Under the pieces are notes generated by a model that searched no databases, was not told the DNA's origin, and saw only the letters and a list, made by a program, of their open reading frames with translations. Below, one piece after another: positions 1 through 64,000 of a DNA stretch of 64,000 nt (position 1 is its first letter; each line of letters begins with the position of its first letter). Source of the DNA: Geodermatophilus sabuli (GTDB taxonomy: Bacteria > Actinomycetota > Actinomycetes > Mycobacteriales > Geodermatophilaceae); the NCBI RefSeq assembly GCF_010686765.1, contig NZ_JAAGWF010000009.1, forward strand, positions 186,001-250,000, in the 5' to 3' direction. The position numbers were made by a program, and so were the translations under genes.

Positions 1-439
1 CGTACCCGCGACCCCGCTCGACGACCAGCTCGATCTCGAGACGGCCCTTGCCGTTCAGCGTGGCGATGTGCAGGTCGGGGTTGTGCACCTCGACACCGGC
101 CGGCGGCGCGATGTCGGCGGCGGTGACCTCGCTCGGGCCCTGCTTGCGCAGGTACATGGTCACCGGCTCGTCGGAGTCCGAGCTGACGACCAGGCCCTTG
201 AGGTTGAGGATGAGCTCGGTGACGTCCTCCTTGACGCCCGGCACGGTCGTGAACTCGTGCAGGGTGCCCTCGATCCGGATGCTGGTGACAGCAGCGCCGG
301 GGATCGAGGAGAGGAGCGTGCGGCGCAGGGAGTTGCCGAGGGTGTAGCCGAAGCCGGGCTCCAGCGGCTCGATGACGAACCGCGAGCGCGACTCGGTGAT
401 CGTCTCCTCGGTGAGGGTGGGGCGCTGTGCGATGAGCAT
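1..439 (-). CDS. rpoA: RNA polymerase alpha subunit, N-terminal part (cut by window edge)
   Basis: Alpha subunit of RNA polymerase; its N-terminal domain dimerises and nucleates assembly of beta and beta'. About 146 N-terminal residues are visible, starting MLIAQRP and containing the conserved dimerisation region [15 protein letters not shown] near residues 31-45. The ATG at 439 is preceded by a strong AGGAGG, which fixes the start. The C-terminal linker and the DNA-binding alphaCTD lie beyond the left edge. It is the last visible gene of the infA-rpmJ-rpsM-rpsK-rpsD-rpoA series, 154 nt after rpsD with a GC palindrome in the gap. rplQ would be expected next outside the window. Confidence 0.97.
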
Positions 440-534
440 GGTGGATCTCCTCCTGGTCCTCCGGCGACCGCCATATGACGCCGTGAGGGGGGTGGTGCCG
501 GCGGGGTGGACATCGGTCCGCCCACCCCGCCGTC

Positions 535-588
535 GGCCCCCTGCAGGGTCCCACCGCGAGCTCGCGAGTGGTGGGGTGCAGGGGGTCC
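535..588. repeat. Nested GC palindrome between rpsD and rpoA
   Basis: The outer arms CCCCCTGCA (537-545) and TGCAGGGGG (577-585) pair, and inside them CCCACC (550-555) pairs with GGTGGG (570-575) around GCGAGCTCGC. The element begins 6 nt after the rpsD stop on the minus strand and has no T-tract. It could be a weak or partial terminator, or a processing hairpin. It belongs to the family of nested palindromes found between many genes in this window. Confidence 0.6.
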
Positions 589-593
589 TTCTG

Positions 594-1220
594 TTACTTC
601 GAGTAGAGCTCGACGATCAGCTGCTCCTGGACCGGGGTGTCGATCACCTGGCGGGCCGGCACGCTGTGCACGAGCACCCGCAGCTGGCTGCTGATGACCT
701 CCAGCCACGGCGGGACGGGACGCTCCCCGGCGCGGGCCTGGGCGATCTCGAAGGGCAGCATCCGCCGTGACTTCTCGGCGACCTCGATGATGTCGCTCGA
801 GCTGACGCGGTAGGACGGGATGTCGACCTTGCGGCCGTTCACCCGGATGTGGCCGTGGCGCACCAGCTGGCGGGCCATGTCGCGGGACTCGGCGAAGCCG
901 GCCCGGTAGACCACGTTGTCGAGGCGGGACTCGAGGATCTGCAGCAGGACCTCACCGGTCTTGCCCGACTTCTTGTTCGCCTCTTCGTAGTAGCCGCGGA
1001 ACTGCTTCTCCAGCACGCCGTAGATGCGGCGGGCCTTCTGCTTCTCGCGCAGCTGCAGCAGGTACTCGCTGTCCTTGCTGCGGCCCCGGCCGTGCTCGCC
1101 CGGCGGGTAGGGCCGGATCTCGATCGGGCACTTCGGGGACTCGCACTTGCTGCCCTTGAGGAACAGCTTCATCTTCTCGCGCCGACACATGCGGCAGTCG
1201 GCTCCGGTGTAACGGGCCAC
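594..1220 (-). CDS. rpsD: 30S ribosomal protein uS4
   Basis: Primary assembly protein of the 30S body; binds 16S rRNA and lines the mRNA entry channel. The 208-aa product has the usual length. It is the zinc-containing form, with C9, C12, C26 and C31 visible near the N-terminus, followed by the S4 RNA-binding domain at about residues 98-160 ([12 protein letters not shown], then [10 protein letters not shown]). The start [10 protein letters not shown] is typical. It sits 32 nt after rpsK. In other bacteria S4 represses its own alpha operon, but no leader signal for that is recognisable here. The zinc form fits with the zinc-type S14 and L36 proteins in the same cluster. Confidence 0.98.
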
Positions 1221-1252
1221 GTCTGTCTACCTTCGCTCTCGTCGCTGGCCGG

Positions 1253-1660
1253 TCAGACCCGGCGGCGCTTCTTGGGGCGGCAGCCGTTGTGCGGCTGCGG
1301 CGTCACGTCCTGGATCTGGCCGACCTCGAGGCCGGTGGCCTGCAGCGACCGGATGGCCGTCTCGCGACCGGAACCCGGGCCCTTGACGAAGACGTCGACC
1401 TTGCGCATGCCGTGCTCCTGCGCCTTGCGGGCCGCGTTCTCGGCGGCCATCTGCGCGGCGAACGGCGTCGACTTGCGCGACCCCTTGAAGCCGACGTGGC
1501 CGGCCGAGGCCCAGCTGATCACGTTCCCGGTCGGGTCGGTGATCGACACGATCGTGTTGTTGAACGTGCTCTTGATGTGCGCGGCGCCGTGGGCGACGTT
1601 CTTCTTCTCCTTGCGGCGGACCTTCTTGGCACCAGCCGCAGTGCGAGCCCTGGGAGGCAT
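1253..1660 (-). CDS. rpsK: 30S ribosomal protein uS11
   Basis: Platform protein of the 30S subunit near the Shine-Dalgarno:anti-SD helix. The 135-aa product carries the family core [19 protein letters not shown] from about residue 21 and ends in the basic tail [11 protein letters not shown], both diagnostic. It lies between rpsM (96 nt upstream) and rpsD (32 nt downstream), the conserved alpha-operon order. Nothing is missing or unusual. The Lys/Arg-rich N-terminal 20 residues are normal for actinobacterial S11. Confidence 0.98.
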
Positions 1661-1756
1661 GTCTCTCCGGTTTCTTCCTGATCAGTGGCCAGATGCAGCA
1701 CGCGGCGCACCGTCGCTCCCGCCCTCACGGGTAGCTGCGACGGCGCACGTCGCGAC

Positions 1757-2137
1757 TTACTTCTTGCCGGCCTTCTTCTTGCCGGCGATGGTCTTGCGCG
1801 GGCCCTTGCTCGAGCGCGCGTTGGTCTTCGTGCGCTGCCCGTGCACCGGGAGCCCACGGCGGTGACGCAGCCCCTGGTAGCAGCCGATCTCCACCTTGCG
1901 GCGGATGTCGGCGGCCACCTCGCGGCGGAGGTCGCCTTCGACGCGGAAGTGCTCGTCGATGTAGTCGCGGAGCTTCAGCAGGTCCTCGTCGCCGAGGTCC
2001 TTGACGCGCAGGTCCGGGCTCACGCCCGTCGCGGCCAGGGTCTCCTTGGCGTGGGTCTTGCCGATGCCGTAGATGTACGTGAGCGCGATCTCCATCCGCT
2101 TCTCGCGGGGGAGGTCGACGCCGGCCAGTCGTGCCAT
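1757..2137 (-). CDS. rpsM: 30S ribosomal protein uS13
   Basis: Head protein of the 30S subunit that contacts the 50S subunit (bridge B1) and the P-site tRNA. 126 aa from [11 protein letters not shown], the standard family start. An in-frame extension to 2227 overlaps rpmJ in another frame and is rejected. It contains the helix-hairpin-helix [13 protein letters not shown] and the RNA-contacting [17 protein letters not shown] segment near residues 90-107, and ends in a Lys-rich tail. It starts 14 nt after rpmJ, so it is probably translated from the same mRNA. Confidence 0.98.
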
Positions 2138-2151
2138 GTCCAGGTACTCCC

Positions 2152-2265
2152 TCAGCCCTGCCGCTGCTTGTGGCGGGCGTTGTCGCAGATGACCATGACC
2201 CGGCCGTGCCGGCGGATCACCTTGCACTTGTCACAGATCTTCTTCACCGACGGCTGGACCTTCAC
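2152..2265 (-). CDS. rpmJ: 50S ribosomal protein bL36
   Basis: A 37-aa zinc-ribbon protein of the 50S subunit. The GTG at 2265 opens the sequence [19 protein letters not shown] and the protein ends RHKQRQG. The zinc ligands C11, C14, C27 and H32 are all present, so this is the zinc-binding form. A GAGGGG purine run lies about 7-10 nt upstream of the start. Its place between infA and rpsM is the conserved order in actinobacteria. Confidence 0.95.
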
Positions 2266-2335
2266 CGGTGCCGCCCCTCACTTCTCTTCGTTCGGACGCC
2301 GTCCGCGCCGCCCAGGAGGACGACCGGACCGGCGA

Positions 2336-2557
2336 TCACTTGTACCGGTAGACGATGCGACCGCGGGTCAGGTCGTAGGGCGAGAGCTCCACGACCACGC
2401 GGTCCTCGGGCAGGATGCGGATGTAGTGCTGCCGCATCTTGCCGCTGATGTGGGCGAGCACCCGGTGCCCGTTCTGCAACTCGACCCGGAACATCGCGTT
2501 GGGCAGCGGCTCGACGACGCGACCCTCGACCTCGATGGCCCCGTCCTTCTTCGCCAT
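2336..2557 (-). CDS. infA: Translation initiation factor IF-1
   Basis: IF-1 binds the ribosomal A site during initiation and supports IF-2 and IF-3. The 73-aa product is a single S1-like OB fold with the family sequence [16 protein letters not shown] and RIVYRYK at the C-terminus. Length and start are standard. It is the first gene of the infA-rpmJ-rpsM-rpsK-rpsD-rpoA unit: the 283-nt gap upstream holds a good promoter (2730-2759) and separates it from map. rpmJ follows 70 nt later. Confidence 0.98.
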
Positions 2558-2729
2558 GCCCTACACGCGCTCCTCGACTCGGTGGTACTGGTGTTCCTCG
2601 CGCGCCCACGCCGGATCGACCGGTGCGCGCTCGGTTGTTTGCAGAACAGGTGGTGCAGACGCTCTCGCGAGGGCGTCCCGGGTCATGCGGCCACAGCACG
2701 ACGACAGGACGGCGCGAACGCCATCGGCC

Positions 2730-2759
2730 ACTGTACCCCGCCCCGGCGCGCCCCTCCAA
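2730..2759 (-). promoter_or_regulatory. Putative sigma-A-type promoter of infA-rpoA operon
   Basis: Read on the minus strand there is TTGGAG (2754-2759), an 18-nt spacer and TACAGT (2730-2735). The start site would be near 2723, giving a leader of about 165 nt before infA. It lies in the only sizeable gap between map and infA, which supports a separate transcript for infA onwards. Confidence 0.6.
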
Positions 2760-2840
2760 CCCGGGCCTCTGTGATCCGGGAGGCTGGAGAGCTGACCCGA
2801 TCGGCCCCGTCGGAGGAGCGGGGGGCGAGGGCGTCCTCTC

Positions 2841-3644
2841 TCACGTCCGGGGCGTGATGCCGAACGGGGCCAGCCCCGCGACGCCGCCGTCCTCGGCGGT
2901 GAGGACCCACGGGCCCTCCGGCGTGACGGCGACGGTGTGCTCGAAGTGCGCCGCGCGGGAGCCGTCCTTGGTGACGACGGTCCAGCCGTCCTCGAGCTCG
3001 ACGGTCGCCGGGTCCCCCACGGTGACCATCGGCTCGATCGCGAGCGCCAGCCCGGGGACGAGCTTGGGCCCGCGGCCGGCCCGGCCGTAGTTCAGCACGT
3101 GCGGGTCCTGGTGCATCTCCGTGCCGATGCCGTGCCCGCCGTAGTGGTCGACGATCCCGTAGGGGTGCGACTGGGCGGAGATCGTCTCCTCGACGGCGTG
3201 GCTGATGTCGGTCAGCCGGCCACCGGCCAGCGCCCTCGCCAGGCCCGCCCACATCGAGCGCTCGGTGACGTCGATCAGCGCAGCGTCCTCGGCGGACGGC
3301 TCTCCCACGGTCACCGTGACCGCCGAGTCCCCGTGCCAGCCGGCCAGGATCGCGCCGCAGTCGATGGAGAGGTTGTCGCCGTGGGCGAGCGCGCGGCCCC
3401 GGTTCGGGATGCCGTGCACGATCTCGTCGTTGATCGACGCGCAGATGCTGCCGGTGAACCCGTGGTACCCCAGGAACGAGGGCACGGCGCCGGCCGACCG
3501 GATGTGGTCCTCGGCGATCGCGTCCAGCTCGCCCGTGGTCACCCCGGGCCGGACGGCGGCCCGCACGGCGGCGATGGCGCCGGCCACGACGAGCCCGGCC
3601 GCCCGCATCAGCTCGATCTCGTGCGGGGTCTTGATCTGGATCAT
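2841..3644 (-). CDS. map: Type I methionine aminopeptidase
   Basis: Removes the initiator Met from nascent proteins using a dinuclear metal centre. From the ATG at 3644 the protein is 267 aa and starts MIQIKTPHEIELMR, the family N-terminus; the in-frame ATG at 3701 would add 19 atypical residues and is less likely. A GTGGAG purine run precedes 3644. All five metal ligands are visible at D95, D106, H171, E204 and E235 (motifs SIDCGA, WHGDSA, GGHGIG, AIEPM, FEHTV), and the catalytic His is H78. It follows secY and adk, a common arrangement linking protein export, nucleotide balance and N-terminal processing at the end of the spc operon. Confidence 0.95.
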   Translation of the reverse strand: MIQIKTPHEIELMRAAGLVVAGAIAAVRAAVRPGVTTGELDAIAEDHIRSAGAVPSFLGYHGFTGSICASINDEIVHGIPNRGRALAHGDNLSIDCGAILAGWHGDSAVTVTVGEPSAEDAALIDVTERSMWAGLARALAGGRLTDISHAVEETISAQSHPYGIVDHYGGHGIGTEMHQDPHVLNYGRAGRGPKLVPGLALAIEPMVTVGDPATVELEDGWTVVTKDGSRAAHFEHTVAVTPEGPWVLTAEDGGVAGLAPFGITPRT

Positions 3645-3715
3645 GCGTCCACTCCACTTCGCCAGCAGCGGCAGGCGACCGAGCAGGCCGGCGGCCGTCA
3701 TGTGCGGCGCCGCCC

Positions 3716-4351
3716 TCAGCCCGCGCTGGGCTGCCCGGTCGGTCCCCCGGGCTGCTCGGACCCCTCGGCACCGTCCTGGCCGAGGGCCCCGAGCGCCCGC
3801 TCGGTGACCTCGTCGACAGTCCCGATGGCGTCGATGCGGGCCAGCAGCCCCTCGGAGTCGTAGAACCCCGACAGTGGCGCGGTCTGTTCCCGGTACACCT
3901 GCAGCCGGTGCCGCACGGTCTCCGGCTTGTCGTCCTCACGCTGCACGCGCTGGCCGTCGACCTCGACCCACCGGGTGGACAGCCGGCGCACCAGCTCGTC
4001 CTCGTCGACGACGAGCTCCAGCACGCGGTCCAGCGCGTGGCCGAGGTCGTGCAGCGACGAGCGCAGCTGCTCGGCCTGGGCGATGGTCCGCGGGAACCCG
4101 TCGAGCAGGAACCCGGCCTTGGCGTCGGCCTCGGCCAGCCGGTCCTTGACCATGGCGACGGTCACCTCGTCCGGGACGAGGTCACCGGCGTCCATGTAGC
4201 TCTTGGCGGCGAGCCCCAGCTCGGTCTTCCCGCTGACGTTCGCCCGGAAGATGTCCCCCGTCGAGATCGCGGGGACGCCGAGCTGGCCGGCGATGATCTG
4301 CGCCTGGGTGCCCTTGCCCGCCCCGGGGGGGCCGAGCAGCACGACGCGCAC
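3716..4351 (-). CDS. adk: Adenylate kinase
   Basis: Interconverts ATP + AMP and 2 ADP. 211 aa from the GTG at 4351, whose first base is also the last base of the secY TAG (TAGTG), so translation is probably coupled to secY. The P-loop GPPGAGKGT spans residues 7-15, the AMP-binding region TGDIFR starts near 31, and DGFPRT lies near 84. The LID is the short zinc-free type ([15 protein letters not shown], about 126-140). The last 20 residues are a Gly/Gln/Pro-rich tail not needed for the fold. The long in-frame extension upstream runs antiparallel to nothing real; it overlaps secY and is rejected. Confidence 0.96.
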
Positions 4352-5661
4352 TACTTCAGGAACCCTTCGTAGTTGCGCTGGTTGAGCTGCGTCTCGATCT
4401 GCTTCACCGTCTCCAACCCCACTCCGACCATGATCAGCACCGCGGTCCCGCCGAACGGGAAGTTCTGGTTCTGCCCCTCCTGCGTGATGGACAGGAACAG
4501 GTTGGGCAGGACCGCCACAAGCCCGAGGTAGATCGACCCGGGCAGGGTGATCCGGGACAGCACGTACTGCAGGTACTCCGCGGTCGGCCGGCCGGGGCGG
4601 ATGCCGGGGATGAAGCCGCCGTAGCGCTTCATGTCCTCGGCCCGCTCCTCCGGGTTGAACGTGATCGACACGTAGAAGTACGTGAAGAAGATGATCATCC
4701 CGAAGTAGATCGCGATGTGCACCGGGCTGCTCTGGTCGATGACGTAGTTCTCGAAGAACCGCCGCACCGGACCGGTCTCGTTGCCCTGCAGCTGGGTGAT
4801 CAGCTGCGGCAGGTACAGCAGGGACGAGGCGAAGATGACCGGGATGACGCCGGCCTGGTTGACCTTGAGCGGCAGGTACGTCGACGTCCCGCCGTACATC
4901 CGGCGGCCGACCATGCGCTTGGCGTACTGCACGGGGATGCGGCGCTGGGCCTGCTCGACGTAGACGACCGAGGTGATGATGACGACGGCCAGGAGGCACA
5001 CCAGGGCGAACACGAAGCCGCCGCGGGTCTGCAGGATCGAGCCGCCCTCGGCGGGGATGCGTGCCGCGATCGAGGTGAAGATCAGCACGGACATGCCGTT
5101 GCCGATCCCCTTCTCCGTGAGCAGCTCGCCGAGCCACATGATGACGGCGGTGCCCGCGGTGAGGGCGATGACCAGCACGACCGTCGTCCAGATGGAGTCC
5201 GACGGGATGATGTCCTGGGAGCAGCCCGGGAACAGCTGGCCGCTGCGGGCCAGGGCGATGATGCCGGTGCTCTGCAGGATCGCCAGCGCGATCGTGAGGT
5301 AGCGGGTGTACTGGGTCAGCTTCGCCTGACCCGACTGCCCTTCCTTCTTGAGCTGCTCGAACCGCGGGATGACCACGACGAGCAGCTGCACGATGATGCT
5401 GGCCGTGATGTACGGCATGATCCCGAGCGCGAAGACCGACAGCCGCAGCAGCGCGCCGCCGGAGAACAGGTTGACCAGCGAGTAGAGGTCGCGCTGGTCG
5501 GAGGCCTGTGCCTGCTCGAGGCAGCTGTTGATCGCCTCCACCGAGACGCCGGGCCCCGGGACCGCGGCGCCCAGCCGGTAGACGGCGATGATCGCCAGGG
5601 AGAACAGCAGCTTGCGCCGGAGGTCTGGCGTCCGGAACGCCGCGGCGAACGCCTGCAGCAC
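4351..5661 (-). CDS. secY: Preprotein translocase subunit SecY
   Basis: Central channel of the Sec translocon, an inner-membrane protein with ten helices. The 436-aa product has the normal length. It begins [31 protein letters not shown] (split here only for description: the cytoplasmic N-terminus and TM1) and has the plug and gate regions plus the cytoplasmic C5 loop PGIRPGRPT near residue 350. It is the last classical spc-operon gene, followed directly by adk and map. A 197-nt gap with two nested GC palindromes separates it from rplO, so SecY levels may be set apart from the ribosomal proteins. The partner SecE is encoded at 37.1-37.6 kb. Confidence 0.97.
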
Positions 5662-5704
5662 GTGCCCTCCCCTGGTCGGTCGGATGAGGTTAGCAACGGG
5701 ACAC

Positions 5705-5852
5705 GGACCCCCTGCCGCCCGCCACTCGGGAGCTCGTGGCGGGGCTCGTCAGGGGGCCGCATCAGGCCGGGTCGCGGGTGCGGCCGGCCGGGTAGCAGAA
5801 GGCCCCCCTGCCTGCCCCGCCGCTCGCTGAGAGCGACGGGGGGCAGGGGGGT
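5705..5852. repeat. Two nested GC palindromes between rplO and secY
   Basis: Element 1: CCCCCTG (5708-5714) pairs with CAGGGGG (5750-5756), with CGCCAC (5720-5725) and GTGGCG (5736-5741) inside. Element 2: CCCCCC (5803-5808) pairs with the G-run at 5846-5851, with CTGCCCC (5812-5818) and GGGGCAG (5840-5846) inside. Element 2 starts right after the rplO stop on the minus strand, as a terminator or attenuator would. Neither has a T-tract. They occupy most of the 197-nt gap. Confidence 0.55.
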
Positions 5853-5858
5853 CTCCAG

Positions 5859-6302
5859 TCAGATGCGGGTGGTGCTGCCGCCGGCGGCGGCGATCTTCTC
5901 GGCGGCCGAGCCGGAGAAGGCGTGTGCGGTCACGTCGACCTTCACGCCGCCCAGGTCGCCGGTGCCGAGCACCTTGACCGGCTGGCCGCGGCGCACCGCG
6001 CCGGCCTCGGCCAGGGAGTCCGGGTCGAGCGTGCCGCCCTGTGGGAACAGCGCCGCGATCCGGTCGAGGTTGACGACCTGGAAGACGACCTTGTTCGGGT
6101 TCTTGAAGCCCGAGAGCTTGGGCAGGCGCATGTGCAACGGCGTCTGCCCGCCCTCGAACCGCGCGGACGTGTTACCGCGGGCGCCGCTGCCCTTGGTGCC
6201 GCGACCGGCGGTCTTGCCCTTGGAGCCCTCACCGCGACCGACACGGGTCTTCGCGGTGTGGGCGCCCGGAGCCGGGCGCAGGTGGTGGACCTTGAGAGTC
6301 AT
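5859..6302 (-). CDS. rplO: 50S ribosomal protein uL15
   Basis: Late-assembly 50S protein. 147 aa, starting [20 protein letters not shown], with the Gly/Arg/Lys-rich extended N-terminal region ([21 protein letters not shown]) that threads into 23S rRNA and a globular C-terminal half containing [18 protein letters not shown]. Typical length for actinobacteria. It starts 24 nt after rpmD and ends just before the palindromes that precede secY. Confidence 0.97.
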
Positions 6303-6326
6303 GAGATGTCCCTACTCAGCCGGAGT

Positions 6327-6509
6327 TCAGCTGATCTCTTCGACGGTCACCAGGTGCGGCACCGTCGCGACCATCCCGCGGATCTCGGGACGGTCCTCCT
6401 GGACGACCGAGTCGTGGATGCGCTTGAGCCCGAGCGAGCGCAGCGTCTGACGCTGGTTCGGCTTGGTCCCGATGGCGGACTTGACCTGGGTGACCTTGAG
6501 CTGCGCCAT
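6327..6509 (-). CDS. rpmD: 50S ribosomal protein uL30
   Basis: Small 50S protein of 60 aa, [20 protein letters not shown] at the start and LVTVEEIS at the end, matching the family length. The ATG at 6509 lies one nucleotide after the rpsE stop, so the longer in-frame start at 6578 inside rpsE is rejected. Order rpsE-rpmD-rplO is the conserved spc arrangement. Confidence 0.97.
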
Positions 6510-6510
6510 G

Positions 6511-7125
6511 TCAGACCCCCTGGCCCGCACGCGCGCGCAGCATGGCCGCCGGGGCGACGTCCTCCAGGGGCAGGCCACGGCGGGCCGCGATCTCCTCGGG
6601 ACGGACGAGGTCCTTCAGCGCCTGCATGGTCGCGTGGACGATGTTGATCGGGTTCGAGGACCCGAGGCTCTTGGAGAGCACGTCGTGGATGCCGGCGCAC
6701 TCGAGGACGGCGCGCACCGGGCCACCGGCGATGACGCCGGTACCGGGGCTGGCCGGCTTGAGCAGCACGACACCGGCCGCCGCCTCACCCTGCACCGGGT
6801 GCGGGATGGTGCTGGCGATGCGGGGCACGGTGTAGAAGTGCTTCTTGGCCTCCTCGACGCCCTTGGCGATCGCCGCGGGCACCTCCTTGGCCTTGCCGTA
6901 GCCCACGCCGACCTTGCCGTCGCCGTCGCCCACGATCACGAGGGCGGTGAAGCTGAAGCGCCGACCACCCTTGACGACCTTGGACACGCGGTTGATGGCG
7001 ACCACGCGCTCGATGAAGTTGCTCTTCTCGGCAGGCGCGCCGCCGGGGCCCCGCCCGCCGTCACGACGGTCACGGCGGTCGTTGCCGCCGCCGGCGCCGC
7101 CGCCGCGTCGCTGTGGTCCTGGCAT
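6511..7125 (-). CDS. rpsE: 30S ribosomal protein uS5
   Basis: 30S protein at the back of the subunit, important for fidelity and mRNA helicase function. 204 aa from the ATG at 7125 ([10 protein letters not shown]), preceded by GAGAGGG. The first 30 residues are a Gly/Arg-rich disordered extension, then the double-stranded RNA-binding domain starts at about [12 protein letters not shown], with the [21 protein letters not shown] core and the C-terminal S5 domain. Its stop is one base from rpmD. The residues around the spectinomycin loop ([12 protein letters not shown]) look wild type, inferred from the family sequence. Confidence 0.96.
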
Positions 7126-7156
7126 CAGACGTCCCTCTCGATCAGCTTGTCGTTCA

Positions 7157-7561
7157 TCAGAAGTCCAGCCCGCCCTCACGGGCACCGTCGGCGAGCGCGG
7201 CGATGCGCCCGGCGTACCGGTTGCCGCCACGGTCGAAGACGACCGCGGAGATGCCGGCAGCCTTCGCGCGGTCGGCGATCACGGCGCCCACCTGGCGGGC
7301 GAGGGCGGACTTGTCGCCCTCGGCCCCACGGAGACCCATCGTCGAGGCGCTGGCCAGCGTGCGGCCGACGGTGTCGTCGACCAGCTGCACGTGGATGTGC
7401 CGCGAGCTGCGCTTGACCACCAGGCGCGGGCGGTCCGGCGTGCCCTCGACGCGCTTGCGCAGCCGGTTGTGCCGGCGCAGGCGGGAGACCCGCCGTGCGG
7501 TGCTGACGTCGGTACCGACGGGCTTGTGGACCCGAGCGGCACTCTTCTCGGTCTGTGCCAT
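7157..7561 (-). CDS. rplR: 50S ribosomal protein uL18
   Basis: 5S rRNA-binding protein of the 50S central protuberance. 134 aa from the ATG at 7561; a GTG one codon earlier is also possible. The A of this ATG is the last base of the rplF stop (TGATG), so the genes are translationally coupled. It contains the basic [19 protein letters not shown] segment and the family C-terminus [25 protein letters not shown] (given here only as a description of the conserved end). Together with L5 (rplE, 8.9 kb) it carries 5S rRNA into the ribosome. Confidence 0.96.
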
Positions 7562-8100
7562 CACTTACCCGTCTTCCCGACCTTGCGCTTGACGACCTCG
7601 CCCTGGTACCGCACGCCCTTGCCCTTGTACGGGTCGGGCTTGCGGATCTTGCGGATCTTGGCGGCCACCTCGCCGACCTGCTGCTTGTCGATGCCGCTGA
7701 CCCGCAGGCGGGTGGGGGCCTCGACGGTGAAGGAGATCCCCTCGGGGGCCCGCACGACGACCGGGTGGCTGAAGCCGAGGGCGAACTCGAGGTCCGACCC
7801 CTTGGCCGCGACGCGGTAACCCACGCCGACGATCTCGAGGACCTTGGTGTAGCCGTCGGTCACACCGGTGATCATGTTGGCGATCAGGGTGCGGGACAGC
7901 CCGTGCAGCGCGCGGTTCTGCCGCGCGTCGTCGGGCCGCTGCACCTGGAGCGTGCCGTCCTCGGCCCGCTCGACCGTGATCGGCGCGGCGACGGTGTGGG
8001 TCAGGGCGCCCTTGGGGCCCGTGACGCTGACCGTCTGGCCGTCGATGGCGATGTCCACACCACCGGGGACGGGAATCGGGAGTCGTCCGATCCGTGACAT
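7561..8100 (-). CDS. rplF: 50S ribosomal protein uL6
   Basis: 50S protein near the sarcin-ricin loop and the factor-binding site. 179 aa, starting [19 protein letters not shown], with two homologous L6 repeats of roughly 80 residues each. The second ends in the family signature [14 protein letters not shown] near residue 155. The length is standard. It starts 12 nt after rpsH and its stop shares a base with rplR. Confidence 0.97.
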
Positions 8101-8112
8101 CTGCTGGCTCCC

Positions 8113-8523
8113 TTACCAGACGTAGGCGAGGACTTCCCCACCCACGCCCTTCTTGTTCGCCTGCCGGTCGGTCAGCAGCCCGGTGGAGGTGGAGATGATC
8201 GCCACCCCGAGGCCGCCGAGCACCTTGGGCAGCGAGGTGGACTTGGCGTACACCCGCAGACCGGGCTTGGAGACGCGGCGGACGCCGGCGATGCTCCGCT
8301 CACGGTTGGGGCCGTACTTGAGGTCGACGACCAGCTCCTTGCGGGTGGTGCCGTCCTTCTCGACGTCGTTGACGGTCCAGCCGGCGATGTAGCCCTCCTG
8401 CTGGAGGATCTCGGCGATGTGCGTCTTCAGCTTCGACGACGGCATGGTCGCGGAGTCGTGGTACGCCTGGTTGGCGTTCCGCAGTCGCGTGAGCATGTCC
8501 GCGATCGGGTCGGTCATCGTCAT
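8113..8523 (-). CDS. rpsH: 30S ribosomal protein uS8
   Basis: Primary 16S rRNA-binding protein. 136 aa, starting [20 protein letters not shown]; a second ATG two codons in gives an almost identical protein. It ends with the conserved [21 protein letters not shown]. In E. coli S8 represses the spc operon by binding its mRNA; a comparable S8 target is not obvious here. It is separated from rpsN by 160 nt containing a GC palindrome. Confidence 0.97.
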
Positions 8524-8626
8524 GGGTGGTGCCTCTCTCGCCGCGGTTCCTCGTGCGCTGGGTCTCGGGGACTTGGCGCTGGGCCTCTCGGCGATCGGTG
8601 GTGCCGGTTACGTAACGGGATGGAAC

Positions 8627-8682
8627 GGCCCGGCTGCAGGACCCGCGGCGCGCGGAGCGTGCCGTGGGGGGCAGCCGGGTCC
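8627..8682. repeat. GC palindrome between rpsN and rpsH
   Basis: CCCGGCTGC (8629-8637) pairs with GCAGCCGGG (8671-8679), enclosing a GC-rich inner arm. On the minus strand it starts directly after the rpsN stop. It has the same nested architecture as the other intergenic palindromes and no T-tract. Probably an RNA hairpin that trims or attenuates the spc transcript rather than a full stop, because rpsH onwards must still be expressed. Confidence 0.5.
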
Positions 8683-8683
8683 T

Positions 8684-8869
8684 TCACCAGCTGGACTTGC
8701 TCACGCCCGGGAGCTCGCCCGCGTGGGCCATCTCCCGGAGGCAGATCCGGCACAGGCCGAACTTGCGGAAGACCGCGTGCGGACGGCCGCACCGCTGGCA
8801 GCGGGTGTAACCGCGGACCGCGAACTTGGGCTTGCGGGCCGCCTTGTTGATCAGCGCCTTCTTGGCCAT
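8684..8869 (-). CDS. rpsN: 30S ribosomal protein uS14, type Z (zinc-binding)
   Basis: 61-aa zinc-type S14 of the 30S head. The zinc ligands C24, C27, C40 and C43 (RCQRCGRP and LCRICLRE) are intact, so it is the C+ form that is replaced by a zinc-free paralogue under zinc starvation in many actinobacteria. It starts [16 protein letters not shown], 19 nt after rplE, in the usual spc position. Confidence 0.96.
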
Positions 8870-8888
8870 TCTCTTCTCCCTGCCCGGC

Positions 8889-9476
8889 TCAGCGGGTGGT
8901 GGTGACGACGGGCTGGCCGGCGAACGGGAAGCCCAGCAGGCGGAGGAGCTCGCGACCCTCCTCGTCGTTCGTGGCGGTGGTCACGAGCGTGATGTCCATG
9001 CCGCGCTGCCGGTCGATCCGGTCGACGTCGATCTCGCGGAACATGGACTGCTCGTTCAGCCCGAACGTGTAGTTGCCGTGCCCGTCGAACTGCTTGGCGT
9101 TGAGGCCACGGAAGTCACGGATACGGGGCAGGGCCAGGGACAGCAGGCGGTCCAGGAACTCCCACATGCGGTCGCCGCGGAGGGTGACCTTGGCGCCGAT
9201 CGGCATGCCCTCGCGCAGCTTGAACTGCGCGATGGACTTGCGGGCCCGGACGACGGCCGGCTTCTGCCCGGTGATGGCGGTGAGGTCGCGGACCGCGCCG
9301 TCCATCAGCTTGGCGTCGCGGGTCGCCTCGCCGACGCCCATGTTGACGACGATCTTCGTCAGCCGCGGGATCTGCATGACGTTCTCGTAGCCGAACTCGC
9401 TCTGCAGCGCCGGGGCGATCTCCTCGCGGTAGCGAGCGAGCACGCGGGGCAGCTCTCGGGTGGTGGGTGCGCTCAT
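8889..9476 (-). CDS. rplE: 50S ribosomal protein uL5
   Basis: 5S rRNA-binding protein that contacts P-site tRNA and forms an intersubunit bridge. 195 aa, with family stretches [20 protein letters not shown] near residue 34 and [20 protein letters not shown] near the C-terminus. It is slightly longer than the E. coli protein because of an N-terminal extension typical of actinobacteria. It starts 5 nt after rplX. Confidence 0.97.
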
Positions 9477-9481
9477 CGGGA

Positions 9482-9829
9482 TCAGAGGTCCTTACCGGTG
9501 CGCCGCGAGACCCGGATGCTGCGGCCTTCCTCGTCCTTGCGGTAACCGACCCGGGTCGGCTTGTCCTCGGAGTCGATCACCATCACGTTGCTCACGTGGA
9601 TGGGCGCCTCCTGGGTGACGATCCCGCCCTGCTGGGCCCCGCGCTGGGTCGAGCTGATCCGGGTGTGCTTCTTGACCCGGCCGACGCCCTCCACGAGGAC
9701 CTTCTGGAGCTTCGGGTAGGCCGCGATGACCCGCCCCTTGGCGCCCTTGTCCTTGCCGGCGAGCACGACGACCGTGTCGCCCTTCTTGACCTTCATCGAC
9801 GGGGTCTTCCCGCTGGCTGGCTGAGCCAT
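9482..9829 (-). CDS. rplX: 50S ribosomal protein uL24
   Basis: Assembly initiator of the 50S subunit. 115 aa from the ATG at 9829. A GTG at 9835 is in frame and would overlap the rplN stop (GTGA), but the Shine-Dalgarno GGAGGT is only 3 nt from that GTG and 9 nt from the ATG, which favours the ATG. A KOW motif lies at about residues 14-41 ([21 protein letters not shown]). The first 12 residues are a short Ala/Gln/Ser extension. Confidence 0.95.
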
Positions 9830-9831
9830 GG

Positions 9832-10200
9832 TCACAACACCTCCGGAGCGAGCGAGATGATCCGCATGAAGCGCTTGTCACGCAGCTCCCGGCCCACCGG
9901 GCCGAAGATGCGCGTGCCGCGCGGGTCGCCGCTGTCGCGGATGATGACGGCGGCGTTCTCGTCGAAGCGGATGTAGGAACCGTCGGGACGACGGCGCTCC
10001 TTCACCGTGCGGACGACGACGGCCTTGACCACGTCACCCTTCTTGACGCCGGCACCCGGCAGCGCGTCCTTGACGGTGCCGACGATGACGTCGCCGATGC
10101 CCGCGTAGCGTCGCCCGGAGCCGCCCAGCACGCGGATGCAGAGGATCTCCTTCGCACCGGTGTTGTCAGCGACTCGCAGCCGCGACTCCTGCTGGATCAC
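9832..10200 (-). CDS. rplN: 50S ribosomal protein uL14
   Basis: 50S protein at the subunit interface. 122 aa from a GTG start at 10200, with GGGAGTAGGA upstream as the ribosome site. The family sequence [18 protein letters not shown] is present and the length is exactly that of most L14 proteins. It is the first gene of the spc unit: the 220 nt upstream contain a hairpin after rpsQ, a -10-like palindrome and two leader hairpins, which suggests a separate transcript from here. Confidence 0.97.
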
Positions 10201-10222
10201 GTCCTACTCCCAATCTCGTGGC

Positions 10223-10303
10223 GACAGCCGGGCCGGATCGGTGAACCGGCTGTCCGACACCCAGGTGTCGACGCACCGGCAGCTCAGGGCGCCGGTGCGT
10301 CGA
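10223..10303 (-). promoter_or_regulatory. Two strong leader hairpins ahead of rplN (spc operon)
   Basis: Hairpin A has a perfect 13-bp stem, TCGACGCACCGGC (10268-10280) with GCCGGTGCGTCGA (10291-10303), around a 10-nt loop. Hairpin B has a 9-bp stem, GACAGCCGG (10223-10231) with CCGGCTGTC (10246-10254). Neither is followed by a T-run. They lie in the 5' leader of rplN and could be a ribosomal-protein binding or attenuation site, or protect a processed mRNA end. Confidence 0.55.
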
Positions 10304-10353
10304 GCACAGGTGTCGGGATGCGGCGCGCTCCCCCGGAGGCGCGCCAGTGGTCC

Positions 10354-10368
10354 AGAGTACCTGGTACT
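10354..10368 (-). promoter_or_regulatory. -10-like element with palindrome, possible spc promoter
   Basis: The minus strand reads TACTCT (10354-10359), a good -10 box, overlapped by the perfect 13-nt palindrome AGTACCTGGTACT (10356-10368). No clear -35 is present. Position between the rpsQ hairpin and the rplN leader hairpins fits a promoter for the spc unit with an overlapping operator. Confidence 0.4.
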
Positions 10369-10395
10369 GCAGCGGCCCCGGAGGGCCGCCTGTCA

Positions 10396-10415
10396 CGGGG
10401 CCCGTACGGGCCCCG
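10396..10415 (-). terminator. Hairpin at the end of the S10 operon
   Basis: CGGGGCCC (10396-10403) and GGGCCCCG (10408-10415) form an 8-bp GC stem around GTAC, starting 5 nt after the rpsQ stop codon on the minus strand. No T-tract follows, as is common for actinobacterial terminators. It marks the S10/spc boundary. Confidence 0.5.
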
Positions 10416-10420
10416 ACGAC

Positions 10421-10723
10421 CTACTTGGCCTTCTCGATGACCTCGACCAGCCGCCACCGCTTGGTGGCCGACGTCGGCCGGGTCTCCATGATCTGCACCC
10501 GGTCGCCGATGCCGGCGACCTGCTGCTCGTCGTGCGCCTTGAGCTTGCTCGTGCGCCGGATGACCTTGCCGTAGAGGCCGTGCTTCACGCGGTCCTCGAC
10601 CTCGACGACGATGGTCTTGTCCATCTTGTCGCTGACCACGAGGCCCTCACGGACCTTGCGGTACCCGCGCCCGGCCAGACCAGGCCCGCTCGCGGCCTGG
10701 CTGGTCTCCTGGGTCTCGCTCAT
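10421..10723 (-). CDS. rpsQ: 30S ribosomal protein uS17
   Basis: Primary 16S rRNA-binding OB-fold protein. 100 aa: an 18-residue low-complexity N-terminal extension ([15 protein letters not shown]), then the conserved [21 protein letters not shown] and [18 protein letters not shown]. Its ATG overlaps the rpmC stop by 4 nt (ATGA), so translation is coupled. It is the last gene of the S10 unit, followed by a GC hairpin. Confidence 0.97.
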
Positions 10724-10953
10724 GCCACACCCTCGTTCGGGGCGACCGAGAGACCCAGCTCGCGCTCGCGCATGATCGTGTAGATCCGGGCGATGTCGCG
10801 GCGGACGGTCTGCAGTCGCCGGTTGTTGTCCAGCTGGCCGGTGGCCACCTGGAACCGCAGGTTGAACAGTTCTTCCTTGTGCTCGCGCAGCCGCGTGGCG
10901 AGCTCGTCGACGGAGAGCTCACGCAGCTCGGGAGCGGTCAGACCGGCGGCCAT
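10720..10953 (-). CDS. rpmC: 50S ribosomal protein uL29
   Basis: Small two-helix protein at the exit tunnel, where it helps bind trigger factor and signal recognition particle. 77 aa from the ATG at 10953, whose A is also the last base of the rplP TGA. AAGGAGAGG lies upstream at good spacing; a GTG one codon earlier is less well placed. Contains [27 protein letters not shown] (named as the long first helix) and [12 protein letters not shown]. Overlaps rpsQ by 4 nt. Confidence 0.95.
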
Positions 10954-11369
10954 CACGCCTCTCCTTCACGAGTGATGAAGCGGCACTTCATCGGCAGCTT
11001 GTGGATCGCGCGGCGCATGGCCTCGCGGGCCACGGGCTCGGCGACACCGGACAGCTCGAACATGATCCGGCCGGGCTTGACGTTGGCGACCCACCACTCG
11101 GGCGAGCCCTTGCCCGAACCCATGCGGGTCTCGGCGGGCTTCTTGGTGAGCGGACGGTCCGGGTAGATCGAGATCCACACCTTGCCGCCACGCTTGATGT
11201 GGCGGGTCATGGCGATACGCGCGGACTCGATCTGCCGGTTGGTCACGTAGGCCGGCTCGATGGCCTGGATGGCGAACTCACCGAAGTTGATCTCGGTGCC
11301 ACCCTTGGCCCGCCCAGAACGACTCGGGTGGTGCTGCTTGCGGTGCTTGACGCGCCGTGGGATGAGCAT
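10953..11369 (-). CDS. rplP: 50S ribosomal protein uL16
   Basis: 50S protein that contacts the A-site tRNA elbow and is needed for late assembly. 138 aa, starting [19 protein letters not shown] and carrying [20 protein letters not shown] and the family [15 protein letters not shown] loop near residue 78. Length and start are standard. It begins 3 nt after rpsC and its stop is fused to the rpmC start. Confidence 0.97.
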
Positions 11370-11372
11370 GGT

Positions 11373-12296
11373 TCAGCTCTCCGTGTTCTCGGTCGTCTCG
11401 GCCGCGACGGTCTCGGCGGCAGCAGTGGCCTCCGGACCGGCGACCTCGGCGACGGTGGTCTCGGGTGCGACCTCGCCCGAGGTCACCGCGACGGTGCTCT
11501 CGGCGGTGTCCGCGACCGGCCCCGTCGAGGACTCGACCGCAGCGCGGCCGGCCTCCGTACCGCCGGCGGTGGTGCCCGACGACCCGGAACGACGCTGCGG
11601 ACGCTGGGCGCGCTCACGACGCTGCTGACGGTCGGCCAGGGCCTCGAGGGCAGCCCGCTCGGCACGCGAGCCGCTGACGTCGCCCTTGTAGATCCACACC
11701 TTCACGCCGATGCGACCGAAGGTGGTGCGGGCCTCGTACAGGCCGTAGTCGATGTTCGCGCGCAGCGTGTGCAGCGGCACCCGCCCCTCGCGGTAGAACT
11801 CCGACCGGCTCATCTCCGTGCCGCCGAGGCGACCCGAGCACTGCACCCGGATGCCCTTGACCTGCGGGCTGCGCTGGGCCGACTGCATGGCCTTGCGCAT
11901 CGCCCGACGGAAGCTGACGCGGCTGGAGAGCTGCTCGGCGACGGCCTGGGCGACCAGCTGGGCATCGGACTCGGGGTTCTTGACCTCGAGGATGTTCAGC
12001 TGCACCTGCTTGCCGGTGAGCTTCTCGAGCTCCCCACGGATGCGGTCGGCCTCCGCGCCGCGACGGCCGATGACGATGCCCGGCCGGGCGGTGTGGATGT
12101 CGACGCGCACGCGGTCACGGGTGCGCTCGATCTCGACCTTGGAGATGCCGGCCCGCTCCATGCCCTTGGACATGAGCTTGCGGATCGCGACGTCTTCCTT
12201 GACGTAGTCCTTGTACAGCTTGTCCGCGTACCACCGGGACTTGTAGTCGGTGGTGATCCCGAGCCGGAACCCGTGCGGGTTGACCTTCTGACCCAC
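11373..12296 (-). CDS. rpsC: 30S ribosomal protein uS3 with long acidic C-terminal tail
   Basis: 30S head protein lining the mRNA entry tunnel. The GTG at 12296 overlaps the rplV TAG by one base (TAGTG). The protein is 307 aa, about 70-90 residues longer than the E. coli protein. The N-terminal KH domain ([14 protein letters not shown] near residue 60) and the S3 C-terminal domain ([20 protein letters not shown] near 175-195) are normal. From about residue 215 a charged segment ([13 protein letters not shown]) leads into a Thr/Ala/Glu-rich acidic tail ending ENTES. Similar low-complexity tails occur on L4 and L10 here. The in-frame extension upstream of 12296 is rejected because it overlaps rplV. 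Confidence 0.96.
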
Positions 12297-12763
12297 TAGC
12301 GGGTCCCTCCTCTCGTGTTGCTCTTCTGCTGCTGCGTGGCCGGGCCGGACTGGCCGGTGCGGCGACGGGCCTGCCGGGACTTGCCGGCGAGCTCGTCGCT
12401 GCCGCCGACCTCGGCGACCTCGACGGTGATGTGGCACGTCCGCTTGTTGATGCGGAACGCGCGGCCCTGGGCACGCGGGCGGATGCGCTTGAGGGTCGGA
12501 CCCTCGTCCACGTACGCCGCGCTGACGACCAGGGCGGCCGGGTCGAGCTGCAGGTTGTGCTCGGCGTTGGCGACCGCGGAGGCCACCACCTTGAGCACCG
12601 GCTCGCTGGCTGCCTGCGGCGCGAAGCGCAGCAGGGCCAGGGCCTCGTCGGTCGGCAGGTAGCGGATGAGGTCCACCACCCGTCGGGCCTTCATGGGGGT
12701 GACGCGGACGAACCGGGCCGTAGCCCGGGCGACCGGCGCCTCCTGTCCCAACTGGGAAGTCAT
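12296..12763 (-). CDS. rplV: 50S ribosomal protein uL22
   Basis: 50S protein whose long beta-hairpin lines the nascent-peptide tunnel near the macrolide site. 155 aa. The conserved core [19 protein letters not shown] starts near residue 16, and the tunnel hairpin with [19 protein letters not shown] lies at about 95-113. A basic, Gln/Ser-rich tail of about 35 residues follows ([19 protein letters not shown]). Its TAG overlaps the rpsC GTG. The macrolide-resistance-prone loop residues look like the normal family sequence. Confidence 0.96.
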
Positions 12764-12794
12764 CGAAACGTCTCTTCTCTACCTGGCCGGGCCG

Positions 12795-13076
<282 letters not shown>

Positions 13077-13099
13077 GTCTGTCGGACTCCTCTTCCCGC

Positions 13100-13933
13100 T
13101 CAGCGCTTCTTGTTGGCGCGCCGGCGGCGCACGATCATGGCGTCACTGGCCTTGCGCTTGCGCGTACGGCCCTCGGGCTTGCCCTTCGGGTTCACCGGGT
13201 GGCGACCACCGGAGGTCTTGCCCTCACCACCACCGTGCGGGTGGTCGACCGGGTTCATCGCCACACCGCGGACGGTCGGGCGCTTGCCCTTCCACCGCAT
13301 GCGGCCGGCCTTGCCCCAGTTGATGTTCGACTGCTCGGCGTTGCCCACCTCGCCGACGGTCGCGCGGCAGCGGACGTCGACGTTGCGGATCTCGCCCGAC
13401 GGCATGCGCAGCTGCGCGAAGCGACCCTCACGGGCGACCAGCTGGACGCTGGTACCCGCGGAACGGGCGATCTTCGCGCCGCCACCGGGACGGAGCTCGA
13501 TGGCGTGAACCACCGTGCCGACCGGGATGTTCCGCAGCGGCAGGTTGTTGCCCGGCTTGATGTCGGCCGCGGGGCCGCACTCGACGGTGTCGCCCTGCTT
13601 CAGGCGGGCCGGCGCGATGATGTAGCGCTTCTCGCCGTCGGCGAAGTGCAGCAGCGCGATGCGCGACGTCCGGTTGGGGTCGTACTCGATGTGCGCGACC
13701 TTGGCCGGCACGCCGTCCTTGTCGGCCCGGCGGAAGTCGATCACCCGGTAGGCACGCTTGTGACCGCCACCCTGGTGGCGGGCAGTGACCTTGCCGTGGA
13801 CGTTGCGTCCACCGCGGCCGTGCAGCGGCCGGACCAGCGACTTCTCGGGATGGTCGCGGGTGACCTCGGCGAAGTCGGCGACGGACGAGCCGCGGCGGCC
13901 CGGCGTCGTCGGCTTGTACTTGCGGATGGCCAT
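13100..13933 (-). CDS. rplB: 50S ribosomal protein uL2
   Basis: One of the largest and most conserved 50S proteins, required for subunit association and peptidyl-transferase centre assembly. 277 aa, starting [20 protein letters not shown]. The catalytic-centre segment [13 protein letters not shown] is visible near residue 226-238 and includes the conserved His. OB-fold and SH3-like domains cover about residues 35-130 and 130-200. Normal length; 52 nt after rplW. Confidence 0.98.
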
Positions 13934-13985
13934 GGGTTCGGAGTCCCTGTCTGTTCTCTCTGGTCCGGTCGGTGGTCGGGCGCGG

Positions 13986-14288
13986 TCAGGCGCCCGGGCC
14001 GCCGAAGATCTCGATGCGGTCGCCCGGGGCGAGGGAGACGATGGCGCGCTTGGTGTCCTTGCGCTTGCCCATCTGCGCGCCCCGGCTCCGCTTGCGCTTG
14101 CCCTGGCGGTTGATCGTGTTCACGCCGAGGACCTTCACCTTGAAGATCTGCTCGACAGCGATCTTGATCTGCGTCTTGTTCGCCTCGGGCAGGACGATGA
14201 ACGTGTACTGGTTCTCGTCCAGGAGCCCGTAGCTCTTCTCCGAGATGACCGGCGACAGCAGGACGTCCCGGGGGTCGCGGACGCTCAT
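13986..14288 (-). CDS. rplW: 50S ribosomal protein uL23
   Basis: Exit-tunnel protein that docks trigger factor and signal recognition particle. 100 aa, with [20 protein letters not shown] near the N-terminus and the conserved [21 protein letters not shown]. Its ATG overlaps the rplD stop by 4 nt (ATGA). Normal length for the family. Confidence 0.97.
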
Positions 14289-15100
14289 GCCTTCTCCTCG
14301 GTGTCGGTCGTGGCGTCGGCCGCGGAAGCGGTCTCGACGGTGCCCTCGCCCTCGGCGGGGGCGATCGACGGCAGGCCGCCCGGCGTCTCGTGCGTCGACA
14401 GGTCGGGCAGCACGACGTCGCGGCCCTTGCCCTTGACCGGCCCGGCGACGAACTCGGCCAGTGCCGTCTCGGTGAAGACCACCTCGTCGGAGACCAGCAC
14501 GTCGTAGGTGTTGAGCTGACCGGCCTCGATGAGGTGCACCTGCGGCACGTTGCGCAGGCTCACCCAGTTGAGGACGTCGTCGCGGTCGAGGACCACGAGC
14601 ACCCGCCTGGCCTGGGTGATCGTCTGCAGCATGGTGAGAGCGGCCTTCGTCTTGGGCGCGTCGCCGTCGACGAAGGAGGTCACCACGTGCACGCGGTCCT
14701 CGCGGGCCCGGTCGGAGAGGGCCCCGCGCAGGGCGGCGGCCTTCATCTTCTTCGGGGTCTTCTGCGTGTAGTCGCGCGGCTGGGGGCCGTGGACGATGCC
14801 ACCGCCCTCGAACTGCGGCGCACGGATCGAGCCCTGACGGGCGCGGCCGGTGCCCTTCTGGCGGTAGGGCTTGATGCCACCGCCGCTGACCTCGCCCCGC
14901 GTCTTCGTCGAGTGCGTGCCCTGACGGGCGGCGGCCAGCTGGGCGACGACCACCTGGTGCATCAGGGAGACGTTCGCGTTCGCGTCGAAGAGCTCACCGG
15001 GCAGCGTGACGCTGCCGGCGGTCTCCCCCGTCGGCGTGCGGACGTCGACCTGACGGTCGGTCCGGGTCTGGCCCGACCCGCCGTTGATGGACGTGGTCAC
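14285..15100 (-). CDS. rplD: 50S ribosomal protein uL4 with C-terminal extension
   Basis: 50S protein whose loop reaches the peptide tunnel beside L22. The GTG at 15100 overlaps the rplC TGA (GTGA). 271 aa, about 50-70 longer than usual: the globular part with [19 protein letters not shown] (tunnel loop, about residues 72-90) ends near residue 215, and then an acidic low-complexity tail follows ([18 protein letters not shown]). In E. coli L4 represses the S10 operon; whether that holds here is not visible. The start is chosen from the overlap and the MTTSINGG family-like beginning. Confidence 0.95.
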
Positions 15101-15762
15101 TTGTCGTCACTCCCCACGGGGCCGCCCTTGACGGCCGAACGGACGAGCACGAGGCCGCCCTTCGGACCGGGGATCGCGCCCTTGATCAGCAGCAGTCCGC
15201 GCTCGGCGTCCACCTTGTGCACGTTGAGCGACAGGGTCGTCGTCTTCACCGCGCCCATGCGGCCGGCCATGCGCAGGCCCTTGAAGACGCGGCCAGGGGT
15301 CGAGGCCCCACCGATGGAACCCGGCGACCGGTGCTTGCGCTGGGTGCCGTGCGAGGCGCCCAGACCCTTGAACCCGTGCCGCTTCATGACACCGGCGGTG
15401 CCCTTGCCCTTGCTGGTGCCGATGACGTCGACCTTCGCGACGCCGTCGAAGACGTCGGCGGTCAGCTCCTGGCCGACCGTGAAGTTCGAGGCGTCCTCGG
15501 TGCGCAGCTCCACCAGGTGCCGCCGGGGGGTCACGCCCGCCTTGGCGAAGTGCCCGCCCTCGGGACGGTTCACCTTGCGCGGGTCGATCTCACCGAACCC
15601 GAGCTGGACGGCGGAGTAGCCGTCGACCTCGGGGGTGCGCACCTGGGTCACCACACACGGACCCGCCTTGACGACGGTCACCGGCACGATGCGGTTGTTC
15701 TCGTCGAAGACCTGGGTCATGCCCAGCTTCTCTCCGAGGAGACCACGGAATGTGCTCGCCAT
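15097..15762 (-). CDS. rplC: 50S ribosomal protein uL3
   Basis: 50S assembly initiator reaching the peptidyl-transferase centre. 221 aa, starting [21 protein letters not shown] and containing the conserved loop [19 protein letters not shown] near residue 123-141 and the [19 protein letters not shown] segment that approaches the catalytic centre. Standard length. It starts 15 nt after rpsJ. Confidence 0.97.
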
Positions 15763-15777
15763 GTCTGCTGACTGCCC

Positions 15778-16083
15778 TTACTGGATGTTGACGTCGACCG
15801 AGGCCGGCAGGTCGATGCGCATGAGCGCGTCCACCGTCTTCGGCGTCGGGTCGAGGATGTCGATGAGCCGCTTGTGCGTCCGCATCTCGAAGTGCTCCCG
15901 CGAGTCCTTGTACTTGTGCGGGGAGCGGATGACGCAGTACACGTTCTTCTCCGTCGGCAGCGGCACCGGGCCGACGACGCGCGCACCGGTCTTGGTCACC
16001 GTCTCGACGATGCGCCGTGCCGAGGCATCGATCGCCTCGTGGTCGTAGGCCTTCAACCGGATGCGGATCTTCTGTCCCGCCAT
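15778..16083 (-). CDS. rpsJ: 30S ribosomal protein uS10
   Basis: 30S head protein and, as NusE, a transcription antitermination factor that binds NusG. 101 aa, with [19 protein letters not shown] and the conserved loop [29 protein letters not shown] (described in parts). First gene of the S10 unit; the 115-nt gap from tuf contains the tuf terminator hairpin, so a promoter must lie there or readthrough occurs, but no clear -35/-10 was found. Confidence 0.97.
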
Positions 16084-16161
16084 CGCTGTCTTCTGCTCCT
16101 GCCGATCGGTTGTGAAAGTTCGAGTGGGTCTGCTGACCCGCGGGTCGGTGACCCGGGTGAG

Positions 16162-16190
16162 GGGCGGCGGCCGGGTCCCGGCCGCCGCCC
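16162..16190 (-). terminator. Strong hairpin after tuf
   Basis: GGGCGGCGGCCGGG (16162-16175) and CCCGGCCGCCGCCC (16177-16190) form a near-perfect GC stem of 13-14 bp (the loop will open to a few nt), 8 nt after the tuf stop on the minus strand. No T-tract. It probably ends or attenuates the str transcript before rpsJ. A second imperfect GGGTC/GACCC hairpin lies just downstream. Confidence 0.7.
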
Positions 16191-16198
16191 GTCAGGTA

Positions 16199-17392
16199 CT
16201 ACTTGTTGATCTTGACGACCCGGCCGGCGCCGACGGTGCGGCCACCCTCACGGATGGCGAACCGGAGGCCCTCCTCCATGGCGATGGGCTGGATCAGCTC
16301 CACCGTCATCTCGGTGTTGTCGCCCGGCATGACCATCTCGGTGCCGGCGGGCAGGGTCACGACGCCGGTCACGTCCGTCGTCCGGAAGTAGAACTGGGGA
16401 CGGTAGTTGTTGAAGAACGGCGTGTGACGGCCACCCTCGTCCTTCGAGAGGATGTAGACCGAGCCCTCGAAGTTGGTGTGCGGGGTGATCGAACCCGGCT
16501 TCACCACGACCTGGCCGCGCTCGACGTCCTCGCGCTTGATGCCGCGCAGCAGCAGCCCGACGTTGTCGCCGGCCTGGCCCTGGTCGAGCAGCTTGCGGAA
16601 CATCTCGACACCGGTGACGGTCGTCTTGGTCGAGGTCGGGCGGATGCCGACGATCTCGATCTCCTCGGACACCTTGACGATGCCGCGCTCCACGCGACCG
16701 GTGACGACGGTGCCGCGACCGGTGATGGTGAAGACGTCCTCGACGGGCATGAGGAACGGCTTGTCGATCTCACGCTCGGGCTCGGGGATGGCGGTGTCGA
16801 CCGCGTCCATGAGCTCCATCAGCTTGTCGCCCCACTCGGCGTCGCCCTCGAGCGCCTTCAGCGCCGAGACGCGCACCACCGGGACGTCGTCGCCCGGGAA
16901 CTCGTACTCGGACAGCAGCTCGCGGACCTCCAGCTCGACGAGCTCGAGGATCTCCTCGTCGTCGACCATGTCGGCCTTGTTGAGCGCCACGACGATGTAG
17001 GGGACGCCGACCTGGCGGGCCAGGAGCACGTGCTCCTTGGTCTGCGGCATCGGGCCGTCGGTCGCGGCGACCACCAGGATGGCGCCGTCCATCTGCGCGG
17101 CACCGGTGATCATGTTCTTGATGTAGTCGGCGTGCCCGGGGCAGTCGACGTGCGCGTAGTGACGGTTCTCCGTCTGGTACTCGACGTGCGCGATCGAGAT
17201 CGTGATCCCACGCGCCTTCTCCTCGGGCGCCTTGTCGATCTGGTCGAACGCGGACGCCTCGTTGAGGTTCGGGTACTTGTCGTGCAGGACCTTGGTGATC
17301 GCCGCCGTCAGCGTCGTCTTGCCGTGGTCGATGTGCCCGATGGTGCCGATGTTGACGTGCGGCTTGGTCCGCTCGAACTTGGCCTTGGCCAC
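16199..17392 (-). CDS. tuf: Elongation factor Tu
   Basis: GTPase that brings aminoacyl-tRNA to the ribosome. 397 aa, the standard length. The G1 loop GHIDHGKTT spans about residues 19-27, the switch-II motif DCPGH about 81-85, NKAD about 136-139 and SALKALEGD follows near 174. The I of GHIDHGKTT (most bacteria have V) is a common actinobacterial variant. Domains II and III follow normally and end [13 protein letters not shown]. It is the last gene of str (rpsL-rpsG-fusA-tuf), 61 nt after fusA and followed by a terminator hairpin. Confidence 0.98.
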
Positions 17393-17453
17393 TGGTGTCC
17401 TCTCTTCGTGGTCACGCAGTCGTACGCGTGTCTGTGGGGCCGTGCTGGTGGGA

Positions 17454-19550
<2,097 letters not shown>

Positions 19551-19636
19551 CTCTTACTCCTCGTCGTTCGGGTCCGCGTGCGGGCACCGGGGATCGCCCG
19601 GGGTTCCCGCGGGCAGCGGGTGCTGATGGACGGACG

Positions 19637-20107
19637 TCACCAGCGGTAGTGCGCGAAGGCCTTGTTCGACTCGGCCATCTTGTGCGTGTCCTCGCGCCGC
19701 TTCACGGCGGCACCGAGGCCGTTGCTCGCGTCGAGCAGCTCGTTCATCAGACGCTCGGTCATCGTCTTCTCGCGACGGGCGCGGCTGTACTGGATCAGCC
19801 AGCGCAGGCCGAGGGTGGTGCTGCGGGAGGCGCGGACCTCGACCGGGACCTGGTAGGTCGCGCCACCGACGCGGCGGCTGCGGACCTCGAGGGACGGCTT
19901 GACGTTGTCCAGCGCGCGCTTGAGCGTGACGACCGGGTCGGTGTCGCTCTTGGCGCGGGCGCCCTCGAGGGCGCCGTAGACGATCGCCTCCGCGATCGAG
20001 CGCTTGCCGTCGACGAGCACCTTGTTCACCAGCTGGGTGACCAGCTGCGACTGGTACACCGGGTCGACGACGAGCGGACGCTTCGGCGCGGGGCCCTTGC
20101 GCGGCAT
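19637..20107 (-). CDS. rpsG: 30S ribosomal protein uS7
   Basis: Primary assembly protein of the 30S head, near the E site. 156 aa from the ATG at 20107, whose first base is also the last base of the rpsL TAA (TAATG), so translation is coupled. Starts [20 protein letters not shown] and contains [26 protein letters not shown] (described in parts) and the C-terminal [10 protein letters not shown]-type end ([11 protein letters not shown]). The longer in-frame reading into rpsL is rejected. Confidence 0.97.
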
Positions 20108-20481
20108 TAGCTCTTCTCCTTCTTCGCGCCGTAGCGGCTGCGAGCCTGCTTGCGGTTGCGGACGCCCTGCGTGTCCAGCGAGCCACGGATGATCTTGTAG
20201 CGCACGCCGGGGAGGTCCTTCACGCGGCCGCCGCGCACCAGCACCATCGAGTGCTCCTGCAGGTTGTGGCCGACGCCCGGGATGTAGGCGGTCACCTCGA
20301 TGCCACTGGTGAGCCGGACGCGAGCGACCTTGCGCAGCGCCGAGTTCGGCTTCTTCGGCGTCGTCGTGTAGACGCGGGTGCACACGCCGCGACGCTGAGG
20401 GGAGCCCTTCAGCGCCGGGGTCTTGGTCTTCTCGACCTTGTCCTCGCGGCCCTTGCGGACCAGCTGGTTGATCGTGGGCAT
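20107..20481 (-). CDS. rpsL: 30S ribosomal protein uS12
   Basis: Decoding-centre protein that controls fidelity and is the classical target of streptomycin-resistance mutations. 124 aa, [18 protein letters not shown] at the start. The two key loops [15 protein letters not shown] and [17 protein letters not shown] both carry the wild-type lysines (equivalents of K43 and K88), so no high-level streptomycin resistance is predicted from this gene. First gene of the str operon, with a promoter about 260 nt upstream. Confidence 0.98.
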
Positions 20482-20742
20482 GGGTGGCCTGGATCTCCTA
20501 CCTGCGCTGGGTCGTGCTGTGGACGGTGCTCTGGCTGGTCGTGCCGGGTGCCGGTCCTGCTGGGGTCCACCCGCTCCTGGCCGTGGGCCACCTCCGGTCC
20601 CCGCGGTCGGGCGTGTCGCCCTTCCCAGGACCGTCCCGTGGTTCCAACCGGATCGGTCGCCCCCCGCGACTCGGCGCCACCACCTATCGGCGAGCGCACC
20701 GCGAACGGGAGCAGGCCCAGGGCACCCTGGGCACGGCTGACC

Positions 20743-20771
20743 ACGATACCCGCGTGCTCGAACCCGGTCAA
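20743..20771 (-). promoter_or_regulatory. Putative promoter of the str operon
   Basis: On the minus strand TTGACC (20766-20771), 17 nt, then TATCGT (20743-20748): close to the housekeeping consensus with ideal spacing. Transcription would start near 20736, leaving a leader of about 255 nt before rpsL. The remainder of the 554-nt gap to the divergent protease gene (20482-21035) is very GC rich and holds no other gene that I can support. Confidence 0.65.
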
Positions 20772-21035
20772 AGCCGGGTCCGCCACACTCCGGCGGGCGG
20801 GGCGAGCCCCGTGTCCGCCGGGCTGGTACGTGGGTGTGAACAGGGGCGCGACCGGGGACATTCCCGGCCGGGAGCCCGGCGGTGGCGGGGACTGTACCGG
20901 CCGGGACGGCCCGTCAGGCCGCGCTCCGCCGCGACACCCGGGACTGCCGTGCCCACCCGGGGACGTCGGGCGGCTGTCGTAGCCCAGTTCTACGGTCTGT
21001 GCCAGGACGCCCACCGAACGCCACCGGAGGAACCC

Positions 21036-22007
21036 GTGCACGTCGACCTGGCCCGCGAGCTGAAGGCCCACCTCTCCGCCCGGCTGGCCGCCTCCGCCGC
21101 CCAGGTCAGCGCCAGCGACCTCGACGACCGGGGTCGCTGGGCGCGGCCGGCGCTGGGCCTGGCCCCGATCGGCCCCGCCCAGGCGCACCTCGCCATCCGG
21201 CTGGCGGTCAAGGACGACGCCGACGTGTTGCTGGCCGGCCTGGACGACGCGGTGCTGGAGGAGATCGACGTCCGGGTCATCGGGGCGGTGCGGGCGCTCT
21301 CCTCCCCCACGCCCGAGGAGCTGCAGCGCCGGACCCGGCCGCTGCACCCCGGGCTGTCGGTGGCCCACCCCGAGGTGACCGCCGGCACCCTCGGCGGCTT
21401 CGTGCGGGTCGGGGGGCGACTGGCCATGCTGTCGAACAACCACGTCCTGGCCGCCAGCGACGCCGCGGCCGCCGGCGACCCGGTGCTGCAGCCGGGGCCG
21501 GCGGACGGCGGGGTCGCAGCCGACCGGGTGGCCACCCTGGCGGCGTTCGCCCGGTTCTCCGCCGGGGAGCGCAACCTCCTCGACGCGGCGGTGGCCGTCA
21601 TCGACCCCGAGGTGCCGGTCGAGCCGGGGCGGCTGCCCGGCGGGCCGCTGACCGACGCTCCCGTCGAGGTTGACGACCTCGACGGGGAGGAGCGGGTGGA
21701 GAAGGTCGGCCGCACCACGGGCCACACCATCGGCCGGATCACCGCCGTCGAGGTGGACGGCGTCTCCGTGCAGTACGACGAGGCGGTGCTGACCTTCGAC
21801 GACCAGGTGGAGATCGAGGGGCTCAGCGGCCCGTTCAGCGCGGGCGGGGACAGCGGGTCGGTCATCTGGCGCAGCGCCGACCGGGCACCGCTGGGCCTGC
21901 TCTTCGCCGGCAGCGAGACCGGCGGCCGCGCCGGTGGCGGCGTCACCTTCGCCAACCCGATGGCCACGGTGCTCTCGGTGCTGGACCTGGAGTGGGTCGC
22001 CGGCTGA
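21036..22007 (+). CDS. Trypsin-fold serine protease with N-terminal regulatory-like domain
   Basis: Predicted chymotrypsin-fold endopeptidase; the substrate is unknown. The GTG at 21036 follows GGAGGAA at good spacing and gives 323 aa. The likely catalytic triad is H136 (LSNNHVLA), D183 (NLLDAAVAV) and S273 (AGGDSGSV). Residues 1-90 form a separate domain (SARLAA, then LGLAPIGPAQAHLAIRLAV, then IDVRVIGAVRAL) that closely resembles the small protein encoded next door. There is no signal peptide or membrane segment, so it is probably cytoplasmic, unusual for an S1-like protease. Transcribed divergently from rpsL. The family resembles uncharacterised trypsin-like/NAL1-type bacterial proteases; function is inference. 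Confidence 0.75.
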   Translation: MHVDLARELKAHLSARLAASAAQVSASDLDDRGRWARPALGLAPIGPAQAHLAIRLAVKDDADVLLAGLDDAVLEEIDVRVIGAVRALSSPTPEELQRRTRPLHPGLSVAHPEVTAGTLGGFVRVGGRLAMLSNNHVLAASDAAAAGDPVLQPGPADGGVAADRVATLAAFARFSAGERNLLDAAVAVIDPEVPVEPGRLPGGPLTDAPVEVDDLDGEERVEKVGRTTGHTIGRITAVEVDGVSVQYDEAVLTFDDQVEIEGLSGPFSAGGDSGSVIWRSADRAPLGLLFAGSETGGRAGGGVTFANPMATVLSVLDLEWVAG

Positions 22008-22048
22008 GGCCCGCCCCGGGCCTGCGAGCGGCGAGGGCAGGGCGGCCC

Positions 22049-22071
22049 CGCTCGGGGAACCGCCCCGAGCG
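22049..22071 (+). terminator. Hairpin after the protease gene
   Basis: CGCTCGGGG (22049-22057) pairs with CCCCGAGCG (22063-22071) around a 5-nt loop, 41 nt after the protease stop and 67 nt before the next small gene. It is surrounded by GC-rich sequence related to the intergenic palindrome family. No T-tract. Confidence 0.45.
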
Positions 22072-22138
22072 CAGCGAGGGCTGGGGAAGCGGGGGCCTCT
22101 CTCTGTCGCGCCGACCGGATCCGGGGCACCATGGGTCC

Positions 22139-22354
22139 ATGACCGACCGCGCCGCCGCCCGGGCCGCCAAGCTCTCCCTGAGCGCCCGGCTGGCCGCCGA
22201 CCCGGGAGTCGTCGGCGTCGGGCTGGCCCGCCGGGACAGCGGCTACGTCGTCAAGGTCGACCTGGCCGACGCGCACGCGGCGGCCCGGGTCCCGGGCGAC
22301 ATCGACGGGGTCCGCGTGGTCACCGAGGTCATCGGGGTGGTCCGGCCCCTCTAG
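22139..22354 (+). CDS. Small protein resembling the N-terminal domain of the adjacent protease
   Basis: 71 aa from the ATG at 22139; no good Shine-Dalgarno is visible and an ATG 8 nt earlier runs into a stop. The sequence shares LSARLAA (residues 14-20) with the protease (13-19), then GVGLARRDSGYVVKVDLAD against its LGLAPIGPAQAHLAIRLAV, and IDGVRVVTEVIGVVRPL against IDVRVIGAVRAL. It therefore looks like a free-standing copy of the protease's N-terminal domain. A role as an inhibitor, chaperone or modulator of the protease is inference. No signal peptide, no membrane segment, no known motif. Confidence 0.6.
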   Translation: MTDRAAARAAKLSLSARLAADPGVVGVGLARRDSGYVVKVDLADAHAAARVPGDIDGVRVVTEVIGVVRPL

Positions 22355-22407
22355 CGGCCTCCTGCGAGGACCCGCCAACGGTCGGGAGCAGGTGGTCCTC
22401 CCCCCGG

Positions 22408-22413
22408 TAGCCT
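22408..22413 (+). promoter_or_regulatory. -10 box placed for a leaderless transcript of the LLM oxidoreductase gene
   Basis: TAGCCT ends 6 nt before the ATG at 22420, so transcription would start on or next to the start codon. The -35 region is poor, and no Shine-Dalgarno sequence precedes the ATG, which supports leaderless initiation. Confidence 0.4.
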
Positions 22414-22419
22414 GCGCGG

Positions 22420-23460
<1,041 letters not shown>

Positions 23461-23483
23461 CCGACGGGCCACCCCCCGCGGTG

Positions 23484-23527
23484 TTGCCACGGAGGAAACT
23501 CGACCCTACTGTTTCCCGCATGGAAAC
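23484..23527 (+). promoter_or_regulatory. Leaderless promoter with three GGAAAC half-sites
   Basis: TTGCCA (23484-23489), 17 nt, TACTGT (23507-23512); the start site falls at or next to the ATG at 23520. Three copies of the same hexamer overlap it: GGAAAC at 23494-23499, its inverse GTTTCC at 23511-23516 and GGAAAC at 23522-23527, the last two forming an inverted repeat with a 5-nt gap across the -10 and the start codon. This is the layout expected for repression by a dimeric regulator, plausibly the winged-helix protein encoded second in the same operon. Confidence 0.6.
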
Positions 23528-23948
23528 GCCGTCTCCGCAGGACGCCCGGGCGATGCTCGACCAGCTGGCCGCTGACGAGACCGCCGTCCGTTACCCGCCC
23601 CTCCCCCGGTGGTTCTTCCCCGCCCAGGCCGCCCTGACGGCCGCCCTGCTCCTGGCGCAGACGCTGCCGCCGTCCGACGCGCGGCCCGCCACGTTCGCCG
23701 TGGCCGTCGCGGCGATCGTCCTGGGCGGCCGGTACTGGGTCTTCCGCGACCAGGTCGCAGGCGTCCGCCCGTCGGCCGGCGACATGCTGCCGTTCCTCGG
23801 CGGCGTCCTCGGCGCGGTGGTCGTGTGCCTGGTCGTGCAGGAGACGACCGGCGCGTGGTGGGTCTGGATCCCCGGCGCGGTGGTCGTGGCGGGCATCGTG
23901 CTGGGCACCGGCCGGCGCTACCGGGAGACCTACGGCGATGCCGGCTGA
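23520..23948 (+). CDS. Small membrane protein of unknown function
   Basis: 142 aa; I do not recognise a named family. The N-terminal 30 residues are cytosolic-looking (METPSPQDARAMLDQLAADE), followed by four predicted hydrophobic segments at about residues 33-50, 58-75, 88-108 and 112-130 and a short basic C-terminus. This layout is common for membrane proteins encoded beside small winged-helix repressors in actinobacteria. The ATG at 23520 sits at the predicted transcription start (leaderless). The last 11 nt overlap the next gene, so the two are co-transcribed and probably co-regulated. Confidence 0.65.
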   Translation: METPSPQDARAMLDQLAADETAVRYPPLPRWFFPAQAALTAALLLAQTLPPSDARPATFAVAVAAIVLGGRYWVFRDQVAGVRPSAGDMLPFLGGVLGAVVVCLVVQETTGAWWVWIPGAVVVAGIVLGTGRRYRETYGDAG

Positions 23949-24240
23949 GGCGCCGGCGTTCGACGAGGTGATCCACGCGCCGCAGCGACTGCGCATCTGC
24001 GCGACGCTGCACGCGGCGCAGGAGGTGGAGTTCGGCTTCCTGCAGGACCGGCTGGGGCTGTCCAAGTCCGCCCTCAGCAAGCACCTGTCCTATCTGTCCG
24101 ACGCCGGCTACGTCAGCCAGCGGCGCGTCGTCCGCGACTCCCGGAGCCGGCTGTGGCTGTCCCTGACGCCCGCCGGCACGCACGCCTACGCCGCGCACGT
24201 CCGGGCGCTGGAGGAGATCGTCGGGAACTCCGGCAGCTGA
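23938..24240 (+). CDS. Winged-helix transcriptional regulator (HTH_34/MarR-like)
   Basis: 100-aa DNA-binding protein. Helix-turn-helix at about residues 30-55 (EVEFGFLQDRLGLSKSALSKHLSYLSDAGYV, described in parts), followed by the wing RRVVRDSRSRLWLSLTPAG, the pattern of the short winged-helix regulators without a ligand domain. Its ATG overlaps the upstream membrane-protein gene by 11 nt. It probably controls its own operon through the GGAAAC sites at 23494-23527, which is inference. The signal sensed is unknown; a role linked to the membrane partner is plausible. Confidence 0.8.
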   Translation: MPAEAPAFDEVIHAPQRLRICATLHAAQEVEFGFLQDRLGLSKSALSKHLSYLSDAGYVSQRRVVRDSRSRLWLSLTPAGTHAYAAHVRALEEIVGNSGS

Positions 24241-24244
24241 CGCG

Positions 24245-24286
24245 CGAGAGGGCCCCGCAGACCGGACGGTCTGCGGGGCCCTCTCG
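24245..24286. terminator. Bidirectional terminator between the regulator gene and rpoC
   Basis: A perfect 19-bp stem, 24245-24263 with 24268-24286 (CGAGAGGGCCCCGCAGACC and its complement), with a 4-nt loop GGAC. It lies between converging genes and 15 nt from the rpoC stop, so it serves both strands. Confidence 0.85.
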
Positions 24287-24300
24287 TCACCTACCGGGGC

Positions 24301-28206
<3,906 letters not shown>

Positions 28207-28260
28207 GTTGATGACCCCTTTCCGGGGCTAGTTCTTCGCTTCTTTGTCGTTGGGTGGGCG

Positions 28261-28290
28261 CGCCGGCCGGCCCGTCCGGGCCGGCCGGCG
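28261..28290 (-). promoter_or_regulatory. GC hairpin between rpoB and rpoC
   Basis: A perfect 13-bp stem, CGCCGGCCGGCCC (28261-28273) and its complement (28278-28290), loop GTCC, starting 5 nt after the rpoB stop. No T-tract. Since rpoC must be expressed at the level of rpoB, this is more likely a processing or stability element than a full terminator. Confidence 0.5.
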
Positions 28291-28295
28291 GCCGA

Positions 28296-31805
<3,510 letters not shown>

Positions 31806-32001
31806 GATGCGTCCTTCCAAGGACCTCACGACGTGCGGGCGGGTGCTGGTTCGTCCTGGGTCGTCGTCGGTAGTGGCGGCGCCGTCCACTGTTCCGCCCG
31901 AGGCCCTGTCCGGGTGGTCGCCGGGTGTCCAGGAGGTCCTCCAGGGCACCCCTGGTGACCCGTCTCGGCGGGCAAGCAGTCAGGGGGCAGCGCAACAGGG
32001 A

Positions 32002-32030
32002 ACCCTACCCCTTGCGCAGCGGGCTGTCCA
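32002..32030 (-). promoter_or_regulatory. Putative promoter of rpoB-rpoC
   Basis: On the minus strand TGGACA (32025-32030), 17 nt, then TAGGGT (32002-32007). The start site would be near 31995, with a leader of about 190 nt before the TTG. It lies in the otherwise gene-free 555 nt between rplL and rpoB, whose other contents are the rplL terminator and a palindrome-family repeat. Confidence 0.6.
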
Positions 32031-32165
32031 CGTCGGGGAGGCCGGTGCGACCAGGCACACACCCGGGAAGGTCAGCCGCCCACCGAAGGAGTGGGGCGTC
32101 CGCGAGCCATGATGCCAGTCCGGCGGCGAGTCGGGAGCCGCCACGCCCAGAAAGACCCCCGAGAG

Positions 32166-32259
32166 GACCACGTCCTCCCACCACTCGCGGGCTCGCGGCG
32201 GTGCCCTGGACGGAGCCTTCGCCCCTCGCACGCTCGGCGCGAGCCTCCGGACGGGGCCG
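32166..32259. repeat. Copy of the intergenic palindrome family
   Basis: GC-rich element with the family core CCCCTCGCACGCTCGG (32222-32237) and GCGAGCCTCCGGACGGGG (32239-32256), also seen near 42.4 and 52.2 kb. It forms overlapping imperfect hairpins. Located between rpoB's promoter and the rplL terminator. Confidence 0.5.
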
Positions 32260-32270
32260 GACACGACAGA

Positions 32271-32310
32271 CAGCAGGGGCCGACCCACCGGAGTGGATCG
32301 GCCCCTGCTG
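32271..32310 (-). terminator. Terminator of rplJ-rplL
   Basis: CAGCAGGGGCCGA (32271-32283) pairs with TCGGCCCCTGCTG (32298-32310), 13 bp, with an inner CCAC/GTGG stem. It lies 50 nt after the rplL stop on the minus strand. No clear T-tract. Confidence 0.7.
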
Positions 32311-32360
32311 TGCGGTGCGGCGGTGCGAGCCCGGCTCAGGCCGGGTCGGGCCTCGCCCTC

Positions 32361-32753
32361 CTACTTGACGGTGACGGTGGCGCCGGCGCCCTCGAGGGCG
32401 GCCTTGGCCTTCTCCGCGGCGTCCTTCGCGACCTTCTCCAGGACCGGCTTCGGCGCGCCGTCGACCAGGTCCTTGGCCTCCTTGAGGCCGAGCGAGGTCA
32501 GGCCGCGCACCTCCTTGATGACCTGGATCTTCTTGTCGCCGGCAGCCTCGAGGATGACGTCGAACTCGTCCTGCTCGGCAGCGGCCTCCTCGCCACCACC
32601 GCCGCCACCGGCGGCCGGGGCGGCAGCGAGAGCGACGGGGGCGGCAGCGGTGACCTCGAAGGTCTCCTCGAACTGCTTCACGAAGTCCGACAGCTCGAGG
32701 AGAGTCATCTCCTTGAACGCGTCGAGCAGCTCGTCAGTGGACAGCTTGGCCAT
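32361..32753 (-). CDS. rplL: 50S ribosomal protein bL12
   Basis: Stalk protein that recruits translational GTPases; present as dimers on L10. 130 aa: N-terminal dimerisation domain ([30 protein letters not shown], described in parts), a flexible Ala/Gly-rich hinge with a Gly run near residues 49-54, and a C-terminal domain with [23 protein letters not shown]. Normal length. 18 nt after rplJ, followed by a terminator hairpin. Confidence 0.97.
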
Positions 32754-32771
32754 GGTGTCTCCTTCTTCGGG

Positions 32772-33383
32772 TCAGTCGGTGCTGACCGCGGCGTCCGCGG
32801 CAGCATCCTGGTCGTCGGTGGCCGGGGCGGCCGGGGTGGTGTCAGCAGCAGTGGCCTCGGCAGGAGCGTCCGCGGACTTCTTCTCCTGCAGCGCGGCGGC
32901 CAGGCGGGCGACCTGGGACAGCGGGGCCTGGAACAGACCCGCGGCCTTGGTGAGGTTGCCCTTCATGGCGCCGGCGAGCTTGGCGAGGAGCACCTCGCGG
33001 CTCTCGACGTCGGCGAGGCGGGTGACCTCGGCGGCGTCCACCGTGCGGCCCTCGACCACGCCGCCCTTGACGACGAGCAGCGGGTGAGCGCGCGCGAAGT
33101 CACGGATGGCCTTGGCCGCGTCGACCGGGTCACCCTCGATGAAGGCGATCGCGGTCGGGCCGTTGAGCAGCGGCGCCAGGTCGGCGAAACCGACCTGCTC
33201 CGCGGCCCGCTTCGTCAGGGTGTTCTTGACGACGGCGTAGCTGCTGCCCTCACCGAGGGAACGGCGCAGCTGGGTCAGCTGGGCCACGGTCAGCCCGCGG
33301 TACTCGGTGAGCACCGCCGCGCTGGACGACTGGAACCGCTGGGTGATCTCGTCGATCACCGCGGCCTTCGCCTGCGTGGGCAT
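32772..33383 (-). CDS. rplJ: 50S ribosomal protein uL10
   Basis: Base of the ribosomal stalk; binds 23S rRNA and the L12 dimers. 203 aa from the ATG at 33383 ([17 protein letters not shown]), 30 residues longer than usual because of an acidic Ala/Thr/Asp-rich tail after about residue 172 ([20 protein letters not shown]). The RNA-binding core with [16 protein letters not shown] is intact. A 217-nt leader upstream probably carries the L10 autoregulatory structure. The in-frame extension to 33617 is leader, not protein. Confidence 0.95.
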
Positions 33384-33600
33384 GGGCCTCCTCTCGTCTG
33401 TCGGGCGACCACCGGCCGGGGCACTGGCGGATCGACGGCCCGGAGACGAGGAACGCCCCGGCGCAGGGCGCACGGGGCGAGGGGCCGGCGCACGGCGCCA
33501 GCCGATCGAACCGTCCTCCTGCGCGGGTCGCCCGGGGGTCTCCGGACCTTCGATCGCACGCGGACGTGCGACGACCAGCGGTCTTGGGGGGAACGGGACC
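33384..33600 (-). promoter_or_regulatory. rplJ-rplL leader, probable L10 autoregulatory region
   Basis: Gene-free leader, very GC rich, with several overlapping hairpin arms (for example around GCGCCGGGGCG and CCCGGCCGG). In most bacteria the L10-L12 complex binds a kink-turn-containing structure here to repress rplJL. I cannot fold it by hand with confidence. A weak -10 (TACGCT) lies near the upstream end but has no good -35. Confidence 0.45.
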
Positions 33601-33644
33601 CAGCGTACGCGATGCACCGGCGCTGCCGGTGGCCGACGTCCGGT

Positions 33645-34550
33645 TCACCGCTGCACGCGCTCCCATCCGCGCCGCACCCGCCCGATCCGCCGCCAGCCGA
33701 AGCGGGCGAACCAGGGCTCGAGTCCGACGTCCTCGCCGCCGAGCGCCACCAGGAAGCGGTCGGTGCCGCCGAGCCGCAGCCACGCGACGAGGTGCTGGAC
33801 GAGCCACGTGCCGATGCCCTGGCCGCGGACGTGCTCGGCCACGTGCAGCTCCGCCAGGTCGGCCCAGCCGTCCAGCCGGGAGAGGCTGCCGCCCCGGGTG
33901 TGGTCGTCCTGCGCCTCGGCGAAGCCCACGACGTCGCCGTCGAGGACCGCGTCGAACCGGGCGCCGAAGGTGCCCACGACCCGGCGGACCGCCAGTCCCG
34001 GCAGCGGCGCCGGCCCGGGTTCGGGCACGTCGTCCAGCCCGCCGGCCAGGTGGACCTCCTCGCGGGCGGAGCTCCCGTCGAAGCCCGCAGCGGTGAGGAC
34101 GCGGGCCACGTGCGGCCAGCCGTCGGGGATGCCGTAGGTGGCCGGCGTGGGCAGGTCGCCGTCGGCCGAGCACCGGCGCACACCCCAGGCATCGAGCACC
34201 CGCACAGAGGTCGCCGCGAGGGCGTCGCCGGCGGGCTCGTGAGCCGGCCAGCAGACCAGCCACGCGATCTCGCCGGTGCCGCGCCAGTCCGGCGCGACGT
34301 CGGCGTCATCGCGGTAGCGGCGCAGGTGCGCGGCGCCGACGAGGCGGCCGGAGACCTCCGCCACCAGGGTCGCCCGGTCGTCGACCCACGGGTCGGTGAC
34401 GTACTGACCGGGATCCCGCTCGATCTGCGCGAGCAGGACGGCGGTGGACACCGCCCACCCGGGGACGACGGTCGAGATGTGCGCGTTGACCAGGACGGTC
34501 AGCTGGTCGCGGTCGGCCCGGTGGAACGGGCGGACGACGGGATCGGGCAC
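33645..34550 (-). CDS. GNAT family N-acetyltransferase
   Basis: Predicted acetyl-CoA-dependent N-acetyltransferase of 301 aa; the substrate is unknown. The GTG at 34550 is preceded by GGAGT at 7 nt. Two GNAT halves are present: a degenerate N-terminal one (about residues 1-130) and an intact C-terminal one with the acetyl-CoA motif RGQGIG at 242-247 after ADLAELHVAEHV. The tandem layout is common in actinobacterial GNATs. It lies between rplA and rplJ, a place where ribosomal-protein modification is conceivable but unproven. The two halves share the usual fold, and no signal peptide or membrane segment is present. Confidence 0.8.
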   Translation of the reverse strand: MPDPVVRPFHRADRDQLTVLVNAHISTVVPGWAVSTAVLLAQIERDPGQYVTDPWVDDRATLVAEVSGRLVGAAHLRRYRDDADVAPDWRGTGEIAWLVCWPAHEPAGDALAATSVRVLDAWGVRRCSADGDLPTPATYGIPDGWPHVARVLTAAGFDGSSAREEVHLAGGLDDVPEPGPAPLPGLAVRRVVGTFGARFDAVLDGDVVGFAEAQDDHTRGGSLSRLDGWADLAELHVAEHVRGQGIGTWLVQHLVAWLRLGGTDRFLVALGGEDVGLEPWFARFGWRRIGRVRRGWERVQR

Positions 34551-34646
34551 GGTAGGACTCCAGGGCCGAGCGCCGTGGCGGCGCAGTGGTCGGGGAGCCG
34601 CTACCCGTGCGGCACGGCTGGACCGTAGCAGCGCCGGAACGCACGG

Positions 34647-34735
34647 GGGCCCCGCAGCGACGTGCGCTGCGGGGCCCGTGGCCGGCTGGCCCCGTCCAGA
34701 GGCTCACCCCGAGCGGGCGAGGGGACGGGGTCCTC
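34647..34735 (-). terminator. Double terminator after rplA
   Basis: First hairpin from rplA: GGCCCCGTCC (about 34690-34699) pairs with GGACGGGGTCC (about 34721-34731), with an inner CTCACCCC arm, ending 4 nt from the rplA stop. Second: a perfect 13-bp stem, GGGCCCCGCAGCG (34647-34659) and CGCTGCGGGGCCC (34665-34677). Together they separate rplKA from the acetyltransferase gene. Confidence 0.65.
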
Positions 34736-34738
34736 TTT

Positions 34739-35458
34739 TCAGGCGGTGGGCTCGTCCACCATCAGGTTGCGCGTGCGGTTCGGGTCGACCGGGATGCCCG
34801 GGCCCATGGTCGTGGAGATGGTGACCTTCTTGAGGTACCGGCCCTTGGCGGCGGCCGGCTTGGCCCGCAGGACCTCGTCCAGCGCCGCGGCGTAGTTCTC
34901 CACCAGCTTCGCCTGGTCGAACGAGGTCTTGCCGATCACCAGGTGCAGGTTGGCCTGCTTGTCGACGCGGAAGTTGATCTTCCCGCCCTTGATGTCGTTG
35001 ACGGCCTTGGTGACGTCGGGGGTCACCGTGCCGGTCTTCGGGTTGGGCATCAGGCCACGCGGGCCGAGGATGCGGGCGATCCGGCCGACCTTGGCCATCT
35101 GGTCGGGGGTGGCGATCGCCGCGTCGAAGTCCAGGAAGCCGCCCTGGATCTGCTCGATCAGGTCGTCCGAGCCGACGACGTCGGCACCGGCGGCCTCGGC
35201 CTCGGCCGCCTTGTCACCGGTCGCGAAGACGATGACGCGGGCGGTCTTGCCGGTGCCGTGGGGCAGGTTGACCGTGCCACGGACCATCTGGTCGGCCTTG
35301 CGCGGGTCCACCCCCAGCCGCATGGCGACCTCGACCGTGGCGTCGTAGGACGTCGGCGACGTCTCCTTGGCCAGGTTGGCGGCCTGCAGGGGGGAGTACA
35401 GGCTCTCCCGGTCGACCTTCGCGGCCGCCTCGCGGAACTTCTTGCCGTGCTTCGCCAT
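34739..35458 (-). CDS. rplA: 50S ribosomal protein uL1
   Basis: L1 stalk protein that helps release E-site tRNA, and a translational repressor of its own operon in most bacteria. 239 aa, [16 protein letters not shown] at the start and the conserved [18 protein letters not shown] near residue 125. Normal length. 140 nt after rplK, with a palindrome in the gap, and followed by two terminator hairpins. Confidence 0.97.
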
Positions 35459-35539
35459 GGTGGTTCCTCTCCGGGGGCTCGAGGCCCCGGTCGTGTGGTT
35501 CCCGGGCCTGGCGTGGCCCTCCCACTGGTGACGTGCTGA

Positions 35540-35596
35540 GCGGCCCGGTGCAGGGCCCCGGCCCGGGCGGAGCGAGGGCTGGGGGCACCGGGGTCC
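35540..35596. repeat. GC palindrome between rplK and rplA
   Basis: GGCCCGGTGC (about 35541-35550) pairs with GCACCGGGGTCC (about 35585-35596) around a GC-rich inner arm. It starts 2-3 nt after the rplK stop. Same nested form as the other family members; no T-tract. Confidence 0.5.
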
Positions 35597-35598
35597 TC

Positions 35599-36027
35599 TT
35601 ACTGGACGGTGATGCCCATCGACCGGGCGGTGCCGGCGATGATCTTCTCGGCCTCGTCGAGGGAGTTGGCGTTGAGGTCGGCCATCTTGGTCTGGGCGAT
35701 CTCGCGCACCTGGTCGCGGGTCACGGTGGCGACCTTGGTCTTGTGCGGCTCGCCGGAGCCCTTCTCCACACCGGCCGCCTTGAGCAGCATGCGCGCCGCC
35801 GGCGGGGTCTTGGTGACGAAGGTGAACGAGCGGTCCTCGTAGACCGAGATCTCGACCGGGATCACGTTGCCGCGCTGCGACTCCGTGGCGGCGTTGTACG
35901 CCTTGCAGAACTCCATGATGTTGACGCCGTGCTGGCCGAGCGCCGGACCCACGGGCGGGGCGGGGGTGGCCGCACCGGCGTTGATCTGGAGCTTGATGAC
36001 CGCGGTCAACCGCTTCCTGGGGGGCAT
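35599..36027 (-). CDS. rplK: 50S ribosomal protein uL11
   Basis: GTPase-centre protein, needed for stringent-response activation of RelA-type proteins. 142 aa, [34 protein letters not shown] at the start (described in parts), with the family [22 protein letters not shown] near residue 21. The Pro residues of the thiostrepton loop are normal. Transcribed with nusG upstream and rplA downstream. Confidence 0.97.
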
Positions 36028-36080
36028 GACTTCCTTCTTCTGTCTACGTGCTTCTGTCTACGTGGCCTGGGACGGAACGG

Positions 36081-36131
36081 CTCGGTCGCAGGGTCCCGCC
36101 GCGAGCGTGCGAGCGGTGGGGGGCGACCGGG
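36081..36131. repeat. GC palindrome between nusG and rplK
   Basis: CGGTCGC (36083-36089) pairs with GCGACCG (36123-36129). The inner core CCCGCCGCGAGCGTGCGAGCGGTGGGG (36095-36121, written here as one element) recurs identically at 42327-42353. It follows the nusG stop on the minus strand by 9 nt. Family member. Confidence 0.55.
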
Positions 36132-36139
36132 TCCTTCGA

Positions 36140-37018
36140 CTACAACTTCTGGACCTGGCTGAACGAGAGCTCGACCGGCGTCTCCCGGCCGAAGATGGAG
36201 ACGAGCACCTGCAGCTTCTGCTGCTCGGCGTTGATCTCGTTGATCGTGGCGGGGAGGGTGGCGAACGGGCCGTCCATGACGGTGATCGACTCGCCGACCT
36301 CGAAGTCGACGACGGCGACGGGCGCCGCTGCGGCGGCCGCCGTCTCGGTGGCCTTCGCCGCCTGCGGCGTGGTGGCCGGGGCGAGGATCTTGACGACCTC
36401 GTCGAGGGTGAGCGGCGAGGGCCGCGAGGTCGCCCCGACGAACCCGGTCACGCCGGGGGTGTTGCGCACGGCGCCCCAGGACTCGTCGTTGAGCTCCATG
36501 CGGACCAGCAGGTAACCGGGGAACACCTTGCGGTTGACCTGCGTGCGCTTGCCGTTCTTGATCTCGGTGACCTCCTCGGTGGGCACCTCGATCTGGTAGA
36601 TGTAGTCCTCCATGTCCAGCGACTGGATGCGGGACTCGAGGTTGGTCTTCACCTTGTTCTCGTAGCCCGCGTAGGAGTGCACGACGTACCAGTCGCCGGG
36701 GGCGATCCGCAGCGCCTTGCGCAGCGCCTCGACCGGGTCCTCGTCCTCCTCGGGCTCCGCGACGTCGGAGTCGGGGGCCGGGTCGACCAGCGGGTCGGTG
36801 ACCAGGCTGTCGACGTCACCGTCCTCCACCTCGGGGGTCGCGTCGGCCACGGCGGTCAGGGTGTCCTGGTCGGCGGTGTCGGAGGAGCCCTCGGCGGCGC
36901 CGGTCTCCCCCGCGCCGGTCTCGAGGTCCACGCTGCCGGGCACGTCGAATCGGGCGTCGTCGAGGTCGATGGACTCGACGTCGCTGTCGGTGTCGAAGGG
37001 CTCGCGGGGGTCGGTCAC
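36140..37018 (-). CDS. nusG: Transcription termination/antitermination factor NusG
   Basis: Couples RNA polymerase to the ribosome and to Rho. 292 aa, about 110 residues longer than E. coli NusG because of an acidic N-terminal extension (Asp/Glu-rich, residues 1-100). The NGN domain covers about 108-200 ([22 protein letters not shown]) and the KOW domain about 238-291 ([19 protein letters not shown]). An Ala-rich linker of about 20 residues (213-233) joins them. The long acidic extension is seen in other actinobacteria. Preceded by secE with a 41-nt gap, the conserved order. Confidence 0.96.
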
Positions 37019-37059
37019 GGGGATCTCTTCCTTGTCGGTGGCGTGCAGGCGGGGTGGGC

Positions 37060-37608
37060 TCAGCCGAAGACGGCGAGCACGCCCTGGGCGAAGAGGAGGT
37101 CCAGGCCGGCCACCAGCGCCACGATGAAGGCCACGAAGACGATGACGACGGTCGTGTAGGTGATCAGCTCGCGCCGGCCCGGCCAGATGACCTTGCGCAG
37201 CTCGGCCACGACCTCCCGCAGGAACCGGCGGATGCTCCGGCGCTGCCGGACCTCGTCGGCGCGGGCCCGTTCGGCGGCCGCGCGCGACCGCGTGCCGCTC
37301 CCCTCGGTCGCCCGGCCCGCGGGCCGGGAGGACGCGCCGCCCCGGGCCGGACGGCGGGTGCGGGACGCGACCGGCTCGTCGTCGTCCGCCTCGTCGTCGG
37401 TGGTGATCCGGCCACCCCGCCGGCGAGCGGACCGGGCCACGACCTTGTCCTCGTCGGCCTCCGCCTCAGCGGCGATCTCGTCCTCGGCGGCCTCGAGCTC
37501 GGTGGCGTCGTCGACGCCGGGCGCCTCGCGGTCGAGCTCCTCGTCGGTCAGTTCGGCGTCGGAGGCGGCGCGAGGGTCGTCCTCGCGTGCCGGCTTCTCG
37601 TCGCTCAC
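37060..37608 (-). CDS. secE: Preprotein translocase subunit SecE
   Basis: Essential partner of SecY in the Sec channel. 182 aa: an N-terminal acidic then Arg-rich, low-complexity cytosolic region of about 120 residues, then the conserved SecE core [26 protein letters not shown] at about 127-152 and one membrane helix (about 150-172). The core alone is the usual size of SecE; the long N-terminus is an actinobacterial extension. Upstream of nusG and next to tRNA-Trp, as in Mycobacterium. Confidence 0.93.
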
Positions 37609-37715
37609 TGCGCCTCGCTCGCCTCGTGGTGGTGGCCGCTGCTGGGTGGCCGTCGGTCGGTGTCCTGCGGTGGTGCTGGTCGTGCACGTCGCCGGCGGTC
37701 AGCCGGCGGCACGGG

Positions 37716-37788
<73 letters not shown>

Positions 37789-37936
37789 TGAAGGACGCCG
37801 CCCTCCCACCCTCCGCACGCTCGGGGCGGGACCCGCGACGGGGCCTTCGGGACGGCCTGGCCCACCACGGTCAGCACCGAGCCCCACTGGGGATCCGGGG
37901 CACGCCGGTGGCGGGGGTCGACCGCCCCAGGTAGCG

Positions 37937-37967
37937 AGTGTACGGGACCGCCGAGGGTGGCAGCCAA
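37937..37967 (-). promoter_or_regulatory. Putative promoter of trpT-secE-nusG
   Basis: On the minus strand TTGGCT (37962-37967), 19 nt, then TACACT (37937-37942). The spacing is slightly long. Start site near 37930, about 140 nt upstream of tRNA-Trp. The rest of 37789-38161 holds a copy of the intergenic palindrome family (about 37800-37860) and no gene. Confidence 0.45.
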
Positions 37968-38161
37968 CAGCTCCGGGGCCCACCGCCACCCGGCCGCCCG
38001 CCCGGTGGTCCGGGCAGCAGGAACGGCCCCTCGGGGACGTCGGCGGCGCCCTCGACGAGCGGGGCCGCGCGGGGTCCGCCCCGTCGGAGTCCGCGGCCCA
38101 CGTCCGGTCGGCTCCGGGAACGGGCGCGACCGACGGCGGCGGCCTTTGACACGATGGACGC

Positions 38162-39418
38162 ATGACCGCCGTCTCCCCGCCGGAGCCCGCTGCCCCCGCC
38201 ACCGAGCTGCCGCCCGCCCAGCGGCGCATCTCCCGACGGATCGCCTCGATCGCCGAGTCCGCCACGCTCGCGGTCGACGCCAAGGCCAAGGCGCTCAAGG
38301 CCGCGGGCAAGCCGGTGATCGGCTTCGGAGCGGGTGAGCCGGACTTCCCGACCCCGGACTACGTCGTCGAGGCCGCCGTGGCCGCCTGCAGTCAGCCGGC
38401 GATGCACCGGTACACCCCCGCCGGCGGGTTGCCCGCGCTCAAGGAGGCGATCGTCGCCAAGACCGCCCGTGACTCCGGGCTGCAGGTGACCCCGGCGCAG
38501 GTCCTGGTGACCAACGGCGGCAAGCAGGCCGTCTACGAGGCGTTCGCGACGATGCTCGACCCGGGTGACGAGGTCCTGCTGCCGGCCCCGTACTGGACCA
38601 CCTATCCCGAGGCGATCACCCTCGCCGGGGGCGTGCCGGTGCCGGTGGTGGCCGACGAGGAGAGCGGCTACCTGGTGTCGGTGGCCCAGCTCGAGGCGGC
38701 GCGGACGCCGCGGACCAAGGTGCTGCTGTTCTGCTCGCCGTCCAACCCGACCGGTGCGGTGTACCCGCCGGAGGTGGTCGAGGAGATCGGCCGCTGGGCA
38801 CTGGACAACGGCCTGTGGGTGCTGACCGACGAGATCTACGAGCACCTGACCTACGACGGGGCGACCGCGCCGTCGATGCCGGTCGTGGTCCCCGAGCTCG
38901 CCGACCGCTGCGTCGTCGTCAACGGGGTGGCCAAGACCTACGCGATGACCGGCTGGCGGGTCGGGTGGGTGATCGGGCCGACCGACGTCGTCAAGGCCGC
39001 GACCAACCTGCAGTCGCACGCGACGTCCAACGTCGCCAACGTCTCGCAGGCGGCGGCGATCGCCGCGCTCACCGGCGACCTCTCCGCGGTCGCGACGATG
39101 CGGGAGGCCTTCGACCGGCGCCGCCGGACCATCGTGTCGATGCTGCGCGAGATCCCCGGGGTGGCCTGCCCCGAGCCGCGCGGTGCCTTCTACGTGTACC
39201 CGTCGGTGAAGGCGCTGCTCGGGCGGTCGATCGCCGGGCGCACTGCCGCCGACAGCGTGCAGCTGGCCGAGATCATCCTGGAGGAGGCGGAGGTCGCCGT
39301 CGTCCCGGGTGAGGCGTTCGGCACGCCGGGCTACGTGCGGATGTCCTACGCCCTGGGCGACGAGGACCTCGTGGAGGGCGTGCGCCGGATGCAGCACCTG
39401 CTGGGGTCCGCGGGCTGA
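38162..39418 (+). CDS. aspC: Pyridoxal-phosphate aspartate aminotransferase
   Basis: Class I/II aminotransferase, most likely aspartate transaminase feeding oxaloacetate/2-oxoglutarate and the aspartate family. 418 aa. PLP-binding residues are visible: N195 (CSPSNPTG), D223 and Y226 (LTDEIYEHL), and the Schiff-base lysine K258 ([13 protein letters not shown]). The C-terminal Arg-containing region with [17 protein letters not shown] is typical. The first 20 residues ([15 protein letters not shown]) are a Pro/Ala-rich extension. It is the only plus-strand gene between secE and the had operon, convergent with the metallopeptidase gene. No Shine-Dalgarno stands out. Confidence 0.9.
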
Positions 39419-39422
39419 CGCC

Positions 39423-39465
39423 GGCCCCCTCCCCGAGCTCGCCGGGGATGGGGAGGAGGGGGTCC
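39423..39465. terminator. Terminator between aspC and the metallopeptidase gene
   Basis: An imperfect GC hairpin: CCCCCTCCCC at the left arm pairs with GGGGAGG(A)GGGGG at the right arm, with a smaller inner hairpin around AGCTCG. It lies between two converging stop codons (39418 and 39470). Confidence 0.6.
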
Positions 39466-39469
39466 TCCC

Positions 39470-40903
39470 TCAGTCGGGGAGGTCGTCCTCGTCGAGGGCG
39501 CCGGCCGCGGTGAGGACGTCGAGCGCGGCGGGCAGACCGGCCAGCGCCCGCGCCACGTCGTCGGGCGTGGCGATCGTCCAGGCGTTGGCGTCGACGTAGC
39601 ACCGGATCGCGGCGTCGAAGGCCTCGGCCCCCGCGGCGTCCCGGGCGGCGACCAGCGCGGCGCCGCCCTTCCCGTAGACCCGCGCGAAGTAGTCCTCGGT
39701 GCCGCGGAACTCGTCCATCGCCGCACCCACGTCGCCGGGGATCTCGAGGGTGCGCCGCAGGTCCCCGGGTGCCACCGGGAAGGTGACCGACTCCGCGTAG
39801 GTGGCGAACGCCTCGTCGAGCCACGGGTCCCGGAACTGCGAGTCCCCGACCATCCCGTAGAAGTACATGTGCGCGACCTCGTGCAGCAGCACCAGCGGGC
39901 TGGCGCCGGCCATGAGGATCGAGCTCGGGTACTCGATCCCGCCGCCGTAGTCGGGCAGCAGGGGCACGGTCAGCGTCCGGTAGGGGAACGGGCCGAAGCG
40001 GCGTTCGAGGTCGCCGATGGCCGTCACCGTCCAGTCGGCCAGCTCGTCGGCGCCCACGTCGGCATCGGGCAGCACGCCGGTCGTCACCTCCGCGCCGCCG
40101 GGCGTGGTGACGGTGCTGGTGGTGAACCGCCCGACCGCGACGCTGACGTCCCGGGCGACCGGCTCCGTCGAGCTCCAGGTGCGGCGGCCGGCGCGGGCGG
40201 CGGACGGGGCGTCCTGGTCCCCGGTCATGAGCACGGTGAGCTCGGCCGGAGCCGAGACCGTGATGCGGGTGTCGGCGACCGGGCTGCTCGCGGTCTCGCC
40301 GAGGACCTCGACGAAGGGGTCCCGCGCCCAGCCGACGCCGGGTTCCCACGCCAGCAGCGGCGCGCCGCTGGCCCACCAGGACACGTTCTCGTCGGCGCCG
40401 ACCCGCTCGAACGACCCCGACCCCAGGGTCAGCGTGAAGTCCAGCTCCACCTCGGTGGACTCGCCGGGGGCGAGGTCGGCGTCGAGCCGCACGACGTAGA
40501 GCCCGCCCGGCTCCTCCGCCCCCGCCTCGACGTAGCCGCCCTCGGCGACGTCGTCCCCCCGGACCGCGTCGACCACCAGCCGGTTGCCGACGTCGGCCGC
40601 CTCCGGGGAGTTGGGCACGAGCCGGAAGACCAGCTCGCCGGTGGCGACGTCGGGGGTGAAGACGACGGTCTCGGTGCCGGTGACCGTCCGGAGGTCGCCG
40701 TCCAGGCGGAAGTCGAGGGCGACCACGGGCCGGTCGGGGTCGGGCTCGGCGCGCTGGTCGCACCCCTCGACCGGCGCGGCCTCCGGGGCGGGGCTGGGGT
40801 CGGCGGCGTCCTCGGCCGCCAGCGTGTCGACGAAGGAGGTGCCACAACCGGCGAGGAGGAGCAGCGCCGTGGCTGCCAGAGCGGCATGGCCGCGCGTCCT
40901 CAC
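39470..40903 (-). CDS. M1-family zinc metallopeptidase, predicted lipoprotein
   Basis: Predicted extracytoplasmic aminopeptidase-like protein of 477 aa from the GTG at 40903, which overlaps the hadB stop (GTGA). A lipoprotein signal ends in the lipobox LAGC at residues 17-20, so it is anchored by C20. Zinc motif HEVAH (341-345) with the distant ligand E364 (WLDEAFATY), and GGIEYPS near 321-327 in the place of the GAMEN exopeptidase loop. This is the M1 gluzincin pattern. The normal M1 catalytic domain is somewhat longer. It sits where hadC would be in Mycobacterium. Substrate unknown. Confidence 0.8.
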   Translation of the reverse strand: MRTRGHAALAATALLLLAGCGTSFVDTLAAEDAADPSPAPEAAPVEGCDQRAEPDPDRPVVALDFRLDGDLRTVTGTETVVFTPDVATGELVFRLVPNSPEAADVGNRLVVDAVRGDDVAEGGYVEAGAEEPGGLYVVRLDADLAPGESTEVELDFTLTLGSGSFERVGADENVSWWASGAPLLAWEPGVGWARDPFVEVLGETASSPVADTRITVSAPAELTVLMTGDQDAPSAARAGRRTWSSTEPVARDVSVAVGRFTTSTVTTPGGAEVTTGVLPDADVGADELADWTVTAIGDLERRFGPFPYRTLTVPLLPDYGGGIEYPSSILMAGASPLVLLHEVAHMYFYGMVGDSQFRDPWLDEAFATYAESVTFPVAPGDLRRTLEIPGDVGAAMDEFRGTEDYFARVYGKGGAALVAARDAAGAEAFDAAIRCYVDANAWTIATPDDVARALAGLPAALDVLTAAGALDEDDLPD

Positions 40904-41328
40904 GCCAGCTGCACGGTGGCGCGGGCCAGGGAGAGAACCTTCTCCCCTCCGCTGGTGACCGTCAGGTCCACGCGGACCCGGCCGCCGTCGCCGACCGCCC
41001 CCACCTTCCCGCGGACGGTCACCGTGGCCCCCGCGTCGTCATCGGGGACGACGACGGGCCGGCCGAAGCGGACGTGGTACTCCACGAGCGCGGCGGGGTC
41101 CCCGGTCCAGGCGGTCACGGCTCGTGCGGCCAGCGCCATCGTGAGCATGCCGTGGGCGATGACCCCGGGCAGGCCCACGTCGGTCGCGGTCCGGTCGTTC
41201 CAGTGGATGGGGTTGAAGTCGCCCGACGCCCCGGCGTAGCGGACCAGGTCGGCCCGGGTCACCGGATAGCTCCGCTCGGGCAACTCGGTGCCGACGGCGA
41301 CGTCCGCGGCGCGCACAGGAGCGCTCAC
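40900..41328 (-). CDS. hadB: MaoC-fold (3R)-hydroxyacyl-ACP dehydratase subunit B
   Basis: Hot-dog-fold hydratase subunit; with HadA it dehydrates 3-hydroxyacyl-ACP in fatty-acid (or mycolic-type) elongation. 142 aa from the GTG at 41328, which overlaps the hadA stop (GTGA); the in-frame extension to 41367 lies in hadA and is rejected. The active-site Asp-His region SGDFNPIHWNDRTATDVGLPGVIAHGMLTM (split here for description) is visible at about residues 36-65. Overlaps the metallopeptidase start by 4 nt. Confidence 0.85.
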   Translation of the reverse strand: MSAPVRAADVAVGTELPERSYPVTRADLVRYAGASGDFNPIHWNDRTATDVGLPGVIAHGMLTMALAARAVTAWTGDPAALVEYHVRFGRPVVVPDDDAGATVTVRGKVGAVGDGGRVRVDLTVTSGGEKVLSLARATVQLA

Positions 41329-41771
41329 GATGCCCCCCGGGCCACGAGCATCGACGTCGCGGCGCACACCGGCTCGCCGGTCTCGGTCGCGACGTCGACC
41401 CGCGTGGTGAGCAGGTCGTTGCCGGCGACGCTGCGCACGGCCTCGATGACCGGCGTGGCGACCAGCCGGTCGCCGGCGCGGATCGGCCGGTGGTGGGTGA
41501 AGCGCTGCTCCCCGTGCACCACCCGGCTGTAGTCCAGGTCGACGTCGGGGTCCTCGACCACCACGCCGGCTGCCGACAGGGTCAGCACGATGGCGAACGT
41601 CGGCGGGGCGATCACGTCGGGATGACCCGCCGCGCGGGCGGCGTCGGCGTCCCGGTGCACGGGGTCGGTCTCGCCGATCGCGGCGGCGAACTCGGCGATC
41701 TTCTCGCGGCCGACCTCGTAGACGGCTGAGGGCGGGTAGCTGCGCCCGACCAGTGTCGGATCAAGCGCCAT
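41325..41771 (-). CDS. hadA: MaoC-fold dehydratase subunit A (FAS1-like N-terminal type)
   Basis: Partner of HadB in a heterodimeric (3R)-hydroxyacyl-ACP dehydratase; HadA gives the acyl-binding fold and HadB the catalytic residues, by analogy with the mycobacterial enzyme. 148 aa, MALDPTLVGRSYPPSAVYEVGREKI at the start, with the HHRPIRAGDRLVATPVIEAV segment typical of this group. Order rpmG-hadA-hadB is as in Mycobacterium. GTGA overlap with hadB indicates coupling. Fatty-acid chain length specificity cannot be told from this sequence. Confidence 0.85.
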   Translation of the reverse strand: MALDPTLVGRSYPPSAVYEVGREKIAEFAAAIGETDPVHRDADAARAAGHPDVIAPPTFAIVLTLSAAGVVVEDPDVDLDYSRVVHGEQRFTHHRPIRAGDRLVATPVIEAVRSVAGNDLLTTRVDVATETGEPVCAATSMLVARGAS

Positions 41772-41801
41772 GCTCCCGCCCTCCCTGCCGCGCCGCTGGG
41801 G

Positions 41802-41966
41802 TCAGCGGGTCTCGCGGTGGACCGTGTGCTTGCGGTCCGTCGGGCAGTACTTCTTCAGCTCGAGCCGGTCGGGGTCGTTGCGCCGGTTCTTGCGGGTGAT
41901 GTAGTTGCGGTTCTTGCACTCCTGGCAGGCCAGGGTGATCTTCGGACGGATGTCGGTGGCTGCCAT
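41802..41966 (-). CDS. rpmG: 50S ribosomal protein bL33
   Basis: 54 aa from the ATG at 41966; the extension to 42044 is not supported by a ribosome site. The zinc ligands C14, C17 ([10 protein letters not shown]) and the C41 region ([11 protein letters not shown]) are partly kept: three Cys are visible (C14, C17, C41), fewer than the four-Cys form, so zinc binding is uncertain. It follows tRNA-Met and precedes hadA, as in Mycobacterium rpmG2-hadA-hadB. Confidence 0.93.
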
Positions 41967-42046
41967 GGAGGCTCTCCTCGCCTTGTGCGGACGGGCCGGC
42001 AGGGCCCGCTGCGTGGGCGGGTTGCCCACGCGGTGGTACGACATGC

Positions 42047-42075
42047 CGACGGACCCCGTGGTGCGGGGTCCGTCG
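42047..42075 (-). terminator. Hairpin after tRNA-Met
   Basis: A perfect 12-bp stem: CGACGGACCCCG (42047-42058) and CGGGGTCCGTCG (42064-42075), 4 nt after the tRNA end. It ends the tRNA transcript or, with an adjacent 8-bp GCGTGGGC/GCCCACGC hairpin (42011-42031), shapes the rpmG leader. Confidence 0.6.
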
Positions 42076-42079
42076 AGAG

Positions 42080-42153
42080 TAGCGGTGACCGGATTTGAAC
42101 CGGTGACACAGCGATTATGAGCCGCTTGCTCTGCCTGGCTGAGCTACACCGCC
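42080..42153 (-). tRNA. metT: tRNA-Met (elongator, CAT anticodon)
   Basis: Acceptor GGCGGTG with CACCGCT (G-U at the first pair), D arm GCTCAGCC...GAGC, anticodon arm GCGGCTCATAATCGC (anticodon CAT), T arm ACCGG-TTCAAAT-CCGGT, discriminator A. 74 nt. The first base pair is G-U, not the C1-A72 mismatch of initiator tRNA, so this is the elongator. Neighbouring tRNA-Thr and rpmG-hadA-hadB match the mycobacterial thrT-metT-rpmG2 order. Confidence 0.9.
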
Positions 42154-42198
42154 GGGAAGACCGTGCGGCCCGGTCTCGCGACAGGACCGGTAGGTCGG

Positions 42199-42271
42199 AG
42201 CCCCTTTACGGAATCGAACCGTAGACCTTCTCCTTACCATGGAGACGCTCTGCCGACTGAGCTAAAGGGGC
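42199..42271 (-). tRNA. thrT: tRNA-Thr (GGT anticodon)
   Basis: Acceptor GCCCCTT/AAGGGGC, D arm GCTC...GAGC, anticodon arm TCTCC-ATGGTAA-GGAGA (anticodon GGT), T arm TACGG-TTCGATT-CCGTA, discriminator T. 73 nt, 45 nt upstream of tRNA-Met. A -10-like TACAGT (42293-42298 on the minus strand) lies upstream and could be its promoter. Confidence 0.93.
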
Positions 42272-42312
42272 GTGCTCGAGGAGCCGTCGAGAACTGTACC
42301 TGACGCCCTTCG

Positions 42313-42416
42313 GCCTCCTGCAGGGACCCGCCGCGAGCGTGCGAGCGGTGGGGAGGCAGTCGAAGGACCCCGTCCCTCTCACCCCCCGCAGGCTCGGGGT
42401 GAGCCTCCGGACGGGG
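42313..42416 (-). repeat. Two palindrome-family elements after the GGDEF/EAL gene
   Basis: Element 1: GCCTCC (42313-42318) pairs with GGAGGC (42352-42357), enclosing the 27-nt core shared with 36095-36121. Element 2: CCCCGTCC (42368-42375) pairs with GGACGGGG (42409-42416), with CTCACCCC (42378-42385) and GGGGTGAG (42396-42403) inside. Element 2 begins 5 nt after the stop of the GGDEF/EAL gene and probably acts as its terminator. Confidence 0.6.
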
Positions 42417-42421
42417 CGTGC

Positions 42422-44929
42422 TCAGGTGCGGACGAACAGCCGGCGGTGCGGCGCACCCGGCGCGGCCGACCGGACGCCCGTGCGGGCCAGCAGCCAGCTC
42501 TCCAGCCGCTCGTCGGGCAGCGGCCGGCTGACGAGGAAGCCCTGCAGCTTGTCGCAGCCCATCTCCGCCAGCAGGTTGCGGGTCAGCTCGTCCTCCACGC
42601 CCTCGGCGACGACGCGCAGCCCGAGGTTGTGGGCCAGCTCGATGATCGAGCGGGCGATGAAGGACTCTCCCTGGCTCGTGGACATGCCGAGCACGAAGGA
42701 CTTGTCGATCTTCACCTCGTCGATCGGCAGCTGGCGCAGCTGCGACAGCGAGGAGTAGCCGGTGCCGAAGTCGTCCATCGACAGCCGCAGGCCCAGGGCG
42801 TGCAGATCGGCGAGCACGGTGCTGCTGCGCACCGAGTCGTCGACGACGCTGCCCTCGGTGAGCTCCAGGGTGAGCAGCTCCCCGGGCACGCCGTGCCGCC
42901 GCAGCGCGCGCCGGACGCGGTCGACCAGGTCCGGCTCCGTGAGGCACCGCGCCGAGAGGTTGACCGAGACCGAGAGGGCGATGTCCTGGTCGAGCCACTT
43001 GCGGCACCGGGCGAGCGCGAGGTCGAGGACGTGGTCGGTGAGCAGCCCGATGCGACCGATCTGCTCGGCGAGGTGGATGAAGTCGTCGGGCGCGATCGCG
43101 CCGTAGCGCGGGTGCGCCCACCGGACGAGCGTCTCGACCGAGACGATGTCGGAGGTGCGGGCGTCGATGATGGGCTGGAACACGACGCTGATCTGACCCT
43201 CGGCCATCGCCTGCTCGAGCTCGGTGCCCAGCTGCAGGCGGCGCAGGCTCTGCTGGTCGAGGACCGGGTGGTAGCTGGCCACCCCGCTGGAGCCCGAACC
43301 GGCCAGCAGCGCCACGTCGGCGCGCTGCATGAGCGTGCCGGCGTCGGTGCCGTGGACGGGGGCGGCCGCGACACCGATGGAGAGGGTCACCTCGAGGTCC
43401 AGGCCGGCCACCCGGGCCCGCGTGGAGGTGGCCTCGCGCAGCCGCCGGGCGGCCCGCTCGGTGGCCGCCAGCGACAGGCCCGGCAGGAGGACGGCGAACT
43501 GCTCGCCCTCCATGCGGGCCACCAGGGCCTGCGGCGGGGCGTGCTCGCGGAGCAGTCCGGCCGTCACCAGCAGCAGCTCGTCGCTGGCCGCGTGGCCGAG
43601 GGTGTCGGTCACCTCGGTGTAGTTGTCGAGCGCGGCGAGGATCAGCCCGGCCCTCCCGGCGACCGGGTCGGCCGCGAGCAGCGCGTCGATCTCCACGGCG
43701 AGGCGCTGCCGGTTGGGCAGGCCGGTGAGCCGGTCGTGGTCGGCGTCGTACTTGATCTGGGTCAGCAGCTGCTGTTGCCGGATGGCGGCGTTGACGTGCG
43801 TGAGCATGGAGTCCAGTGCCGCGCGGTCGCCGTCGGCGAAGGACACCACGTCGCTGCGGCGGTCGCAGATCTCCAGGTACCCGGGCTCGCCGGCCGCGGT
43901 CGCCACCGGGGCGGCCAGGAGGTCCTCGGCACCGCGGCGGGCCAGCGCCGCGGCCTCGGCCTCGGTCGCGCGGGCCAGGGAGACCAGCACCGGCCCGTCG
44001 GCCCACCCGTCGGTGGCGCGCCGGCGGATCAGGTCGTCGGGGTCGCCGGGGCCGTCGTACCAGCCGCGGCCGTCGTCGGAGGCGACCACCAGCCGCGGCC
44101 CCTCGTCGAGGTAGGGCGGCAGCCACAGGGCCACCCGGTCGGCGTTGAGCAGCTCCCGCACCGCGTCGACGATCCGGCGGGTGCCGTCCTCGTCGGACCC
44201 GACGTGCTCCACCCGCCGGGCGAACTCGTAGACGAGCACGGGGAGGATCAGCAGCCACGCCCAGGCATGGGACCGGGTGAGCAGGACGGTCGCGACGCCG
44301 GCCGCGACGCTGAGCGGCCCGATGACGAACTGCGGCACGAGGGCGTCGATCCAGAAGCGGCGCCCCAGCCGGCCGTCGGTCAGCGTGATGATCGCGGCGA
44401 CGCACACCGCGGAGACCACGTCGGCGGCCGTGATGGCCACGGCGAGGGCGGCCCAGGTGACCGGCGAGCCGAGGTCGGACTCCGGGAACAGCTGGAGGAC
44501 GGCGACGGCCGCGGTCACCTCGAGGACGGCGAGCGCGACGTTGAAGACCGTCTTGGCCGGCACGTAACGCTGGCGGACGAGGACGACGACGACGGCGGCG
44601 CCGCGTGCGACGGCCGTCCAGAGGCCGCCGATCTCGACCAGGCCGATGACGACGACCAGCTCGATCGGGGTGACCGTGAAGGTCTGGCGACGGACCTCGA
44701 GGTCGAGCTTCACCGACTCGGTGGCCACGAAGGCGACGAACATGGCCAGCACGGCGAGCACCGGCAGCGACGTCCACGCCGACGGCAGCACCAGACCCCC
44801 GAACACGACGGCGGCCACCGCGGTGGAGCCGATCGGGACCCATGGCTGTCGCACGGGCGCGTGCGGCTGCTCGGGCGCCGCGGCCGAGGGCTCGCGGTGC
44901 TCCACAGCTGGAGCCAGGGGCTCGGCCAA
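42422..44929 (-). CDS. Membrane GGDEF-EAL protein, cyclic-di-GMP phosphodiesterase with degenerate GGDEF
   Basis: 835 aa from a TTG at 44929 with only a weak ribosome site; the start is uncertain and a GTG eight codons in is an alternative. About six to eight membrane helices occupy residues 35-235, a GAF-like region 245-385, a GGDEF domain 390-555 and an EAL domain 565-815. The GGDEF signature is EGEQF (474-478), so synthase activity is unlikely. The EAL domain keeps E599 (as ETL), N657, E689/E692, D719-D720, K743, E776 and Q796, so phosphodiesterase activity is expected. The pattern is a membrane c-di-GMP sensor/effector with a regulatory GGDEF. YajQ, a c-di-GMP-binding family, is encoded 2 kb away. 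Confidence 0.85.
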   Translation of the reverse strand: MAEPLAPAVEHREPSAAAPEQPHAPVRQPWVPIGSTAVAAVVFGGLVLPSAWTSLPVLAVLAMFVAFVATESVKLDLEVRRQTFTVTPIELVVVIGLVEIGGLWTAVARGAAVVVVLVRQRYVPAKTVFNVALAVLEVTAAVAVLQLFPESDLGSPVTWAALAVAITAADVVSAVCVAAIITLTDGRLGRRFWIDALVPQFVIGPLSVAAGVATVLLTRSHAWAWLLILPVLVYEFARRVEHVGSDEDGTRRIVDAVRELLNADRVALWLPPYLDEGPRLVVASDDGRGWYDGPGDPDDLIRRRATDGWADGPVLVSLARATEAEAAALARRGAEDLLAAPVATAAGEPGYLEICDRRSDVVSFADGDRAALDSMLTHVNAAIRQQQLLTQIKYDADHDRLTGLPNRQRLAVEIDALLAADPVAGRAGLILAALDNYTEVTDTLGHAASDELLLVTAGLLREHAPPQALVARMEGEQFAVLLPGLSLAATERAARRLREATSTRARVAGLDLEVTLSIGVAAAPVHGTDAGTLMQRADVALLAGSGSSGVASYHPVLDQQSLRRLQLGTELEQAMAEGQISVVFQPIIDARTSDIVSVETLVRWAHPRYGAIAPDDFIHLAEQIGRIGLLTDHVLDLALARCRKWLDQDIALSVSVNLSARCLTEPDLVDRVRRALRRHGVPGELLTLELTEGSVVDDSVRSSTVLADLHALGLRLSMDDFGTGYSSLSQLRQLPIDEVKIDKSFVLGMSTSQGESFIARSIIELAHNLGLRVVAEGVEDELTRNLLAEMGCDKLQGFLVSRPLPDERLESWLLARTGVRSAAPGAPHRRLFVRT

Positions 44930-44940
44930 CGGAACCCTGT

Positions 44941-44975
44941 CTGTTAGGGGGGCGGACGTCGGCCGAGGCTAACAG
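44941..44975. promoter_or_regulatory. Inverted repeat upstream of the GGDEF/EAL gene
   Basis: CTGTTAG (44941-44947) and CTAACAG (44969-44975) are perfect 7-bp half-sites with a 21-nt spacer, 11 nt upstream of the TTG start on the minus strand. This is an operator-like arrangement; the regulator is unknown. Confidence 0.4.
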
Positions 44976-45009
44976 CGCAGGGGGCGGACGCAGTCCCTCC
45001 TCACCCTTC

Positions 45010-45042
45010 GGGGGCAGCCGCCGGAGCCCGGTGGCCGCCCCC
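45010..45042 (-). terminator. Hairpin after the RGNRWS peptide gene
   Basis: GGGGGCAGCC (45010-45019) pairs with GGCCGCCCCC (45033-45042) with one mismatch. It lies 19 nt after the peptide stop on the minus strand, which supports the peptide being a separate short transcript. Confidence 0.5.
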
Positions 45043-45061
45043 GCTCAGGGAGTACCTGCGG

Positions 45062-45154
45062 TCAGCTCCAGCGGTTGCCGCGGCTCCACCGGTTGCCCCG
45101 GCTCCAGCGGTTGCCGCGGGTGGTGGTGGTCGTGGACGTGGTGGTGTGGCTCAT
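45062..45154 (-). CDS. 30-aa repeat peptide, three RGNRWS units
   Basis: Function unknown. The ATG at 45154 is preceded by TGAGGAGGCGTC, a perfect AGGAGG at 4-5 nt. The peptide is Met-Ser-His, nine residues of Thr with one Ser, then RGNRWS three times, then stop. The three 18-nt units differ only at two third positions of Arg codons in the middle unit (CGC to CGG), both silent, which indicates selection on the protein. A Thr-rich leader and a repeated Arg/Asn/Trp core resemble the precursor layout of some modified peptides, but no maturase is encoded nearby. A hairpin follows the stop. A plain small protein, a nucleic-acid-binding peptide or an antimicrobial are alternatives. Confidence 0.7.
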   Translation of the reverse strand: MSHTTTSTTTTTRGNRWSRGNRWSRGNRWS

Positions 45155-45255
45155 GACGCCTCCTCAGGCATGAAGGACCGCTTCGCGTGCGGCAGTCACC
45201 CAGGCGCGGGGGCAGAGCGTCGTTCGGTACGGACCGCGCCCGAGAGATTGCTGCC

Positions 45256-45365
45256 CGTCACCCGATCGGGGCAAGCACCGAAGATCACGACGGAACGGCG
45301 GACCGTCATGCCCTCACGCTCAGTGAGGAGATCTCTCTCTGCGTCACCCGATTGGGTGGCGCGCG
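45256..45365. promoter_or_regulatory. Direct repeats of CGTCACCCGAT(C/T)GGG, possible operators
   Basis: CGTCACCCGATCGGG (45256-45270) and CGTCACCCGATTGGG (45342-45356) are 14/15 identical, 86 nt apart. The second is part of a near palindrome GCGTCACCCGATTGGGTGGCGC. They lie in the divergent region between the peptide gene and the TadE/G-like gene. The binding protein is unknown. Otherwise 45155-45426 contains no gene that I can support. Confidence 0.4.
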
Positions 45366-45426
45366 TGCTCCGGGAGGCGCCAGGGACGCCTGGGACCTGG
45401 CGTGTCCGGCCCCCGCGCGTCGGCCC

Positions 45427-45512
45427 GGGTCCACAGCCGCCACCGCGCGGGTCCGGGGGGCTGCCGGTCGCGTCCACAGCCGTCCACATCCCCCGGTCCA
45501 CAGGTCGTGGAC
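45427..45512 (+). promoter_or_regulatory. Cluster of DnaA-box-like GTCCACA motifs
   Basis: GTCCACA occurs at 45429-45435, 45472-45478, 45482-45488 and 45496-45502, with an inverted GTGGAC at 45507-45512. The actinobacterial DnaA box is TTGTCCACA, and these keep its TCCACA core with weaker first bases. The cluster ends 28 nt before the TadE/G-like gene and runs up to its -10. Confidence 0.45.
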
Positions 45513-45540
45513 GGCCGCGGCCGGCCCCTACGCTGCCCGG

Positions 45541-45969
45541 GTGCACGGGGACGCCCACGGCGAGCGCGGCTCGACACTGCCGCTGGTCCTCGTGTGCTGG
45601 CTGGTGGCGGCACTCATGGCGTTCGGGGCGATCGCGGCCTCCGACGCCTTCCTGGAGCAGCAGCGGGTGCAGTCGGACTGCGACGGCGCGGCGCTCGCGG
45701 CGGCCAACGCCACCGACGAGGCGGCGCTCTACCGCCAGGGGGTCGGGACGACACTGCCGCTCACCCGCGCCAGCACCGCCGCTGCCGTCGCCGACCAGCT
45801 CGCCGACGCCGGGACGCTGCTGGACGCCTGGTCCACCGAGACCGACGGCGTCGAGGTCACGGTGCGGTGCACGCGACAGACCGAGATCGCCTTCGGCTGG
45901 CTGTTCCTCGCCGGCCGGCCGCTGGAGCGCACCGCGCTGGCGAGCGCCCGGGCGCCCACCGGCCCCTGA
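45541..45969 (+). CDS. Small TadE/TadG-like pilus or secretion-associated membrane protein
   Basis: 142 aa from the GTG at 45541, which sits exactly 6 nt after a TACGCT -10 box (45529-45534), the layout of a leaderless mRNA. Residues 9-36 (RGSTLPLVLVCWLVAALMAFGAIAAS) form one N-terminal membrane helix with a Gly-Ser before it, as in TadE/TadG-type pseudopilins. The rest (SDAFLEQQRVQSDCDGAALAAANA and after) resembles the Flp-pilus TadE/G-like or Rv3660-type helicase-linked proteins of actinobacteria. Other tad genes are not in the window. Role in pilus or secretion is by analogy. Confidence 0.65.
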   Translation: MHGDAHGERGSTLPLVLVCWLVAALMAFGAIAASDAFLEQQRVQSDCDGAALAAANATDEAALYRQGVGTTLPLTRASTAAAVADQLADAGTLLDAWSTETDGVEVTVRCTRQTEIAFGWLFLAGRPLERTALASARAPTGP

Positions 45970-45990
45970 GCCACCCGGCCCCGGGACGAG

Positions 45991-46025
45991 GACGGCCCCC
46001 GACCTCGTCGAGGTCGGGGGCCGTC
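45991..46025. terminator. Terminator between the TadE/G-like gene and tRNA-Tyr
   Basis: A perfect 16-bp stem (45991-46006 with 46010-46025) and a 3-nt loop, GACGGCCCCCGACCTC and its complement. It lies between converging genes and can serve both. Confidence 0.8.
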
Positions 46026-46037
46026 GCGTACCGGGTG

Positions 46038-46119
46038 TGGCGGGTGAAGGATTCGAACCTTCGTAGGCTAAGCCGACGGATTTACAGTCCGCTCCCATTG
46101 GCCACTCGGGCAACCCGCC
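46038..46119 (-). tRNA. tyrT: tRNA-Tyr (GTA anticodon)
   Basis: Class II tRNA of 82 nt. Acceptor GGCGGGT/ACCCGCC, anticodon arm GGACT-GTA-AATCC (anticodon GTA), a long variable arm GTCGGCTTAGCCTAC, T arm GAAGG-TTCGAAT-CCTTC and discriminator A. CCA is not encoded. Confidence 0.93.
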
Positions 46120-46222
46120 GTGGTGGTACCGCTGGAGCGTACAAGACGACGGCGACCGGCCTCCCCGGTGTCCCGCACGCGGGGACCGGCAGCCGGCCGG
46201 CCGACGAGAGGAGACACCGGAC

Positions 46223-46714
46223 ATGGCCGACTCGTCCTTCGACGTGGTGAGCAAGGTCGACCGCCAGGAGGTGGACAACGCCCTCAACCAGGCCGCGAAG
46301 GAGCTCTCGCAGCGCTTCGACTTCCGGGGCACCAACGCGACGATCTCCTGGGCCGGCGAGGAGGGCGTCAGCCTCACCGCCGACACCGAGGAGCGGGTGG
46401 CCGCGGCGCTGGAGGTGTTCAAGGAGAAGCTGATCAAGCGCGGCATCTCGCTCAAGGCGCTGGACGCCGACGAGCCGCAGTCCTCCGGCCGCAGCTACAA
46501 GATCTCCGCCCGCATCAAGCAGGGCATCGAGTCGGACAAGGCCAAGCAGATCGCCAAGCTCATCCGGGACGAGGGCCCCAAGGGCGTGCAGGCCCAGATC
46601 CAGGGCGACCAGCTGCGGGTCAGCGGCAAGAAGCGGGACGACCTGCAGGCGGTCCAGCAGCTGCTCAAGGGCGCGGACCTCGACGTCGCCCTGCAGTTCG
46701 ACAACTACCGGTGA
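46223..46714 (+). CDS. yajQ: YajQ/UPF0234 family nucleotide-binding protein
   Basis: Small two-domain protein of the YajQ family. Some members bind cyclic di-GMP and act on transcription, and others bind tRNA or GTP. 163 aa, starting [20 protein letters not shown], with conserved [12 protein letters not shown] and [29 protein letters not shown] (described in parts) and the C-terminal [10 protein letters not shown]. The length matches the family exactly. AGAGGAG precedes the ATG. It is close to the GGDEF/EAL gene, so c-di-GMP signalling is plausible but not shown. Confidence 0.93.
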
Positions 46715-46717
46715 CGT

Positions 46718-46775
46718 GCCGGCCCCCTCGCAGGGGCCCCTCCCCGAGGAACGAGGGGTGGAGGCGGGGGGGCCG
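46718..46775. terminator. GC palindrome between yajQ and htpX
   Basis: A nested imperfect hairpin in the 66 nt between the converging stops of yajQ and htpX (for example CCCCTCCCCG with CGAGGGGTGG, and an outer GGCCCCCTC arm with GGGGGGGCC). Palindrome-family style. Confidence 0.5.
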
Positions 46776-46780
46776 TCACG

Positions 46781-47656
46781 TCAGCGCTGGTCGAGTTCCC
46801 GTGCCATGCCCTCCAGCCGGGCGATGCGCTCGGGCATCGGCGGGTGGGTGGCGAACAGCGACGCCAGTCCCTGGCCGCGGAACGGGTTGGCGATCATCAG
46901 GTGGCTCTGGGTCACCAGGCGGTCCTCCTGCGGCAGTGGCCGGGCCGACGTCCCCGCAGCGATCTTGGCGAGGGCGGCGGCCAGCGCGCGCGGGTCCTGC
47001 GACAGCGCCGCACCGGAGGCGTCGGCCTGGAACTCGCGGCTCCGGCTGACCGCCATCTGCACCAGTCCGGCCGCGAGCGGGCCGAGGACGACCAGCAGGA
47101 GGCTCCCCAGCGCGTTGCCGCCGCCGCGGTCGTCGGAGCGGCCTCCGAACAGGGAGGCGAACATCGCCAGGTGGGCCAGGTAGGTCACGACGGTGGCCAT
47201 GGCCCCGGCGACGGAGCTGATCAGGATGTCGCGGTTGTAGACGTGCGAGAGCTCGTGGGCCAGGACGCCCCGCAGCTCCCGGCGGTCGAGCAGTTCCAGG
47301 ACGCCCTGGGTGACGCACACGGCCGCGTTGCGCGGGTTGCGGCCGGTCGCGAAGGCGTTGGGCTGGTCGGTGGGGCTCACGTAGAGCCGGGGCATCGGCT
47401 GCCGGGCCGCGGTGGCCAGCTCGCGGACCATCGCGTACAGCTGCGGCGCCTGCGTCTCGGTGACCGGGAAGGCCCGCATGGCACGCAGCGCCAGGGTGTC
47501 GGACCTCAGGTAGGCGAACCCGTTGACCCCCAGGGCGACCACGAGCGCGACCAGCAGGCCACCGCGACCACCGATGAGCGCGCCGGCGGCGAGGATGAGC
47601 CCGCCCATGAGACCGAGGAGCAGGGCGGTCTTCACCCCGTTGTTCCAGCGCTGCAC
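46781..47656 (-). CDS. htpX: Zinc metalloprotease HtpX, membrane stress protease
   Basis: Membrane protease that degrades misfolded membrane proteins with FtsH in other bacteria. 291 aa from the GTG at 47656 ([19 protein letters not shown]); the in-frame extension to 48244 reads through korA's upstream region on the other strand and is rejected. Four membrane segments at about residues 8-28, 33-50, 147-167 and 182-203. The zinc site is HELSH (134-138) with E208 (REFQADASG). The weak ribosome site suggests the start may need checking. Divergent from korA. Confidence 0.9.
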
Positions 47657-47852
47657 GCCCGACCAACGGAACTCCCGCGGGCGCCGTTCCCGGCCGCGCG
47701 GAGCGCTGGGACCACGGTCACGGAATGCGCCCGCCGGGCACGGGGTTGCTCGAACCAGGTGCCGGGGCCCCCGGTCTTTCTCGCTGTGATCCCCGCCATG
47801 CGACCACGGGTGGTACAGCCACGTAACCTCGGCCGGTGGAGGTAGACCACTG

Positions 47853-49798
<1,946 letters not shown>

Positions 49799-49802
<4 letters not shown>

Positions 49803-50890
49803 CCACCGTCGAACTCGGCATGCCCGCAGAGGGCCCCATCGCCGACGCCATCGCGGCCTCGGTCGAGACGCAGGGCGAGAAGCAGACAGTCCTCAAGGCC
49901 AAGGACATGAAGACCGACCAGGAGGTGCGCTGGTGCCCCGGGTGCGGTGACTACGTCATCCTCAACGCGGTCCAGAGCTTCCTGCCCAGCCTCGGCATCG
50001 CCCGCGAGGACATGGTCATCGTGTCGGGCATCGGCTGCTCGTCGCGTTTCCCGTACTACATGAACACCTACGGGATGCACTCGATCCACGGCCGCGCCCC
50101 GGCGATCGCGACCGGCCTGGCCGCCTCCCGCCCGGACCTGTCGGTGTGGGTGGTCACCGGGGACGGCGACGCGCTGTCCATCGGCGGCAACCACCTGATC
50201 CACACGCTGCGCCGCAACGTGAACATGACGATCCTGCTGTTCAACAACCGGATCTACGGGCTCACCAAGGGCCAGTACTCGCCCACCAGCGAGGTCGGGA
50301 AGGTCACCAAGTCCACCCCGATGGGCTCGCTGGACCACCCGTTCAACCCGGTGTCGCTGGCGCTGGGCGCCGACGCGACGTTCGTCGGGCGGGCGATGGA
50401 CTCCGACCGCAAGGGGCTGACCGACGTGCTGCGGCAGGCCGCCGAGCACCAGGGCACCTCGCTGGTGGAGATCTACCAGAACTGCAACATCTTCAACGAC
50501 GGTGCGTTCGACCTGCTCAAGGACCCGACCACCGGCCCCATGTGGAGCATCCCCCTGGAGCACGGCAAGCCGCTGGTGTTCGGCCCGGACGGCGCCTCGT
50601 GCGTGGTCCGTGACGAGTCCGGTGGGCTGCGGATCGCCGAGACCAACCAGGTCGACGCCGCCGAGATCGTCGTCCACGACGTCACCCGGCAGGACCCGTC
50701 CTACGCCTTCGCGCTGTCCCGGCTGTCCAGCCAGGACCTCCGGTACACCCCCATGGGCGTGTTCCGGGCGGTCCAGAAGCCGACCTACGACGCGATGATG
50801 GCCGAGCAGCTCGACGAGGCCCGGACGTCGTCCCCGGCCGACCTCGACGCCATCCTGACCGGCGCCGACACCTGGACGGTCAGCGCCTGA
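49799..50890 (+). CDS. korB: 2-oxoglutarate:ferredoxin oxidoreductase subunit beta
   Basis: TPP- and iron-sulfur-containing catalytic subunit. 363 aa from the ATG at 49799, overlapping the korA stop by 4 nt (ATGA), with GGAGGGG upstream. The cluster ligands are C46 and C49 (RWCPGCGDY) and C80, with a fourth Cys in YQNCNIF. The TPP-binding GDGDALSIGGNH begins at 121 and ends near LLFNN at 146-150. The electron acceptor ferredoxin is not encoded in this window. The start at 49145 seen in an alternative frame is not used. Confidence 0.95.
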
Positions 50891-50904
50891 CCGTCGGACC
50901 CACC

Positions 50905-50943
50905 GCAGCGGCCGGGGAGCGTTCACCGCTCCCCGGCCGCTGC
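50905..50943. terminator. Terminator between korB and the sugar dehydrogenase gene
   Basis: A perfect 17-bp stem, GCAGCGGCCGGGGAGCG (50905-50921) and its complement (50927-50943), with a 5-nt loop TTCAC. It lies between converging genes. Confidence 0.85.
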
Positions 50944-50983
50944 GCTGTCGTGGAGGTGCGGCCCGGACCCGTCCGGCGGCGTG

Positions 50984-52189
50984 TCAGCCCGGCGTGACCC
51001 GCAGCAGGACGTCGTCGTCGCCGTTGTCGGTGGTGACGTAGAGGGCGCCGTCGGTGCCCAGCTGCACGGTCCGGATCCGGCCGTACGTGCCGTCGAGCTC
51101 CGGCAGCCGGAACTGCTCGAGCAGGGCGCCGTCCTCCCCGACCCGGAGCGCCAGCACGCCCTCGTCCTTCTGGACGCCGAGCAGCAGCAGCCCGTCGTAG
51201 GCACCCCAGGCCTCCCCGGCGAGGAAGGTGGCGCCGGAGACGGCGATCGTGGGGTCGCCCGAGGCCCAGGTCGCCGGCAGCACGTCGGGCAGGGCCGGAT
51301 CGGTCATCGGCACCCGCTCGTCGTACCCGCCGTCCCCCGCCGGGTCGTAGCCGCCGTTGCCGCCGGCCTGCAGCAGGGTGACCTCGTCGTCGCGGTCGGT
51401 GCCCTGTTCGGCGGCGTACACCTGGCCGGACCCCGGGCGGACCGCCAGCCCCTGCACGTTGCGGTGGCCGTAGGTCCACGCGAACGCGGCGGCGCCGGGC
51501 CGGTCGGCGAACGGGTTGCCCGCCGCGGGAGCCCCCGTCCCCGGATCGATCCGCAGCACCTTGCCCGCCAGCGTGGCGAGGTCCTGGGGGTTGGTGCCGA
51601 CGGCGTTGTCCCCGGTGGAGACCAGCAGGGCGCCCGAGGGGTCGACGCGGAGCCGGCACCCGCCGTGGCGCCCCGTGCGTTCGTTGACCGGGATGCCGGC
51701 CAGCAGCGGATCGGCCACCCGGGTGGCCGTGCGCCACCCGGCGTCCACGGTCCAGGCGACCACCACGATCGACCGGTCGCCGCCGTCCTGACGGCCCTGG
51801 CAGGTGTAGAAGCGGCGGTTCTGCCCGAACCCCGGGTCGAGCGTGAGTCCCATGAGGCCGGTCTCCCCGGTGGCGAACAGGTCGTCGAAGTCGGCCGCCA
51901 CCTCCTGCACGGTGCCGTCGGGCAGGACGGCGGTCAGGCCGCCGCCGCGCTCGTCGAGCAGCAGGGTCCCGTCCGGGGCCTGGGCGACGTCCCACGGGTG
52001 GTCCAGCCCGTCGGCGAGGACGTCGACGGTCAGCGCCGGCACGACCGGGGGGGTCGCAGCCGCGGGCGGGGGGACCGACGGTGTCCGGGTGGCGGCCGAG
52101 GACGGCGGCGGCTGCTGCTCAGGCGTCCCGCTGCAGGCGGTCACGAGCAGGACGGCCGCCATGCAGCAGGAGGACCTCGCCCCCCTCAC
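50984..52189 (-). CDS. PQQ-type (GSDH-like) sugar dehydrogenase lipoprotein
   Basis: Predicted membrane-anchored soluble-glucose-dehydrogenase-type beta-propeller that oxidises a sugar with PQQ or a similar cofactor. Taken from the GTG at 52189 it is 401 aa and begins with two Arg, a short hydrophobic stretch and the lipobox VTAC (Cys about 19). The ATG at 52162 gives a signal peptide too short for lipoproteins, so I prefer the GTG; a further GTG at 52198 is possible. The propeller segments GLDHPWDVAQAPDGTLLLDERGG, HGGCRLRVDP, YGHRNVQGLAV and YGRIRTVQLGTDGALYVTT are typical. Pro/Ala-rich linker after the Cys. No PQQ-biosynthesis genes are in the window. Confidence 0.8.
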   Translation of the reverse strand: MRGARSSCCMAAVLLVTACSGTPEQQPPPSSAATRTPSVPPPAAATPPVVPALTVDVLADGLDHPWDVAQAPDGTLLLDERGGGLTAVLPDGTVQEVAADFDDLFATGETGLMGLTLDPGFGQNRRFYTCQGRQDGGDRSIVVVAWTVDAGWRTATRVADPLLAGIPVNERTGRHGGCRLRVDPSGALLVSTGDNAVGTNPQDLATLAGKVLRIDPGTGAPAAGNPFADRPGAAAFAWTYGHRNVQGLAVRPGSGQVYAAEQGTDRDDEVTLLQAGGNGGYDPAGDGGYDERVPMTDPALPDVLPATWASGDPTIAVSGATFLAGEAWGAYDGLLLLGVQKDEGVLALRVGEDGALLEQFRLPELDGTYGRIRTVQLGTDGALYVTTDNGDDDVLLRVTPG

Positions 52190-52258
52190 CCCTCGCACGC
52201 TCGGGGCGAGCCTCCGGACGAGGCCATGCCCGCGAGCGGTGGGGGGCATGGGGGTCCC
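52190..52258. repeat. Copy of the intergenic palindrome family
   Basis: CCCCTCGCACGCTCGG followed by GCGAGCCTCCGGACGAGG, then CCATGCCCGCGAGCGGTGGGGGGCATGG. Shares its first half with the 32.2-kb copy. It overlaps the predicted start region of the sugar dehydrogenase gene and follows the polyprenyl synthase stop. Confidence 0.5.
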
Positions 52259-52261
52259 TTC

Positions 52262-53320
52262 TCAACTCGTGCGCGTGACGACGTAGTCGCACAGGGCCGA
52301 CAGCGCCTCGCGGACCGGCCCCTCCGGGACGTCGGCCAGCAGCACCCGCGCCCGGTCGGCGTACTCCTCCAGCACCTCGGTGGCCCGCACGAGCGCGGTC
52401 GACGAGCGCAGCAGCTCCAGTGCCTCGGCGTGGTCGGCGTCGTCGGTGATCGGACCGGACACCAGCTCCCGCAACCGCTGCTCGGCCGGGTCCTCCCCGG
52501 CGAGGGCGAACAGCGCCGGCAGCGTGGCGATGCCCTCCCGCAGGTCGGTGCCCGGCGACTTCCCGGAGGCGCCGTCCCGGCTGACGATGTCGAGCAGGTC
52601 GTCGGACAGCTGGAAGGCGACCCCGACCTCCTCCGCGAACGCGGTCAGGGCGACGACCAGTGCGTCGTCCACCCCCGCGAACGAGGCGCCGAAGCGCGCC
52701 GAGGTGGCCACCAGCGAGCCGGTCTTGTCGGCCAGCACGTCGAGGTAGTGGGCGACCGGGTCGTCGCCGGGCCCGGCGCCGACGGTCTCCCGGATCTGCC
52801 CGGTGACCAGCCGCTCGAAGGTGCGGGCCTGGATGCGCACGGCCTCCGGGCCGAGGTCGGCGAGCAGGTCGGAGGCGCGGGCGAAGAGCAGGTCGCCGGT
52901 GAGGATGGCGATGCTGTTGGACCACCGGCTGTTGGCGCTGGGCGCCCCGCGCCGGACGACGGCCTCGTCCATGACGTCGTCGTGGTAGAGCGTGGCCAGG
53001 TGGGTGAGCTCGCAGACGACGGCGGCCTCGGTCACGCCGGGCGCGGACGGGTCCCCGAGCTCGGCGGCCAGCAGGGCGAGCAGCGGCCGGAACCGCTTCC
53101 CCCCGGCGGTCACCAGGTGCCCGGCGGCGTCGGCGATGAAGGCGTGGTCGCTGTGCACGGCGGCGCGCAGGGCGGCCTCGACCCGGGCCAGCCCGTCGGC
53201 CAGCCGGACGCCGAGATCGCCCTCGGGCAGCCACGGGCCGATCGTCGAGGCGGGGGTCGAGGTCCGCTGCCAGGTGTCGGCCGGGGTGTCCCCGTCGAGG
53301 GCGGCGCTGGCTCCGGTCAT
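52262..53320 (-). CDS. Trans-polyprenyl diphosphate synthase
   Basis: Makes a long-chain all-trans prenyl diphosphate, probably the menaquinone side chain. 352 aa from the ATG at 53320, whose A is the last base of the nuoN stop (TGATG); a TTG one codon earlier is also possible. Both aspartate-rich motifs are present: the first, LYHDDVMDEA (D114, D115, D118), and the second, LSDDLLDIV (D240, D241, D244). The GGKRFRP allylic-substrate segment is at 73-79. The first 25 residues are a Thr/Ser-rich extension. Encoded directly after the nuo genes, which fits a quinone-producing role; product length is not readable from sequence. Confidence 0.9.
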   Translation of the reverse strand: MTGASAALDGDTPADTWQRTSTPASTIGPWLPEGDLGVRLADGLARVEAALRAAVHSDHAFIADAAGHLVTAGGKRFRPLLALLAAELGDPSAPGVTEAAVVCELTHLATLYHDDVMDEAVVRRGAPSANSRWSNSIAILTGDLLFARASDLLADLGPEAVRIQARTFERLVTGQIRETVGAGPGDDPVAHYLDVLADKTGSLVATSARFGASFAGVDDALVVALTAFAEEVGVAFQLSDDLLDIVSRDGASGKSPGTDLREGIATLPALFALAGEDPAEQRLRELVSGPITDDADHAEALELLRSSTALVRATEVLEEYADRARVLLADVPEGPVREALSALCDYVVTRTS

Positions 53321-54882
53321 CAACCGACGAATCTAGCCGCCTGCTCGGCCAGATCGAGCACCGCCCCGGGGACGACGCCGAGCACGACGGTCGCGGTGAC
53401 CGTCACGGCGAGCACGATCGTGGTGGGCAGGCCGGGGACGCCGACCGTCGGGCCGTCGGCGGCGGGCTCGGAGAAGTACATGAGCACCAGGACCCGCAGG
53501 TAGTAGAACGCCGCCACCGCGCTGGCCAGCAGGGCCACCACCACGAGCGGCCAGGCGCCGTCGTCGATCGCGGCCCGGAAGACGGCGAACTTGCCGGTGA
53601 ACCCGCTCGTCAGCGGGATGCCGGCGAGCGCCAGCAGGAACAGACCCATGACCGCCGCGGTCAGCGGCGAGCGCCGGGCCAGGCCGGCCCACTGCGACAG
53701 GTGGGTGGCCTCGCCGTCCCCGTCGCGGACCAGGGTGAGCACCGCGAAGGCGCCGAGCGTGGTGAGGCCGTAGGCGAGCAGGTAGAACATCGTGCCGCCG
53801 AGGCCCGAGCTCTGGCCGTCGGCACCGCCGCCGAAGCCGATGACGCCGGTCAGCAGGAAGCCCGCGTGCGCGATCGAGGAGTAGGCCAGCATCCGCTTGA
53901 GGTCGGTCTGGGTGAGCCCGAGGACCGCGCCCACCACCATCGACACGATCGCGATGCCGTAGACCAGCGGCCGCCACGTCCACTCGCTGGTGCCGAAGGC
54001 GACGTAGAGCAGCCGCAGGATCGCGCCGAACGCGGCGACCTTGGTGCAGGCGGCCATGAAGGCGGTGACCGGCGTGGGGGCGCCCTGGTACACGTCCGGC
54101 GTCCAGGCGTGGAAGGGGGCGACGCTGGCCTTGAACATCAGGCCCACGATCAGCAGCGCCAGGCCGAGGACGAGGAGGACGTCGGTGCCGCCGGCGCCGG
54201 CGGACTCCCGGATGTCGGAGAACCGGATGCTGCCCGTCGACCCGTAGACCAGGGCCAGCCCGTAGAGGAAGAACGCCGAGGCGAAGGCGCCCAGCAGGAA
54301 GTACTTGACCGCCGCCTCCTGCGAGAGCAGCCGCCGGCGCCGGGCCAGGCCGCAGATCAGGTACAGCGGCAGGCTGAGCACCTCGAGCGCGACGAACATG
54401 ATCAGCAGGTCGTTCGACGCGACGAACAGCATCATGCCGCCGATCGCGAAGGTCGCCAGCGGATAGACCTCGGTCTGCACCCGCTCGGCGGTGAGCAGCT
54501 CCCGGTCCCGCGGGCTGCCGGCGGGCACGGCCGCGGCCGCCACGAACGTCGACCGGGCCGGGTCCAGCGCGCGTTCGGCGAACAGCAGGATCGAGAGCGC
54601 ACCCAGGCCGGCGATGGTGGCCTGCAGGAAGATCGCCGCGCCGTCGACGGCCAGCGCGCCGGCGGCGGTGACCGTCCGGTCCCCGGCCAGCAGCAGGGTG
54701 GTGACCAGCCCGCCCAGGGTGCCGACGAGGGCGACGGCGACCTGCACCGGGTGGCGGACGTCCCGGGGCGCGAACGCCTCGACCAGGACGCCGATGCACG
54801 CGGCGCCGAACACGAACAGGAGCGGCGCCAGGGCGCCCAGCGAGAGGCTGGGTGCCTGGATCGCGTCGGCCGCGGTGAGCAT
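53320..54882 (-). CDS. nuoN: NADH-quinone oxidoreductase subunit N
   Basis: Antiporter-like proton-pumping subunit of complex I. 520 aa, about 14 membrane helices, with the conserved Lys in helix 7 region (SLLFMFKASVAPFHAWTPDVY region, seen here as MFKASVAPFHAWTPDVYQGA). The ATG at 54882 overlaps the nuoM stop (TGATG), and its own stop overlaps the prenyl synthase start. Confidence 0.95.
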   Translation of the reverse strand: MLTAADAIQAPSLSLGALAPLLFVFGAACIGVLVEAFAPRDVRHPVQVAVALVGTLGGLVTTLLLAGDRTVTAAGALAVDGAAIFLQATIAGLGALSILLFAERALDPARSTFVAAAAVPAGSPRDRELLTAERVQTEVYPLATFAIGGMMLFVASNDLLIMFVALEVLSLPLYLICGLARRRRLLSQEAAVKYFLLGAFASAFFLYGLALVYGSTGSIRFSDIRESAGAGGTDVLLVLGLALLIVGLMFKASVAPFHAWTPDVYQGAPTPVTAFMAACTKVAAFGAILRLLYVAFGTSEWTWRPLVYGIAIVSMVVGAVLGLTQTDLKRMLAYSSIAHAGFLLTGVIGFGGGADGQSSGLGGTMFYLLAYGLTTLGAFAVLTLVRDGDGEATHLSQWAGLARRSPLTAAVMGLFLLALAGIPLTSGFTGKFAVFRAAIDDGAWPLVVVALLASAVAAFYYLRVLVLMYFSEPAADGPTVGVPGLPTTIVLAVTVTATVVLGVVPGAVLDLAEQAARFVG

Positions 54883-56555
54883 CAGTCGGTCCCCTCGGTG
54901 GTGGCCGGCTCGACGCCGCCCGGGTCGGCGCCGACGTCCTCCATCGTGGCGGCGACCGCCGGCTCGATGAGGTCGATCAGCGGCTGCGGGTAGAAGCCGA
55001 GGGCGATGATCAGCGCGACCATCGGCGCGGCGACGGCCAGTTCCCGGCGGCCGAGGTCGCGGACCCGCAGCCGACCGGGTGCCGGGGCGGTCAGGGTGGC
55101 GGTGCTGCCGCCGGTCGCGGGGCCGCCCCCGCTCGCGGTGGCGCCGCCGGTCGTGGTGCTGCCCGCCGTCGCGGTGCTGCCGCCGGGCGCCGCGGTCCCG
55201 TCGTCGGTCAGGAGCACGCCCCGGGCCGGGCCGTGCATGGTGCGCTGGTACATGAGCAGCACGTAGAGGGCGGCGAGGATGATCCCGACCGTGGCCAGGA
55301 TCGCGTAGACCGGCACGGTCGGGAACGAGCCGATCAGCACGAGGAACTCGCTGACGAAGCTGTTGGTCCCCGGCAGGGCGAGCGAGGCCAGGCCGGCGAC
55401 GAGGAACACCCCGGCCAGCAGCGGTGCCTGGGTGGCCATGCCGCCGTAGTCCCCGATCTGGCGGGAGCCGCCGCGGGCGATGAGCATGCCGACCACGAGG
55501 AACAGCAGCCCGGTGGCGATGCCGTGGTTGACCATGTACAGCACCGCGCCGGTGGCCGCTTCCGTGGTGAAGGCGAAGATGCCGAGCGCGATGAAGCCGA
55601 AGTGCGCGATGGACGTGTAGGAGACCAGCCGCTTCATGTCGCTCTGACCCATCGCGAGCAGCGCGGCGTAGAGGATGCCGGCGACGGCGAGCACCAGCAC
55701 CAGCGGCGCCAGGTCGCGGGATGCGTCGGGGAACAGCGGCAGGCAGTAGCGGATGAAGCCGAACGTGCCGACCTTGTCCAGGACGCCGACCAGCAGCACC
55801 GACCCGCCGATCGGCGCCTCGGCACCGGAGTCGGGCAGCCAGGTGTGGAAGGGCACCAGGGGCGCCTTGATGGCGAAGGCGATGAAGAAGCCGAGGAACA
55901 GCAGCTTCTGCACCCCTGGGTCGATCTCGATCTGCCGGAGCGCGTCGAACGCGAAGGTGCCCTCCCCCAGCTCGCTGCTGCTCACCACGTAGAGCCCGAT
56001 GACCGCGGCCAGCATGATGAGCCCGCCGACCAGGCTGTAGAGGAAGAACTTGACCGCCGCGTACTGCCGTCGCGGCCCGCCGAAGCTGCCGATCAGGAAG
56101 TACATCGGGACCAGCATCGCCTCGAAGAAGACGTAGAAGAGGAAGACGTCGGTCGCGGCGAAGACCCCGACCATCATCGCCTCGAGCAGCAGCAGCCAGG
56201 CGCAGAACGTCGTCATCGACCGGTTCCCGGGTGGGGTGTCCCGCCAGGAGGCGACGACGACCACCGGCACGAGGACGCCGACCAGCAGCAGCATCACCAG
56301 TGCGATGCCGTCGACGCCGAGGGCGAAGTCGACGCCGAAGTCGGGGATCCAGGAGACCGACGTGGTCAGCTGGAACCGGTCGCCGCCGGCGTCGAACGCG
56401 ATCGTCGCGAGCACCGCGAGCAGGAACACCACCAGGGTGATCCCGAGCGTCACCTGCTTGGCCAGGAGCTCGCGGCCACGCGGCAGGGCGGCCACGACGG
56501 CCGCCCCCACCGCCGGGACCGCGATCATCGCGAGCAGGAACGGGAAGTCGGTCAC
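54882..56555 (-). CDS. nuoM: NADH-quinone oxidoreductase subunit M
   Basis: Second antiporter-like subunit of the membrane arm. 557 aa, starting MTDFPFLLAMIAVPAVGAAV, with the core LVPFHTWLPDSGAEAPIGGSVLLVGVL (described in parts) and a conserved Lys region IKAPLVPFHTW. An unusually long, Thr/Ser/Gly/Ala-rich low-complexity insertion sits near the C-terminus (about residues 445-485, GGSTATAGSTTTGGATASG) between the last helices. This is not typical of NuoM and may be a linker. TGATG overlap with nuoN. Confidence 0.94.
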   Translation of the reverse strand: MTDFPFLLAMIAVPAVGAAVVAALPRGRELLAKQVTLGITLVVFLLAVLATIAFDAGGDRFQLTTSVSWIPDFGVDFALGVDGIALVMLLLVGVLVPVVVVASWRDTPPGNRSMTTFCAWLLLLEAMMVGVFAATDVFLFYVFFEAMLVPMYFLIGSFGGPRRQYAAVKFFLYSLVGGLIMLAAVIGLYVVSSSELGEGTFAFDALRQIEIDPGVQKLLFLGFFIAFAIKAPLVPFHTWLPDSGAEAPIGGSVLLVGVLDKVGTFGFIRYCLPLFPDASRDLAPLVLVLAVAGILYAALLAMGQSDMKRLVSYTSIAHFGFIALGIFAFTTEAATGAVLYMVNHGIATGLLFLVVGMLIARGGSRQIGDYGGMATQAPLLAGVFLVAGLASLALPGTNSFVSEFLVLIGSFPTVPVYAILATVGIILAALYVLLMYQRTMHGPARGVLLTDDGTAAPGGSTATAGSTTTGGATASGGGPATGGSTATLTAPAPGRLRVRDLGRRELAVAAPMVALIIALGFYPQPLIDLIEPAVAATMEDVGADPGGVEPATTEGTD

Positions 56556-56622
56556 GACATCGCCTCTCGGTCCGGGATCGACCCGCTCATCGCCATCGGT
56601 TCGCCACCGCGGGGCGCTCCGC

Positions 56623-58518
56623 TCATCCGGCCGTCACCGCCAGCAGCGCCCCGGCCACGATGACCGCGCCACCGAGCATCCCGAGGGCGTAGGAGCGGAC
56701 GAACCCGGTCTGGGTGCGGCCCAGCCGGGACGACGAACCGCCCAGCGTCGCGGCCAGGCCGTTCACCGCGCCGTCCACCCCGCGGTTGTCCACGAAGACC
56801 AGCGCGCGGGTCAGCCACTGGCCCGGCCGCATGAACAGCGACTCGTTGACCGTGTCGGCGTAGAGCGCCCGGCGGGCGGCGCGGACCACCGGCGAGACCC
56901 GGGCCGGGGCGACCACCGGGACCTCGCGGCGGCCGACGACCAGCCACGCCGCCGCGGCGCCCAGCAGCATCACCAGGGTGACCAGGATGCTGACCAGGAT
57001 CGGGGCGACGACGTGCTCGGCCCCCTCGGGCTCGCCGAACACCGGCGACAGCCACTCCTCCAGGGGGAAGACGACGACCAGCAGGAACCCGGCCAGCACC
57101 GACCCCACCGACAGCACGATCATCGGCGCGGTCATCACCGTCGGGGACTCGTGCGGGTGGACGCCGTCCTCCCAGCGCGGCCGCCCGAAGAAGGTCATCA
57201 GCATCAGCCGGGTCATGTAGAAGGCGGTCAGCCCGGCGGCGAGGATCGCCAGCCCGCCGAGCACGTAGCCCCAGCCGTCACCCCGGTCGAACGCGGCCTC
57301 GATGATCGCGTCCTTGGTGTAGAAGCCGGACAGGAACGGGAAGCCGATCAGCGCGAGGTAGCCCAGGCCGAAGGTGACGAAGGTGGTCTTCATCCTGGAC
57401 GCCAGCCCGCCGAACCGGCGCATGTCCACCGAGTCGTTCATCGCGTGCATGACCGAGCCGGCACCGAGGAAGAGGCCGGCCTTGAAGAAGCCGTGGGTGA
57501 GCAGGTGCGCGAGGCCGGCGACGTACCCGGCGGGGCCGAGCCCGACCGCGAGGAACATGTAGCCGATCTGGCTGACCGTGGAGTAGGCCAGCACCTTCTT
57601 GATGTCGTCCTGGGCGCAGCCGACGATCGCCCCGATCATGAGCGTGATGGCACCGACGGCCAGGACGACGGCGCGGGCGGTGGGCGTCTGGTCGTAGATC
57701 GGCGCGCTGCGGGCGATCAGGTAGACGCCGGCGGTGACCATGGTCGCGGCGTGGATGAGCGCCGACACCGGGGTCGGGCCCTCCATGGCGTCGGGGAGCC
57801 ACGCCTGCAGCGGGAACTGGCCGGACTTGCCGCACGCCCCGAGCAGCAGGAGCAGGCCGATCGCGGTCACCGTGCCGCCGGCGACCGCCTCGATCGAGCC
57901 GAAGACGCCCTCGTAGGACACCGTCCCGAGCTGGGCGAACATGAGGAAGATCGCCAGCGCCAGGCCGACGTCGCCGACCCGGTTCATGATGAACGCCTTC
58001 TTGGCGGCGGTGGCCGCCGACGGGCGCTCGTGCCAGAAGGCGATGAGCAGGTAGGAGGCCAGGCCCACGCCCTCCCAGCCGACGTACAGGGCCACGAAGT
58101 TGTCGCCGAGGACCAGCAGCAGCATCGCGGCGACGAAGAGGTTCAGGTAGGCGAAGAAGCGCCGGCGCCGCGGGTCGTGCGCCATGTAGCCGATCGAGTA
58201 GACGTGGATGAGCGCGCCCACACCGGTGATCAGCAGCACGAACACCGCCGACAGCGGGTCGAACAGCAGCCCCGCCTGCACGTCCAGCGAGCCGGTGGCG
58301 ACGAACGTGAACAGGTCGACGTCGACCTGCCGCCCGTCGAGGGCGAGGGTGCACGACAGCCCCAGCACGAACGCCGCGGCGACCGTGGCGGTGCCGAGCA
58401 GGTGACCCCACCGGTCGGTGCGGCGTCCGCCCAGCAGCAGCACGGCGGCGCCGGCCAGCGGCAGCGCGATGAGCAGCCAGGAGGCAGCGATCAGCCCCTC
58501 GGCGGGCACGGTGTCCAT
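56623..58518 (-). CDS. nuoL: NADH-quinone oxidoreductase subunit L
   Basis: Distal antiporter-like subunit with the long amphipathic helix that spans the membrane arm. 631 aa, about 16 helices, containing [36 protein letters not shown] (described in parts) and [27 protein letters not shown], the conserved Lys/His/Glu pump residues. 67-nt gap to nuoM and 18 nt from nuoK. Standard length. Confidence 0.95.
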
Positions 58519-58536
58519 TCCCCGGGTCCCCGTCTC

Positions 58537-58836
58537 TCAGTACTTGAGCAGGTTGGCGTCGTCGACCGACGCCGACCGGCGGGTCCGGTAGATCGACATG
58601 ATGATGGCCAGCCCGACGACGACCTCGGCGGCGGCGACGACCATGACGAAGAACGCCATGATCTGGCCGTCGACGGTGCCGTTCGCGCGGGCGAAGGTGA
58701 CCAGCGTGAGGTTGACCGAGTTGAGCATCAGCTCGACGCACATGAACACGACGATCGCGTTGCGCCGCACGAGCACGCCGACCGCGCCGATGGTGAACAG
58801 GATCGCGGCCAGTACCAGGTAGTGCGTGAGACTCAC
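58537..58836 (-). CDS. nuoK: NADH-quinone oxidoreductase subunit K
   Basis: Three-helix membrane subunit. 99 aa from a GTG at 58836. Contains the two conserved Glu positions of the second and third helices ([17 protein letters not shown] and [14 protein letters not shown]). The GTG follows a purine-rich stretch. Standard length. Confidence 0.95.
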
Positions 58837-58909
58837 GACTCCTCCTCTCCGGCGCTCGTCGCGGTCGTCCGCGGGACCGCTGTGCTCATGCGTCGGCTCG
58901 CCCGCTCGC

Positions 58910-59770
58910 TCACCTGGGCGTGCTCCCCGCGTCCTGGCCGCCGGGGACGTCGCTGACCGTGGGCTCCAGCGAGCCCAGCGACGCGTCGGGCGTGCCGAGC
59001 TCCGCCCGGCCGGTGGGCCGTGGCATCTGGTCGACCTCCTGCGGATCGATCCCGGTGGCGAAGCTGTCCTCGGTGACCCGCCCGTCGGGCAGCAGCGCCG
59101 GCGCGGCGACGGAGTTGGCCCGGGCGTAGACGCCCGGACCGGGCAGGGTCTGCGGCCGGTCGGTGAGGAAGCGGGCCCGGGAGAGCTCCTTCTGGGTGGG
59201 ACGGGTGCCGGGGTCGCGCTCGATGTGCGCCAGCACCATCGCCCCGACCGCGGCGGTGATCAGCAGCGCGCTGGTCACCTCGAAGGCCAGGAGGTACCGC
59301 GTGAACAGCAGCTCGGCGATCGCCTCGATGTTGCTGGTCTCCCCGCCCTGCACGGCGTCCAGGCCGGTGACCGGGAGGTCCTGGGTCGCGCGGGCGATGC
59401 CGGCACCGACCAGCCCGGCGAAGCCGAACCCGAGCAGGATCCCGGCGACCCGCTGGCCGCGGAGGGTCTCGACGACGGAGTCCGAGGAGTCCCGGCCGAC
59501 CAGCATCAGGACGAACAGGAAGAGGATCATGATCGCGCCGGTGTAGACGATGATCTGCACCGCGCCCAGGAACGGCGCCTCCTGGACGACGTAGAAGACG
59601 CCCAGCGCCAGCATCGTGTTCACCAGCCACAGCGCCGAGTGGACGGCGTTGCGGGACAGCACCATGCCCAGCGCCCCGGCCAGCGCGATCGGCCCGAGCA
59701 CCCAGAAGACGACGGCCTCGCCGGTGCCGATCTGCACCCCGCCGTCGGCGGCCGCGGCGAGCACGTTCAC
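58910..59770 (-). CDS. nuoJ: NADH-quinone oxidoreductase subunit J
   Basis: Membrane subunit with about five helices. 286 aa from the GTG at 59770, which overlaps the nuoI stop (GTGA); the longer in-frame reading to 60025 is in nuoI and rejected. The conserved helix [21 protein letters not shown] is visible near residue 67-88. It carries a C-terminal cytosolic tail of about 100 residues (after [19 protein letters not shown]) that is Pro/Ala/Gly-rich, longer than in E. coli. Confidence 0.94.
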
Positions 59771-60441
59771 GCCCGGCCCCCCGGGACCGGCTGGTCCTCC
59801 CGGGACCCGGCCGAGCGGTCGACCGGCGGGGCCGTGCCACCCGGCGTCCGCACGTAGTAGTCCTTCTCGTCCCCGAGCCGCATCGGGTGCGGCGGGGCCT
59901 CCATGCCGGGCAGGAGCGGGGCCATGAGCTGTTCCTTGGTGTAGATCAGGTCGCGGCGGTTGTCGTCGGCGAGCTCGAAGTCGTTGCTCATGGTCAGCGA
60001 CCGGGTCGGGCACGCCTCGATGCACAGGCCGCAGAAGATGCAGCGCAGGTAGTTGATCTGGTAGACGCGGCCGTACCGCTCGCCGGGCGAGTACCGCTCG
60101 TCCTCGCTGTTGTCCCCGCCCTCGACGTAGATGGCGTCAGCCGGGCAGGCCCACGCGCACAGCTCGCAGCCGACGCACTTCTCCAGTCCGTCGGGGTGCC
60201 GGTTGAGCACGTGCCGCCCGTGGTAACGCGGCTTGGTCACCTTCGGGACCTCGGGGTACTCCTCGGTCGTCACCTTCCGGAACATCTGCGCGAAGGTGAC
60301 CCCGAAGCCCTGACCCGGGGCGGGCAGCCAGCTCGCCCGCTTGGCGGGGGTGGCGTCGCTGTCGCGTCGGGCGAGCTCGCCGCGGGAGGCCTGGGCCAGC
60401 CCCTTCTGCTCCCCGCCGGCCGTCGGATCGCCGTCACTCAT
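59767..60441 (-). CDS. nuoI: NADH-quinone oxidoreductase subunit I (8Fe ferredoxin)
   Basis: Carries two [4Fe-4S] clusters that pass electrons toward the quinone. 224 aa. Cluster 1: C89, C92, C95, C99 ([13 protein letters not shown]); cluster 2: C134, C137, C140, C144 ([13 protein letters not shown]). N-terminal 40 residues ([20 protein letters not shown]) are a low-complexity extension absent in E. coli, and a Pro/Gly tail follows. Overlaps nuoH by 8 nt and nuoJ by 4 nt. Confidence 0.96.
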
Positions 60442-61909
60442 CGCCGTCCTCCTCCTGGGTGGTGGCGCGCCCGCGGCGGCCGGTGCTGACGACGCTGCCG
60501 GCGGCGACGGCCTCGCGGCTGCGCAGCCGCGGCGACGGGGGCACCTTCAGGTCCATGGGCGGCACGGGGAAGCCGCCCTCGGCGCGGCTGGGCCCGCTCG
60601 GCCGGGCCGGTCGGCGGCGCGGCCCCGCGGCGGGCAGGACCTCCGGCTCGGCGTCGGTCGGGTGGATCGAGCCGGCCGCGGCCTTGGTGGCCGCGATGCG
60701 GGTCGCCCGGTTGCTGGCCCGGCTGGCGACGAGCAGCCCGGCCAGCACCAGCAGGGCGATCGGGACGCCGACGAACAGCGCCACCTCGCCGGTGGACAGG
60801 TCGGCCTCCCGGGCCACGGTGCGCATGGTCGCGACGGCGAGGATCCAGAGCAGCGCCGTCGGCACCAGCACCTTCCAGCCGAAGCGCATGAACTGGTCGT
60901 AGCGCAGCCGCGGGAGCGTGCCGCGCAGCCAGATGAAGACGAACAGCGCGACGACGACCTTGAGGAAGAACCAGAGCAGCGGCCACCAGCCGGTGTTCGC
61001 GCCGTCCCACAGCGAGATCGGCCACGGGGCCCGCCAGCCACCGAGGAACAGCGTCGCGGCCAGCGCGGAGACGGTGACCATGTTGATGTACTCGGCGAGG
61101 AAGAACAGGGCGAACTTCAGCGACGAGTACTCGGTGTGGAAGCCACCGACCAGCTCGCTCTCGGCCTCGGGGAGGTCGAACGGGGCCCGGTTGGTCTCGC
61201 CGACCACGGCGATCACGTAGATGACGAAGGACACCGGCAGCAGGATCGCGAACCAGCTCGGACCGGTGAAGTCGAGCCCGAAGAACGACAGCTGGTTGCC
61301 GTCGGCCTGGGCGGCGACGATCTCCGAGGTCGACATCGAGCCGGAGTAGAGGAACACCGCGACGATCGACAGGCCCATCGCGATCTCGTAGCTGACCATC
61401 TGCGCGGCGCTGCGCAGGCTGCCCAGCAGCGGGTAGGTCGAGCCGGAGGCCCAGCCGGCCAGCACGATGCCGTAGACGCCCATCGCGGAGCAGGCCAGCA
61501 CGACCAGGACGCCGATCGGGGCGTCGGTGAGCTGCAGCGGGGTGCGCTCGCCGAAGATGCTGACCGTCGGGCCGAGCGGGATGACCGAGAAGGCCAGGAA
61601 CGCCGGGATCGTGGCGATCACCGGGGCCAGGAAGTACACCGGCTTGTCCGCCAGCGCCGGCATGATGTCTTCCTTGAACGCCAGCTTCAGGCCGTCGGCC
61701 AGGCTCTGGAGGTAGCCGCGCGGGCCGACCCGGTTGGGGCCGATCCGCTGCTGCATCCGGGCGACGACCTTGCGCTCGAAGACGATGGCGAACAGCGTCA
61801 GCAGCACGAGCACGACGAAGACGCCGACGATCTTGATGAGGACGATCCACCAGACGTCGGTGCCGAAGTCCTCGAGGGTGGGCTGGTCGGCCGCGGCCAG
61901 CACGCTCAC
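60434..61909 (-). CDS. nuoH: NADH-quinone oxidoreductase subunit H
   Basis: Quinone-site membrane subunit with eight helices. 491 aa from the GTG at 61909, which overlaps the nuoG stop (GTGA). Contains [33 protein letters not shown] (described in parts), the [21 protein letters not shown] loop and the [26 protein letters not shown] segment, all family marks. A C-terminal cytosolic tail of about 90 residues (Pro/Arg-rich, [12 protein letters not shown] onward) extends beyond the usual length. Confidence 0.95.
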
Positions 61910-64000
61910 GCGGCACCTCCGGCGATCAGGCGGACGACGCCGCCGGGGGCGGTGCCCAGGACGGCGCGGACCTCGCTGCCCGGTGAACGCATCGGCAGCC
62001 AGACCACCTGGTCGGGCATCTCGGAGACCTGGACCGGGAGGCTGATCTCCCCCATGACGCCGCAGACGGTCACCCGCTCGCCGTCGGAGACCCCCAGCCG
62101 CCGTGCGGTGTCCTTGCCGATGCGGGCGACCGGCGGCCGGGCGGTGCCGGCCAGCTCGGGCTCGTCCCGCTGCAGCGTGCCGACGTCGAGCAGCTGCCGC
62201 CAGGAGGCCAGCACGGCCTCGTCGTCGGCCAGCTCCGGGTCGGCCGGCGGTGCGACGTCGAGCCCGGTGACCCGCGGCCGGACCGCGACGGCGCCGAGGG
62301 CGGCCAGCTCGGCCCGGGCCACCTCGGGAGCCGGCAGCCGCAGGTCGACGTCGAGCTCGTCGGCGATGCCCTGCAGCACGCGGCCGTCGGGCAGCAGTCC
62401 GGTGCCGTGCAGGGTCGCGTCGAAGGGCCGCAGCCGGCCCTCCCAGTCCAGGTAGCCGCCGGCCTTCTCGGGAGCCGCGGCGACCGGCAGGACGACGTCG
62501 GCGTGCTCGGTGACCGCGCTCGGGAACAGCTCGAGGCTGACCACGAACCCGGCCGCGGCCAGCGCCGCCCGGGCCAGGCGCGGGTCGGGCAGGTCGGCGG
62601 GGTCCACGCCGCCGACGAGCAGCCCGCCCAGCCGGCCGTCGCGGACCGCGGTCAGGATCCCGGACGTGTCCCGGCCGGGGGCCTCCGGCAGGTCGGCGAT
62701 CCCCCAGGCCGCGGCCACCTGCGCGCGGGCACCGGCGTCGGACACCGACCGGCCGCCGGGCAGCAGGGTCGGCAGCGCGCCGGCCTCCACCGCGCCCCGC
62801 TCCCCGGCCCGGCGCGGCACCCACGCCACCCGGACGCCGGTGGCGCGGGCGAGGGCGGCCAGCGCGGAGAACGCCCCCGGCACCTCGGCCAGCCGCTCAC
62901 CGGCCAGGACGACGGCGCCGGGCTGCCGGAGCGCCTCGACCGCCGGACCGCCCCACGTGCCCTCGGTCAGGGCGCGCAGCGACCGCGCCTCGGTGCCCGG
63001 GAGCGTGCTGAGCACGGTGGCCGAGAGCTTCTCGGCGGCGCGGGTGACGAACGGCGCGAGGTCGAAGACAGGCAGCCCGCGGGTGCGCACGGCACGGCGC
63101 AGCCGGAGGAAGACGATCGGCGACTCCTCCTCGGGCTCGAAGCCGGCCAGCAGTACGGCCGGCGCCGCGGCGATGTCGTCGTAGGTGACCGCGCCGTTGA
63201 ACGGCCCCGTGCCGGCCACGTGCGCGGCGAGGAAGGCCAGTTCCTCGGCCGAGTGCGCGCGGGCGCGGGCGTCGACGTCGTTGGTGCCCAGCGCCACGCG
63301 GGCGAACTTGGCGTAGGCGTAGGCGTCCTCGACGGTCAGCCGGCCGCCGGGCAGGACGCCGACCCCGCCGGCCGCACGCGCGGCACGCAGTCCCGCGGCC
63401 GCCGCCTCGAAGGCCTCGGGCCAGGAGGCCGGCTGCAGCTCGCCGTCCCGCCGGACCAGCGGGGTGGTCAGCCGGTCGTTGGCGGTGGCGTAACGGAACG
63501 CCCACCGCCCCTTGTCGCAGTTCCACTCCTCGTTGACCTCGGGGTCCTCCCCCGCCAGCCGGCGCAGCACCTTGCCCCGGCGGTAGTCGGTGCGCTGGGC
63601 GCAGCCGGACGCGCAGTGCTCGCAGACGCTGGGCTCGCTGCGCAGGTCGAACGGGCGGGAACGGAACCGGTACTGCGCGCTGGTGAGCGCGCCGACCGGG
63701 CAGATCTGGGTGGTGTTGCCGGAGAAGTAGGACTCGAACGGCTCGTCCTCGTAGACGGCGACCTGCTCCAGGGCGCCGCGCTCGAACAGCTCGATGAAGG
63801 GGTCACCGGCGACCTGCTGGGAGAAGCGGGTGCACCGGGCGCAGAGCACGCAGCGCTCGCGGTCGAGCAGGACCTCGCTGCTGATCGGCAGCGGCTTGGG
63901 ATAGGTCCGCTTGACGTCGACGAACCGGCTCTCGGTGCGGCCGTTGCTCATCGCCTGGTTCTGCAGCGGGCACTCGCCGCCCTTGTCGCAGACCGGGCAG
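61906..64000 (-). CDS. nuoG: NADH-quinone oxidoreductase subunit G (cut by window edge)
   Basis: Large iron-sulfur and molybdopterin-fold subunit. 697 codons are visible; the frame runs off the right edge. It cannot start at the Met at 63951, because the frame continues upstream with [17 protein letters not shown], the [4Fe-4S] segment of the N-terminal ferredoxin domain. Visible clusters are CVLCARC (N-terminal region) and the CEHCASGC plus NCDKGRW segment. The rest is the molybdopterin-oxidoreductase fold. The C-terminal stop overlaps nuoH. The N-terminal [2Fe-2S] part is missing from view. Confidence 0.95.

Follow-up and report, generated by a model that had tools for sequence, protein, structure and literature searches.

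A conserved micropeptide gene of tandem Trp-containing hexapeptides beside a membrane GGDEF-EAL gene in Geodermatophilaceae

The repeat gene and its surroundings

The window (the whole 64,000-nucleotide stretch of the Geodermatophilus sabuli genome analysed here) carries on its minus strand, at 45062..45154, a 30-residue open reading frame (ORF) that reads MSHTTTSTTTTTRGNRWSRGNRWSRGNRWS* from an ATG and contains three RGNRWS units. A Shine-Dalgarno sequence, AGGAGG (45159..45164, minus strand), lies four bases before the ATG in a region conserved in relatives, and the stop codon stands directly 3' of the third unit. The units are encoded as CGC GGC AAC CGC TGG AGC, CGG GGC AAC CGG TGG AGC and CGC GGC AAC CGC TGG AGC, their sole differences being the two silent Arg codons of the middle one. 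Reading the minus strand thus bears out a preliminary description of this DNA, which had pointed to the perfect AGGAGG, the stop after exactly three hexapeptides, the silent-only differences between 18-nt units and a hairpin after the stop; the last is a strong GC-rich stem at 45009..45043 (minus strand), terminator-like and without a U run.

The peptide has a net charge of +6 and lacks a signal peptide. A search against Pfam and NCBIfam returned no family above the cut-off. Among 4651 ORFs in 519 kb of sequence (the window and the loci of 57 relatives), at least three tandem Trp units occurred only in frames of the micropeptide gene. The ORF running from 45154 to 45062 is real and, judged from its sequence, is in all likelihood translated.

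Upstream on the same strand are a conserved leader block, GCGCGG...CTCTGCCCCCGCGC (45204..45239), and two hexamers that are consensus matches only, a -10-like CAATCT (45245..45250) and, 18 bases from it, a -35-like TTGCCC (45269..45274). A possible small 5' UTR hairpin, GACTGC/GCGGTC (45176..45197, minus strand), was read by eye, as was its counterpart GACAGC/GCTGTC in some relatives, and was not recovered by RNAalifold. With this promoter-like pair, the leader, the ORF and the hairpin after the stop, the peptide gene looks like a self-contained transcription unit. Across relatives, the DNA upstream of the ORF is conserved for more than 100 bases, and strict -35 and -10 patterns jointly fit 45 of 73 genes (motif matches). 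Beyond the terminator-like hairpin, an extended -10-like motif, TGTTAGCCT (44966..44974, minus strand; a motif match), precedes the GGDEF-EAL gene, and the pattern TG[TC]TA[GA]C[CG]T is matched at most 320 nt downstream of the ORF in 62 of the 73 genes, so the enzyme may have a promoter of its own.

The leader does not appear to be a known RNA element or riboswitch. An Rfam search of positions 44800-46250 returned only a tRNA above the cut-off and left the leader unmatched, RNAalifold found no covariation (five nearly invariant pairs), and a 246-nt stretch folded no better than its shuffles (z 0.58). As the pairs are nearly invariant without covariation, the term conserved leader is used here rather than riboswitch. 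In three genomes a second leader copy lies approximately 0.6-2.2 kb from the first (L220 in G003, L222 in G006, and L042/L221 in Geodermatophilus sp. DSM 45219, G013). These extra copies lack a repeat ORF; in two of the genomes they precede an ORF of 70-77 aa with two hydrophobic stretches, and no such ORF was found in the third. The leader may accordingly be a regulatory element that can be duplicated.

The neighbours named in the preliminary description, a membrane c-di-GMP protein and a pilus-like protein, were both recovered. The former is a membrane GAF-GGDEF-EAL protein (42422..44929, minus strand), the constant downstream neighbour of the repeat gene, and the latter a TadE/G-like protein (45541-45966, plus strand; PF13400, 30.9 bits against a cut-off of 22.3). 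Other flanking ORFs encode an M1-type peptidase, two MaoC-type proteins, rpmG, YajQ (DUF520), an M48 peptidase and an oxoacid:ferredoxin oxidoreductase pair.

Conservation of the gene and concerted change of its unit

A protein search of 61 genomes found the peptide in many members of the same genus. The leader pattern, used as a probe independent of the peptide in a named genome collection, gave 58 matches in 57 stretches, all but one of them titled Geodermatophilus, Blastococcus, Trujillonella, Geodermatophilaceae or Frankiales bacterium. The exception (L059) bears the unverified title Bacillus sp. AZ43, contains a Blastococcus-type gene with the same neighbours and is probably mislabelled. 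At 57 of the 58 matches the leader is followed, at a leader-to-start distance of 45-56 bases and with a Shine-Dalgarno sequence, by a short ORF of two to five tandem hexapeptides with at least two R...W units; the one match lacking a repeat ORF is the additional leader copy of L042. When the leader was turned into a sequence model, 102 of 112 family genomes gave a match; those without one are two drafts that are 70-80% complete and eight members of genera g5 and g8. In G034 the match reached only E 0.009, without a repeat ORF in the stretch read. The sole g9 genome (L243 in G033) has the leader but only one unit (RTVRWG, C-terminal), which may represent a minimal form.

Across Geodermatophilaceae the gene occupies the same locus in the same frame. 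Lack of conservation in close relatives and frame-shifting differences, which the preliminary description had named as grounds for doubt, were both looked for; the peptide proved to be conserved and its frame kept, and the repeat copy number, whose variation it had raised, ranges from two to five units. Outside the family the three-unit pattern was matched in three and a further seven genomes, mostly as exact or near-exact DNA repeats, and the two matches examined (G615 and G706) both lie within long ORFs; a looser pattern matched many chance repeats, and its counts were not used. The sequences alone already make this an unusual gene, only 18-42 residues long and kept through most of Geodermatophilaceae.

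After widening of the pattern, the family yielded 93 distinct peptides and 64 distinct units with the consensus R-x-x-[KR]-W-[GSTNA] and few exceptions at position 4. As the 64 units were cut at R...W, their R and W are fixed by construction; when units are cut at W alone, the R is present in 186 of 188. Between units of one gene, 400 codon differences are silent versus 18 that are not (231 pairs in 58 genes, namely the window and 57 relatives), whereas 23% of random single-base changes to such codons would be silent (all 73 genes, including L140 and L155, which lie outside the 58-gene set and for which one unit too many, with Trp at position 3, was counted in the tree and signature comparison). 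There are also six gene-positions at which one gene uses codons of both boxes for the same Ser or Arg. The excess of silent differences shows that the peptide is kept by selection, which extends to the family the argument that the preliminary description had drawn from the three units of the window.

Units are nearly always identical within a gene and different between species. Set against a tree built from 59 neighbouring GGDEF-EAL proteins, units track the species, and where the unit changes it does so in all copies together. Silent signatures by position are common to sister genes for RGTQWG and RGIKWS and not in other cases, suggesting that old units and renewed expansions both occur. Such replacement of the unit in concert between species, with identity held within the gene against silent change, is a second unusual property.

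The paired enzyme and Trp-motif genes elsewhere

The GGDEF-EAL gene lies downstream on the same strand at 53 of the 57 named loci, and at the other four the sequence breaks off no more than 0.6 kb from the leader. A further 14 stretches of g4 and g6 and four of g1, g2, g7 and g11 contain the gene as well. One g5 assembly without a leader match has two GGDEF-EAL genes, each with its own repeat ORF (three RNGRWG units and three RAGRWG units). This double pairing would be the strongest evidence for a link between peptide gene and enzyme gene, save that the draft assembly is 5% contaminated and may therefore mix two strains.

The N-terminal membrane domain of the enzyme (residues 30-240) has no match in Pfam, and a sequence search of the PDB returned none. 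It models as the fold of an ECF S-component, a ligand-binding protein, well above the unrelated rows of the comparison and at 5-14% sequence identity to S-components. The membrane domain diverges four times faster than the catalytic part, and a coevolution test gave a weak result.

Trp motifs also precede homologues of the enzyme elsewhere. Ahead of the enzyme gene, g8 genomes encode either the Trp pentapeptide repeats TAWNG and AAWNG, in frames that are open at contig ends, or a protein that combines GVSWN repeats with a signal-like N-terminus; no Shine-Dalgarno sequence was found for the latter. Other families of the order have upstream repeats such as DGGSWTFA and VDGNTWTF (f9) and GALWG, present twice (f7), and some have ORFs with hydrophobic N-termini that end in KWY, SSWT, TWN or VWL, while outside the order GTRWG, again twice, and RRWI were found. 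At most loci with a small ORF or an exported-looking protein, rpmG or YajQ adjoins the enzyme as in the window, which indicates that most such loci are the same locus. Proteins of the Peptidase_S8 family (PF00082, E 3e-32 to 3e-43) with Trp-repeat tails, (GAGWR)n, (GSSWR)n, (GSQWS)n or (GATWS)n, occur at six loci of five genomes; rpmG is nearby only in G045, so most of these subtilases adjoin other copies of the enzyme. Trp-tailed subtilases stand directly before GGDEF-EAL genes in other actinobacterial families at L271, L272, L273, L274, L268 and L289.

The last residue but one is Trp in 15 of the 53 ORFs that have a Shine-Dalgarno sequence and lie in the 650 nt upstream of the enzyme, compared with 0 of 23 on the opposite strand (Fisher p 0.0035, for a criterion chosen post hoc). 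The count covers 37 of 40 loci, a minimum of 250 nt of upstream sequence being required, and 24 of the 37 have no such ORF under the strict criterion. The subtilases of L262, L269 and L305 do not pass the Shine-Dalgarno filter, and among the 15 ORFs with penultimate Trp those of L299 (16 aa) and L300 (50 aa) fail other criteria and may be chance, and that of L312 (43 aa) is doubtful. The list of upstream ORFs left out those that overlap known genes on the opposite strand or in another frame (YajQ in L264 and L259 is an example) as well as L308, L309 and L314, which have neither a repeat nor a hydrophobic N-terminus, and one candidate-scoring step took in only four candidates per genome. Taken at the level of sequence, the presence of Trp-motif peptides or proteases before the enzyme in some other bacteria suggests a peptide signal that has gone unrecognised. 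Looking ahead of GGDEF-EAL genes for ORFs with a penultimate Trp moreover offers a way to find genes too short for the usual callers.

Two further ORFs were noted. L279 (G462) encodes, before an enzyme homologue, a protein with a signal-like N-terminus and Trp-free (GASLT)n repeats, and L245 (G145) has at 2003-2365 a 120-aa ORF rich in HHWKKR, HRWDN and similar His-Trp repeats.

Possible functions of the peptide

The gene, its conservation, the selection on its amino acids, the concerted change of its unit, its constant pairing with the enzyme in the family and the Trp-motif ORFs ahead of some enzyme homologues elsewhere are read from sequence, and the fold of the membrane domain from a model. 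Beyond these, we tentatively favour, at somewhat less than even probability, a reading in which the neighbouring GGDEF-EAL enzyme has the unit as its ligand or partner. The self-contained gene would yield a short basic peptide with two to five identical R-x-x-[KR]-W-x copies, each unit being the working entity once the peptide has been translated in the cell and single units have been released. The unit would bind the N-terminal ECF-S-like membrane domain of the adjoining enzyme and thereby set c-di-GMP turnover; a peptide without a signal sequence may act from inside instead of at the outer face. If the peptide does act on its neighbour, it would reveal the cue sensed by one group of membrane GGDEF-EAL proteins and would represent a peptide signal that feeds c-di-GMP directly. 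Geodermatophilaceae alternate between motile and clustered forms, and such a signal would therefore have an obvious use. In a literature search that took in few subscription papers, no description of such a peptide beside a GGDEF-EAL gene was found.

A wider proposal, which we regard as rather unlikely although worth stating, is that bacteria have a multi-copy Trp-x peptide signal, made as a bare peptide or as the tail of a subtilase and read by an ECF-S-fold domain fused to GGDEF-EAL. Bare micropeptides would be the form used in Geodermatophilaceae and two other families, and subtilases could cut their own tails free. Each species would have its own peptide for a fast-evolving receptor, and the unit would be identical within a gene and drift between species because all copies must fit that one receptor.

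Several known systems share parts of this arrangement. AgrD/AgrC and ComX/ComP are pairs of a peptide pheromone and its membrane receptor, and they resemble the present locus in that a small peptide gene lies beside a fast-evolving membrane protein; however, here the output is GGDEF-EAL instead of a histidine kinase, the peptide is in tandem copies, and no processing enzyme was seen at the locus in Geodermatophilaceae. The likeness to S-components of ECF transporters is one of modelled fold only, as the domain is here fused to GAF-GGDEF-EAL. Kex2 belongs to the subtilisin family, as do the Trp-repeat proteins before enzyme homologues. Fungal Kex2-processed repeat proteins and alpha-factor precursors consist, according to PMC7329392, of tandem near-identical short units that are highly diverse between species, and the micropeptide, a short precursor of identical units, is like such tandem pheromone precursors in architecture but is not assigned to them. 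The fungal precursors have a signal peptide and Kex2 sites, whereas the peptide of the window has no signal peptide, its processing is hypothetical, and its gene is bacterial and beside a c-di-GMP enzyme. For proteolytic release of units, the subtilases with Trp-repeat tails in other genomes offer no more than a hint.

Among the rivals to a ligand of the enzyme, the one that survives best, though we consider it improbable, is a basic, multivalent Trp/Arg repeat that stays inside the cell and has RNA, DNA, anionic lipid or the enzyme's cytoplasmic part as its binding partner, the repeats giving avidity with neither cutting nor export. The lack of a signal peptide, the positive charge, the absence of Asp and Glu from 46 of the 73 family peptides and the variable number of units are all consistent with this. 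However, avidity alone would need no identity within a gene at positions 2, 3 and 6, and the acidic repeats (DGNTWTF) and hydrophobic-N-terminus ORFs before enzyme homologues elsewhere fit it poorly.

Trp-attenuator leader peptides are short ORFs with Trp codons, followed by a hairpin before the gene. The micropeptide ORF has Trp codons in all units, shares the strand of the GGDEF-EAL gene directly downstream and is separated from that gene by a strong hairpin; it could be one of these, in which case the movement of ribosomes over Trp and Arg codons would decide whether transcription stops at the hairpin. Its Trp codons are nevertheless spaced by six, the gene that follows is not one of Trp synthesis, and the -10-like motif after most ORFs (a motif only) may serve that gene separately. 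Residues irrelevant to stalling are also kept identical within genes, and the upstream gene is elsewhere a secreted-type protease or an exported-looking protein, so that attenuation seems distinctly improbable.

Still less probable is a multi-core RiPP precursor whose modifying enzyme, a radical SAM enzyme forming W-x-R cyclophanes or another, is encoded elsewhere. The preliminary description had likened the peptide to radical-SAM cyclophane precursors, and the repeated aromatic core, the identical tandem cores and the W-x-R that spans unit boundaries do recall triceptides, since the SPASM enzyme XncB joins Trp to an Arg or Asn at the second position after it (i+2; PMC11002830). The likeness to cyclophane precursors is not supported. 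The only SPASM match in the G. sabuli genome scored as mycofactocin maturase MftC (TIGR03962), beside the chaperone MftB (L162 2308-3965); at least one SPASM match is present in 36 of 37 family genomes, of which only that of the window genome was identified. No window frame of at least 150 aa contains CX3CX2C, in agreement with the earlier statement that the window encodes no radical-SAM maturase, nor was a modifying enzyme found among the flanking window ORFs scanned; of the 1468 long frames in the loci of the 57 relatives, only 4 contain CX3CX2C, and no two of these share a locus. Ahead of the first unit stand 3-16 residues that vary from species to species, leaving no conserved leader part in the peptide, and in 16 of 73 genes the last Trp has no i+2 partner because a single residue follows it. 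The genome-wide search was for SPASM domains, and a maturase lacking one, or of a different type, may be encoded elsewhere in the genome.

Finally, a functionless remnant of a subtilase Trp-repeat tail, or an RNA gene with an incidental ORF, could be imagined from the Trp-repeat subtilase tails before enzyme homologues, the strongly conserved leader and its extra copies in three genomes, but is very improbable given the ratio of silent to other differences and an ORF kept at all but one of the leader matches.
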